Part shown: one piece after another, positions 1 to 64,000 of the stretch
Position numbering within the stretch: the first letter of the stretch is position 1
Layout of the letters: each line of letters opens with the position of its first letter
Assembly: GCF_000801295.1 (NCBI RefSeq)
Contig: NZ_AP012978.1
Location: forward strand, 186,001 to 250,000
Length of the DNA: 64,000 nt
Reading direction: 5' to 3'
DNA from: an endosymbiont of unidentified scaly snail isolate Monju
GTDB taxonomy: Bacteria > Pseudomonadota > Gammaproteobacteria > Chromatiales > Chromatiaceae
Program-made: the position numbers and the translations under genes
The notes under the pieces: generated by a model
Seen by the model: only the letters and a program-made list of their open reading frames with translations
Databases searched by the model: none
What the model was told of the DNA's origin: nothing

Positions 1-57
1 ATCCGCGAAGGTGGCCGCACCGTCGGCGCCGGCGTGGTTTCCAAGATCATCGAGTGA
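1..57 (+). CDS. tuf: Elongation factor Tu, C-terminal end only (first copy)
   Basis: Only the last 18 codons are inside the window, ending [18 protein letters not shown] and a TGA stop. This is the conserved end of EF-Tu domain 3. The 54 sense bases are identical to the end of the complete tuf copy at 16748-16801, and the copies diverge from the stop codon onward (TGA here, TAA there). This is the upstream tuf of the usual two-copy arrangement, followed by tRNA-Trp and secE. Confidence 0.95.
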   Translation: MREGGRTVGAGVVSKIIE

Positions 58-83
58 TCGCCTGAGCGGAAATCCGCGGTGTG

Positions 84-121
84 CGAGTCGGCCCTGGACG
101 GGGCCGGCTCGTTTATGTTTA
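84..121 (+). terminator. Probable intrinsic terminator after tuf
   Basis: An 11-bp stem (84-94 with 101-111, one G-T wobble) closes a 6-base loop and is followed by the T-rich stretch TTTATGTTTA. It lies 27 bases after the tuf stop and before tRNA-Trp, so it probably ends or attenuates tuf transcription. The T-tract is interrupted, so termination may be partial. Confidence 0.55.
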
Positions 122-165
122 CGAGCGGTCTGCTGGCGATCTTGCCGGCCGGCCGACAGAACGTT

Positions 166-241
166 AGGCCAGTAGCTCAATTGGTAGAGCAGCGGTCTCC
201 AAAACCGCAGGTTGGGGGTTCGAGTCCCTCCTGGCCTGCCA
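166..241 (+). tRNA. trpT: tRNA-Trp (anticodon CCA)
   Basis: A full cloverleaf can be drawn by eye. The 7-bp acceptor stem AGGCCAG/CTGGCCT pairs perfectly, the D-arm is GCTCAATTGGTAGAGC, and the anticodon stem GCGGT/ACCGC encloses CTCCAAA with anticodon CCA at 199-201. A T-arm contains GGTTCGAGTCC. The discriminator base is G and the 3' CCA is encoded (239-241). Its position between tuf and secE is usual in Pseudomonas-type gammaproteobacteria. No convincing separate promoter is visible in the 45 bases before it. Confidence 0.97.
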
Positions 242-254
242 TATTCGGCAGAGC

Positions 255-632
255 ATGAGCGCAGAAGCAAACAACGAGGGCGGTTCAGTCGCCGATACCC
301 TGAAGCTGGTCCTGGCCATCGCCATCCTGGTGGTCGGTATCGTCGGCTTCTACCAGTTCCAGGATCAGCCTACCTGGATGCGGCTGCTGGGGCTGCTGGT
401 GGCTGTCGGGGTGTCGGGGCTGGTCACGGTGCAGACGCGTGTTGGTCGCGAGGTCTGGCGCTTCGCCGTCGATTCGCGCACCGAGGTGCGCAAGGTCGTC
501 TGGCCCACCCGCCAGGAGACCCTGCAGACCCTGCTGATCATCGTGATCTTCGTGTTGGTGATGGCGCTCTTCCTGTGGGCAGTCGATTCCATACTGTTCA
601 CCATCGTGCGTTACGCGACGGAGCGGGGTTGA
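255..632 (+). CDS. secE: Preprotein translocase subunit SecE
   Basis: SecE clamps SecY together in the inner-membrane SecYEG channel. The 125-residue protein has three predicted membrane segments (about 17-36, 42-60 and 92-115), as in the long E. coli-type SecE. The conserved cytoplasmic motif [12 protein letters not shown] at 77-88 precedes the last, essential membrane segment. The gene starts 13 bases after tRNA-Trp and ends one base before the nusG start, so secE and nusG are translationally coupled. Confidence 0.95.
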
Positions 633-633
633 T

Positions 634-1167
634 ATGGCCAAGCGCTGGTATGTGGTACACGCCTACTCGGGCTTCGAGTCGCAGGTCAAGCGTTCGCTGG
701 AAGAGCGCATCAAGCGCGCGGGCATGGAGGACCTGTTCGGCGAGATTCTGGTGCCCACCGAAGAGGTGGTCGAGATGCGCGGCGGTACCCAGCGGCGCAG
801 CGAGCGCAAGTTCTTCCCGGGCTACGTGCTGGTGCAGATGGAGATGACCGATGACACCTGGCACCTGGTCAAGGATGTGCCCAAGGTGATGGGTTTCATT
901 GGTGGCACTGGCGATCGCCCCGCGCCGATTACCGACAAGGAGGCCGAGGCCATCCTGCAGCGCATGCAGGAGGGCGTGGAGAAGCCGCGTCCCAAGGTCA
1001 TGTTCGAGCCGGGCGAAGTGGTGCGCGTCATCGACGGCCCCTTCAACGACTTCAATGGCGTGGTCGAAGAAGTGGACTACGACAAGAGCCGCCTGAAGGT
1101 CTCGGTGCTGATCTTCGGTCGCTCCACGCCGGTCGATCTGGAATTCGGTCAGGTCGAGAAGACCTGA
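634..1167 (+). CDS. nusG: Transcription termination/antitermination protein NusG
   Basis: NusG binds the RNA polymerase clamp and links it to Rho or to ribosomal protein S10. The 177 residues show the N-terminal NGN domain, beginning [15 protein letters not shown] and with the typical [12 protein letters not shown] strand. A C-terminal KOW domain follows (about 124-175, [21 protein letters not shown]). Its length is close to E. coli NusG (181 residues). The start ATG follows the secE stop by one base. Confidence 0.96.
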
Positions 1168-1198
1168 CGGCGGGCGCCCTCGGGCGTCGATACGAGGA

Positions 1199-1219
1199 GG
1201 CCGGGTGAGAACCCCGGCC
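1199..1219 (+). promoter_or_regulatory. Hairpin in the rplK leader
   Basis: GGCCGGG (1199-1205) pairs with CCCGGCC (1213-1219) around a 7-base loop, followed by GTTTG. It lies between nusG and rplK, where E. coli has the rplKA promoter and the L1 feedback site. The poor T-tract argues against a strong terminator. A processing or attenuation structure is possible, but no L1-binding mimic was recognised by eye. Confidence 0.35.
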
Positions 1220-1247
1220 GTTTGAACTCACCACGAAGAGGTGCCTC

Positions 1248-1682
1248 ATGGCAAAGAAAATCCAGGCTTATATCAAGCTCCAGGTGCCGGCGCAGTCGGC
1301 CAACCCCAGTCCGCCGGTCGGTCCGGCTCTGGGTCAGCACGGTGTGAACATCATGGAGTTCTGCAAGGCGTTCAACGCGCAGACGCAGAACATCGAGAAG
1401 GATCTGCCGATCCCGGTGGTGATCACCGTCTACAACGACAAGTCCTTCACCTTCATCATGAAGACGCCGCCGGCGGCGGTGCTGCTGAAGAAGGCGGCCG
1501 GCATCGCCAAGGGCTCGGGTCGCCCCAATACCGAGAAGGTCGGCACGGTGACCCGCGAGCAACTCGAAGAGATTGCCAAGACCAAGGCGCCCGACCTGAC
1601 CGCCGCCGACATGGACGCCGCTGTGCGTACCATCGCCGGTTCTGCGCGCAGCATGGGTCTGAATGTCGAGGGGGTTGAGTGA
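1248..1682 (+). CDS. rplK: 50S ribosomal protein L11
   Basis: L11 forms the GTPase-associated region of the large subunit with 23S rRNA helices 43/44. The 144 residues begin [39 protein letters not shown], the classic proline-rich L11 N-terminus. The C-terminal RNA-binding half includes the [10 protein letters not shown] segment. An AAGAGGTG ribosome-binding site precedes the ATG. The TGA stop overlaps the rplA start by one base. Confidence 0.97.
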
Positions 1683-2380
1683 TGGCCAGGATGAGCAAGC
1701 GCATGAAGGCGATCGCCGAGAAGGTCGATCGCAACCGTCAATACCCGGCCGAAGAGGCCTTTGCCCTGCTCAACGAGCTGGCCTCGGTGAAGTTTCCCGA
1801 GAGCATCGATGTGGCAGTGAACCTGGGCGTCGATCCGCGCAAATCCGACCAGGTGGTGCGGGGTTCGGCCATCCTGCCCGCGGGCAGCGGCAAGGATGTG
1901 CGTGTGGCGGTGTTCGCCCAGGGCCCGGCGGCCGAGGCCGCGAAGGAGGCCGGTGCCGACATCGTCGGCATGGACGATCTCGCCGAGGAGGTCAAGAAGG
2001 GCAATCTGGACTTCGACGTGGTCATCGCCGCGCCCGACGCCATGCGCGTGGTCGGCCAGCTGGGTCAGATCCTGGGTCCGCGCGGTCTGATGCCCAACCC
2101 CAAGGTGGGCACCGTGACCCCCGATGTGGCCACCGCGGTGAAGAATGCCAAGGCTGGTCAGGTGCGTTTCCGCACCGACAAGGCAGGTATCGTGCATGCC
2201 TCGATCGGCAAGGTGGGCTTCGAGCCCGCGTCGCTGATCGAGAACCTCGAGGCCCTGGTCAACGAGATCAAGAAGCTCAAGCCGGCCTCGTCCAAGGGCG
2301 TGTACCTGAAGAAGATCACCGTGTCCTCGACCATGGGGCCGGGGCTGGTGATCGACCAGAGCTCGCTCAAGATCAGCTGA
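1682..2380 (+). CDS. rplA: 50S ribosomal protein L1
   Basis: L1 builds the mobile stalk next to the ribosomal E site, and in E. coli it represses its own operon. The 232-residue protein has the L1 signature [15 protein letters not shown]. The ATG at 1682 was preferred over the GTG three bases upstream because it gives [11 protein letters not shown], matching known L1 N-termini. It overlaps the rplK TGA (TGATG), which implies translational coupling. Confidence 0.96.
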
Positions 2381-2433
2381 TTTCGGGCCTTCGGGCCCAA
2401 GAGAACTTTGGAGCAGCCGCGCCTGGCGCGGTC

Positions 2434-2649
2434 GCTGTCAAAGACCGCAGGTGCTTCCAGGGAGGCTCCGATTGCATCCGTATCGTGCCGATTGCTGTGG
2501 CAAATCGTGCGATACAAGGCGGGAATCGCGCGTAATGGTCAGCTGTTGCGAAGATTCCCGGCGCCGTAGCGCGTGATCTCACGCGCCAAGGTGCCGATCC
2601 GCGATGTGATCAGAGAGTCCTTGTTGGCTTAATTTCCTGCGTAGATGGC
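2434..2649 (+). promoter_or_regulatory. L10 leader RNA (rplJL autoregulatory region) with an enlarged apical arm
   Basis: The 385 bases between rplA and rplJ carry the L10-leader signature. GCTGTC (2434-2439) pairs with GATGGC (2644-2649). An asymmetric internal loop follows (AAAGAC opposite TA), then CGCAGG (2446-2451) pairs with CCTGCG (2636-2641). The same CAAGACCGCAGG...CCTGCGTAGACGG arrangement is the kink-turn site in E. coli where L10-(L7/L12)4 binds to repress translation. Here 184 bases sit inside the apical arm. They contain a 7-bp stem (2521-2527 with 2553-2559) and an 8-bp stem (2569-2576 with 2579-2586). A UUCG-capped 5-bp hairpin (2385-2398) follows the rplA stop. Confidence 0.8.
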
Positions 2650-2765
2650 GCTCCGTAATCGGACATGGCTTCCGGTGACGGCGCACCACCCCATGCGGGG
2701 CCGGATGGGCCGGCTTCGTGACGTTCAACGGGACGCAAGTCCCAAGTAGTCGGGAGGTGACGACC

Positions 2766-3293
2766 TTGGCACTCAATCTCGAGCAAAAGAAAGCCATCGT
2801 CGCCGAAGTTGCTGAGGTGGCAGGCAGTGCCTTTTCCGCCGTGGCGGCCGAGTACCGTGGCCTGACGGTCGAAGAAATGACCCAGTTGCGCAAGGAAGCC
2901 CGCAACAACGGCGTCTATCTTCGGGTGATCAAGAACACGCTGGCTCGCCGCGCGCTGGAAGGTACTGAATTCGAATGTCTGTCCGACGGGCTGACCGGTC
3001 CGCTGGTGCTGGCATTCTCCCAGGAAGATCCTGGTGCCGCCGGACGTGTGATCAAGGACTTCGCCAAGGAGCACGAGAACCTGAAGGTGACCATGCTGGC
3101 CATCGGTGGCCAGCGTCTGGATGCCTCGCAGCTCGACGTGCTGGCGAAGATGCCGACCTACGATCAGGCGATCTCCATGCTGATGTCGGTGATGAAGGCA
3201 CCGATCACCAAGCTGGCGCAGACCCTGAACGAGGTGCCGGGCAAGCTGGTTCGCACCGTTGCAGCAATTCGCGACGCCAAGGATGCCGCCTGA
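2766..3293 (+). CDS. rplJ: 50S ribosomal protein L10
   Basis: L10 anchors the L7/L12 dimers to the stalk base. The start chosen is TTG at 2766, giving MALNLEQKKAIVAEV, which aligns with E. coli MALNLQDKQAIVAEV. A GGAGGTGA ribosome-binding site at 2753-2760 stands 5 bases before it. An ATG 48 bases upstream would add 16 residues that do not look like L10. The product has 175 residues. The weak TTG start under a strong ribosome-binding site fits a gene controlled by its leader. Confidence 0.93.
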   Translation: MALNLEQKKAIVAEVAEVAGSAFSAVAAEYRGLTVEEMTQLRKEARNNGVYLRVIKNTLARRALEGTEFECLSDGLTGPLVLAFSQEDPGAAGRVIKDFAKEHENLKVTMLAIGGQRLDASQLDVLAKMPTYDQAISMLMSVMKAPITKLAQTLNEVPGKLVRTVAAIRDAKDAA

Positions 3294-3348
3294 GCGGGCG
3301 TGCATTCGCCAACCCTATTCGAGTACAGACTGTTAACTGGAGAGTAAG

Positions 3349-3723
3349 ATGTCCAAAGACGAAATCCTGGAAGCCATTGCCAACATGTCCGTGATGGAAG
3401 TGGTCGAGCTGATCGAGGCAATGGAAGAGAAGTTCGGCGTGACCGCCGCTGCCGCCGTTGCCGTGGCCGCTCCGGGCGCTGGTGGCGACGCCGGTGGCGC
3501 CGCTGAGGAGAAGACCGAATTCGACGTGGTGCTGACCGGCTTCGGCGACAACAAGGTTGCCGTCATCAAGGCCGTTCGTGCCCTCACCGGCCTGGGCCTG
3601 AAGGAGGCCAAGGAAGCGGTGGAAGGTGCACCGTCCACGCTGAAGGAAGGTGTTTCCAAGGAAGAGGCCGAAGAGGCCAAGAAGGCCCTGGAAGAGGCGG
3701 GTGCTACTGTCGAAGTCAAGTAA
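3349..3723 (+). CDS. rplL: 50S ribosomal protein L7/L12
   Basis: This multi-copy stalk protein recruits and activates translational GTPases. The 124 residues show the N-terminal dimerisation domain ([31 protein letters not shown]), an Ala/Gly-rich hinge at about 35-52, and the globular C-terminal domain ([36 protein letters not shown]). It lies 55 bases after rplJ and is presumably co-regulated through the L10 leader. Confidence 0.97.
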
Positions 3724-3744
3724 GACTTGGTCGTAGCAGACGTC

Positions 3745-3792
3745 AAGCGGGATCAGGCTGGTGGCCCCGGGGCCGCCGGCCTGATCCCGCTT
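3745..3792 (+). terminator. rplL-rpoB attenuator hairpin
   Basis: A perfect 14-bp stem (3745-3758 with 3779-3792) is extended inward by a second GC-rich stem in the 20-base loop. It lies in the 174-base gap before rpoB and is followed by GTTCGTTGTTG, which is only moderately T-rich. E. coli has a partial terminator and an RNase III site here that lower rpoBC relative to rplJL expression. The same role is inferred by position. Confidence 0.6.
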
Positions 3793-3897
3793 GTTCGTTG
3801 TTGTCGAGCGGGCGCGCAAGGTCCCGCTCTTCGTCCCCAACCCGTGTTGTTGCGGGGGCCGGGCACGTTACAGCGTTAGAGATGAGGGAAGGCAAGC

Positions 3898-12242
<8,345 letters not shown>

Positions 12243-12253
12243 CAGGCAAAAAA

Positions 12254-12285
12254 CTGCGCGATCCCTGTTGACAGGGGTCGCGCAG
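12254..12285 (+). terminator. Hairpin at the 3' end of rpoC
   Basis: A 14-bp stem (12254-12267 with 12272-12285, one G-T wobble) with the 4-base loop TTGA begins 11 bases after the rpoC stop, preceded by an A-run (AAAAAA). No T-tract follows on the plus strand, so it is more likely a 3'-end stabiliser or a Rho-trimmed end than a classic terminator. Its loop contains the first bases of the -35 box of the promoter annotated at 12268. Confidence 0.55.
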
Positions 12286-12296
12286 ATGCCTAGAAT
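12268..12296 (+). promoter_or_regulatory. Sigma70 promoter of the str operon
   Basis: A perfect -35 box TTGACA (12268-12273) is separated by exactly 17 bases from TAGAAT (12291-12296, 5 of 6 to consensus). The predicted start is near 12303, about 188 bases before rpsL. This is the best promoter match in the ribosomal block. It lies in the rpoC-rpsL gap, where str-operon transcription is expected to begin. Confidence 0.75.
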
Positions 12297-12315
12297 TCGC
12301 GGTCTTCCAAACGGG

Positions 12316-12340
12316 CAGGCCCTTGGGTCGGCCTGTTTTT
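12316..12340 (+). terminator. Intrinsic terminator or attenuator between rpoC and rpsL
   Basis: CAGGCC (12316-12321) pairs with GGCCTG (12330-12335) around an 8-base loop and is followed directly by TTTTT. It would stop readthrough from rpoBC. Because the predicted start of the str promoter is near 12303, the same structure also lies about 14-35 nt into that transcript, so it could attenuate rpsL-rpsG-fusA-tuf. The rest of the leader to 12490 shows further GC-rich dyads but no recognised ligand motif. Confidence 0.65.
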
Positions 12341-12490
12341 CTGCGGCAAAACAGTCGTTCGAAGACAGCTTTGGATTCGGGTAGTCGAACCGGTCGGCCT
12401 GGGGTTGCCCAGGGCAGCCGGCAGGGGCGGCTACCCCCAATTTATTGTGGTGGCGGGCGCCGAGGTGGTGCCCCTAGGCGGAAGAACCAA

Positions 12491-12865
12491 ATGGCAACGA
12501 TCAACCAACTTGTACGCAAGCCGCGCAAGCGCAAGCCCGAGAAGAGCAACGTGCCGGCGCTGGAGGCCTGCCCGCAGAAGCGTGGCGTCTGCACTCGCGT
12601 GTATACCACCACGCCGAAGAAGCCGAACTCGGCGCTGCGGAAAGTGGCGCGTGTGCGCCTGACCAACGGTTACGAGGTGACCAGCTACATCGGTGGCGAG
12701 GGTCACAACCTGCAGGAGCACGGCGTGGTGCTGATTCGTGGCGGCCGGGTCAAGGACCTGCCGGGTGTGCGTTATCACGTGGTGCGCGGTGCGCTGGACA
12801 CCTCGGGCGTCGAAAAGCGTCGCCAGGGTCGTTCCAAGTACGGTGCCAAGCGGCCCAAGTCCTGA
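12491..12865 (+). CDS. rpsL: 30S ribosomal protein S12
   Basis: S12 sits at the decoding centre of the small subunit. The 124-residue product begins [15 protein letters not shown] and carries [19 protein letters not shown] with Lys43, and [13 protein letters not shown] with Lys88 and Asp89. These are the wild-type residues of streptomycin-sensitive S12, and Asp89 is the usual methylthiolation site. The ATG at 12491 was chosen by homology. The frame stays open upstream, but those codons lie in the terminator leader. Confidence 0.97.
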
Positions 12866-12912
12866 TCGCACTGATCGAAACATCAGAGTATCTCCGGCGA
12901 CATGCCGAGTAA

Positions 12913-13398
<486 letters not shown>

Positions 13399-13446
13399 TT
13401 CCGGGTGCCCCAGGGGCGCCGTGACAAGACGACAAGGGTGTAGACC

Positions 13447-15543
<2,097 letters not shown>

Positions 15544-15613
15544 GCGGCGAACAACAATTCGGTAATCACTCCGCAAAGATTTGTCAGGCAAATCAGTTAA
15601 GGGGCCAGAGAAG

Positions 15614-16804
<1,191 letters not shown>

Positions 16805-16836
16805 TTCGGTGATTTCGCATTTCGAGTGATTTAGCA

Positions 16837-17148
16837 ATGACCAATCAACGTATTCGAATTCGTCTCAAGTCGTTCGATCATCGACTGATCGACCAGTCGG
16901 CCAAGGAGATCGTCGAGACCGCCAAGCGCAGCGGCGCCCAGGTGGTCGGTCCGATTCCCCTGCCGACCCGGAAAGAGCGCTACACCGTGCTGATCTCGCC
17001 GCACGTCAACAAGGACGCGCGCGACCAGTACGAGATCCGTACCCACAAGCGCCTGATGGAGATCGTTGATCCGACCGACAAGACCGTCGATGCGCTGATG
17101 AGGCTGGATCTGGCCGCCGGTGTGGATGTCCAGATCAAGCTGAACTGA
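16837..17148 (+). CDS. rpsJ: 30S ribosomal protein S10
   Basis: S10 belongs to the 30S head and also acts as NusE in antitermination and NusG-ribosome coupling. The 103 residues (same length as E. coli) begin [44 protein letters not shown]. It lies 32 bases after tuf, so there is no room for the long S10 leader through which L4 regulates this operon in E. coli. Confidence 0.97.
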
Positions 17149-17158
17149 GGTGAGAGCA

Positions 17159-17809
17159 ATGGCGATTGGAATCGTAGGGCGCAAGGCCGGCATGACCCGC
17201 ATCTTTACCGATGAGGGCCAGTCGGTGCCCGTCACCGTCATCGAGGTCGACCCGAACCGCGTCACCCAGGTGCGCACCGTCGAGAACGACGGCTATGCCG
17301 CCATTCAGGTGACGACCGGCAGCAGGAAGGCCTCGCGTGTCAACAAGCCGATGGCTGGCCACTTTGCCAAGGCCGGTGTCGAGGCCGGGCGCGGCCTGTG
17401 GGAATTCCGTCTGGATGACCACGAGGGTGAGGCGCCGGAAGTGGGCGGCACCGTGGATGTGAGCATCTTCGAAGCCGGCCAGAAGGTCGACGTGCGTGGC
17501 GTCTCCAAGGGCAAGGGCTTCCAGGGCGGGGTCAAGCGGCACAATTTCCGCACCCAGGACGCCACCCACGGCAACTCCCTGTCGCACCGTGCGCCGGGCT
17601 CCATCGGCCAGTGCCAGACCCCGGGTCGGGTGTTCAAGGGCAAGAAAATGGCCGGCCACATGGGCGCCGAAAAGGTCTGCGTGCAGAACCTCGAGGTGGT
17701 GCGCGTGGATGCCGAACGCAACCTGCTGCTGGTCAAGGGCGCCGTCCCCGGCGCGCGTGGCGGTGATGTGATCGTCACCCCGGCCATCAAGCTGAAGAAC
17801 AAGGGGTAA
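17159..17809 (+). CDS. rplC: 50S ribosomal protein L3
   Basis: L3 is an early assembly protein that reaches toward the peptidyl-transferase centre. The 216-residue product starts [16 protein letters not shown]. The ATG at 17159, behind GAGGTGAG, was preferred to the GTG at 17150, which lies inside that ribosome-binding site. The conserved Gln of the [32 protein letters not shown] loop, a PrmB methylation site in E. coli, is present. Confidence 0.96.
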
Positions 17810-17812
17810 GAC

Positions 17813-18415
17813 ATGGATCTGAACGTACAGGGTGGCTCGAGCATCCAGGTGTCTGACGCCGTGTTCGGGGCCGACTACAAGGAGGCGCTGATCCTCCAGG
17901 TGGTCACCGCCTATATGGCTGGCGCGCGCGCCGGCACCAAGGCGCAGAAGAACCGCTCCGCGGTCAGCGGCGGCGGTGCCAAGCCCTGGCGCCAGAAGGG
18001 CACCGGCCGTGCCCGCGCCGGCACCATCCGCAGCCCGCTGTTCCGCCACGGAGGCGTGACCTTCGCTGCCTCGCCGCGCAACTACGAGCAGAAGGTCAAC
18101 AAGAAGATGTACCGCGGCGCGCTGCGCTCCATTCTCTCCGAGCTGGTGCGTCAGGAGCGCCTGGTGGTGGTCGACAGCTTCTCGGTCGATGTGCCCAAGA
18201 CCAAGCAACTGGTCGGCAAGCTCAAGGAGCTGGGTATCGACGAGGCCTTGATCGTGGTCGAGGAGCTGGACGAAAACCTGATGCTCGCGGCCCGCAATCT
18301 GTATCACGTGGATGCCCGTGGTGTGCACGAGCTCGATCCGGTCAGCCTGATCGGCTTCGACAAGGTGATCATCACCGCCGGTGCCCTCAAGCAGCTCGAG
18401 GAGAAACTGGCATGA
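17813..18415 (+). CDS. rplD: 50S ribosomal protein L4
   Basis: L4 lines the exit tunnel and is the autoregulator of the S10 operon in E. coli. The 200 residues contain the tunnel loop [29 protein letters not shown]. That loop is normal, with no macrolide-resistance-type deletion apparent. The stop overlaps the rplW start as ATGA. Confidence 0.96.
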
Positions 18416-18717
18416 GCAAGTTCAGCAAAGAGCGCCTGATGCAGGTCCTGCTCGCCCCGGTGGTGTCCGAGAAGAGCGTGACCGCTGCCGAGAGCGGCAA
18501 CCAGTTCGTGTTCCAGGTCGCGCGTGACGCCACCAAGCCCGAGATCAAGGCTGCGGTCGAACTGCTGTTCGAGGTGGACGTCGAGAAGGTGCAGGTCCTC
18601 AATGTCAAGGGCAAGCGCAAGCGCTTCGGTCAACGTCCGGGCAAGCGGGCGGACTGGAAGAAGGCCTATGTGCGCCTGAAGGAAGGCCAGGACATCAATT
18701 TCGGCGAGGGCGCCTGA
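18412..18717 (+). CDS. rplW: 50S ribosomal protein L23
   Basis: L23 sits at the tunnel exit and is the docking site of trigger factor and SRP. The 101 residues start [23 protein letters not shown] and include the loop [24 protein letters not shown]. It overlaps rplD by 4 bases. Confidence 0.96.
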
Positions 18718-18748
18718 GCGCTCCAGCCCCAGTCAAGCGGACAAGATC

Positions 18749-19576
18749 ATGGCGATAGCTAAAGCAAAACCCACTTCTCCCGGTCGACGCCACGTCGTCC
18801 AGGTCAAGCGCGAAGGTCTGCACAAGGGCGGCCCGCTGCGCGCGCTCGTGGACAAGAAGAGCAAGACCGGCGGACGCAACAACAAGGGCCGCATCACCAC
18901 CCGGCACAAGGGGGGTGGCCACAAGCAGCGTTACCGCATCATCGACTTCAAGCGCGACAAGGACGGCGTGGTTGGCACCGTCGAACGTCTTGAGTACGAC
19001 CCGAACCGTACCGCCAACATCGCGCTGATCAAGTACGAGGACGGCGAGTACCGGTACATCATCGCACCGGCGGGCCTCAAGGCCGGTGACTGGGTCCAGT
19101 CGGGCGAAGATGCCCCGATCTCGGTCGGCAACTGCATGAGCCTGCGCAACATGCCCATCGGTTCGGTCGTGCACTGCGTGGAACTGAAGATCGGCAAGGG
19201 TGCGCAACTGGCGCGCAGCGCCGGCACCTCGGCCCAACTGGTTGCGCGCGAGGGCGATTACGCCACCCTGCGCCTGCGGTCCGGCGAGATGCGCAAGGTG
19301 CACGCCGATTGCCGTGCCACCCTGGGCGAGGTGAGCAACTCCGAGCACAACCTGCGCAAGCTGGGCAAGGCCGGCGCCTCACGCTGGCGTGGCATCCGCC
19401 CGACGGTACGCGGTGTGGCCATGAACCCGGTCGATCACCCTCACGGCGGTGGCGAGGGCCGTACCTCCGGTGGTCGTCACCCGGTCAGCCCCTGGGGTGT
19501 GCCGACCAAGGGTCACAAGACGCGCTCGAACAAGCGCACCGACAAGTTCATTGTTCGCGACCGTCGTCGCAAGTAA
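18749..19576 (+). CDS. rplB: 50S ribosomal protein L2
   Basis: L2 is needed for subunit association and peptidyl transfer. The 275 residues begin [19 protein letters not shown] and carry the C-terminal signature [29 protein letters not shown]. That segment includes the functionally essential histidine (E. coli His229 equivalent, in DHPHGGG). The N-terminal segment differs slightly from the E. coli [19 protein letters not shown]. Confidence 0.97.
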
Positions 19577-19594
19577 CCGGTGGAGTAGAAAGGC

Positions 19595-19873
19595 ATGCCA
19601 CGTTCCATTCGCAAAGGACCTTTTATCGACTTCCACCTGCAGAAGAAGGTGGAAGCCGCGCGCGCCAGCAACGATCGCAAGCCGATCAAGACCTGGTCGC
19701 GCCGCTCGATGATCAGCCCCGACATGGTCGGTCTGACCATCGCGGTCCACAACGGCAGGCAACACGTTCCGGTGCTGATCACCGAGAACATGGTCGGCCA
19801 CAAACTCGGTGAGTTCGCTCTGACCCGCACTTATCGCGGTCACGACGCGGACAAGAAGACCAAGAAACGGTAA
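19595..19873 (+). CDS. rpsS: 30S ribosomal protein S19
   Basis: S19 binds the 30S head with S13. The 92 residues match the E. coli length and begin [22 protein letters not shown], with the conserved [28 protein letters not shown] block. It follows rplB after 18 bases. Confidence 0.97.
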
Positions 19874-19884
19874 GGAGAGAAGCG

Positions 19885-20217
19885 ATGCAAGCTGTAGCCA
19901 AACTGCGCTTTGCGCGCCTCTCGGCACAGAAGGGTCGTCTGGTGGCAGACCAGATCCGCGGCCTGCCTGTGGAGCAGGCGCTCAACGTTCTTGCCTTCAG
20001 CAAGAAGAAGGGCGCTGCGCTCATGAAGAAGGTGCTCGATTCGGCCATCGCCAACGCGGAGAACAACGAAGGCGCCGATGTCGACGAGCTGAAGGTCAAG
20101 ACAGTGTACGTGGACGAAGGCCCGACCATGAAGCGGCTCCGTGCACGTGCCAAGGGACGCGGCACCCGCATCCTGAAGCGCACCAGTCACATTACCGTCA
20201 TTGTGGCGGACGAATAA
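19885..20217 (+). CDS. rplV: 50S ribosomal protein L22
   Basis: L22 forms part of the exit-tunnel constriction. The 110 residues contain the tunnel hairpin [30 protein letters not shown], of wild-type length. The N-terminus reads [36 protein letters not shown]. The ATG follows AAGGAGAGAAG. Confidence 0.96.
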
Positions 20218-20229
20218 GCGGGCATAACT

Positions 20230-20925
20230 ATGGGCCAGAAAGTACATCCGACAGGCATCCGTCTCGGCATCGTCACCGATTGGAACTCCAAGTGGTATGC
20301 CGACAACAAGAACTACGCCGATCTGCTGATCACCGACTTGGCGGTGCGCGATTTTCTCAAGGAGCGCCTCAAGCAGGCCTCGGTGAGCCGCATCCAGATC
20401 GACCGGCCGGCGAAGAACGCGCACATCACCATCCACACCGCGCGGCCGGGCCTGGTGATCGGCCAGAAGGGCAAGGACATCGACGAACTCCGCAAGGAGG
20501 TCTCGGCACGCATGGGTATCCCGGTGCGCATCAGCATCGAGGAGATCCGGAAGCCCGAGCTGGATGCCCAGCTGGTGGCCGAGAGCATCGCCCAGCAACT
20601 CGAGCGTCGCATCATGTTCCGCCGTGCCATGAAGCGCGCCGTGCAGAACGCCATGCGCCTGGGCGCCCTGGGTGTGAAAGTAAACGTTGCCGGCCGCCTG
20701 AACGGCGCCGAGATCGCGCGCAGCGAGTGGTACCGCGAGGGCCGCGTGCCGCTGCACACCCTGCGTGCGGACATCGACTACGGCTTTGCCGAGGCGCTGA
20801 CCACCTACGGCATCATCGGTATCAAGACCTGGATCTTCAAGGGCGAGGTCTTCGGTGACGAGCAGAAGGATGCCGGCAAGGGTGAGTCCGGCAAGAAGGG
20901 CAAGAGCGCAGGCGCTCGGGGGTAA
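20230..20925 (+). CDS. rpsC: 30S ribosomal protein S3
   Basis: S3 shapes the mRNA entry channel. The 231 residues begin [33 protein letters not shown]. The KH domain carries the motif [18 protein letters not shown] at about 77-94. A Gly/Lys-rich tail ([15 protein letters not shown]) ends the protein, a variable and probably disordered extension. Confidence 0.97.
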
Positions 20926-20928
20926 GTC

Positions 20929-21342
20929 ATGCTGCAACCAAAACGCACCAAATTCCGCAAGCAACACAAGGGCCGCAACCGCGGCCTGGCGCATAGCGGC
21001 AACAAGGTCAGCTTCGGCGAGTATGGCCTCAAGGCCACTGGCCGCGGACGCCTCACCGCGCGCCAGATCGAGGCGGCCCGTCGTACCATCACGCGCACCG
21101 TGAAGCGGGGCGGCAAGCTGTGGATCCGGGTGTTCCCGGACAAGCCGATCACCAAGAAGCCGCTCGAAGTGCGGATGGGCAAGGGCAAGGGTAACGTGGA
21201 GTACTGGGTCGCGCAGATCCAGCCCGGTCGTATGCTCTACGAGATTGAAGGTGTCTCCGAGGAACTGGCGCGTCGCGCCTTCGAGCTGGCCTCGGCCAAG
21301 CTCCCCGTGAGCACCACTTTTGTTAAACGGACGGTCCTCTGA
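20929..21342 (+). CDS. rplP: 50S ribosomal protein L16
   Basis: L16 lies near the A-site tRNA elbow. The 137 residues begin [19 protein letters not shown] and contain [10 protein letters not shown]-type sequence ([27 protein letters not shown]). The position of the PRMGKGKG hydroxylated arginine is occupied by a similar Arg. Only 3 bases separate it from rpsC, and its TGA overlaps the rpmC ATG by one base. Confidence 0.97.
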
Positions 21343-21542
21343 TGAAAGCGAACGAACTTCGTGAAAAGTCCCAGGCCGAATTGCGTGAGACGCTGCACGA
21401 GCTGCTCAAGGAGCAATTCAACCTGCGCATGCAACAGGGCACGGGTCAGCTGGCCCGTCCCCATCTGATGAAGGCAGTGCGCCGCAATATCGCGCGCGTG
21501 AAGACGATCATGAACGAAAAGCGTCGGGCAGGTGAAGCATGA
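21342..21542 (+). CDS. rpmC: 50S ribosomal protein L29
   Basis: L29 is a two-helix protein next to L23 at the tunnel exit. The 66 residues begin [59 protein letters not shown], the standard L29 pattern. It overlaps rplP by one base and rpsQ by 4 bases (ATGA). Confidence 0.96.
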
Positions 21543-21796
21543 GCGAGCAGGCAGGTAACCGGACTCTCCAGGGGCGCGTCGTCAGCGACAAGATGGACAA
21601 GACCATCACGGTGCTGATCGAGCGCCGGGTCAAGCACCCGCTGTACGGCAAGTTTGTGCGCCGTTCCACCAAGGTGCATGCGCACGACGAGAACAACGAG
21701 TGTCGCGTGGGCGACGTGGTGGTGGTCGAGCAGTGCCGGCCACTGTCCAAGACCAAGAGCTGGCGTTTCGTCAAGCTGGTCGAACGTCCGAACTGA
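21539..21796 (+). CDS. rpsQ: 30S ribosomal protein S17
   Basis: S17 is a primary 16S rRNA-binding protein. The 85 residues include [68 protein letters not shown], with the typical OB-fold pattern. It starts inside the end of rpmC (ATGA overlap). Confidence 0.96.
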
Positions 21797-21830
21797 ATCG
21801 AACTGAACTCAAACTGATTGGGGTAGTGTC

Positions 21831-22199
21831 ATGATCCAGATGCAAACCATGCTGGACGTTGCAGACAACAGCGGGGCCAAACGCGTCCAGTGCATCAAGG
21901 TGCTGGGCGGTTCGCACCGCCGGTACGCCGGAATAGGCGACATCATCAAGGTGTCGGTTAAAGACGCTATTCCGCGCGGCAAGGTCAAGAAGGGCAACGT
22001 CTACAACGCCGTCGTTGTGCGTACCCGCAAGGGGGTGCGTCGTCCCGACGGCTCGGTGATCCGCTTCGACGGTAACGCTGCGGTGCTGTTGAACAACGCC
22101 CTGGCGCCGATCGGCACCCGTATCTTTGGCCCGGTAACGCGCGAACTGCGCAGCGAGCGCTTCATGAAGATCGTCTCGCTCGCACCGGAAGTACTCTGA
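21831..22199 (+). CDS. rplN: 50S ribosomal protein L14
   Basis: L14 contacts the small subunit through bridge B8. The 122 residues begin [55 protein letters not shown], the diagnostic L14 pattern. It is the first gene of the spc-type cluster. No strong separate promoter is obvious in the 34-base gap before it. Confidence 0.97.
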
Positions 22200-22209
22200 G
22201 GAAATCGCC

Positions 22210-22527
22210 ATGGCACGACGCATTCGTAAAGGCGACGACGTGATCGTTCTCGCCGGCAAGGACAAGGGCAAGCGCGGCACCGTCCTGGCCGTGCTCGAGG
22301 ATCGTGTGATCGTCGAGAACATCAACCTGGCCAAGAAGCACATGAAGCCGAATCCCAACAAGGGGGAGCCCGGCGGCATCGTGGACAAGGAGATGCCCCT
22401 GCACATCTCCAATGTGGCTTTGTTCAACCCCGCGACCAACAAGGGCGACCGCGTCGGATTCAAGATCCTCGAGGACGGTCGCAAGGTGCGCGTATTCAAG
22501 TCCAACGGCGAAGTCGTGGACGTCTGA
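22210..22527 (+). CDS. rplX: 50S ribosomal protein L24
   Basis: L24 is an assembly initiator at the 5' end of 23S rRNA. The 105 residues show the KOW motif [36 protein letters not shown] followed by the [21 protein letters not shown] stretch. It lies 10 bases after rplN, with GAGGAAATC as ribosome-binding site. Confidence 0.96.
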
Positions 22528-22538
22528 GGCAGATATCG

Positions 22539-23075
22539 ATGGCACGTTTGCACGATCACTACAAAGAAAAGGTCGTTCCGCAGCTGATGGAGAAGTTCGG
22601 CTACAAGAGCATCATGGAGGTGCCGCGGATCGAGAAGATCACCCTCAACATGGGTGTCGGCGAGGCCGTGGGCGACAAGAAGAACATGGAGTTCGCCGTC
22701 GGTGACATGGCGCGTATCGCCGGTCAGAAGCCGATTGTCACCCGCGCGCGCAAGTCGGTTGCCGGCTTCAAGATCCGCGAGGGGTGGCCCATCGGTTGCA
22801 AGGTGACCCTGCGTCGCGAACGCATGTACGAGTTCCTCGATCGCCTGGTGAACATCGCCCTGCCGCGGGTGCGCGACTTCCGTGGTCTGAGCTCCAAGTC
22901 CTTCGATGGCCGGGGCAACTACAGCCTGGGTGTGAAGGAACAGATCATCTTCCCCGAGGTGGAGTACGACAAGGTCGATACCCTGCGTGGCATGGATATC
23001 ACCATCACCACCACGGCGCGTACCGACGAGGAAGGCCGCGCCCTGCTCGACGGCTTCAATTTCCCGTTCAAGTAA
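22539..23075 (+). CDS. rplE: 50S ribosomal protein L5
   Basis: L5 binds 5S rRNA and bridges to the 30S head. The 178 residues start [48 protein letters not shown] and include the P-site loop region [31 protein letters not shown]. It ends 14 bases before rpsN. Confidence 0.97.
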
Positions 23076-23089
23076 TCGGACTAGAGAAC

Positions 23090-23395
23090 ATGGCAAAAAA
23101 GAGCATGTGGGCCCGCGAGGCCAAGCGCCAGAAGATGGTTCAGAAGTACGCCGCCAAGCGCGCCGAACTGAAGGCCATCATCAATGACCGCAGCCGTTCG
23201 TTCGAGGAGATCGACGCCGCCGTGGCCGCCCTGCAGAAGCTGCCGCGCGATGCCAGCCCGGTGCGCCAGCAGCGTCGCTGCCGAGTGTCCGGCCGGCCGC
23301 ACGCGGTCTATCGCAAGTTCGGCCTGTGCCGCAACAAGCTGCGCGAAGCGGCCATGCGGGGTGACGTGCCCGGCCTGAAGAAGGCCAGCTGGTAA
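23090..23395 (+). CDS. rpsN: 30S ribosomal protein S14 (zinc-independent form)
   Basis: The 101-residue product begins [30 protein letters not shown]. It is the long form without the CXXC-CXXC zinc ribbon (only isolated cysteines at RRCRVSG and FGLCRNK), as in most gammaproteobacteria. The ATG at 23090 gives the standard N-terminus, although the frame is open far upstream inside rplE. Confidence 0.96.
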
Positions 23396-23434
23396 CGGTT
23401 TGCCCGTCCGGGCTGGATTTCTGGTCCGGATTTG

Positions 23435-23442
23435 TATATAGT
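23435..23442 (+). promoter_or_regulatory. Candidate internal promoter before rpsH (-10 element)
   Basis: The 135-base rpsN-rpsH gap is unusually long for this block. It contains TATATAGTGCGCGGC, very like the element before rpsM (GATATAGTGCCGCGC at 27521). No good -35 hexamer stands 16-18 bases upstream (best candidate TGGATT). A weak internal promoter is an inference from the similarity of the two sites. Confidence 0.35.
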
Positions 23443-23530
23443 GCGCGGCTCCCTGAATCCCGGGGCCGTGTTTCGTTACACATTCGGGTATCGCATCGCG
23501 AGACGATGGCTGACCCAGAGGAGACTCATC

Positions 23531-23926
23531 ATGAGCATGTCGGATCCGATTGCGGATATGCTTACGCGCATCCGCAACGGCCAGGCGGCGAACAAGCCGT
23601 CTGTGCAAATGCCTGCTTCCAAGAAGAAGCTGGCCGTCGCCAAGGTCCTTAAGGACGAAGGCTACATCATCGATTATCAGCAGATCGAGGTCGATGGCAA
23701 GCCCGTGCTGGAGATCCAGCTCAAGTACTTCCAGGGCCGTCCGGTCATCGAATACATCAAGCGCGTGAGCCGTCCCGGCCTGCGGATCTACAAAGGCCGC
23801 GATGAACTGCCGCGCGTGCGCGGAGGCCTGGGTATCGCCATCGTTTCCACTTCCAAAGGCGTGATGACCGACCGCGAAGCCCGCAAGCTGGGCCATGGCG
23901 GCGAAGTCATCGCCTACGTCGCGTAA
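23531..23926 (+). CDS. rpsH: 30S ribosomal protein S8
   Basis: S8 is a central 30S assembly protein and, in E. coli, the spc-operon repressor acting at rplE. The 131 residues start [40 protein letters not shown] and end with [26 protein letters not shown]. The ATG at 23531 follows GAGGAGACTCATC. Confidence 0.96.
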
Positions 23927-23939
23927 GGGAGGATCTGGC

Positions 23940-24473
23940 ATGTCACGCATAGCGAAAGCGCCGATCACCGTCCCGTCCGGCGTCGAGGTCAAGATCGACG
24001 GTCAGCACGTGAGCGTCAAGGGCCCCAAGGGGGCGCTGGAAATGGACGTGCATCCGGATGCCGTGGTGAGCATCGAAGATGGGGTCATCTCGGTGCGTCC
24101 GGCCGATGGCGTCAAGAACGGCTGGGCCATGGCCGGCACCATGCGCGCACTGGTCAACAACATGGTGGTGGGTGCCAGCCAAGGCTTCCAGAAGAAGCTG
24201 GAACTGGTCGGCGTCGGTTATCGCGCCCAGGCCAAGGGCAAGGTGCTCAACCTGACGCTCGGTTTCTCGCACCCGGTCGACTACCCGGTGCCCGAGGGCA
24301 TCACCATCGAAACGCCCTCGCAGACCGAAGTGGTGGTCTCCGGCAGCGACAAGCAGAAGGTGGGCCAGGTGGCTGCCGAGATCCGCAGCTTCCGTCCGCC
24401 GGAGCCGTACAAGGGCAAGGGTGTTCGCTACGCGGATGAGCGCATCATCCGTAAAGAAGCGAAGAAGAAGTAA
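23940..24473 (+). CDS. rplF: 50S ribosomal protein L6
   Basis: L6 supports the factor-binding site near the sarcin-ricin loop. The 177 residues start [38 protein letters not shown] and include the C-terminal signature [26 protein letters not shown]. The ATG at 23940 follows GGGAGGATCTGGC. Confidence 0.97.
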
Positions 24474-24485
24474 GGGGTTAGCACG

Positions 24486-24842
24486 ATGGATAAGAAAGCA
24501 TCTCGTCTGCGTCGCGCCAAGCGGGCGCGCGCCAAGATCCGCGAGTTGGGCGTGCACCGCCTGACGGTTCATCGCACCCCGCGCCACATCTATGCCCAGG
24601 TGATCGCCCCCAACGGCGCCGAGGTCATCGCAGCGGCCTCGACCGTCGACAAGGAGGTCAAGGCCGGCATCGAGGGCAGCACCGGCAACGTTGCCGGTGC
24701 TGCCGTGGTGGGCCGTGCGATCGCTGAACGCGCGAAGGCCAAGGGCATCGAGCGCGTGGCCTTCGATCGTTCCGGGTTCCGTTATCACGGCCGCGTGAAG
24801 GCCCTGGCCGACGCCGCGCGTGAAGCCGGCCTTGAGTTCTGA
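24486..24842 (+). CDS. rplR: 50S ribosomal protein L18
   Basis: L18 carries 5S rRNA to the large subunit. The 118 residues begin [40 protein letters not shown] and end in [22 protein letters not shown], the typical L18 RNA-binding end. It lies 12 bases after rplF. Confidence 0.96.
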
Positions 24843-24854
24843 GGAGTCTGCATC

Positions 24855-25361
24855 ATGGCAAATTATGAAACCAAGTCCGCCGGCGACGATCTGATCGAGA
24901 AGCTGATCGGCGTCAACCGTGTCGCCAAGGTGGTCAAGGGCGGTCGGGTGTTCGGCTTTGCCGCCCTGGTGGTCGTCGGGGACGGCAATGGCCGCGTCGG
25001 CTTCGGTACCGGCAAGTCCAAGGAGGTCCCGGTGGCCATCCAGAAGGCCATGGAGGCCGCGCGCCGCAACATGATCGAGGTCAAACTGAAGGACGGCACC
25101 CTGCAGTACCCGCTGGTCGGCCGCCATGGTGCTGCCAAGGTCTACATGCAGCCGGCCTCGGAAGGTACCGGTATCATCGCCGGCGGCGCCATGCGCGCCA
25201 TCTTCGAAGTGGTGGGCGTGCACAACGTGCTGGCCAAGTGCATTGGCTCGAACAATCCCATCAACGTGGTTCGCGCCACCCTCAATGGCCTGGCCAACAT
25301 GAGCGACGCCGAGTATGTCGCGGCCAAGCGTGGCAAGACCGTCGAAGAGATTCTGGGGTAA
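24855..25361 (+). CDS. rpsE: 30S ribosomal protein S5
   Basis: S5 helps fix mRNA and decoding accuracy. The 168 residues contain the double-stranded RNA-binding-like N-domain ([52 protein letters not shown]). The loop before GGRVFGF, where E. coli spectinomycin-resistance changes map, reads [11 protein letters not shown] and is wild type. Confidence 0.97.
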
Positions 25362-25366
25362 TCGCC

Positions 25367-25558
25367 ATGGCTGACAAGAAGATGATGAAAGTGAAGCTGG
25401 TGCGCAGCATGCACGGCCGCAAGAAGGGCCACAAGGAGTGCGTCCTGGGGCTGGGCCTGCGGCGCATGCACCAGGTTGTCGAAGTCGAGGACACGCCTTC
25501 CACCCGCGGCATGGTGAACAAGGTGTGCTACATGGTTCAAGTCGTGGAGGAAGCCTGA
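25367..25558 (+). CDS. rpmD: 50S ribosomal protein L30
   Basis: The 63-residue protein starts [62 protein letters not shown], the standard bacterial L30 fold with the GLGLRR segment. The ATG at 25367 is 5 bases after rpsE. The open frame upstream runs inside rpsE and is not coding. Confidence 0.95.
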
Positions 25559-25559
25559 G

Positions 25560-25994
25560 ATGCGTCTGAATACGCTCAAACCCGCCGAAGGCAGCAAGCG
25601 CGCGCGCAAGCGTGTCGGCCGGGGCATCGGCAGCGGCTTCGGCAAGACTGCCGGTCGCGGCCACAAGGGCCAGAAGGCCCGTTCCGGCGGCAAGGTGCAG
25701 ATCGGCTTCGAGGGCGGCCAGATGCCGCTGCAGCGGCGCCTGCCCAAGGTGGGCTTCCGCTCGCGCAAGGCCAAGCTGACCGCCGAGGTGCGTCTCGACG
25801 AGATCGCCAAGGTCGAGGGTGAAGTGGTGGACATGGAGGCCCTGCACGCGGCCGACATCCTGCCGCGCAACAAGACCCGGGCCAAGATCATCCTGTCCGG
25901 TGAGATCAGTCGCGCGGTGACGGTCAAGGGGCTGCGTGTGACCAAGGGCGCCCGCGCTGCCATCGAGGCGGCCGGCGGCAAGGTCGAGGACTGA
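25560..25994 (+). CDS. rplO: 50S ribosomal protein L15
   Basis: L15 is a late-assembly 23S rRNA-binding protein. The 144 residues (same as E. coli) begin [45 protein letters not shown], the glycine/arginine-rich L15 start. It follows rpmD by one base and precedes secY by 7 bases. Confidence 0.97.
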
Positions 25995-26001
25995 ACGACC
26001 C

Positions 26002-27339
26002 ATGGCCCAGAACCCCGCCGCCGGTATCGCCTTCGGTCAGCTTACCGAGCTGAAGCGCCGCCTGCTGTTCGTGCTGGGTGCGATCATCGTGTATCGCATC
26101 GGCACCTTCATCCCGGTACCCGGGATCGATCCGGCGGCGCTGGCGGCGCTGTTCGACCAACAGCAGGGCACCATCCTGGACATGTTCAACATGTTCTCAG
26201 GGGGCGCACTCAAGCGTGCCAGCCTGTTCGCCCTGGGGATCATGCCCTACATCTCGGCCTCGATCATCGTGCAGCTGATGTCCGCGGTGATCCCCAAGCT
26301 GGAACAGCTCAAGAAGGAAGGCGAGGCCGGTCGGCGCAAGATCACCCAGTACACCCGCTACGGCACCCTGGTGCTGGCGACCTTCCAGGCGATCGGCATC
26401 GCGGTGGCCCTGCAGGGGCAGTTTGGCGAGGGACTGGTGGTGGCCAAGGGGCCGGGGTTCGTGTTCACTGCGACTGTGTCGCTGGTGACCGGCACCATGT
26501 TCCTGATGTGGCTGGGTGAACAGATCACCGAGCGCGGCCTGGGCAACGGCATCTCGCTGATCATCTTCGCCGGTATCGTGGCTGGCATGCCGGCCGCGTT
26601 CGGTTCGGTGGTCGAGCTGGTCAGCAATGGCGAGATGAATGCGCTGTTTGCCCTGTTCCTGTTCATCCTGGCGATCGGGGTGACCGGGTTCGTGGTGTTC
26701 GTGGAGCGGGGGCAGCGGCGCATTACGGTCAACTACGCCAAGCGCCAGCAGGGTCGCAAGATGTTCGCCGCGCAGAGCAGCCATCTGCCGCTGAAGCTGA
26801 ACATGGCCGGGGTGATTCCGCCGATCTTCGCATCGAGCATCATCCTGTTCCCGACCACGCTCGCGCAGTGGGCGGGTAACACCGAGAACATGCGTTGGTT
26901 GCAGGACATCATCGCGCTGGTGTCGCCGGGTGAGCCCCTGTACATGGTGGCCTATGCGGCGGGCATCATCTTCTTCTGCTTCTTCTACACCGCGCTGGTG
27001 TTCAACGCGAAGGAGACGGCAGAGAACCTGAAGCGGTCCGGCGCCTTCATCCCCGGCATCCGTCCGGGCGAGCAGACTGCGGCCTACATCGACAAGGTGA
27101 TGTCGCGGCTGACCCTGGCCGGCGCGTTGTACATCACTGCGGTCTGCCTGCTGCCGGAGTTCCTGCGCGCGGGCTGGAACGTGCCCTTCTACTTCGGCGG
27201 CACCTCGTTGCTGATCGTGGTCGTGGTGGTGATGGACTTCATGGCCCAGGTGCAGGCGCACATCATGTCGCACCAGTACGAGGGCCTGATGAAGAAGGCG
27301 AATTTCAAGAACGTTGGCGGCGCGGGTTCGCTGCGCTGA
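26002..27339 (+). CDS. secY: Preprotein translocase subunit SecY
   Basis: SecY is the pore of the Sec translocon. The 445 residues show ten membrane segments. The plug/TM2 region reads [29 protein letters not shown], followed by [16 protein letters not shown]. The cytoplasmic loop before TM7 is [17 protein letters not shown], and the C-terminal cytoplasmic end carries the [15 protein letters not shown] pattern. It closes the spc cluster and is followed by rpmJ, as in E. coli. Confidence 0.97.
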
Positions 27340-27366
27340 GCGACGGTTTCATTCGGAGTTGGAGCT

Positions 27367-27480
27367 ATGAAAGTCAGAGCATCGGTCAAGAAGATGTGCC
27401 GCAACTGCAAGATCATCAAGCGCCACGGCGTGGTGCGCGTGATCTGCACCGACCCGCGCCACAAGCAGCGCCAGGGTTGA
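27367..27480 (+). CDS. rpmJ: 50S ribosomal protein L36 (zinc-ribbon form)
   Basis: A 37-residue open frame begins [21 protein letters not shown] behind CGGAGTTGGAGCT. Cys11, Cys14, Cys27 and His32 form the zinc site of the C+ type of L36. A second, cysteine-free L36 used under zinc starvation would have to be encoded elsewhere. It lies between secY and rpsM, its usual place. Confidence 0.95.
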
Positions 27481-27499
27481 TCGGTCGCCGTTCGTGGCG

Positions 27500-27528
27500 T
27501 TGAACAGGCGCCTGGATTTTGATATAGT
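27500..27528 (+). promoter_or_regulatory. Candidate promoter of the alpha cluster (rpsM-rplQ)
   Basis: TTGAAC (27500-27505) is followed after 17 bases by TATAGT (27523-27528), both reasonable sigma70 matches. It lies 52 bases before rpsM, in the 99-base rpmJ-rpsM gap. A short GC-rich dyad (CGCGCTTTCGCGCG, 27531-27544) begins just after. In E. coli, S4 represses this cluster from an RNA pseudoknot overlapping the rpsM start. No such fold was worked out here. Confidence 0.5.
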
Positions 27529-27579
27529 GCCGCGCTTTCGCGCGTCATTTGCCGAGAGAGTTTTCAGGAGAATTTGAGC

Positions 27580-27936
27580 ATGGCCCGTATTGCTGGTGTC
27601 AACATTCCCGATCGGAAGCACGTGGTGATCGCGCTGCGTTCGATCTACGGCATTGGCCCGACGCGCGCAGCAAGCATCTGTGATGCCGCCGGTGTCGAGC
27701 CCAGCCGCAAGGTGATGGAGCTGAGCGACGAAGAACTCGAGAAGCTGCGTACCGAAGTGGGCAAGTACACGGTCGAGGGTGACCTGCGTCGCGAGGTGTC
27801 GATGAACATCAAGCGGCTGATGGACCTGGGCTGCAACCGTGGCATCCGCCATCGTCGTGGCCTGCCGGTACGCGGCCAGCGCACCAAGACCAATGCCCGC
27901 ACCCGCAAGGGTCCGCGCAAGCCGATCAAACGTTAA
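27580..27936 (+). CDS. rpsM: 30S ribosomal protein S13
   Basis: S13 forms intersubunit bridges B1a/b and contacts P-site tRNA with its tail. The 118 residues start [45 protein letters not shown] and end [18 protein letters not shown]. The ATG at 27580, behind CAGGAGAATTTGAGC, fits better than the TTG at 27574. Confidence 0.97.
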
Positions 27937-27966
27937 GCAAACGCGAAGTTTTCAGGAATCAGGCAG

Positions 27967-28350
27967 ATGGCCAAGAACACCACCCGTAAAAAGGTCAAGA
28001 AGGTCGTTACCGACGGCATCGCCCATGTGCATGCCTCGTTCAATAACACGATCATCACCATTACCGATCGCCAGGGCAATACCCTGTGCTGGGCGACCGC
28101 CGGCGGTTCCGGCTTCCGTGGTTCGCGCAAGAGTACGCCCTTCGCTGCCCAGGTGGCCGCGGATCGCTGTGGCGAGATGGCCAAGGAGTACGGTGTCAAG
28201 AACCTGGATGTGAATGTCAAGGGCCCGGGGCCGGGGCGTGAGTCGGCCGTGCGTGCGCTGAACAACGCCGGATTCAAGATCACCAGCATCTCGGATGTCA
28301 CCCCGATTCCCCACAATGGCTGCCGCCCGCCCAAGAAGCGCCGCGTGTAA
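27967..28350 (+). CDS. rpsK: 30S ribosomal protein S11
   Basis: S11 lies on the 30S platform. The 127 residues begin [65 protein letters not shown]. They end [14 protein letters not shown], including the Asn-Gly pair that isomerises to isoaspartate in E. coli S11. Confidence 0.97.
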
Positions 28351-28363
28351 CTGGAGTTAGATC

Positions 28364-28984
28364 ATGGCACGTTATCTCGGACCAAAATGCAAACTGATGC
28401 GCCGTGAGGGCACCGACCTGTTCCTCAAGAGCCGCGTCCGCTCCATCGACACCAAGTGCAACATGGAAAAGGTGCCGGGTCAGTCCGGTGACCGTCGCCG
28501 GCGCCTGTCCGACTACGGCGTTCAGCTGCGCGAAAAGCAGAAGGTTCGCCGTCTGTACGGTGTGCTCGAGCGCCAGTTCCGCAACTACTACAAGGAAGCA
28601 GACCGGGTCAAAGGCCCCACCGGCGAGAACCTGCTGCGCCTGCTGGAGTCGCGCCTGGACAACGTGGTTTATCGCATGGGCTTCGGCTGCACCCGAAACG
28701 AGGCGCGCCAGCTGGTCAGCCACAAGGCCATCGAGGTCAACGGCAAGGTGGTCAACATCGCTTCCTACCGGGTCAAGCCCGAAGACGTGATCAGCGTGCG
28801 CGAGAAGGCCAAGAAGCAGGAGCGCATCAAGGCCTCCCTTGCACTTGTCGAGCAGTATGGCTTCCCCGAGTGGGTGGAAGTGGACACCAACGCCATGAAG
28901 GGCGTGTTCAAGCGTTATCCGGACCGTGCCGAACTGCCGGCCGAGATCAACGAGCAGCTGATCGTCGAACTGTATTCGAAGTGA
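28364..28984 (+). CDS. rpsD: 30S ribosomal protein S4
   Basis: S4 nucleates 30S assembly and, in E. coli, represses the alpha operon. The 206 residues match E. coli in length. They begin [40 protein letters not shown] and contain the S4 RNA-binding domain [49 protein letters not shown]. There is no complete zinc-binding cysteine quartet. Confidence 0.97.
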
Positions 28985-29022
28985 TCGGTATCTTCCGGAC
29001 AGAGAACAGAAGAGGGTAATCC

Positions 29023-30030
29023 ATGGCGGGTTCGGTCAACGAGTTCCTCAAGCCACGCATCGTCAACGTCGAGACGATCAGCGATCGTCACGCAAAGGTG
29101 TCCCTGGAGCCGCTGGAGCGGGGCTTCGGCCACACCCTGGGCAATGCGCTGCGCCGCATCCTGCTCTCGTCCATGCCCGGTTGCGCGGTCACGGAGGTGG
29201 AGATCGAAGGCGTGCTGCACGAGTACAGCGCCACCGAGGGCGTGCAGGAAGACGTGCTCGAGATCCTGCTCAACCTCAAGGAGCTGGCCATCGTCATGGA
29301 AGACCGTGACGAGGCCATGCTGGCTTTGAACGCCAAGGGTCCGGGTACGGTGACCGCCGGCGACCTGCAGCTCCCGCATGGCGTGGAGATCGCCAACCCC
29401 GAATTCCTGATCGCGCATCTCACCGACAAGGGCGAGCTGAGCATGAACATCAAGGTCGAGCGTGGTCGCGGCTACGAGCCCGCAGCCAACCGCGAGGGTG
29501 CGGCCGGCGAGGACCGCCCCATCGGTCGTCTGCAGCTCGACGCCTCCTACAGCCCGATCCGTCGCGTCGCCTACAGCGTCGAGGCCGCCCGCGTCGAGCA
29601 GCGTACCGACCTCGACCGCCTGGTGCTGGATATCGAGACCGATGGCACCATCGACCCGGAAGATGCCGTGCGTCACTCGGCGACCATCCTGCAGGATCAA
29701 CTCAGTGCCTTCGTCAATCTCGACCAGACCACCACGGCCACCGGTGCTGACGAAGAAGAAGGCAAGGGCCCGGCGGTCGATCCCATCCTGCTGCGCCCGG
29801 TGGACGATCTGGAACTGACGGTACGTTCGGCCAACTGCCTGAAGGCCGAGAACATCTTCCTCATCGGTGACCTGATTCAGCGCACCGAGGTGGAGTTGCT
29901 CAAGACCCCGAATCTGGGCAAGAAGTCCCTGACCGAGATCAAGGACGTACTTGCCACCCGTGGCCTGTCGCTGGGCATGCGCCTGGAGAACTGGCCGCCG
30001 GAGAATCTCGAAGAACTGATGGCACGCTGA
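29023..30030 (+). CDS. rpoA: DNA-directed RNA polymerase subunit alpha
   Basis: The alpha subunit starts polymerase assembly and binds UP elements and activators. The 335 residues (E. coli 329) comprise an N-terminal dimerisation domain ([37 protein letters not shown]) and a linker with an acidic stretch ([10 protein letters not shown]). The C-terminal domain reads [45 protein letters not shown]. The UP-element arginine (E. coli R265) is in VRSANCLK. Confidence 0.97.
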
Positions 30031-30073
30031 GAAGCGTTCCCCGTAGTAACCTTTTTGCATAGGAAGTCGACCC

Positions 30074-30484
30074 ATGCGTCATCGCAAATCCGGACGGCAG
30101 CTGAACCGTAACAGCGCACATCGCAAGGCCATGTTCCGCAACATGGCCAACTCGCTGTTCGAGCATGAACTGATCAAGACCACTCTGCCCAAGGCCAAGG
30201 AACTGCGCCGTGTGGCCGAGCCGTTGATCACCCTGGCCAAGGAAGACAGCGTGGCCAAGCGTCGCCTGGCCTTCGCCCGCCTGCGCAATCAGGCCGCTGT
30301 GGCCAAGCTGTTCAACGAGCTGGGCCCGCGCTACAAGGAGCGTCCGGGCGGCTATCTGCGTATCCTCAAGTGTGGTTATCGCCCCGGCGACAAGGCACCC
30401 ATGGCCTACGTCGAGCTGGTCGATCGCCCGATCGTCGAGGCCGCCGAGGGTGACGACATGGAAGCGGCCGTCGAGACCGAATGA
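30074..30484 (+). CDS. rplQ: 50S ribosomal protein L17
   Basis: The 136 residues begin [58 protein letters not shown], the universal L17 start. An acidic tail ([15 protein letters not shown]) follows the conserved core, making it slightly longer than E. coli L17 (127). It is the last gene of the ribosomal block and is followed by a terminator. Confidence 0.97.
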
Positions 30485-30504
30485 TCGCCCGCTGCGCGAG
30501 CGAC

Positions 30505-30528
30505 AGGCCGGGCATTGCCCGGCCTTTT
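30505..30528 (+). terminator. Intrinsic terminator of the ribosomal protein block
   Basis: AGGCCGGGC (30505-30513) pairs perfectly with GCCCGGCCT (30517-30525) around the loop ATT, followed by TTTT and GCGTTT. It lies 20 bases after the rplQ stop. This is a textbook Rho-independent terminator. Confidence 0.88.
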
Positions 30529-30551
30529 GCGTTTCGGGGGTGCGGGCTGGC

Positions 30552-31280
30552 ATGAGTGGCCCGCTCGTCCTGTTTACCGACTACGGGCTCGATGGCCCCT
30601 GGGTCGGCCTGCTGCATGCGGTGATACGCCAGGCCCGGCCAGGGGCCGGGATCATCGACTTGCAACACGACCTGCCCCCTTTCGACCGCGTGGCGCCGGT
30701 GTCCTGCTCGCCGCTCTGCGCCGCTGGGTGCCGCTGGGTGCCGCGGGGTGCCACCGTGGTGGCAGTGGTCGACCCCGGGGTCGGTACCGCGCGCGGCGGA
30801 TTGCTCGTCGAGTGTGACGATCTGCGCCTGATCGGTCCCGACAACGGCCTGTTCGCCCCCTTTTTCGCGGGGGCGCTGCGCATCCGGCGTATCGACTGGA
30901 TGCCCGGTGACATCCCCGCCACCTTCCATGGCCGCGACTGGTTCGTGCCCGCTGCGCTGCGCCTGCTCTCGGGTGAGGCGCTGGAGACTACCGAACTACG
31001 CCCTGCAGATTGCGTCGGCCATGACTGGTCCGGGCGGCTCGACGAGATCGTGTACATCGATCGTTTCGGCAACCTGGTGACCGGCATTCCGGCCCCGCTG
31101 GCCCCGGATGGCGGTCCGTGGTGCCTCGCCGGGCACGAATTGCCGCATGCCCGCACCTTTGCCGAGGTGTCGCCGGGCACGGCCTTCTGGCACCTGAATG
31201 CCCTGGGCCTGGTCGAGATCGCGGTCAATCTCGGCAGTGCCGCCGAGCAGCTCGGGTTGCGCGTCGGCGACCCGCTCTGA
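30552..31280 (+). CDS. SAM hydroxide adenosyltransferase/hydrolase (DUF62 family) with a locally shifted frame
   Basis: The family splits S-adenosylmethionine to adenosine and methionine, and relatives are halogenases. The 242 residues carry the family signatures LFTDYGLDGPWVG (2-20), IIDLQHDLPPFD, VVDPGVGT and GPDNGLF, plus a C-terminal domain with RFGNLVTGI. Residues 46-61 (RVAPVSCSPLCAAGCR) do not look like the family. Another frame of the same DNA encodes RGAGVLLAALRRWVP, as expected. A 10-base tandem duplication (30721-30730 and 30731-30740) restores the frame after an apparent one-base loss near 30686. The gene may be functional, damaged, or carry sequence errors. Confidence 0.8.
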   Translation: MSGPLVLFTDYGLDGPWVGLLHAVIRQARPGAGIIDLQHDLPPFDRVAPVSCSPLCAAGCRWVPRGATVVAVVDPGVGTARGGLLVECDDLRLIGPDNGLFAPFFAGALRIRRIDWMPGDIPATFHGRDWFVPAALRLLSGEALETTELRPADCVGHDWSGRLDEIVYIDRFGNLVTGIPAPLAPDGGPWCLAGHELPHARTFAEVSPGTAFWHLNALGLVEIAVNLGSAAEQLGLRVGDPL

Positions 31281-31306
31281 ACTTGCAGCGCATGGGCTAA
31301 GTCCCG

Positions 31307-31378
31307 CTCCAGGACGACATGCAAGGCCCCCGGCACGACGCTTATCCCCTGCTAGCGGGGCCAGTGCTTGTCCTGGAG
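31307..31378. repeat. Long imperfect hairpin between convergent genes
   Basis: CTCCAGGAC (31307-31315) pairs with GTCCTGGAG (31370-31378), and inside it GGCCCC (31325-31330) pairs with GGGGCC (31357-31362). It fills the 161-base gap between two genes that end toward each other. No T-tract is present on either side, so it resembles a REP-like or 3'-stabilising structure more than a classic terminator. Its function is inferred only from position. Confidence 0.45.
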
Positions 31379-31441
31379 GAAGCGTCTCCCGGCCTCTCCT
31401 GTACAAGGGGAGGGCAGGTATCTGTGCCGGGTTTCACCCGT

Positions 31442-32492
31442 TCAATCGAACAGGCCGAGCTGCCCGCTGGGTGAGGGCGCGCGAAACTTGTTGCAACGCA
31501 GCGGCGGCAGACCGGGGAAGCCCAGCGCCCGATACCGCTTTCGAAAGCGCGCGGCGATCAACTCGGCGAAAGGCCCTTCACCGACCATCCGGTGGCCGAA
31601 GCGGCTATCGTAGAGCCGGCCACCGCGGCTGTCGCGGATGCGGGCCAGCACCCGTTCGCGGCGTTCGGGATAGTGCACGGCCAGCCATTCGTCGAACAGG
31701 GGGCCGACCTCGTGGGGCAGGCGCAGCAGGACGTAGCCGGCCTCGTGCGCCCCGGCAGCATGCGCGGCATCCAGCAGGGCCTCGAGTTCGCTGTCGGTAA
31801 GAAACGGGATCACCGGGGCGATGAGCACGCCCACCGGGATACCCTGGGTGGCGAGCCGCTCGATCACCCGCAGGCGGCGCTGCGGGGCGGCAGCGCGCGG
31901 CTCCATGCGCCGTGCCAGTCTGCGGTCGAGGGTGGTCAGCGATACGTTCACCTGTACCAGGCCATCACGCGCCAGCTCGGCGAGCAGGTCGACATCGCGC
32001 TCGATCAATGCCGACTTGGTGACAATGCTCACCGGGTGCCGGGCCTCGCACAGCACCTCGAGCAGGGCGCGGCTGATGCCGAACTCGCGTTCTATCGGCT
32101 GCCAACCGTCGGTGTTGATCCCCAGCGCGATGGGCTGGCAGCGGTAGCCCGGGCGTGCCAGTTCCTCGCGCAACCGCATGGCGGCGTCGGGTTTCCAGTG
32201 CAGCCGGGTCTCGAAATCCAGCCCCGGGGAATAGCCCAGCCAGGCGTGGCTGGGCCGCGCGAAGCAGTAGATGCAACCGTGCTCGCAGTCGCGGTAGGGG
32301 TTGATCGACTGGCGGAAGGGCACGTCCGGTGAGTCGTTGCGGGTAATCACCGAGCGGCTGGTATCGCGTACCAGCTCGCGATTCAGCGGCGGCAGCTCCT
32401 CGCTGCTGCCCCAGCCATCGTCGAAGGTCTCGACGTGGTGTGCCTCGTATCGGTTGGCGGGATTGGAGCATGCGCCCCGTCCCCGGCGCGCC

Positions 32493-32506
<14 letters not shown>
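31442..32506 (-). CDS. PA0069-family radical SAM protein (SplB-like)
   Basis: A radical SAM enzyme of 354 residues with the iron-sulfur motif CEHGCIYCFAR at about 74-84 (CX3CX2C). It begins MQRSEARRGRGACSNPANRYE; the GRGA-SNP-RFE-like start is typical of the PA0069/Rv2578c family of uncharacterised spore-photolyase-like proteins. The barrel continues through GINTDGWQPIER and APVIPFLTD. The reaction is unknown. The start overlaps the end of recG by 14 bases, so the two are probably co-transcribed. Confidence 0.85.
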
Positions 32507-34580
<2,074 letters not shown>

Positions 34581-34638
34581 GGGACGAGGATACTGGAGGA
34601 GGGAGAACGTAACAAGAACACAGGGGTAGGCGGGAGAA

Positions 34639-34765
34639 CCGCCAAGGACGCGAAGGTTTCAGAAGGGGGGACCACAAAGGGCACGAAGGACACGAAGATT
34701 TCCTATGTGATGCTGGCCGATGAGCACAAGGCCGTCACATCAATAGCCTTTGTGTCCTTTGTGGT
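34639..34765. repeat. Intergenic dispersed-repeat-like inverted repeat
   Basis: The 310-base gap between recG and yjbQ carries variants of the word AAGGACACGAAG at 34643 and 34686. ACCACAAAGG (34671-34680) pairs with CCTTTGTGGT (34756-34765), and AAGGACAC (34686-34693) has an inverted partner in TTTGTGTCCTTTG. Such accacaaagg/aaggacacgaag words are common intergenic repeats in many proteobacteria. The rest of the gap shows no gene or clear promoter. Confidence 0.45.
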
Positions 34766-34890
34766 TATCCCCCGCTTGTCACCCCGTCGGGAGGCCTTCG
34801 CGATTCCATCCTTGCATCGGAACCCGGGCAATGGCTGCACGCAGCGCGACAAAGGCCCTACACTATCGTCTTCATCGCAGGACCGACGCC

Positions 34891-35301
34891 ATGTTTCAGG
34901 AGATGCTCGAATTCGATACCCGCGGACGCGGGACCCTGGATATTACCCGCGAGGTGCAGGGGGTGGTGGCACGCAGCGGAGTGCACACCGGTCTGTGCCA
35001 CGTATTCGTGCAGCACACCAGCGCCTCGCTGATCCTGTGTGAGAACGCGGATCCCGATGTGCGGCACGACCTGGAGACCTGGTTCCAGCGCAGCGTGCCG
35101 GATGGTGATCCGCGATACCGGCACAGCCTGGAGGGGCCGGACGACATGCCGGCACACATCCGCTCGATACTCACCAACATGGACCTGACCCTGCCGGTGC
35201 GCGAGGGGCGCTGTGCGCTGGGGACCTGGCAGGGGGTCTTTCTCTACGAGCACCGCCATCATGGCCACCGGCGGCGGGTGCTGGTGACCGTGAGCGGTTG
35301 A
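34891..35301 (+). CDS. yjbQ: YjbQ family protein (UPF0047)
   Basis: The 136-residue protein matches the YjbQ/UPF0047 family, whose E. coli member has weak thiamine-phosphate synthase activity. Its true role is uncertain. Family landmarks are GLCHVFVQHTSASLILCENADPDVRHDLETW (the histidine in HTSAS is conserved), MPAHIRSILTNMDLTLPV, and the C-terminal LGTWQGVFLYEHRHHGHRRRVLVTV. The ATG at 34891 gives MFQEMLEFDTRGRG; earlier in-frame starts lie in the repeat region. Confidence 0.88.
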   Translation: MFQEMLEFDTRGRGTLDITREVQGVVARSGVHTGLCHVFVQHTSASLILCENADPDVRHDLETWFQRSVPDGDPRYRHSLEGPDDMPAHIRSILTNMDLTLPVREGRCALGTWQGVFLYEHRHHGHRRRVLVTVSG

Positions 35302-35313
35302 TTCAGGCGAGCG

Positions 35314-35832
35314 TCATTTCTTGTTGAGCGCGATGTAGGCGCGGGTAAAGCCCTTGAGGGAGACCGGCAGGGTGAGCACCTGGCGGTTGAGCAGGGCCAC
35401 GCGCACCGCGGCCTTCTGGGCCTTCTTCATGGCCTTGAGCAGCTTGTCGTCGATGACCTGGCCCACGGTGGTGCAGCCCTCGGGCGCGCATGCCAGGAAG
35501 GGCAGCTTGAGCGGTTCCTTTTCGTGGCCCTCGACCACGAAGGCCGCGCCCGGAGGCAAAAGAACCCCCAGCGGCAGGGTCACGATCAGGACCGGCTTGC
35601 CGTTCTGCGGCGCCATGCCGATGCGCATCTGCATCACCAGCTTGCCGTTGTCCTTGTTGCTCACGTTCTGGAAGATGTAGCAGACCTCCGGTCCCTGCTT
35701 GCCCTTGTCGTCGGCCATCCCCTTCTCGCAGGCCTTACCCCAGTCGCCGAAGGTAGGCACCGATTTCTTGTCCTCTGCCAGTGCGGGTTGGATGATGCCC
35801 AGGAGGAGTACGGCCAGGATCAGTTTTTGCAT
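35314..35832 (-). CDS. Invasion-associated locus B (IalB) family periplasmic protein
   Basis: The 172 residues start with a clear signal peptide (MQKLILAVLLLGIIQPALA, cleavage before EDK). The mature part has the IalB pattern: FGDWGKACEK near the start, CYIFQNV, MRIGMAPQNGKPVLIVTLPLGVLLPPGAAF, CAPEGC and a long C-terminal helix-strand unit. The family is named from Bartonella but is widespread in free-living proteobacteria. Its biochemical role is unknown. It ends 12 bases from yjbQ, in convergent orientation. Confidence 0.82.
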   Translation of the reverse strand: MQKLILAVLLLGIIQPALAEDKKSVPTFGDWGKACEKGMADDKGKQGPEVCYIFQNVSNKDNGKLVMQMRIGMAPQNGKPVLIVTLPLGVLLPPGAAFVVEGHEKEPLKLPFLACAPEGCTTVGQVIDDKLLKAMKKAQKAAVRVALLNRQVLTLPVSLKGFTRAYIALNKK

Positions 35833-35908
35833 CGTGAATTTCCGTTTGTCAGTGGATCAGGGCATCCGGCGGAAAAACCCCGCCTGGCTTCAGTCAAGCG
35901 ACAGCCGA

Positions 35909-36295
35909 TCAGCCGCCGAGTTCCATGATGGCGTCCATTTCGACACCAGCGTCCCGCGGCAGCGCCGCCACGCCGATGGCGGCGCGCGCCGGATAGGGTT
36001 GCTGGAAGTACTCGGCCATCACCTCGTTGACCTTGGCGAAGTGACCCAGGTCGGTGAGGAAGATGTTCAGCTTGACCACGTCGTTCAGGCTGCCGCCAGC
36101 GGCCCGGGCCACGGCGGCGAGGTTGTCGAACACGCGTCGGATCTGCGCCTCGATGTCGCCGTCGACCATCTCCATGGTCTCGGGTACCAGCGGGATCTGG
36201 CCCGACAGGTACACGGTGCTGCCCACCTTGACCGCCTGGGAATAAGTGCCGATGGCCTGCGGGGCCTGATCGGTGGCAATGATTTCTCTGCTCAT
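35909..36295 (-). CDS. ridA: RidA family enamine/imine deaminase
   Basis: RidA hydrolyses reactive 2-aminoacrylate and related imines made by PLP enzymes. The 128 residues begin [44 protein letters not shown]. They include the active-site arginine in [23 protein letters not shown]. The ATG at 36295 was chosen by homology; upstream in-frame codons lie across the neighbouring divergent gene. In many gammaproteobacteria ridA follows recG or spoT, and here it lies close to recG. Confidence 0.93.
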
Positions 36296-36327
36296 CTGGA
36301 CTAGTCTCCTGCAAGGGTGAGATGGCA

Positions 36328-36597
36328 ATGCACGCACTCTATACAAAGGGCCCCCGGCTGCCCAGCCCCCTGGCGCTGGCAGGTGCCCTGCTGCTTTCCG
36401 CCTGCAGCGACCCGCCGGAGGCGCCGCGGCTGTCGCCCGAGCCCTGGTCCGACGAGGCCGAGGCGACATTCCAGCACGCCGAGGTGCTGCGCTACAGTGT
36501 CGAGCAGCAGCGGCTGGAACGCGAGCGGCTGCACCGCCTGGGACTAGCCCGATATTTTACCGGGCGAACAACGCTCGAAGCCCAGGAGACTGAATGA
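36328..36597 (+). CDS. Small lipoprotein, C-terminus supplied by a repeat element
   Basis: The 89-residue frame has a lipoprotein signal ([13 protein letters not shown], cysteine at about 24) followed by a proline-rich then charged helical region ([30 protein letters not shown]). The start at 36328 stands 7 bases after GGGTGA; an ATG six bases upstream is too close to it. From codon 73 (CTA at 36544) the reading frame runs into repeat copy 1, so the last residues [17 protein letters not shown] are encoded by the element. No family was recognised. Only 32 bases separate it from ridA. Confidence 0.6.
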
Positions 36598-36803
36598 TCG
36601 GGCAAAAATGGCAAAAAGGGACGCCAATCGTCGGTTGCCGTTTGTACCCTGCATTGCTCTATCCCGATTCCGGCGGTTTCTCGCTCGCTGTGGCTTGGCT
36701 TTCACTCAAGCGATAGCGACAGCTATCCCTTGAGCGCCAAACCGCCGCCACAGCGGCTGCGAATTCCGCCGGCTTTCGGGATGCCGGTGAAACATCCGGG
36801 CTA
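36545..36803. mobile_element. Stop-codon-associated repeat element, copy 1
   Basis: A 259-bp element runs from TAGCCCGATATTTTACC to GGTGAAACATCCGGGCTA, nearly perfect terminal inverted repeats of about 18 bp. The right half (about 36659-36788) forms a long imperfect hairpin, in which ATCCCGATTCCGGCGG is answered by CCGCCGGCTTTCGGGAT. No open frame resembling a transposase is present, so it looks like a MITE-type non-autonomous element. The right terminal CTA (36801-36803) is the TAG stop codon of lnt on the minus strand. The left end overlaps the small lipoprotein gene. Confidence 0.75.
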
Positions 36804-38288
36804 GACGACGCGGTCCCGCCGCCACCGGAGCCATAGGCCGCCGAGGATCGCCAGCACCCACAAGGGGGCATCGTGCCAGCGCACGTAGGGGGTGGCGCCC
36901 CGGCGCGGTACCACCTCGGCCTGCAGCAGCGCGGGGGCGAACTGGGGCGAGCGTGCGCGCACCCGGCCGCGCTCGTCGATCACCGCCGAGATGCCGGTAT
37001 TGGTCGCGCGCAGCAGCCAGCGGCCGGTTTCTCGCGCACGCATCCGCGCGATCTGCAGGTGTTGATGCGGCGCCAGCGAGTCGCCAAACCAGGCATCGTT
37101 GCTGGCGTTGATCAGGAACGCCGCCTGCGGCAGGGCCTCGGCGACTTCGTGGCCGAAGGCGTCCTCGTAACAGATGTCCACGCCCACTACGTGATCGGCG
37201 AGATGCAGCACCGGGCCGACCGAGGGGTCGGCGCTGAAGTCCGACATGGGAATGCGCAGAAAGTCCAGCAGCGGGCGCAGCAAGGGGGCCAGCGGCAGGT
37301 ATTCGCCGAAGGGCACCAGGTGGCGTTTGAGATACTGCTGTCGGCCGGAGGTCCCGAGCCCGACCATGGCGTTGTAATAGCGACCGTCGGGGCGACGCAC
37401 CGCGATGCCGGTGAGCAGGTCCCGCCCCTCGTTGTGCATGCGCCGGTCGAGCGGCCGCAGCAGGGTGTATTCGACCTCGTCGTCGAATGCTGCGATGGCC
37501 GTCTCCGGCCAGACGACCAGGCGTGCCTCCGGCGCCTGCTCGCTCAGTCCCAGGTAGCGTTCGATACTCGGCTGGAATTGCTCGGGCCGCCACTTCTCGT
37601 GCTGCGGCACATTGCCCTGCACCAGTGCCACCGGCACCGGCGTGCCCGCGGGCTCGGTCCAGTCGATGCGCCCGAGCAGTGCCCCCGTGCCCCACAGCAG
37701 GATCAGGGCGAGCAGGGGCCAGCCCCGCCGCCAGGTAAGCAACAGCCCGGCCGAGAGCACCAGCAGGGCGCCGACGCCGAATACGCCGAGCAGGGGGGCG
37801 AAACCCGCCAGTGGCAGGTCGACCTGGCTGTAGCCCAGGGACAGCCAGGGGAAGCCGGTGAAGAGATAGGCGCGCAGCAACTCGGTGCCCAGCCAGGCCA
37901 GCGGTGCGACCAGCCACAGCAGCCAGGGGCCGTCACGGGTGCCCCCCAGCCAGCGTAGGCTGGCGCCTGCGAGGGCGAAGTAGGCGGCCACCACGGCGAT
38001 GAACAGCAGGGTGAACAGCAGTCCCAGCGGTGGCACCACGCCGCCGAACTGGTCGATGCTGATGCGCAGCCAGAAGACGCCGAAGCCCATCAGGCCGAGG
38101 CCGAAGGCATAACCGATGGCGGCCGCTTCGCGCGTGTTGTGCGTGCCACGCCAGAGATGCAGCAGGGCGGCGATCAGTGGCAGCGCCAGCCAGCCCTGGC
38201 CGAAGGGAGCGAAGGCCAGCACCAGCAGGGCGCCCAGCCCGAAGGCGGCAGCCCCGCGCAGCAGGGAGGGGGCGACCCGCAGTGGCAC
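36801..38288 (-). CDS. lnt: Apolipoprotein N-acyltransferase
   Basis: Lnt adds the third acyl chain to lipoproteins in the inner membrane. The 495 residues have about seven N-terminal and one C-terminal membrane segments around a nitrilase-like periplasmic domain. The catalytic triad is visible as Glu in VVWPETA, Lys in YLKRHLVPFGEYLP and Cys in GVDICYEDAFG. It starts at GTG 38288, next to the corC stop. Its TAG stop is the terminal trinucleotide of repeat copy 1, and the end WRRDRVV looks natural. Confidence 0.95.
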   Translation of the reverse strand: MPLRVAPSLLRGAAAFGLGALLVLAFAPFGQGWLALPLIAALLHLWRGTHNTREAAAIGYAFGLGLMGFGVFWLRISIDQFGGVVPPLGLLFTLLFIAVVAAYFALAGASLRWLGGTRDGPWLLWLVAPLAWLGTELLRAYLFTGFPWLSLGYSQVDLPLAGFAPLLGVFGVGALLVLSAGLLLTWRRGWPLLALILLWGTGALLGRIDWTEPAGTPVPVALVQGNVPQHEKWRPEQFQPSIERYLGLSEQAPEARLVVWPETAIAAFDDEVEYTLLRPLDRRMHNEGRDLLTGIAVRRPDGRYYNAMVGLGTSGRQQYLKRHLVPFGEYLPLAPLLRPLLDFLRIPMSDFSADPSVGPVLHLADHVVGVDICYEDAFGHEVAEALPQAAFLINASNDAWFGDSLAPHQHLQIARMRARETGRWLLRATNTGISAVIDERGRVRARSPQFAPALLQAEVVPRRGATPYVRWHDAPLWVLAILGGLWLRWRRDRVV

Positions 38289-39164
38289 TCAGGCCTCGCC
38301 GTCGCTCGCGCCCCCGGTGGCGGGCGTCAGGCGCTCGATGTTCAGCAGGCGGATACGCCGGCCGTCGGCGCCCAGGACCTCGAAGCGGAAGCCGCCGACC
38401 TCCACCGATTCGCCGCGCTTGGGCATGCGCCCGAAGGCCTTGAGCACCAGCCCGCCGATGGTGTCGTAGCCCTCGTCGGGCAGATCGACCTCGAAATAGG
38501 CGTTGAAGTCCTCGATGCTGGTGTGTGCCTTGGCGGTGTAGTGGTTCTCGTCGCGGCGCATGATGAAGGCGCCTTCGTCGAAGTCGTATTCGTCCTCGAT
38601 TTCGCCGACGATCTGCTCGAGCACGTCCTCGATGGTGACCAGGCCGGCCGCCGCGCCGTACTCGTCCACCACGATGGCCATGTGGCTGCGACTGGCACGG
38701 AACTCGCGCAGCAGCACGTCGAGCCGCTTGCTCTCGGGCACGAACACCGCCGAGCGCAGGATGTCGCGCAGACGGAAGCGTTCGGCATCGCGCCCACAGT
38801 ATTGCAGCAGGTCCTTGGCGAGCAGGATCCCGACCACCTCGGCGCGGTCCTCGCCGATCACCGGGAAGCGCGAGTGCGCGGACTCGACCACCACGGGCAG
38901 GATCTGCTCGAGCGAGTCGTCACGGCTTACCACTACCATCTGTGCGCGCGGGATCATGATGTCGCGCACCTGCAGGTCCGAGACCTGCAGCACGCCCTCC
39001 ATCATGGACAGGGCGTCGCCGTCGAACAGCGCCTTGCGGCGTGCCTGGCGCAACAGCTCGACGAGCTGTTCCTTGGTTTCCGGTTCGTTGCGGGTCTCCG
39101 GGAGCAGTCGCTCCAGCAGGCGGCTCGCGAACGAACCGCTGCGACTTCGGTCCTTGCTGTTCAT
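38289..39164 (-). CDS. corC: CorC/YbeX family CBS-domain protein
   Basis: CorC (YbeX) is linked to magnesium/cobalt efflux and ribosome maturation. The 291 residues contain an N-terminal helical segment, two CBS domains (from about VRDIMIPRAQMVVV and SHMAIVVDEYGAAAGLVTIEDVLEQIVGEIEDEYD) and a C-terminal CorC_HlyC transporter-associated domain (DTIGGLVLKAFGRMPKRGESVEV). No membrane segment is seen, as usual for CorC. It sits between ybeY and lnt in the classic gene order. Confidence 0.93.
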   Translation of the reverse strand: MNSKDRSRSGSFASRLLERLLPETRNEPETKEQLVELLRQARRKALFDGDALSMMEGVLQVSDLQVRDIMIPRAQMVVVSRDDSLEQILPVVVESAHSRFPVIGEDRAEVVGILLAKDLLQYCGRDAERFRLRDILRSAVFVPESKRLDVLLREFRASRSHMAIVVDEYGAAAGLVTIEDVLEQIVGEIEDEYDFDEGAFIMRRDENHYTAKAHTSIEDFNAYFEVDLPDEGYDTIGGLVLKAFGRMPKRGESVEVGGFRFEVLGADGRRIRLLNIERLTPATGGASDGEA

Positions 39165-39194
39165 GTCATCTCGTCGGGGGATGGGGGAAAGGGG

Positions 39195-39659
39195 TCATTC
39201 GTCGTAGGGGTCGCCGAAGCCCAGGCGTTCGAGGATGGCGCGCTCGCGCGTCTCCATGACCTCCGCCTCGGCCTCCGTCTGGTGATCATGGCCGCACAGG
39301 TGCAGTACGCCGTGCACCACCATGTGTGCCCAGTGTGCTGCCGGGCTCTTGCCCTGTTCGGCCGCCTCGCGCTCGACCACTGCCGCACAGATCACCAGGT
39401 CGCCGAGCAGGTGCCCGGTCTCCTCGGCCGGCACCCCGGGCGGGGCCTCGAAGGGAAAGGACAGCACATTGGTCGGCCGGTCCCGATCGCGGTATTCGCG
39501 GTTGAGGGTGCGGCTCTCGTCCTCGTCCACCACGCGGATGGTGACGGCCGCCGGCCCCTCGCGGTCGCTCAGGGCTGCGTCCGCCCAGTGGCGAAAGGCC
39601 GATTCGGGCGGCGTGCGCTCGTCGCGCACCGCGTACTGCACCTCGATCTCGGGGTTCAT
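39195..39659 (-). CDS. ybeY: Endoribonuclease YbeY (16S rRNA maturation)
   Basis: YbeY is a single-strand endoribonuclease needed for 16S rRNA 3' processing and ribosome quality control. The 154 residues carry the metal-binding motif HGVLHLCGHDH with His116, His120 and His126 (HX3HX5H), and the RPTNVLSFPF block. The start overlaps the end of phoH by 4 bases. Confidence 0.95.
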   Translation of the reverse strand: MNPEIEVQYAVRDERTPPESAFRHWADAALSDREGPAAVTIRVVDEDESRTLNREYRDRDRPTNVLSFPFEAPPGVPAEETGHLLGDLVICAAVVEREAAEQGKSPAAHWAHMVVHGVLHLCGHDHQTEAEAEVMETRERAILERLGFGDPYDE

Positions 39660-40633
39660 GCGTCGCTCCCGCGGTCGTGGCGGTCGTAGGCCTGCACCAC
39701 CTTCTGCACCAGGGTGTGGCGCACCACGTCGCGGGCGTTGAAGAAGGTGAAGCTCAGGCCCTCGACCCCGCCGAGCACCTCGATGGCCTGGCGCAGGCCC
39801 GACTGCTGGCCGCGTGGCAGATCCACCTGGGTGACATCGCCGGTGATCACCGCTGTCGAGCCGAAGCCCAGGCGGGTGAGGAACATCTTCATCTGCTCCG
39901 GGGTGGTGTTCTGCGCCTCGTCGAGAATGATGAAGGCCTCGTTGAGTGTGCGCCCACGCATGTAGGCCAGAGGCGCCACCTCGATGACATTGCGCTCGAT
40001 CAGCTTGCTCACGCGCTCGAAGCCCAGCATCTCGTAGAGGGCGTCGTACAGCGGTCTCAGGTAGGGATCGATCTTCTGGCTGAGATCGCCGGGCAGGAAG
40101 CCCAGGCGCTCGCCGGCCTCCACCGCCGGGCGTACCAGCAGGATGCGTCGCACCTGCTCGCGCTCCAGTGCGTCCACTGCGCAGGCCACGGCGAGATAGG
40201 TCTTGCCGGTGCCTGCCGGGCCGATACCGAAGTTGATGTCATGGGTCATCACCCGTTGCAGGTACTCTGCCTGGTTGGGGCCGCGCGGGCGGATCAGGCC
40301 GCGGCGTGTGCGGATGGTGACCTCGGGGGCATCCGCCTCGCGCGGCTCGAGCAGGGCCTCGATGCCCGATTCCTGCAGGAACAGGTGCACCCGCGCGGGC
40401 GTGAGCACCTCGTGCGCCGAGGCGTCATACAGGCCTTGCAGTACCTCGCGGCCCGCGCGCACCGCCTCGGGACCGCCGAACAGGCGGAAGAAGTTGCCGC
40501 GGTTGCTGATCTCGATGCCCAGCCGGCGTTCGAGCTGGCGCAGGTGTTCGTCGAGTTGGCCACAGACGTTGCGCAGGCGCTCGTTGTCCTCGGGCTCGAG
40601 CAGCAGGTCCAGCGAGTCGGGGTGTTCCTTCAT
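39656..40633 (-). CDS. ybeZ: PhoH-like ATPase (YbeZ)
   Basis: A 325-residue P-loop ATPase of the PhoH/YbeZ type that partners YbeY in RNA metabolism. The Walker A motif is GPAGTGKTYLA, Walker B is AFIILDEAQNTTPEQMKMFLTRLGFGSTAVITGDVTQVDLP, and an N-terminal RNA-binding-like region precedes them. It overlaps miaB by one base (stop/start TGATG) and ybeY by 4, forming a tight miaB-phoH-ybeY-corC-lnt operon. Confidence 0.94.
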   Translation of the reverse strand: MKEHPDSLDLLLEPEDNERLRNVCGQLDEHLRQLERRLGIEISNRGNFFRLFGGPEAVRAGREVLQGLYDASAHEVLTPARVHLFLQESGIEALLEPREADAPEVTIRTRRGLIRPRGPNQAEYLQRVMTHDINFGIGPAGTGKTYLAVACAVDALEREQVRRILLVRPAVEAGERLGFLPGDLSQKIDPYLRPLYDALYEMLGFERVSKLIERNVIEVAPLAYMRGRTLNEAFIILDEAQNTTPEQMKMFLTRLGFGSTAVITGDVTQVDLPRGQQSGLRQAIEVLGGVEGLSFTFFNARDVVRHTLVQKVVQAYDRHDRGSDA

Positions 40634-41979
40634 CAGGCGTTGACGGCCTCTTCAACGGGCGCGACCAGCTCGCCGCGCAGCGAGTTGGGGAAGGCCTCGG
40701 TGATGCGCAGGTCGACGAAATGGCCGATCAGCGAGGCGGGGCCGGCAAAGTTGACCACCCGGTTGTTCTCGGTGCGCCCGGCCAGTTCGTTCGGGTTCTT
40801 GCGCGAGGGACGGTCGACCAGCACGCGCTGCACCGTGTCCACCATCTGCCGGCTGATGCGCTGGGCCTGACTGTTGACCAGCTGTTGCAGGCGCGCCAGG
40901 CGCTGCTGCTTGACCGCCAGCGGCACGTCGTCGGGCAGCTCGGCAGCCGGGGTTCCGGGGCGTCGGCTGTAGATGAAGCTGAAGGAATGGTCGAAGCCGA
41001 TCTCCTCGATCAGGCGCAAGGTGTGTTCGAAGTCCTGCTCGGTCTCGCCGGGGAAGCCGACGATGAAATCCGAGGAGATGCTGATGTCGGGGCGCACCTC
41101 GCGCAGGCGGCGGATCTTCTGCTTGTAGTCCCAGGCGCTGTGCCCGCGCTTCATGGCCAGCAGGATGCGATCCGAGCCGGACTGCACCGGCAGGTGCAGG
41201 TGGCTGACCAGTTCGGGCACCTCGGCATAGACCTCGATCAGACTGTCGGAGAACTCCACCGGGTGCGAGGTGGTGTAGCGGATGCGCTCGATGCCGTCGA
41301 TGGCGGCGACGTAGCGGATCAGCAGCGCCAGGTCGGCGGTCTCGCCGTCGTGCATCTGCCCGCGATAGGCGTTGACGTTCTGCCCCAGCAGGTTGACCTC
41401 ACGCACGCCCTGGGCGGCGAGCTGGGCCACCTCGGCGATGACGTCGTCGAACGGCCGGCTGATCTCGGTGCCGCGGGTGTAGGGCACCACGCAGAAGGTG
41501 CAGTACTTCGAGCAGCCCTCCATGATCGAGACATAGGCCGTGGGACCCTCGGCGCGTGGCTCGGGCAGGCGGTCGAACTTTTCGATCTCGGGGAAGCTGA
41601 CATCGATCACCGGCTCGCCGCGGCGGGCCTGTTCGATCATCTCCGGCAGGCGGTGCAGGGTCTGCGGGCCGAACACCAGGTCGACGAAGGGCGCTCGCTC
41701 GCGGATGGCCTCGCCCTCCTGGCTGGCCACGCAGCCGCCCACGCCGATCACCAGCGAGGGCCTGGTCTCCTTCCACGGCCGCCACTGCCCGAGCTGGGAG
41801 AACACCTTCTCCTGCGCCTTCTCGCGGATCGAACAGGTGTTGAGCAACAGCACATCGGCCTGCTCGGGGCGGTCGGTTTCCTCCAGGCCGAGCGATTCCC
41901 GCAGCACGTCCCGCATCTTCTGCGAGTCGTACTCGTTCATCTGGCACCCGAAGGTCTTGATGTAGACGCTGCCTGCCAT
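40633..41979 (-). CDS. miaB: tRNA-2-methylthio-N6-dimethylallyladenosine synthase
   Basis: MiaB adds the 2-methylthio group to i6A37 of tRNAs. The 448 residues show the N-terminal methylthiotransferase cysteines ([28 protein letters not shown]), the radical SAM motif [15 protein letters not shown], and a C-terminal TRAM domain ([27 protein letters not shown]). It is the first gene of the operon reading toward lnt. A -10-like GTAAAAT lies about 40 bases upstream on the minus strand. Confidence 0.96.
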
Positions 41980-42072
41980 CTGTTTACCGGTTTAATTCAG
42001 GGGACCGGCAATTTTACCTCGACAAACAGCTATTTGCATCCGTTCCCGGCCTTCTCGTGCCAACGGCAGTGC

Positions 42073-42306
42073 TCACAGGCCGATCAACTCCGCGTGCATG
42101 CCGTGGGCCTGGACCTCGCGCAACACCCGCTCGGGGCGCACGTCCTCGGGGTCGAAGTCCACCAGCATGAGGTGGCGGGCACGCTCGTGCACGCAGGCGC
42201 TATAGATCCCGTCCATCCAGGCCAGGTCACGCTCCAGGGCGTGGATCTGCTCGTCGCTCAGGTCTTCGTCGATATGGATGACGATGTCACTGCAGTAGTT
42301 GGACAT
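42073..42306 (-). CDS. Small heavy-metal-associated-fold protein without CXXC
   Basis: A 77-residue protein beginning MSNYCSDIVIHIDEDLSDEQIHALERDLAWMDGIYSACVHERARHLMLVDFDPEDVRPERVLREVQ and ending HAELIGL. The beta-alpha-beta-beta-alpha-beta pattern and length fit the ferredoxin-like HMA fold. The metal-binding CXXC is absent, leaving only isolated Cys5 and Cys38. Similar short proteins are often annotated as heavy-metal-associated in sulfur-oxidising gammaproteobacteria (from memory). A GAGGAG ribosome-binding site precedes the ATG. Its function is unknown. Confidence 0.72.
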   Translation of the reverse strand: MSNYCSDIVIHIDEDLSDEQIHALERDLAWMDGIYSACVHERARHLMLVDFDPEDVRPERVLREVQAHGMHAELIGL

Positions 42307-42379
42307 GGCGGTTTCCTCCTCGCGACATGCGGCGGGACGCCGCACCCCATTGAATAGACCAGCCGGCCCCGCCGCGCCA

Positions 42380-42395
42380 TGAGGGACATCCCTCA
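42380..42395. promoter_or_regulatory. Palindrome in the divergent promoter region
   Basis: TGAGGGA (42380-42386) and TCCCTCA (42389-42395) form a perfect 7-bp dyad around CA. It lies in the 192-base gap between the small HMA-fold gene and the phosphate transporter gene, a plausible operator position. No regulator is identified. Confidence 0.35.
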
Positions 42396-42462
42396 CCCGG
42401 CGCCCTGGCCGATGGTGGTTTGGCCCGGGGACGGGCCTCCTACAGCTTCGCTGCGAGATGGG

Positions 42463-42468
42463 TACAAT
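42463..42468 (+). promoter_or_regulatory. Candidate -10 box for the phosphate transporter gene
   Basis: TACAAT (5 of 6 to TATAAT) stands 30 bases before the transporter ATG. No convincing -35 box is found at 16-18 bases upstream, so activation or an extended element would be needed. Confidence 0.35.
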
Positions 42469-42498
42469 ACCGCCACCTCCTCTTTCGACCCGATCATC

Positions 42499-44058
42499 AT
42501 GAAACTGGAAAACCTGCAGGACATCGAACGCGCCACCGCGCCGGCACGCAGCGAAATGGCCCGCCTGAGCATGGCCATCCTCTTTCTCGTCGGTACCATC
42601 TTCTATGTGAGCGTTGCCCTGAACGCCAGCGACACCCTGGTGATCGCCGCCATCATGGGCGGCTACATGGCGCTCAACATCGGTGCCAACGACGTGGCCA
42701 ACAACGTGGGGCCGGCCGTCGGCTCGCGCGCCCTGACCCTGGGCGGGGCCATCCTCATTGCCGCCATCTTCGAGGCAGGCGGCTCCCTGATCGCGGGGGG
42801 CGACGTGGTGGGCACCATCAAGAAGGGCATCATCGATCCGCAGATGATCGGCGACACCGACACCTTCGTGTGGCTGATGATGGCCGCCCTGCTCGCCGGT
42901 GCGGTGTGGCTGAATGCCGCCACCGCGCTGGGCGCACCGGTCTCGACCACCCATTCCATCGTTGGCGGGGTGCTCGGCGCCGGCATTGCCGCGGGCGGCT
43001 TCGGTATCGCCAACTGGGGCAAGATGGGGGCCATAGCCGCCTCCTGGGTGATCTCGCCGGTGCTTGGCGGCATCATCGCCGCGATCTTCCTGTATCTCAT
43101 CAAGCGCAGCATCATGTACCGCCGCGACAAGCTGGCTGCCGCACGCCGCGTGGTGCCCCTGCTGGTGGCGGCCATGGTCTGGGCCTTCTCCACCTACCTG
43201 GTGCTCAAGGGGCTGAAAAAGATCTGGAAGACCGACTTCGGCACCGCCCTGCTGGTCGGTCTGGCAGTCGCCGTCGGCATCTACCTGCTGGTGCGCCCGC
43301 TGATCCGGCGCTCGACCCGCGACATGGACAACGACAAGGCGGCAATCAACCGGTTGTTCACCATCCCGCTGATCTTCGCCGCTGCCCTGCTCAGCTTCGC
43401 CCACGGGGCCAACGACGTGGCCAACGCGGTGGGTCCGCTGGCCGCCATCAACGAGGCCCTGGCGCACGGCGACATCGCCCGGAAGGCGCCCATCCCGCTG
43501 TGGGTGATGATGATCGGTGCCCTCGGGATCGCCTTGGGCCTGGCTCTGTATGGCCCCAAGCTGATCCGCACCGTGGGCAGCGAGATCACCGACCTCGATC
43601 AGAGCCGCGCCTTCTGCATCGCCATGGCCGCTGCCATCACTGTGATCATCGCGAGCCAGCTCGGCCTGCCGGTGTCCTCGACCCACATCGCGGTTGGTGC
43701 GGTGTTCGGCGTGGGCTTCCTGCGTGAGCACCTCAAAGCGACCTATGCGCGCATGATCGACGAGATCGAGGAGCACCATCAGGGCGAGGATCGCGAGGTG
43801 GTCGAGGCCTTCCTGGAGCGTTTCCGCGTCGCCTCGCTGGAAGAAAAGCGCATGATGTTGCGTGAGCTCAAGGACAAGAAAAAGAGCCTGCCGCTGGAGA
43901 AGGGCGAGCGCAAGCGCCTGAAGAAGATGGTGCGCAAGCAACTGGTCAAACGTTCGGCGTTGATGAAGATCGTCGCCGCCTGGCTGATCACGGTGCCGGC
44001 CTCGGCCCTGCTGGCCGCGCTGCTGTACTTCACGATCCGCGGCATGATGCTGCCCTGA
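42499..44058 (+). CDS. PiT family inorganic phosphate transporter
   Basis: The 519 residues carry the duplicated PiT signature, GANDVANNVGPAVGS at about 60-75 and GANDVANAVGPLAAI at about 300-315. About ten membrane segments are apparent. Transport of neutral metal-phosphate driven by protons or sodium is known for the family. An unusual basic, charged cytoplasmic stretch (about 415-490, including ELKDKKKSLPLEKGERKRLKKMVRKQLVKRS) precedes the last membrane segment. The ATG at 42499 was chosen because earlier codons lie in promoter sequence. Its ribosome-binding site is poor. rsmA follows after 5 bases. Confidence 0.9.
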   Translation: MKLENLQDIERATAPARSEMARLSMAILFLVGTIFYVSVALNASDTLVIAAIMGGYMALNIGANDVANNVGPAVGSRALTLGGAILIAAIFEAGGSLIAGGDVVGTIKKGIIDPQMIGDTDTFVWLMMAALLAGAVWLNAATALGAPVSTTHSIVGGVLGAGIAAGGFGIANWGKMGAIAASWVISPVLGGIIAAIFLYLIKRSIMYRRDKLAAARRVVPLLVAAMVWAFSTYLVLKGLKKIWKTDFGTALLVGLAVAVGIYLLVRPLIRRSTRDMDNDKAAINRLFTIPLIFAAALLSFAHGANDVANAVGPLAAINEALAHGDIARKAPIPLWVMMIGALGIALGLALYGPKLIRTVGSEITDLDQSRAFCIAMAAAITVIIASQLGLPVSSTHIAVGAVFGVGFLREHLKATYARMIDEIEEHHQGEDREVVEAFLERFRVASLEEKRMMLRELKDKKKSLPLEKGERKRLKKMVRKQLVKRSALMKIVAAWLITVPASALLAALLYFTIRGMMLP

Positions 44059-44063
44059 CCCAG

Positions 44064-44870
44064 GTGGGCCATCGGGCGCGCAAACGATTCGGGCAGAACT
44101 TTCTGCACGATCCGAACATCGTCCGCAAGATCGTGCGGGCCATCGATCCGCGCCCGGGCGAGCACCTGGTCGAGATCGGTCCCGGGCAGGCGGCGCTCAC
44201 CCGTCCGCTGCTCGAGGCCGCGGGTGAACTGGATGCCATCGAGATCGACCGCGACCTGGTGCCACTGGTGGCCGAACGTTGCGCGCCGTACGGTCGGTTG
44301 CGCCTGCACCAGGCCGATGCCCTGAAGTTCGATTTTGCTGCCCTGACCGGCGACGGTCGCCCGTTGCGGGTGGTCGGCAATCTGCCCTACAACATCTCCA
44401 CGCCGCTGCTGTTCCACCTTCTGGACTACCGGCGGCTGGTCCGCGACATGCACTTCATGTTGCAGAAGGAGGTGGTCGAGCGCATGGCCGCGCCGCCGGG
44501 GAGCAAGACCTACGGTCGCCTGTCGGTGATGCTGCAGGCCTGGTGCCGGGTCGAGCACCTGTTCGACATCGGCCCCGGTGCCTTCCGTCCGGCGCCGAAG
44601 GTGGATTCCAGTCTGGTGCGCCTCACCCCGTTGCCGGAATCGGCGGTCGGCATCGACGACCCGGCACTGTTCGCCGAGCTGGTGCGCCTGGCCTTCGCCC
44701 AGCGCCGCAAGACGCTGCGCAACAATCTGAAGGGGCGGGTCTCGGCGGAACGCATCGCCGCCCTGGGCCTCGACCCCGGTGCGCGTGCCGAGACTCTGGA
44801 CGTGGACGACTTCAAGCGCCTGGCCAACGAGCTGGCGGGCGAGGGGGGTCAGCCGCCGGCGAGCGCGTAG
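44064..44870 (+). CDS. rsmA: 16S rRNA dimethyladenosine transferase
   Basis: RsmA (KsgA) dimethylates A1518 and A1519 of 16S rRNA. The 268 residues start at GTG and read MGHRARKRFGQNFLHDPNIVRKIV. The SAM-binding motif VEIGPGQAALTRPLL, the catalytic NLPYNIS motif at about 111-117 and FRPAPKVDSSLVRL follow. The gene starts 5 bases after the PiT stop, and its end overlaps the convergent DUF2927 gene by 22 bases. Confidence 0.95.
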   Translation: MGHRARKRFGQNFLHDPNIVRKIVRAIDPRPGEHLVEIGPGQAALTRPLLEAAGELDAIEIDRDLVPLVAERCAPYGRLRLHQADALKFDFAALTGDGRPLRVVGNLPYNISTPLLFHLLDYRRLVRDMHFMLQKEVVERMAAPPGSKTYGRLSVMLQAWCRVEHLFDIGPGAFRPAPKVDSSLVRLTPLPESAVGIDDPALFAELVRLAFAQRRKTLRNNLKGRVSAERIAALGLDPGARAETLDVDDFKRLANELAGEGGQPPASA

Positions 44871-45664
44871 GGCATGTGACGCCTCACCAGGCGTTCGGCC
44901 CGGCGGATCAGGCCGACCTTTTCCCAGGCGTCGAGCTGGCGGCGCACCGCCGGCCGGGCCTGTTCCCAGGTCATGCCGGTGCGCAGGGCCGGCGAGTAGA
45001 GCAGGCGGATCAGCAGGTAATCCAGGCCGGTCAGGCGCTCGTCGTCGCTGCGGTCGCTGAACACCGTGTGCAGGGCGAAGCGCGAGTCGTTGATCAACCC
45101 CAGCATCTGGGTGACCTCCTCGACGATACAGGACTCGAGCTTGCCAGCCGCCGTCACCCGGGAGACTGGGATCACCACGGTGCCGCGCACGATCTCGGCG
45201 CGTCGGTTGAAACGGATGCTGCCCATGCACCAGCTGTACGCGAATTCGTTTTCCGCGATCGCCGGCATCTCGCGCGCCACCAGGGCGTCGAGTTCATCGT
45301 CCGCGGCGAAGTAGACCCGTACATTGGCTTCCTCGGGGCGCTCGACCAGGCGCACCGAGAGGCGGGCGATACTGCCCAGGATCTCGAGGTGGCGGCGCAG
45401 CAGGGCGCGCTGGGTATGGGCGTCTCCCTCCCCGCTGTGCATCCACACGCGCAGGGGGCGCACCCAGCGCTTGATCACCGGAGGCACGCCCTCGCTGGTG
45501 TACTCGGCGTTCAGGGCGATGTCGTGGAAGCTGCGCTCGATGTAGAACTTGTCCTGCCAATAGGAAGTTGACGAGGCGGAGACGCCGCCAGCGGAGCAAA
45601 CGGTCAGAATGCACAGCAGGCCGTACAGAAAGACGGTGGACAGGGCCTGCTTGTTGATCGGCAT
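44849..45664 (-). CDS. Secreted DUF2927 protein
   Basis: The 271 residues begin with a signal peptide (MPINKQALSTVFLYGLLCILTVCSAGGVSA). The mature part has the DUF2927 pattern: VIKRWVRPLRVWM, WCMGSIRFN, VVIPVSR, then CIVEEVTQMLGLINDSRFALHTVFSDRSDDERLTGLDYLLIRLLYSPALRTGMTWEQA. The family looks metalloprotease-like, but here VEEVTQ stands where a catalytic HExxH would be expected, so activity is doubtful. It is convergent with rsmA. Confidence 0.8.
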   Translation of the reverse strand: MPINKQALSTVFLYGLLCILTVCSAGGVSASSTSYWQDKFYIERSFHDIALNAEYTSEGVPPVIKRWVRPLRVWMHSGEGDAHTQRALLRRHLEILGSIARLSVRLVERPEEANVRVYFAADDELDALVAREMPAIAENEFAYSWCMGSIRFNRRAEIVRGTVVIPVSRVTAAGKLESCIVEEVTQMLGLINDSRFALHTVFSDRSDDERLTGLDYLLIRLLYSPALRTGMTWEQARPAVRRQLDAWEKVGLIRRAERLVRRHMPYALAGG

Positions 45665-45826
45665 CTTCGGTAAGACCTCCCAGGCAGGGAAAATCCGATT
45701 GCCTGGTCAATCTAGCCCCGAAAAACACCTTTTACAACAAGCATTTACATCTTGCAGGATAATAATATTCGAATGTGGGCAGACGGCGATGCAGCTCGCC
45801 CGGCAAGGACCGGGCGAGAAGGGGGT

Positions 45827-46086
45827 TAGCCCGAATATTTCACCGGCCGAACAACGCTCGAAGCCCAACAGGCTGCATGATCGAGCAAGAATGGCAAAAA
45901 GGGACGCCAATCGTCGGTGACAATTTGTAGCCTGCGTTGTTCTATCCCGATTCCGGCGGTTTCTCGCTCGCTGTGGCTTGGTTTTCACTCAAGCGATAGC
46001 GACAACTATCCCTTTCGCTCCAAACCAGCCCCACAGCGGCTGCGAATTCCGCCGGCTCTCGGGATGCCGGTGAAACATCCGGGCTA
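45827..46086. mobile_element. Stop-codon-associated repeat element, copy 2
   Basis: A 260-bp copy with ends TAGCCCGAATATTTCACC and GGTGAAACATCCGGGCTA (16 of 18 positions match as inverted repeat). It is closely similar to copy 1 throughout. The right terminal CTA (46084-46086) is the TAG stop codon of ssb, read on the minus strand directly after the conserved DDDIPF tail codons. The remaining bases from 45665 to 45826 hold an AT-rich upstream region and a 9-bp perfect hairpin (45795-45803 with 45810-45818), with no gene. Confidence 0.78.
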
Positions 46087-46563
46087 GAAGGGAATATCGT
46101 CGTCGTAGCTGTTATCCACCGGCGGTGCGGCAGGGGCGGGTGTTCCCTGCGCTCCCTGCGGCTGGGCGTTCTGCTGGGGCGCCCCCTGCTGCTGACGCGG
46201 CGCGAAGTCGGCGCTGCCGCCACCGCGCGAGTCGAGCATCTGCATCTCGTCGGCGACGATCTCGGTAGTGTAGCGGTCGTTTCCCTGCTGGTCTTGCCAC
46301 TTGCGGGTCTGCAGCTTGCCCTCGATGTACACCTTGGAGCCCTTGCGCAGGTATTCGCCGGCGATCTCCGCCAGGCGCCGGAACATCACCACCCGGTGCC
46401 ATTCGATGCGCTCCACCGGCTCGCCGGTGTTCTTGTCCTTCCAGGACTCGGACGTTGCCACGGTGATGTTGCATACCGCGCCGCCGTTGGGCATATAGCG
46501 GACCTCGGGGTCCTGCCCCAGGTTGCCGATCAGGATTACCTTGTTGATGCCTCTGCTGGCCAT
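46084..46563 (-). CDS. ssb: Single-stranded DNA-binding protein
   Basis: SSB coats single-stranded DNA and recruits repair and replication proteins through its C-terminal tip. The 159 residues start [48 protein letters not shown] (OB fold to about 112). A Gln/Pro/Ala-rich linker follows, and the protein ends with the canonical acidic tip DDDIPF. The TAG stop is the end of repeat copy 2, so the element abuts the intact native stop position. It is in the usual place next to an MFS gene and divergent uvrA. Confidence 0.97.
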
Positions 46564-46636
46564 CTTTCCTCCTCGAAAATAGGTGCTGGCGTCCCTTCCT
46601 TGGGGTCAGCCGTCGGTTCGTTCAGCGATTGGGATG

Positions 46637-48016
46637 TTACGCTGGCGCGCCGATGATTGCATCCGCCTGCGCGCGCTCGAAATGCTCGCGATCGACCTTC
46701 AGATAGGCTACCCCCTCCTCGGGCACCACCACCGCCTCGACCACCCCCGGCAGGGCCTGCAGCTGGCTGGCTATCCTTGCCGGATCGCCCAGCGCCGTCT
46801 CGGGCAGGTGCAGCAGTTCGCTGGCCACCCGCTGTGGCTGGCGCATGCCGCTGGCAGCGAGCAGCCAGACGAGGGTCATGCCGGCGCCGAACAGGAAGGG
46901 CGCCATGACGCCGTAGTGCTGGTGCAGCCAGCCGCCCAGCACGCCGCCGACGAAGGACCCCGTGAACTGCGAGGTGGAATACACGCCCATTGCCGTACCC
47001 TTGGCGTCCGGCGGCGCGGTCTTGGATACCAGCGAGGGCAGGATGGCCTCGAGCAGGTTGAAGGCCACGAAGAACAGCGCCACCGCCAGCACCAGCGGCC
47101 AGAACTGATGACCGAAGCGCCAGATCAGCAGTTGCGCTACGCCAAGGGTACTGATGGCGCCGAGGAACACGCCTTTCATGTGTCCGCCCTTCTCGGACAG
47201 GATCACCAAGGGCACCATGCCGATGATGGCGATGAGCATGATCGGAAGGTACACCAGCGCGTGATTCGCCGGTGCCACGCCGGCATCGCGCAGGAGCAGC
47301 GGGACGGCCAGGAACAGGGCGGTGAGGATCAGGTGCAGCGAGAAGATGCCGAGATCGAGACGCAGCAGGTCGGCCTGCGTGAGCACCCGCCGGAACAGGG
47401 CCGGCACCGGCTCGGCGTCGCGATGCACCGAGCTGCGCAGTGGCGTCGGTACCACCCAGGCGATCAGCGCCATGCCGGCCAGTGCCAGCCCGGCCGTGAT
47501 CCAGAAGATGCCCGGCACGCCCACCCAGGCATCCAGAGCGGGGCCGGCGATCATCGCCAGCATGAAGGACAGGCCGATGGTCATGCCGATGGTGGCCATG
47601 ATCTTGGTGCGCTGCTCCTCGCGCGTGAGATCGGCCGCCAGGGCCATGATCGCCGCCGCCACCGCGCCGCTGCCCTGCAGGGCGCGGCCGGCCACGATCC
47701 AGAGCATGTCCTCCGCACTCGCCGCCACCACGCTGCCCAGCGCGAACAGCGCCAGACCGCCCAGGATCACCGGTTTGCGCCCGAGGCGGTCGGACAGCAG
47801 GCCGAAGGGGATCTGCAACAGCGCCTGGGTCAGCCCGTAGATGCCGATCGCCAGGCCGGTGAGCAGCGGCGTGGCTCCCGGCAGGGTCTCGGCATACAGT
47901 GCGAACACCGGCAGGATCAGGAACAGGCCCAGCATGCGCGTGCCATAGACCCCCGCCAGGCCCAGCGCGGCGCGGCGTTCCGCCGGACTCAGAGCGTGAT
48001 CCCTCTCCTTCGTCAT
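46637..48016 (-). CDS. YajR-like MFS transporter with C-terminal ferredoxin-fold domain
   Basis: The 459 residues form 12 membrane segments with the MFS motif A (GLLSDRLGRKPVI) and an antiporter-like motif region (MGVYSTSQFTGSFVGGVLGG). A soluble tail (about 395-459, LPGVVEAVVVPEEGVAYLKVDREHFERAQADAIIG) resembles the YAM domain of E. coli YajR. The substrate is unknown. The ATG at 48016 has GGGAGG 6 bases upstream; further upstream in-frame starts lie in the uvrA promoter region. Adjacency to ssb and divergent uvrA is conserved in gammaproteobacteria. Confidence 0.88.
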   Translation of the reverse strand: MTKERDHALSPAERRAALGLAGVYGTRMLGLFLILPVFALYAETLPGATPLLTGLAIGIYGLTQALLQIPFGLLSDRLGRKPVILGGLALFALGSVVAASAEDMLWIVAGRALQGSGAVAAAIMALAADLTREEQRTKIMATIGMTIGLSFMLAMIAGPALDAWVGVPGIFWITAGLALAGMALIAWVVPTPLRSSVHRDAEPVPALFRRVLTQADLLRLDLGIFSLHLILTALFLAVPLLLRDAGVAPANHALVYLPIMLIAIIGMVPLVILSEKGGHMKGVFLGAISTLGVAQLLIWRFGHQFWPLVLAVALFFVAFNLLEAILPSLVSKTAPPDAKGTAMGVYSTSQFTGSFVGGVLGGWLHQHYGVMAPFLFGAGMTLVWLLAASGMRQPQRVASELLHLPETALGDPARIASQLQALPGVVEAVVVPEEGVAYLKVDREHFERAQADAIIGAPA

Positions 48017-48183
48017 TCCGACCTCCCGATATGAAGACTGCATGAAAAGCGGCATTTTACACTTCGCGCGCATCGGCGGCCGAGGCCGGCAGGGCGGCGT
48101 TGGCAAGGCGCTTTCTTTCCCGCTCGCCGCCCCTTCCCGGATTCCGTAGAATTGACTGGTTTGTCCCTGCTGCACGGAATTCG

Positions 48184-51006
<2,823 letters not shown>

Positions 51007-51035
51007 GGTTTCCTCGGCCGGGCGCCAGGGCTTTT

Positions 51036-51068
51036 GATGGGCACGGCCCTTCGGACCCTTGCCCATCC
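51036..51068. repeat. REP-like hairpin repeat, left copy
   Basis: GATGGGCA (51036-51043) pairs with TGCCCATC (51060-51067). The word resembles the common gatgggcacggcgcg/cctttgcccatc intergenic repeat of many proteobacteria. It lies 30 bases after the uvrA stop and immediately left of the palindromic element, with an inverted partner on the other side (51266). Confidence 0.6.
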
Positions 51069-51235
51069 TAGCAGCCTGTCGGACTTGACCGTTCGCAGCG
51101 AAAATTCGCGGGAGCGGATCAAATGAGTTTATTCGAATGAGGAGAATAGCGGGCCTATTTGACGAATTCGATAAGCTCAGTCGATCACTATCCGCGGATT
51201 TACAGCCGGACAGTGTCAAGTCCGACAGGCTGCTA
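51069..51235. mobile_element. MITE-like element with 21-bp perfect terminal inverted repeats
   Basis: The first 21 bases (51069-51089, starting TAGCAGCCTGTCGGACTT) are the exact reverse complement of the last 21 (51215-51235). The 125-base interior is more AT-rich than its surroundings and has no open frame of note. Terminal TA dinucleotides could be a duplicated target. The size, the terminal repeats and the lack of coding capacity suggest a non-autonomous insertion element. No parental transposase is in the window. Confidence 0.75.
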
Positions 51236-51265
51236 GCAGTGTCGGGTTTGTTGAATGGTGGGTAG

Positions 51266-51297
51266 GATGGGCAAAGGCGCATCGCGCCGTGCCCATC
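51266..51297. repeat. REP-like hairpin repeat, right copy
   Basis: GATGGGCA (51266-51273) pairs with TGCCCATC (51290-51297), enclosing GGCGC-ATC-GCGCC. It is the inverted counterpart of 51036-51068, and the two flank the MITE-like element symmetrically. The 28 bases to the msrB start contain only its ribosome-binding site. Confidence 0.65.
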
Positions 51298-51324
51298 ATT
51301 GGGCTGGATCACGAGGAGACAGCG

Positions 51325-51777
51325 ATGAGGAAATGGCACAAGGCACCGGAGGCAATCGCGCGGCTCACCCCCGAGCAGTATCGCGTCACCCAGGAGAACG
51401 GCACCGAGTACCCCGGCACGGGCGAGTACCTGCACAACGAGGAACCGGGCATCTACGTGGACGTGGTCTCGGGTGAGCCCCTGTTCCTGTCGATCGACAA
51501 GTTCGACTCGGGCTGCGGTTGGCCGAGCTTTGCACGCCCGGCCGAGCCCGACTGCATCGTCGAGCGGCGCGACACCAGCCACGGCATGATGCGCACCGAG
51601 GTGCGTTCACGCTACGGCGACAGTCACCTGGGGCATGTCTTTCCCGACGGGCCGCCGGAGCGGGGCGGGCTGCGATATTGCATCAACTCGGCGGGGCTGC
51701 GATTCGTGCACCGCGACGACATGGAAGCGGAGGGTTATGGCGACTACCTGCCGCTGCTCGATCGGGCCGCGGACTGA
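51325..51777 (+). CDS. msrB: Peptide-methionine (R)-S-oxide reductase
   Basis: MsrB reduces methionine-R-sulfoxide in proteins. The 150 residues contain the resolving-type Cys64 in [10 protein letters not shown] and the catalytic Cys119 in [13 protein letters not shown], with the His-containing [10 protein letters not shown] between them. The four zinc cysteines of other MsrBs are absent, giving the zinc-free form. The ATG at 51325 follows ACGAGGAGACAGCG; in-frame upstream starts lie in the REP-like repeat. Confidence 0.94.
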
Positions 51778-51830
51778 GCCGGGGGGCGGGCCGGCGTGCG
51801 ATAATGTGCCTTTTCCGTTTCCGGGCAGAG

Positions 51831-52421
51831 ATGTTCAAGCCGCAGAATCGTATCGCCGAGCCCCGCTGGATCGACTGGACGCGCCTGCGTCCCGGCCTCG
51901 TGCCGCCCGGAAGTGGCCGCCCGGAAGTGGCCGCCTGGCTGCGTGATCCGGGGTCGCTGACGCGTGCCGTGGTGCAGGCCTGTGCCGGCGATTTCGGGGT
52001 GGTGGTGCAGCGTCAGGACTGGGCGCGCGCCCTGCCCAGCGAGCAGCGCTGGCTGGGGGCCTCGCCCGCCGAGCGCTGTCTGGTACGCGAGGTGAAGCTG
52101 CGTTGCGACGACACGCCCTGGGTGTTCGCGCGTACCCTGATTCCCGCCACCAGCCTGCGTGGTCCGGCGCGGCGCCTGGCGCGGCTGCGCAGCCGGCCGC
52201 TGGGTGCGGTGCTGTTCGCCGACCCGTGCACCCGGCGGCTGGGTGTGCAGCTGGCACGGCTGGATGCCCGCCATGCGCTGTATCATGCGGCCTGTTCGCA
52301 CCTGGACAAGGACCGTCTCCCGGCGGCCATCTGGGGGCGGCGCACCCGGTTCTCCTATGCGGGCAAGCCCTTGCTGGTGAACGAGATCTTCCTGCCGGCC
52401 ATCCCGGCACGCACGTCATGA
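51831..52421 (+). CDS. ubiC: Chorismate lyase
   Basis: UbiC makes 4-hydroxybenzoate from chorismate for ubiquinone. The 196 residues align with E. coli UbiC through [60 protein letters not shown] and the C-terminal [24 protein letters not shown] 14-base tandem duplication (51902-51915 and 51916-51929) lies in the N-terminal part. A possible earlier ATG at 51804 would add 9 residues. The stop overlaps ubiA by 4 bases. Confidence 0.88.
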
Positions 52422-53326
52422 GCGAACAGTACCCGCGCATCGATGCCCTGGAACAGCAACGCCCGGCCTGGCAGCGGCGACTGCGCGCCTACTGGAAGCT
52501 GATCCGCGCCGATCGGCCGATCGGCATCTTCCTGTTGCTGTGGCCCGCGCTGTGGGCGTTGTGGATCGCGGGCGAGGGCAACCCGCCCTGGCAGGTGGCG
52601 CTGATCTTCGTGCTCGGCACTGTGCTGATGCGCTCGGCCGGCTGCGCCATCAACGACTACGCCGACCGCGATTTCGATGGCCACGTGGAGCGCACCGCCG
52701 GCCGCCCCCTGGCCACTGGCCTGATCCGCCCGCGCGAGGCACTGGCGGTGTTCGCGGTGCTGGCGCTGGCCGCCTTCGGGCTGGTGCTGTTCCTCAATCG
52801 GCTCACCGTGATGATCTCCTTCGTGGCGGTGACGCTGGCCGCGGTCTATCCGTTCATGAAGCGCTATACCCACCTGCCGCAACTGGTGCTGGGCATGGCC
52901 TTCGGTTGGGCGGTGCCCATGGCCTTCACCGCCCTGCATGGCACGGTGCCGCCATTTGCCTGGGAACTGTTCGCCGCCACCGTGATCTGGGCGCTGATCT
53001 ACGACACCGAGTACGCCATGGTCGATCGCGAGGACGACCTGAGGATCGGCATCAAGTCCAGCGCCATTCTGTTCGGTCGTCATGACCGGCTGATCATCGG
53101 CCTGCTGCAGTTGGCGATGCTGGCCCTGCTGTGGGATGTCGGCCGCCGCGCCGGGCTGGGCTGGGGCTGGTGGGGCGGCCTGCTGGCCGGCGCCGGCCTG
53201 TTCGCCTGGCAGCAGGTGCTGATCCGCCATCGCGAGCGGCAGGCTTGCTTTCGTGCCTTTCTCAACAACAATGCCTTCGGGCTGGTGTTGTTCCTCGGCC
53301 TGTTCCTCGACTACCTGTCGCGTTGA
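52418..53326 (+). CDS. ubiA: 4-hydroxybenzoate octaprenyltransferase
   Basis: UbiA attaches the polyprenyl chain to 4-hydroxybenzoate in the inner membrane. The 302 residues have about eight or nine membrane segments and both Asp-rich motifs, [15 protein letters not shown] and [12 protein letters not shown], which bind magnesium-diphosphate. It overlaps ubiC (ATGA) as in the E. coli ubiCA operon, and overlaps the next gene by one base. Confidence 0.96.
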
Positions 53327-54795
53327 TGCGTCGTCTCGCTGTCCTGTTGTGGCTGCTGATCGCCGCTTTGTGGTGGGGCTGGGGCGCCCTGCATGCCCCG
53401 CCGGTCGCGCGCGTGCTGGCCGACGGCAGCCGCCTGGACTGGGGCCAATGCTGGTTCGACACGCCTTCCTGGCGGCCGGTGCACTGTGGCTGGCTGCGCC
53501 GACCGCGAGAAGGCATTGCCCTGCCGGTGGTCTACCTGCCGGCCTTCTTCTGGCAGCGACGGCAATCGCCGGTGCTGTACGTCTCCGGCGGGCCGGGTGG
53601 GGCCACCGGCCTGGACGACGAGGTGATGCCGGCCTGGCTGAACTGGCTGGACGAGGTCGACTGGGCGGCTGATGTGATCCTCTACGACCAGCGCGGGGTG
53701 GGGCGCAGCCGGCCGGCCGTCGACTGTCCGGAGGTGCGCGCCGAGCAGCGCGCGCTGCTCGACAGTCAGGCGCCGCAGGAACAGCAATACCGGCGCCTGC
53801 AAGACGCGCGTCGCGCCTGCCGCGACCGCCTGCTGGCCGAGGGGGTCGACCTGACCGCTTTCCACACCCCGGCGAACGCCGACGATGCGCTGGCGCTGGT
53901 CGGTGCCCTGGGGCTGTCGCGCTGGCGCCTGTACGGGGTCTCCTATGGCACCCGGGTGGCGCTGGAGATACTGCGCCGCGCCCCGACCGGGCTGGAGGCG
54001 GCGGTGCTCGATTCGGTCTATCCGCCACCGATGCACCCCGAGGCGCAGGATGCCTGGCTGCTGGCGCGCGCCCTGCACCTGGCGACCGTGGTGTGCGAGC
54101 GCCTGGGTTGCGAGGCGCCGGCCATGCGCCTGCGCGCCGATCTCGAGCAGGCCATGGCACGCCTGCGCAGCCGGCCGCTGCGGCTCACCCTGCGCGACCC
54201 GGCAGGCGGGGCGCCGCTGACCCTGTCGCTCGACGATGCCGACCTGGCCTGGCTGATCTTCGATGCCGAATACCAGTGGAGCGACCTGGAACGCCTGCCC
54301 GGCCTGCTCGCCGAACTGGCGGACGGTCGTGCGGGGCCGATCACCCGCGCGCTGGCGCAGGGCTCGCTGGAGGGCCTGCTGGGCGAAGGCATGAGCGAAG
54401 CGGTGGCCGATTCGGTAGACTGCTCGGACAATCCCCCGTTGTCCGCGGCGGCGTTCCGGCGCTCGCTGCGGCGCTACCCGGCGGTGGCGGCGATCAAGGC
54501 CCTGGACTGGCGTTACAGTCCCTGCCGCATCTGGCCGCGCGCGCCGGTGGCCACGGCCTTCGCACGCCCGGTGCACAGCCGGCTGCCGGTGCTGTTGCTT
54601 GCCGGCGAATTCGACCCGGTGACGCCGCCGCAATGGGCCGAGGCGGCGGCGCGTACCCTGTCGCGCGGCGAGGTGCTGATCTTTCTCGGCATCGGTCACG
54701 GGGTGCTCGACTCCGATGCCTGCGCGCTCGAGGTGGTGCGTGCGTTCTGGGCCTCGCCGGAGGCACCAGCGGTGCCCGTCTGTCTGGCACCGTGA
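53326..54795 (+). CDS. Alpha/beta hydrolase of the tripeptidyl-peptidase (TAP-like) type
   Basis: The 489 residues begin with a hydrophobic signal or anchor ([26 protein letters not shown]), so the enzyme probably acts outside the cytoplasm. Alpha/beta-hydrolase landmarks are the oxyanion GGPGGATG, DQRGVGRSRP, the nucleophile elbow YGVSYGTRVALE, Asp in LLAGEFDPVTPP and His in GIGHGVL. The lid plus TAP-like C-terminal domain indicate an exopeptidase of the SlpD/E or proline iminopeptidase group. The substrate is unknown. It overlaps ubiA by one base. Confidence 0.85.
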   Translation: MRRLAVLLWLLIAALWWGWGALHAPPVARVLADGSRLDWGQCWFDTPSWRPVHCGWLRRPREGIALPVVYLPAFFWQRRQSPVLYVSGGPGGATGLDDEVMPAWLNWLDEVDWAADVILYDQRGVGRSRPAVDCPEVRAEQRALLDSQAPQEQQYRRLQDARRACRDRLLAEGVDLTAFHTPANADDALALVGALGLSRWRLYGVSYGTRVALEILRRAPTGLEAAVLDSVYPPPMHPEAQDAWLLARALHLATVVCERLGCEAPAMRLRADLEQAMARLRSRPLRLTLRDPAGGAPLTLSLDDADLAWLIFDAEYQWSDLERLPGLLAELADGRAGPITRALAQGSLEGLLGEGMSEAVADSVDCSDNPPLSAAAFRRSLRRYPAVAAIKALDWRYSPCRIWPRAPVATAFARPVHSRLPVLLLAGEFDPVTPPQWAEAAARTLSRGEVLIFLGIGHGVLDSDACALEVVRAFWASPEAPAVPVCLAP

Positions 54796-54804
54796 CCGGC
54801 GCGC

Positions 54805-54833
54805 TTGATTTATCGGCGGCATGCCGGTAAAAC
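54805..54833 (+). promoter_or_regulatory. Candidate dksA promoter
   Basis: TTGATT (54805-54810), a 17-base spacer and TAAAAC (54828-54833) lie 39 bases before the dksA ATG. Each box matches consensus at 4 of 6 positions. Confidence 0.4.
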
Positions 54834-54871
54834 CCTGCGCCTTGGATCAATCACATCTGGAGTAGCGTCGC

Positions 54872-55291
54872 ATGGCCGTGGAGCTTCCACCCGACTATCG
54901 TCCGAGCCCCGACGAGGAATACATGAACCCCATGCAGCTGGAGTACTTCCGGCGCAAGCTGCTGGCCTGGCGGGACGAGCTGATGCAGGAGGCCCAGGAG
55001 ACGCTGGACAACCTGCGTGACGAGTCCTACCAGGATGTTGGCGACGAGGCGGACCGCGCCAGCCGCGAGAGCGAGCACGGTCTCGAGCTGCGCACCCGCG
55101 ACCGCTACCGCAAGCTGCTGCGCAAGATCGAGCAGGCGCTCGAGCGCATCGATGATGGTTCCTATGGCTACTGCGAGGACACCGGCGAGCCGATCGGCAT
55201 CAAGCGCCTCGAGGCGCGGCCCATCGCCACCCTGAGCATCGATGCCCAGGAACGCCGCGAGATGAAGGAAAAGGTGCTCGCCGACCGGTAG
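54872..55291 (+). CDS. dksA: DksA-type RNA polymerase-binding factor, cysteine-poor
   Basis: DksA enters the RNA polymerase secondary channel and potentiates ppGpp. The 139 residues have the coiled coil (FRRKLLAWRDELMQEAQETLDNLRDESYQDVGDEADRASRESE) with the acidic tip DEADRAS. A zinc-finger-like C-terminal region reads YCEDTGEPIGIKRLEARPIATLSIDAQERREMKEK. Only the first of the four zinc cysteines is kept (E. coli CESC...CIDC becomes CEDT...SIDA), as in zinc-independent DksA forms. The TAG stop is the first trinucleotide of repeat copy 3. Confidence 0.92.
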   Translation: MAVELPPDYRPSPDEEYMNPMQLEYFRRKLLAWRDELMQEAQETLDNLRDESYQDVGDEADRASRESEHGLELRTRDRYRKLLRKIEQALERIDDGSYGYCEDTGEPIGIKRLEARPIATLSIDAQERREMKEKVLADR

Positions 55292-55542
55292 CCCGAATAT
55301 TTCACCAGCCGAACAACGCTTCAGTCCATAAGATACTGATTGAACAGAAATGGCAATGAGGAAGGCCAGTCGTCGGTTGCGGTTTGTTCCCGGCGTTGTT
55401 CTATCCCGATTCCGGCGGTTTCTCGCTCACTGTGGCTTGGTTTTCACTCACGATAGCGCGGGCTATCGCTTTCGCTCCAAACCGGCACCACAGTGGCTGC
55501 GAATCCCGCCGGCTCTCGGGATGCTGGTGAATTTTCGGGCTA
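55289..55542. mobile_element. Stop-codon-associated repeat element, copy 3
   Basis: A 254-bp copy with left end TAGCCCGAATATTTCACC and right end GGTGAATTTTCGGGCTA, more diverged internally than copies 1 and 2 but sharing ATCCCGATTCCGGCGG, TTTCGCTCCAAACC and CCGCCGGCTCTCGGGATG. The left TAG (55289-55291) is the stop codon of dksA. The bases from 55543 to 55629, up to the comF stop, hold no gene or clear terminator. Confidence 0.72.
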
Positions 55543-55629
55543 GCCTGGAAAACGGCTTTCATCCCCTACCGCCACGCGAGGGGGAAGCCCTGTGTATCCC
55601 TTCAGACCTTCCCGCGCGCGGGGGATTGA

Positions 55630-56349
55630 TCAGACGTTCCTCGAGTGTGGTGGCGGGGTGCGTGCCACCGCCCAGATCTCTACCCATTCCGCCCCTGCGC
55701 GCTTGAGCGCCACCGCGGCCGCGCGCGCCGTGGCCCCGGTGGTCATGACATCGTCGATCAGTGCCACCCGTGCCGGTGGTGTGCTGCCCTGCCAGGCGAA
55801 GGCCCCGCGCAGGTTGCGCAGGCGCTCGCGGCGTGAACTGGTGTGCTGGGTTGGCGCGGTGCGTATGCGCTGCAGCGAGTGGCTGTCCCAGGGGGTGTCA
55901 TGTGCCCCGGCCACGACCCGGCACAGTTCCGCGGCCTGATTGAAGCCACGCTCGCGCAGGCGCGCCGGGTGCAGGGGGACCGGGAACAGGCAATCGACGG
56001 TCCGCCCCGCCACCGCGTTCGCCAGCAGTTGGCCCAGCAGTGTGCCTGCCGCGAGATCGTGCCGGAACTTGAGCGCGCCGATCAGGCGGTCGATGGGCGG
56101 GGCATAGCGAAAGGGCATCAGCGCCTGGTCGAAGGGCGGCGGGTCGGCCAGGCAGGTGCCGCACAATGTGCCTTCTTCGGCGCTCGCCAGCGGCAGGCCG
56201 CAGTGTGTACAGGCGGCACCCAGCCAGGGCAGGTCGCGCGCGCAGGCCGGGCACAGGGCGGCAACGGCCGTTGCCGGCGCCTGGCACAGGTGGCAACGGG
56301 GGGCGGGCAGCAGGTTCTGGACAATCCTTGTCCACATGTCGACTTCCAT
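55630..56349 (-). CDS. comF: ComF family amidophosphoribosyltransferase-like protein
   Basis: ComF-type proteins take part in DNA uptake and recombination in competent bacteria. The 239 residues have N-terminal zinc-ribbon cysteines (CHLCQ...CPAC, CTHCG...CGTC) and a PRTase domain with the PRPP-binding motif VALIDDVMTTGATARAAAVALKRAG. The start is uncertain. ATG at 56349 gives MEVDMWTRIVQ; ATG at 56337 gives MWTRIVQ with GGAAG at better spacing. It is divergent from the biotin operon and shares its promoter region. Confidence 0.88.
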   Translation of the reverse strand: MEVDMWTRIVQNLLPAPRCHLCQAPATAVAALCPACARDLPWLGAACTHCGLPLASAEEGTLCGTCLADPPPFDQALMPFRYAPPIDRLIGALKFRHDLAAGTLLGQLLANAVAGRTVDCLFPVPLHPARLRERGFNQAAELCRVVAGAHDTPWDSHSLQRIRTAPTQHTSSRRERLRNLRGAFAWQGSTPPARVALIDDVMTTGATARAAAVALKRAGAEWVEIWAVARTPPPHSRNV

Positions 56350-56367
56350 GGGCTTCCCAGGTTGACA
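56337..56367. promoter_or_regulatory. birA operator (candidate): Possible BirA-like operator
   Basis: TGTCGAC (56337-56343) and GTTGACA (56361-56367) form an inverted repeat (6 of 7) with a 17-base spacer. The known BirA consensus is TGTtAAC-N14/15/16-GTTaACA. The right half overlaps the -35 box of the bio promoter, and the left half overlaps the comF start. The spacer is one base longer than the known range, so this is tentative. Confidence 0.35.
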
Positions 56368-56390
56368 AGGGCGCAGGCGGGGCCAAGAAT
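56362..56390 (+). promoter_or_regulatory. Biotin operon promoter
   Basis: A perfect -35 box TTGACA (56362-56367) is followed after 17 bases by AAGAAT (56385-56390, 4 of 6). It lies 35 bases before the first gene of the bio operon. Confidence 0.55.
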
Positions 56391-56425
56391 GCCCGGCTGA
56401 TCCCTTGCATCCGGAGTCTCGACCC

Positions 56426-56848
56426 ATGGATCCCGACCGTCAAGACGGCGCGCGCGTCATCAAGGCCGCGTCTTCCCGCTTTGCCGCCATGCAGATGGAT
56501 ATCGGCAACATTGTCAGCATGTTGCTGCCGCCCCTGCCGCTGCTGTGGTTCGGTGCCTCCATGCTGGTGTATGCCATGCACCGTCACCACCCCGATCCCC
56601 GGGTCGGCGAGTACACTCGCTGGGCGGGCTATCGCTTCTACGCGGTGATGGGCCTGATCATCCCGGTCGGTACCTTCTTTCCGGGGGATGCCAAGATCGC
56701 CTGGCTGGTCGCCTGGATCGTGGGCATCCTCGTCATCGTGCCCTGGTCGGCCTGGTCCATCCTGCGCGCGCGCCGCGAGGACTGGCACGACATCGTGCTC
56801 CCACCGCCCGAAGAAGACGCAGCCGAGGAGGTGCCCGAACATGTCTGA
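56426..56848 (+). CDS. Unknown small membrane protein, first gene of the bio operon
   Basis: The 140-residue product starts [85 protein letters not shown]. It has three likely membrane segments (about 34-52, 72-90 and 96-118) and an acidic C-terminal tail ([15 protein letters not shown]). No family was recognised. CGGAG lies 9 bases before the ATG. An in-frame ATG at 56405 is also possible. Its last 8 bases overlap the bioB start, so it is expressed with the biotin genes. Whether it acts in biotin synthesis or transport is not known. Confidence 0.7.
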
Positions 56849-57830
56849 GTCTGTCATCCGCCACGACTGGCAACTGGACGAGATCGAGGCGCTGTTCGCG
56901 CTGCCGTTCAACGACCTGCTGTTCCGCGCCCAGCAGGTGCACCGCCAGCACTTCGATCCCAACGAGGTGCAGGTGAGCACCCTGCTGTCGATCAAGACGG
57001 GCGCCTGTCCGGAGGACTGCGGCTACTGCTCGCAGAGTGCGCGCCACGACACCGGCCTGGAGCGCGAGCGCCTGCTGCCGCTCGAGGAAGTGGTGGCCGC
57101 GGCGAAGGCAGCGCGCGAGAAGGGGGCGACCCGCTTCTGCATGGGCGCGGCCTGGCGCAATCCCACCGACCGGAATCTCGAGCGGGTGATCGAGATGATC
57201 CAGGCGGTGCGTGCGCTGGGCATGGAGACCTGCGTCACCCTGGGCATGCTCAGTGCAGAGCAGGCGGCACGCCTGCGCGAGGCCGGGCTGGACTACTACA
57301 ATCACAATCTCGACACCTCGCCGGAGTTCTACGGCAACGTGATTACCACCCGCACTTTCGAGGATCGCATCGAGACCCTGAAGCACGTGCGCGAGGCGGG
57401 TATCAATGTCTGCGCCGGCGGCATCCTCGGCATGGGCGAGGCCCCGCGTGACCGCGCGCGCATGCTGCAGGAGCTGGCCAACCTGTCCGAGCACCCGCAG
57501 TCGGTGCCGATCAACATGCTGGTGCAGGTCGAGGGCACGCCGCTGTTCGGCGTGGACGGCATCGACCCGCTGGACTTCGTACGCAACATTGCGGTGGCGC
57601 GCATCCTGATGCCCAGGTCGCATGTGCGGCTCTCGGCCGGGCGCACTGACATGAGCGACGAGCTGCAGGCCCTGTGTTTCCTGGCCGGGGCCAACTCCAT
57701 CTTCTACGGCGAGCGTCTGCTGACCACCGACAACCCCGACGCCGACCACGACCACCGCCTGTTCGAACGCCTGGGACTCCGCGCGCAGGCAGCGCCGGCG
57801 GACGAGCAGAAGGTTTGCTGCGGCGCCTGA
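56841..57830 (+). CDS. bioB: Biotin synthase
   Basis: BioB inserts sulfur into dethiobiotin. The 329 residues carry the radical SAM motif [11 protein letters not shown] (Cys56, Cys60, Cys63). They also have [40 protein letters not shown] and the [2Fe-2S]-ligand arginine region RLSAGRTDM. The ATG follows GAGGAGGTG at 7 bases and lies inside the end of the membrane-protein gene. Confidence 0.97.
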
Positions 57831-57834
57831 TCCC

Positions 57835-59001
57835 ATGCACCCGTTCGAGGGACTGGCCGAGGCGCTGGCCGAACGCGAGGCCGCCGGCCTGTACCGCCGC
57901 CGCCGCGTGATCGAGGGTGCGCAGGGTCCGCGCTTGCACGTGCACGGGCGCGAGCTGTTGGCCTTCTGCAGCAACGACTACCTGGGCCTGGCGGGCGACC
58001 CGCGCCTGGCCGAGGCGCTGGCCCGCGGGGCACGCGAGATGGGCACCGGCAGCGGGGCAGCGCACCTGGTCAGCGGACATCACCGCGCCCATCACGCGCT
58101 GGAGGAAGAACTGGCCGCCTTCGTGGGTGCCGAGCGCGCGCTGCTGTTCTCCACCGGCTACATGGCCAATCTCGGGGTGATCCCGGCCCTGCTCGGGCGC
58201 GGTGACACCGTCATCGAGGACCGCCTCAACCATGCCTCGCTGATCGACGGGGCGCGCCTGAGCGGGGCGCGCCTGCGGCGCTGGCCGCATGGTGATCTCG
58301 CGGGTCTGCAACGTCAGCTCGGGCACGCCTCGGGAAGGGTCCTGGTAGCGGTGGACGCGGTGTTCAGCATGGACGGCGACCGCGCCCCGCTGGGCGAGCT
58401 GGCACGGCTGGTCGCGCAGCACGAGGCGGCGCTGATGATCGACGATGCCCATGGCTTCGGGGTGCTCGGCCCGCTGGGACGGGGGAGTCTGGCCGCGGCC
58501 GGGCTGGGCTTCGATGCGGTACCGCTCTACATGGCCACTCTGGGAAAGGCGCTCGGCGTGGCCGGGGCCTTCGTGGCGGGCAGCGAGCTGCTGGTCGAGA
58601 CCCTGATCCAGCGTGCCCGTCCCTATGTTTATACGACTGCCATGCCGCCGGCGCTGGCCGAGGCGACCCGCGCCGCCCTGCGCATCGCCGCCGAGGAGGA
58701 CTGGCGGCGCGAGCGCCTGCGCGCGCTGACCGAGCGTTTCCGGCGCGAGGCGGCGGGGCTGGGGCTGTGCCTGGCAGACTCGGATACTCCCATCCAGCCG
58801 CTGTTGCTGGGCGATGCCGCCACCGCTCTGCGCTGGAGCGAGGCGCTGGCCATGCGCGGCATCCTGGTGCCGGCGATTCGTCCGCCCACCGTGCCCGAGG
58901 GCAGCGCCCGGCTGCGCATCACCTTCTCGGCCGCGCACGAAGAGGCCGATCTGGATCACCTGCTCGAGGCGCTGGATTCGGTGCGCCGGGAGGCGGCATG
59001 A
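57835..59001 (+). CDS. bioF: 8-amino-7-oxononanoate synthase
   Basis: BioF condenses pimeloyl-thioester with alanine. The 388 residues show the PLP lysine in ATLGKALGVAGAF (Lys238), the DDAHGFGVLGPLGRGS aspartate site and FCSNDYLGLAGDPRL near the start. It begins 4 bases after bioB and overlaps bioH by 4 bases (ATGA). Confidence 0.96.
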   Translation: MHPFEGLAEALAEREAAGLYRRRRVIEGAQGPRLHVHGRELLAFCSNDYLGLAGDPRLAEALARGAREMGTGSGAAHLVSGHHRAHHALEEELAAFVGAERALLFSTGYMANLGVIPALLGRGDTVIEDRLNHASLIDGARLSGARLRRWPHGDLAGLQRQLGHASGRVLVAVDAVFSMDGDRAPLGELARLVAQHEAALMIDDAHGFGVLGPLGRGSLAAAGLGFDAVPLYMATLGKALGVAGAFVAGSELLVETLIQRARPYVYTTAMPPALAEATRAALRIAAEEDWRRERLRALTERFRREAAGLGLCLADSDTPIQPLLLGDAATALRWSEALAMRGILVPAIRPPTVPEGSARLRITFSAAHEEADLDHLLEALDSVRREAA

Positions 59002-59745
59002 GGCTCTGGCATGTCACCGAGGGCGGTGGTCCGCCGCTGCTGTTGCTGCACGGCTGGGGACTGCACGCCGGGGTCTGGGAGCCGCTGCTGCCGGCGCTTT
59101 ACGAGCGTTTCGCGATCACTCGAATCGAGCTGCCAGGACACGGCGAGAGCGCGCCGCCGGCCAGCGCGCGCCTGGCCGACTGGGCCGAGGCGGTGCTGGC
59201 GGTGGCACCGCCGCGGGCGCACTGGCTGGGCTGGTCGCTGGGTGGGCTGGTGGCACAGCAGGCGGCGCTGCTCGCGCCCGAACGCATCGAGCGCCTGTCG
59301 CTGGTGGCCAGCACGCCGCGTTTCGTGCAGGACGCCGACTGGGCCTGTGCCATGCCGCGCGCCACTTTCGAGCAGTTCGCCGCCGCTCTGGGCGACGACA
59401 TGCCGGGCACCCTGCGGCGCTTCCTGGCATTGCAGGTGCGTGGCGCGGAGCACGCGCGCGACACCCTGCGCACGCTGGACGCCGCGCTGGCGCGCCGCCC
59501 GGCCGCAGTCCCTGCCGGGCTGGAGGCCGGACTCGCCCTGTTGCTCGAGAGCGACCTGCGCGCCGACTGGGCACGCCTGTCGGCCCCGCTGCGGCTGTTG
59601 CTGGGGCAGCGCGACACCCTGGTGCCGGCGGCGCTGGCCGAGGCCGTGCCGGCGCTGCGCGGCGACGCGAGCGTGCGGGTGCTGGCCGGTGCCGGGCATG
59701 CGCCCTTCCTGTCGCACCAGGCAGCCTTCCTGGAGTGGCTGGCCG

Positions 59746-59753
<8 letters not shown>
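58998..59753 (+). CDS. bioH: Pimeloyl-[ACP] methyl ester esterase
   Basis: BioH removes the methyl group that BioC adds, releasing pimeloyl-ACP. The 251-residue alpha/beta hydrolase has LLLLHGWGLHAGVW, the nucleophile Ser80 in GWSLGG, Asp in GQRDTLVP and His in GAGHAPF. The ATG at 58998 gives MRLWHVTEGGGPPLLLLHG. It overlaps bioF by 4 bases and bioC by 8 bases. Placement between bioF and bioC supports the BioH assignment over other esterases. Confidence 0.93.
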
Positions 59754-61277
<1,524 letters not shown>

Positions 61278-61303
61278 CATTTTCCCCGTGCGTGGGTGCA
61301 GTC

Positions 61304-61930
61304 ATGGCCCGGCGGACACGTGAGGAGATCGAACAGCAGATCGTCGAGGGCCTGGCGGGCCCCGGCTGGGTAGTGATCGACGACTTCCTGGAACCCGACC
61401 TGTGGCGTGCGCTGGCGCGTGGTGCCTGGCATGCCGAGGGCGGTGGCGGCTTTCGTGCGGCCGGCATCGGCCGGGAAGGGCGGCTTGCCGCGGCAGTGCG
61501 TGGCGACCGCATCCGCTGGCTGGAGAGCCGCCCCGCCGAGCGTCACGAGCGGTGTTTTCTGCAGCGCGTCGAGTCGCTGCGCCTCGCGATCAATCGCCGG
61601 CTCTGGTTCGGCCTGCTCGATTTCGAAACGCATTACGCCCTGTATCCGCCGGGTGCGGCCTATGCCCGGCACCTGGATCGTCCGGCGGGCCGGCCGGAGC
61701 GCACGGTGACCCTCATCTGCTACCTGAACGAGGACTGGCGCGAAGGCGAGGGCGGCGCCTTGCGGCTGTACCTGGCCGATGGCGGGCATCGGGACCTGTT
61801 GCCGCTGGGTGGCCGTGCCGTGGTGTTCCTGAGCGAGTGCTTCGAGCACGAGGTACTGCCCGCGAACCGGCCCCGCCTGGCGCTCACCGGCTGGTACCGG
61901 CAGCGGGTGCATGGGAATGTCATGGTTTGA
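61304..61930 (+). CDS. 2-oxoglutarate/Fe(II)-dependent oxygenase
   Basis: The 208-residue protein has a prolyl-4-hydroxylase-like double-stranded beta-helix. The iron ligands are visible as HLD in AYARHLDRPAG and the distal His in SECFEHEVLP. A probable 2-oxoglutarate-binding Arg lies in RLALTGWYRQR. The strands ERTVTLICYLNEDW and GGALRLYLADG match the PiuC/YbiX-like group. The substrate is unknown. It follows bioD after 26 bases, so it may be co-transcribed with the biotin genes. Confidence 0.82.
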   Translation: MARRTREEIEQQIVEGLAGPGWVVIDDFLEPDLWRALARGAWHAEGGGGFRAAGIGREGRLAAAVRGDRIRWLESRPAERHERCFLQRVESLRLAINRRLWFGLLDFETHYALYPPGAAYARHLDRPAGRPERTVTLICYLNEDWREGEGGALRLYLADGGHRDLLPLGGRAVVFLSECFEHEVLPANRPRLALTGWYRQRVHGNVMV

Positions 61931-62140
61931 GTGGCGGTGGGGGAAGGTGCCGCGTGTGTCTTGCATGACGGAACCTCGGCACAAGTCATGAAACCTGATC
62001 TCACCACCGAAATGCGTGCTCTACGCAGTCTGTCTTCGCAGTAGCAGGCTATTCCATGCCATTGGCGCCTTGAACCGACGCAAATCGGTTGGTGATCTCG
62101 TCGCTCGATGCCGGTTTGGAAGTCCCCGAGGAAAGGGAGT

Positions 62141-62221
62141 GGAATATCATAATGTTTGAATATTAAATATTTGATTGACTTTTTATAAAAAATACTTGTG
62201 CCGTTTCATTAATAAATTAAC
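62141..62221. other. AT-rich island in a 489-base gene-free gap
   Basis: The gap 61931-62419 between the oxygenase gene and the DUF2244 gene contains no gene I can support. Its centre is strikingly AT-rich (TATTAAATATTTGATTGAC, then TTTTTATAAAAAATAC) in an otherwise GC-rich window. It contains TTGACT and TATAAA words but not in a good -35/-10 arrangement. A 6-bp hairpin (62306-62320) lies downstream. It is a likely regulatory region for the cytochrome oxidase genes, by position only. Confidence 0.4.
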
Positions 62222-62419
62222 TTGCCCTCCTGTTCCGGTCTCTATAGGCTGCATGCTCGAACCCAGACCGGTTTCTGGTTGGTCCTCTCTTCGAAGCTGT
62301 ATTGAAGGCCGCTCCGGCCTGGCAGTAACACCAATTAAATAAGTACAACCGTCGGTAGTTCCGTCTGTGGCGTGTGGCGGACCGATGGCATCAGTCATAA
62401 CAGGGTGAGATACAGCTTC

Positions 62420-62905
62420 ATGCTCAGCACCTATTGCACGCCAGGCCGTGCCGAGTGCCAGGTCGTCATCCGTCCCAACCGGTCGTTGACCTGGCGCCAG
62501 TCCCTGTTTTTCATCGGCCTCGTTTCCCTGTTGTTGTTCACCGTGTCTGGCGTGTTCGCCTCTCTGGGCTATTGGCTGGTACTGCCATTTGCCGGTCTGG
62601 AGGTGCTTGCGCTGCTGGCAGCCACCTGGTGGGTCGCCGAGCGCGGCATGGACTGTGAAATGGTCTGGCTGAATGCCACCGAAGTGCGTGTGGACAAGGG
62701 GCGCAGGGCCTGTTCGCGTCTCACGAGTCGAAAGTGTTTCCCCCGGGCCTGGGTGCGCATCGAGCTACGCCGCAGGTCCGGCTGGTATCCGCTCCAGCTG
62801 TTGATCGGTGCGTCCGGCGTCTGGGTGGAGCTCGGGGCCTTTCTCGCCGACGGCGAGAAGCAGAGCCTGGCCAACGAATTGAACCGGCTGCTGTCCAGCG
62901 CCTGA
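62420..62905 (+). CDS. DUF2244 membrane protein of the cytochrome oxidase cluster
   Basis: The 161 residues have two membrane segments (about 33-53 and 57-76, WRQSLFFIGLVSLLLFTVSGVF and GYWLVLPFAGLEVLALLAATWWV) and a C-terminal cytoplasmic beta-rich domain (RIELRRRSGWYPLQLLIGASGVWVELGAFLADGEKQSLANEL). This is the DUF2244 layout. Such genes commonly sit beside coxB, as here. Its molecular role is unknown. The start is ATG 62420; a GTG at 62405 is an alternative. Confidence 0.85.
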   Translation: MLSTYCTPGRAECQVVIRPNRSLTWRQSLFFIGLVSLLLFTVSGVFASLGYWLVLPFAGLEVLALLAATWWVAERGMDCEMVWLNATEVRVDKGRRACSRLTSRKCFPRAWVRIELRRRSGWYPLQLLIGASGVWVELGAFLADGEKQSLANELNRLLSSA

Positions 62906-62976
62906 AGCAGGGCCGTTGCCGGCGTCATTCGATGCAGTACAACGATAACCATCAAAGCAGAGTGGGAGAGCAAGCA

Positions 62977-64000
62977 GTGAGAGTGAAAAGAAGTGTTGGG
63001 AGGAGGGTGCTGCCGGCCATGCTTGCATTGGCCGCTGGGCCTGTGTTGGCGGACTGGAGTCTGCTGAACATGCGTGAAGGGGTTACCAGCACCAGTCGCG
63101 CGGTGCATGACCTGCACATGATCATCCTCTGGGTCTGCGTGGTGATCGGCATCGTGGTGTTCGGTGCCATGATCTACGCCATGCTCAGGCATCGCAAGTC
63201 GAAGGGAGCCGTTGCTGCGCAGTTCCACGAGAGCACCACCATGGAGGTCATTTGGACGATCATTCCGATCGTGATCCTGGTGAGCATGGCGATCCCGGCG
63301 ACCAAGACGCTGCTCGCCATGGAAGATACCAGCGAGGCCGACATGACCGTCAAGGTCACCGGCATCCAGTGGAAGTGGAAATATGACTACATCGACGGTG
63401 AGGCCGCCGGTATCTCTCTCATCAGTTCATTGCATCCCGACCACAATAACGCCCGCTTGCGCGGTGCGAGCGGGAGCGCCGAGAACCTGCGCGAGCAGTT
63501 CGGCGATACCTATCTGCGTGAGGTGGACAATCCGCTGGTCATTCCCACCGGCAAGAAGGTGCGCTTCCTGCTCACCGCGGCCGATGTGATCCATTCCTGG
63601 TGGGTGCCCGATCTGGGCTGGAAGAAGGATGCCATCCCCGGCTTCGTCAACGAGAGCTGGACTCGGGTGGACAAGCCCGGGGTGTACCGGGGCAAGTGCG
63701 CCGAGCTGTGTGGCAAGGACCACGGCTTCATGCCCATCGTGGTGGTGGCCATGGCGCCGGACGACTACAAGGCCTGGGTGGCGCAGCAGAAGGGCAATGC
63801 GGCACAGGCCGCCGCGGCCGCCGACAGGACCTGGAGCAAGGAAGACCTGATCGCCCGCGGCGAAAACGTCTACCGCACCAACTGTGCGGCTTGTCACCAG
63901 GTCAGCGGCAAGGGGCTTCCGCCAGCCTTCCCGGCGCTGGCCGGCAGCCCCATCTCGAATGGCAGCGATGCCAGCAAGCATATCGAGACGGTGATGAACG
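62977..64000 (+). CDS. coxB: Cytochrome c oxidase subunit II with fused cytochrome c domain (partial)
   Basis: CoxB carries the CuA site that accepts electrons from cytochrome c. It starts at GTG 62977 (GGGAGAG 7 bases upstream) with a signal peptide (MRVKRSVGRRVLPAMLALAAGPVLA). Two membrane segments and the KVTGIQWKWKYDY strand follow. The CuA ligands are in DVIHSWWVP and CAELCGKDHGFM. A linker then leads to a class I cytochrome c domain with heme motif CAACH, as in caa3-type oxidases. The window ends after about 341 codons, inside that domain. coxA would be expected next. Confidence 0.94.
   Translation, partial: MRVKRSVGRRVLPAMLALAAGPVLADWSLLNMREGVTSTSRAVHDLHMIILWVCVVIGIVVFGAMIYAMLRHRKSKGAVAAQFHESTTMEVIWTIIPIVILVSMAIPATKTLLAMEDTSEADMTVKVTGIQWKWKYDYIDGEAAGISLISSLHPDHNNARLRGASGSAENLREQFGDTYLREVDNPLVIPTGKKVRFLLTAADVIHSWWVPDLGWKKDAIPGFVNESWTRVDKPGVYRGKCAELCGKDHGFMPIVVVAMAPDDYKAWVAQQKGNAAQAAAAADRTWSKEDLIARGENVYRTNCAACHQVSGKGLPPAFPALAGSPISNGSDASKHIETVMN

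Follow-up and report, generated by a model that had tools for sequence, protein, structure and literature searches.

Gene Content and Domain Assignment of the SAM_HAT Locus

The stretch of DNA analyzed here (hereafter the window; 64,000 nucleotides, corresponding to positions 186,001 to 250,000 of contig NZ_AP012978.1, assembly GCF_000801295.1) comes from the endosymbiont of the scaly snail isolate Monju, has a G+C content of 65.5% (unlike the sulfur-oxidizing symbiont of the neighboring snail Gigantopelta, at 39.93%; PMC7895826), and carries on its forward strand a gene for a SAM hydroxide adenosyltransferase (SAM hydrolase; SAM_HAT) of 242 amino acids, assigned on the basis of Pfam matches and fold (30552–31280, with the ATG at 30552 and the stop codon at 31278–31280). 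The gene is preceded by two genes that we take, from sequence recognition, to be rpoA (29023–30030) and rplQ (30074–30484), and it is followed on the opposite strand by what are presumably, on the same grounds, a SplB-like radical-SAM gene (31442–32506) and recG (32493–34580). A terminator-like hairpin lies between rplQ and the SAM_HAT gene (30505–30525, forward strand), but it is a weak candidate, with one hairpin found against a mean of 0.8 in shuffled sequences.

Both domains of the family are recognized in the product, with scores of 128.6 bits for SAM_HAT_N (PF01887, cutoff 26.3) and 80.2 bits for SAM_HAT_C (PF20257, cutoff 25.5). In a search of solved structures, PH0463 (1wu8) ranked first by E-value, with a TM-score of 0.81 by query length, and 2wr8 was also matched. 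The catalytic triad of PH0463, which we take to be D68, R75 and H127, has its counterparts in D74, R81 and H126 of the window protein (from an alignment of CTD079, the reference isolate introduced below, to 2wr8), and the same residues are present in 80/80, 78/80 and 80/80, respectively, of the listed homologues, these 80 being the loci kept among at least 521 relatives found. Judged from its sequence, the product is a full-length SAM hydroxide adenosyltransferase that keeps its active-site residues, and is predicted to hydrolyze SAM to adenosine and methionine.

Two Compensating Indels in the SAM_HAT Gene

We used as our reference the Chromatiaceae bacterium isolate CTD079 (CP037918.1, labeled G003 below), which is the closest among the genomes compared, and whose SAM_HAT gene shares 80% protein identity with that of the window, as well as 84% DNA identity over a 309-base piece. 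Relative to this gene, DNA alignments show the loss of one base (−1) in a C5 run at 30675–30679 (forward strand), at a site that precedes TTTCGACC. The second indel is the gain of one unit (+10) in a 10-base tandem at 30720–30740 (forward strand), detected with TRF, in which the exact unit CCGCTGGGTG stands at 30721–30730 and 30731–30740 and is followed by a unit with one mismatch at 30741–30750. The two indels lie about 45 bases apart in a single gene, each of them breaks the frame, and their net length of +9 bases is divisible by three and adds three residues. Counting TRF rows with a period of up to 20 and a score of 50 or more, the tandem is the sole period-10 row among 17 rows in 250 kb of this genome, and none of the 9 rows in 270 kb of CTD079 has a period of 10. 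Elsewhere in the window, a perfect 14-base tandem (2.4 copies, 51902–51935) coincides with a 15-base insertion relative to CTD079.

An earlier note on this DNA had proposed that the gene carries a compensated double frameshift (−1, +10), and comparison with relatives bears this out, including the single surplus unit of the tandem, which appears as a 10-base gap in the CTD079 alignment. The details of the first indel need to be amended: the note placed the lost C near 30686, about 10 bases downstream of the C run to which the alignment assigns it, and the peptide FDPRGAG that it restored in this way is found in none of the genus genomes G001 to G006, which read PPF followed by RP(R/Q)G(A/G)G (that is, PPFRP).

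The Out-of-Frame Segment

As a consequence of the two indels, the segment at 30684–30740 (forward strand) lies outside the ancestral frame, and protein alignments show that about residues 45–63 (DRVAPVSCSPLCAAGCRWV) replace a helix of the family, standing opposite RPRGAGILLAAQRRWL in CTD079. The +1 frame at 30683–30742 (forward strand) still encodes the ancestral-like peptide RPRGAGVLLAALRRWVPLGA, identified by translation and by its match to CTD079, with 16/20 positions identical to residues 45–64 of that protein (E 5e-9 in a two-sequence comparison); this agrees with the description in the earlier note of an encoded peptide that does not fit the family and a next frame that does. About 19 residues, which cover one helix, are thus read out of frame, and CTD079 has three residues fewer at this place. 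The distance from F44 to V73 spans 30 residues in the window protein, three more than the 27 found in 77 of the 80 listed homologues and four more than the 26 found in the other three.

The motif VAPVSC occurs in 0/80 listed homologues, and relatives sharing the longer segment RVAPVSCSP, which the earlier note had named as the observation that would speak against a frameshift, were looked for and likewise found in none of these 80. We therefore reject the possibility that the segment is an old, normal variant of the family, and we also reject a plain lineage-specific insertion, since the +1 frame retains the family peptide. Both indels are absent in the relatives, and because the unscarred length is seen in all 80 listed homologues and the +1 frame keeps the family peptide, we consider the change to be derived in this genome. 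A second copy of the gene as the source of the segment can be discarded, as PF01887 has a single match (E ≤ 0.001) in the 2,597,759-base single-contig genome, which is the SAM_HAT gene itself. A weak 40-base DNA match to window positions 30687–30726 (83% identity), located elsewhere in the genome at G000:C1:429391–429430, lies between the C run and the second repeat unit without reaching either, and we take it to be a chance likeness of G+C-rich DNA. No match was found in a search of a plasmid collection, and a scan of genome contigs with the window protein alone yielded 61 stretches, none of them a relative.

Either indel alone would end the protein early, with a stop at 30829 if only the base were lost and at 30815 if only the unit were gained. 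Both stops lie near residue 90 of 242, before the FHGRD motif and the whole C-terminal domain. We note that the out-of-frame helix reads C-S-P-L-C-A-A-G-C at 30705–30731, a CX3CX3C pattern that is taken as a chance by-product.

The SAM_HAT Gene Across the Genus

A DNA match to the gene is present in 8/8 genus genomes compared (this genome, G000, included). The segment is unscarred in G002, G003, G004, G005 and G006, and also in G001, whose copy of the gene is divided between two contigs. In the 1.9-Mb genome G007, stops and deletions mark the SAM_HAT gene as a decayed pseudogene, located between rplQ and recG (minus strand, about 3977–4283 of G007:C3, or L047:1977–2283), and a SplB-like match at E 1e-8 was not found in the 5-kb stretch of G007. 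The rpoA and rplQ genes of G007 are 93.7% and 94.9% identical, respectively, to those of the window. CTD079 (2.75 Mb) has been described as the closest known free-living relative of the symbiont, for which Nakagawa et al. (2014) obtained a genome of 2.60 Mb, and the symbiont population at the Kairei field is extremely homogeneous, with 0.01–0.02 SNPs per kb (PMC9381778). The same study (vent-field genomes under BioProject PRJNA764822) covers 23 assemblies sampled across five vent fields, including one built from the Nakagawa data.

Other Frame-Breaking Differences in the Region

Across 205 ORF pairs with CTD079 in the first 250 kb of the genome, we obtained 34 internal and 24 terminal out-of-phase stretches. 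With 43 aligned bases, the SAM_HAT stretch ranks second in length among the 34 internal ones; the longest, of 57 bases (G000 95637–95693), belongs to a gene pair that is also out of phase in its start region. The other 32 measure at most 27 bases and comprise noise from the alignment, starts that were called wrongly, and what may be small compensated pairs; as these are unfiltered and unpolarized, the SAM_HAT scar may not be the sole one. Indels relative to CTD079 that are not multiples of three make up 43/50 in the window and 244/313 in the 250 kb, intergenic DNA included. Other genes here look frameshift-broken, such that indels, real or not, are not rare in this genome.

Several individual differences can be mentioned. 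A very short +1/−1 difference in recG (33314–33321, a 7-base stretch) and another in a 495-aa minus-strand ORF (37935–37946, a 10-base stretch) may each be a small compensated pair or noise of the alignment. Outside the window, a 703-aa ORF of CTD079 is split into ORFs of 345 and 320 aa at G000:C1:72136–74381, through +1 in a G run and −2, reflecting either a pseudogene or a sequence error. The ORFs at 21771–23096 (441 aa, compared to 257 in CTD079) and 46583–48034 (483 aa, compared to 332) differ by one- and two-base indels, which could be changes or errors on either side.

Age of the Probable Scar and Selection on the Gene

In the strictly out-of-phase part (30677–30719), there are 8 differences from CTD079, at 5/13 old-frame third positions and 3/27 first and second positions, the latter three all being first positions (Fisher p 0.09); in the present frame of the window, these 8 differences fall at positions 2 and 3. 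Over a wider stretch (30680–30752), the corresponding counts are 8/21 third positions and 6/42 first and second positions (p 0.05). This weak lean in the substitution pattern suggests that, for most of the time since the two genomes diverged, the old frame was the one in use in the segment, and the scar would accordingly be either recent or an error. We note that a recent scar and an error look alike in this test, which is itself weak.

Outside the scar, comparison with CTD079 gives a dN of 0.096, a dS of 0.425 (above the median dS of 0.23), and a dN/dS of 0.23. This ratio ranks 142 in ascending order among 193 gene pairs with a median of 0.13, these being 193 of the 205 pairs after omission of those with less than 60% identity, a short alignment, or no synonymous change. 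The gene outside the scar is thus constrained, if less so than the median gene. When the amino acid changes outside the scar are polarized with four outgroups, 10 fall on the branch of the window and 9 on that of CTD079, with 21 differences ambiguous, among which the scar positions are counted.

Predicted Structure of the Altered Protein

The AlphaFold2 model of the window protein keeps both the fold and the helix, with a mean pLDDT of 92.5, and differs little from the model of CTD079. The replaced residues are helical in both (residues 46–55 in CTD079 and 48–60 in the window protein). The shifted segment places two prolines and one glycine in the helix. Confidence is lower locally, with a pLDDT of 74 for residues 41–50, compared to 97 in CTD079. 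As the model leans on the alignment of relatives, it is no test of stability. The PF01887 score of 128.6 bits compares to 137.3 in CTD079; this drop is not attributable to the scar, because PF20257, which lies outside it, drops nearly as much (80.2 compared to 87.5 bits).

Origin of the Indel Pair

Taking all of these observations into account, we find it just about probable that the two indels are a real and recent compensating pair, or “frameshift scar”, in a gene whose enzyme has been retained. The C run would have lost one base and, some 45 bases further downstream, replication slippage on the near-repeat would have inserted one more 10-base unit, with either event coming first; the sequence of events given in the earlier note, in which the duplication rescues the one-base loss, is one of two possible orders. 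As each indel alone shifts the frame and truncates the protein, selection for the full-length enzyme would then have kept the pair. Four points here are inferences: the indels exist in the organism, they arose by slippage, the protein is functional, and the pair was retained by selection. Such rescue selection may be weak, because G007 carries a decayed pseudogene.

The scar is known from one assembly, and since only one genome of the species was examined, the main rival is an artefact of sequence or assembly, in which one or both indels are absent from the organism and the gene is either normal or singly frameshifted; the earlier note had likewise allowed for both being sequence errors. A miscalled C run is a classic type of error, whereas the gain of a 10-base unit is untypical of base-calling errors. 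The old-frame peptide is nearly intact, just as an error would leave it, and in a survey of vertebrates and insects, every quality filter was passed by only 6 of 624 genes that were candidates for compensating frameshift pairs (PMC8935012). Against this, it is unlikely that errors of opposite sense arose twice, independently, in a stretch of about 45 bases: we roughly estimate the chance of a complementary event within 60 bases at about 0.15% per event, assuming, as a rough judgment, that 204 kb of coding DNA contain about 5 events that break the frame, and at about 1.7% if all 58 unfiltered out-of-phase rows are taken as events. At either value, selection or a single complex event is a better account than two errors made independently. 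A DNA hairpin acting as a hotspot for two coupled sequencing errors was rejected, as the fold of the DNA in the segment is not unusual (z +1.17 and +0.75). On balance, we give an artefact an appreciable, if clearly minority, chance of being correct.

That the indels are real, yet lie in a gene already released from selection, so that the second restored the frame by luck in an early pseudogene, we consider improbable. The decay of the G007 gene at the same place, the helix-breaking residues in the replaced helix, and the frameshift-broken appearance of several genes elsewhere in the first 250 kb all point in this direction, but the rest of the reading frame continues uninterrupted to its usual stop, its dN/dS outside the scar is 0.23, and changes on the branch of the window are not clearly more numerous than those on the branch of CTD079 (10 compared to 9). 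Far less credible still is a phase-variable switch, in which a reversible number of 10-base units turns the enzyme on and off. Such a switch would be compatible with the presence, inside coding sequence, of two exact units and one near-unit whose length is not a multiple of three; nothing beyond the repeat itself supports it, there are only 3.3 copies, no second period-10 row exists in the 250 kb, and the present number of units is open-framed only together with the separate one-base loss. Cytosolic housekeeping enzymes are not known as usual targets of phase variation. Finally, we regard it as quite doubtful that vent-snail symbiont populations carry the scar, in a fixed or a segregating state, with the enzyme changed by an accepted, frame-shifted helix that has a CX3CX3C pattern by chance. 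If this were true, it would show with unusual directness how new protein sequence can arise at one stroke in a host-associated bacterium, with relatives in intact and pseudogene states available for comparison.

Comparison with Known Systems

If the compensating pair is real, it is a clear case, in a bacterium, of one frameshift being mended by another and not by reversal, and a single genus shows the gene in three states: intact in CTD079 and others, scarred in this genome, and dead in G007. The pair is also a warning that the predicted protein includes a segment that is not family sequence. The SAM_HAT locus is not named among the literature matches listed on compensated frameshifts or on the enzyme family.

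The pattern itself is of a known kind, namely a compensatory frameshift pair or frameshift scar. ScarTrek, applied to 5977 clinical genomes of M. tuberculosis, identified scars of this type, most of the 69 two-indel scars having their indels less than 10 bases apart (PMC8339072). As in those scars, a wounding and a fixing indel jointly restore the frame here and leave altered residues between them; unlike them, the present case comes from one genome, its indels are about 45 bases apart, and one of the two is the gain of a 10-base unit. Similarly, the compensatory frameshift pairs of vertebrates and insects (PMC8935012) share with this locus two close indels on one branch, a net length divisible by three and the replacement of a short segment, but they comprise indels of 1–2 bases, whereas we describe a bacterium, a +10 gain of a repeat unit, and one species. 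At the level of the enzyme, the window protein resembles PH0463 (1wu8, 2wr8) and the structures 2cw5, 2zbu and 2f4n of the DUF62 family in its two Pfam domains, its fold and its Asp/Arg/His residues, and differs from PH0463 and its relatives in that the helix following its PPF motif is encoded out of frame.
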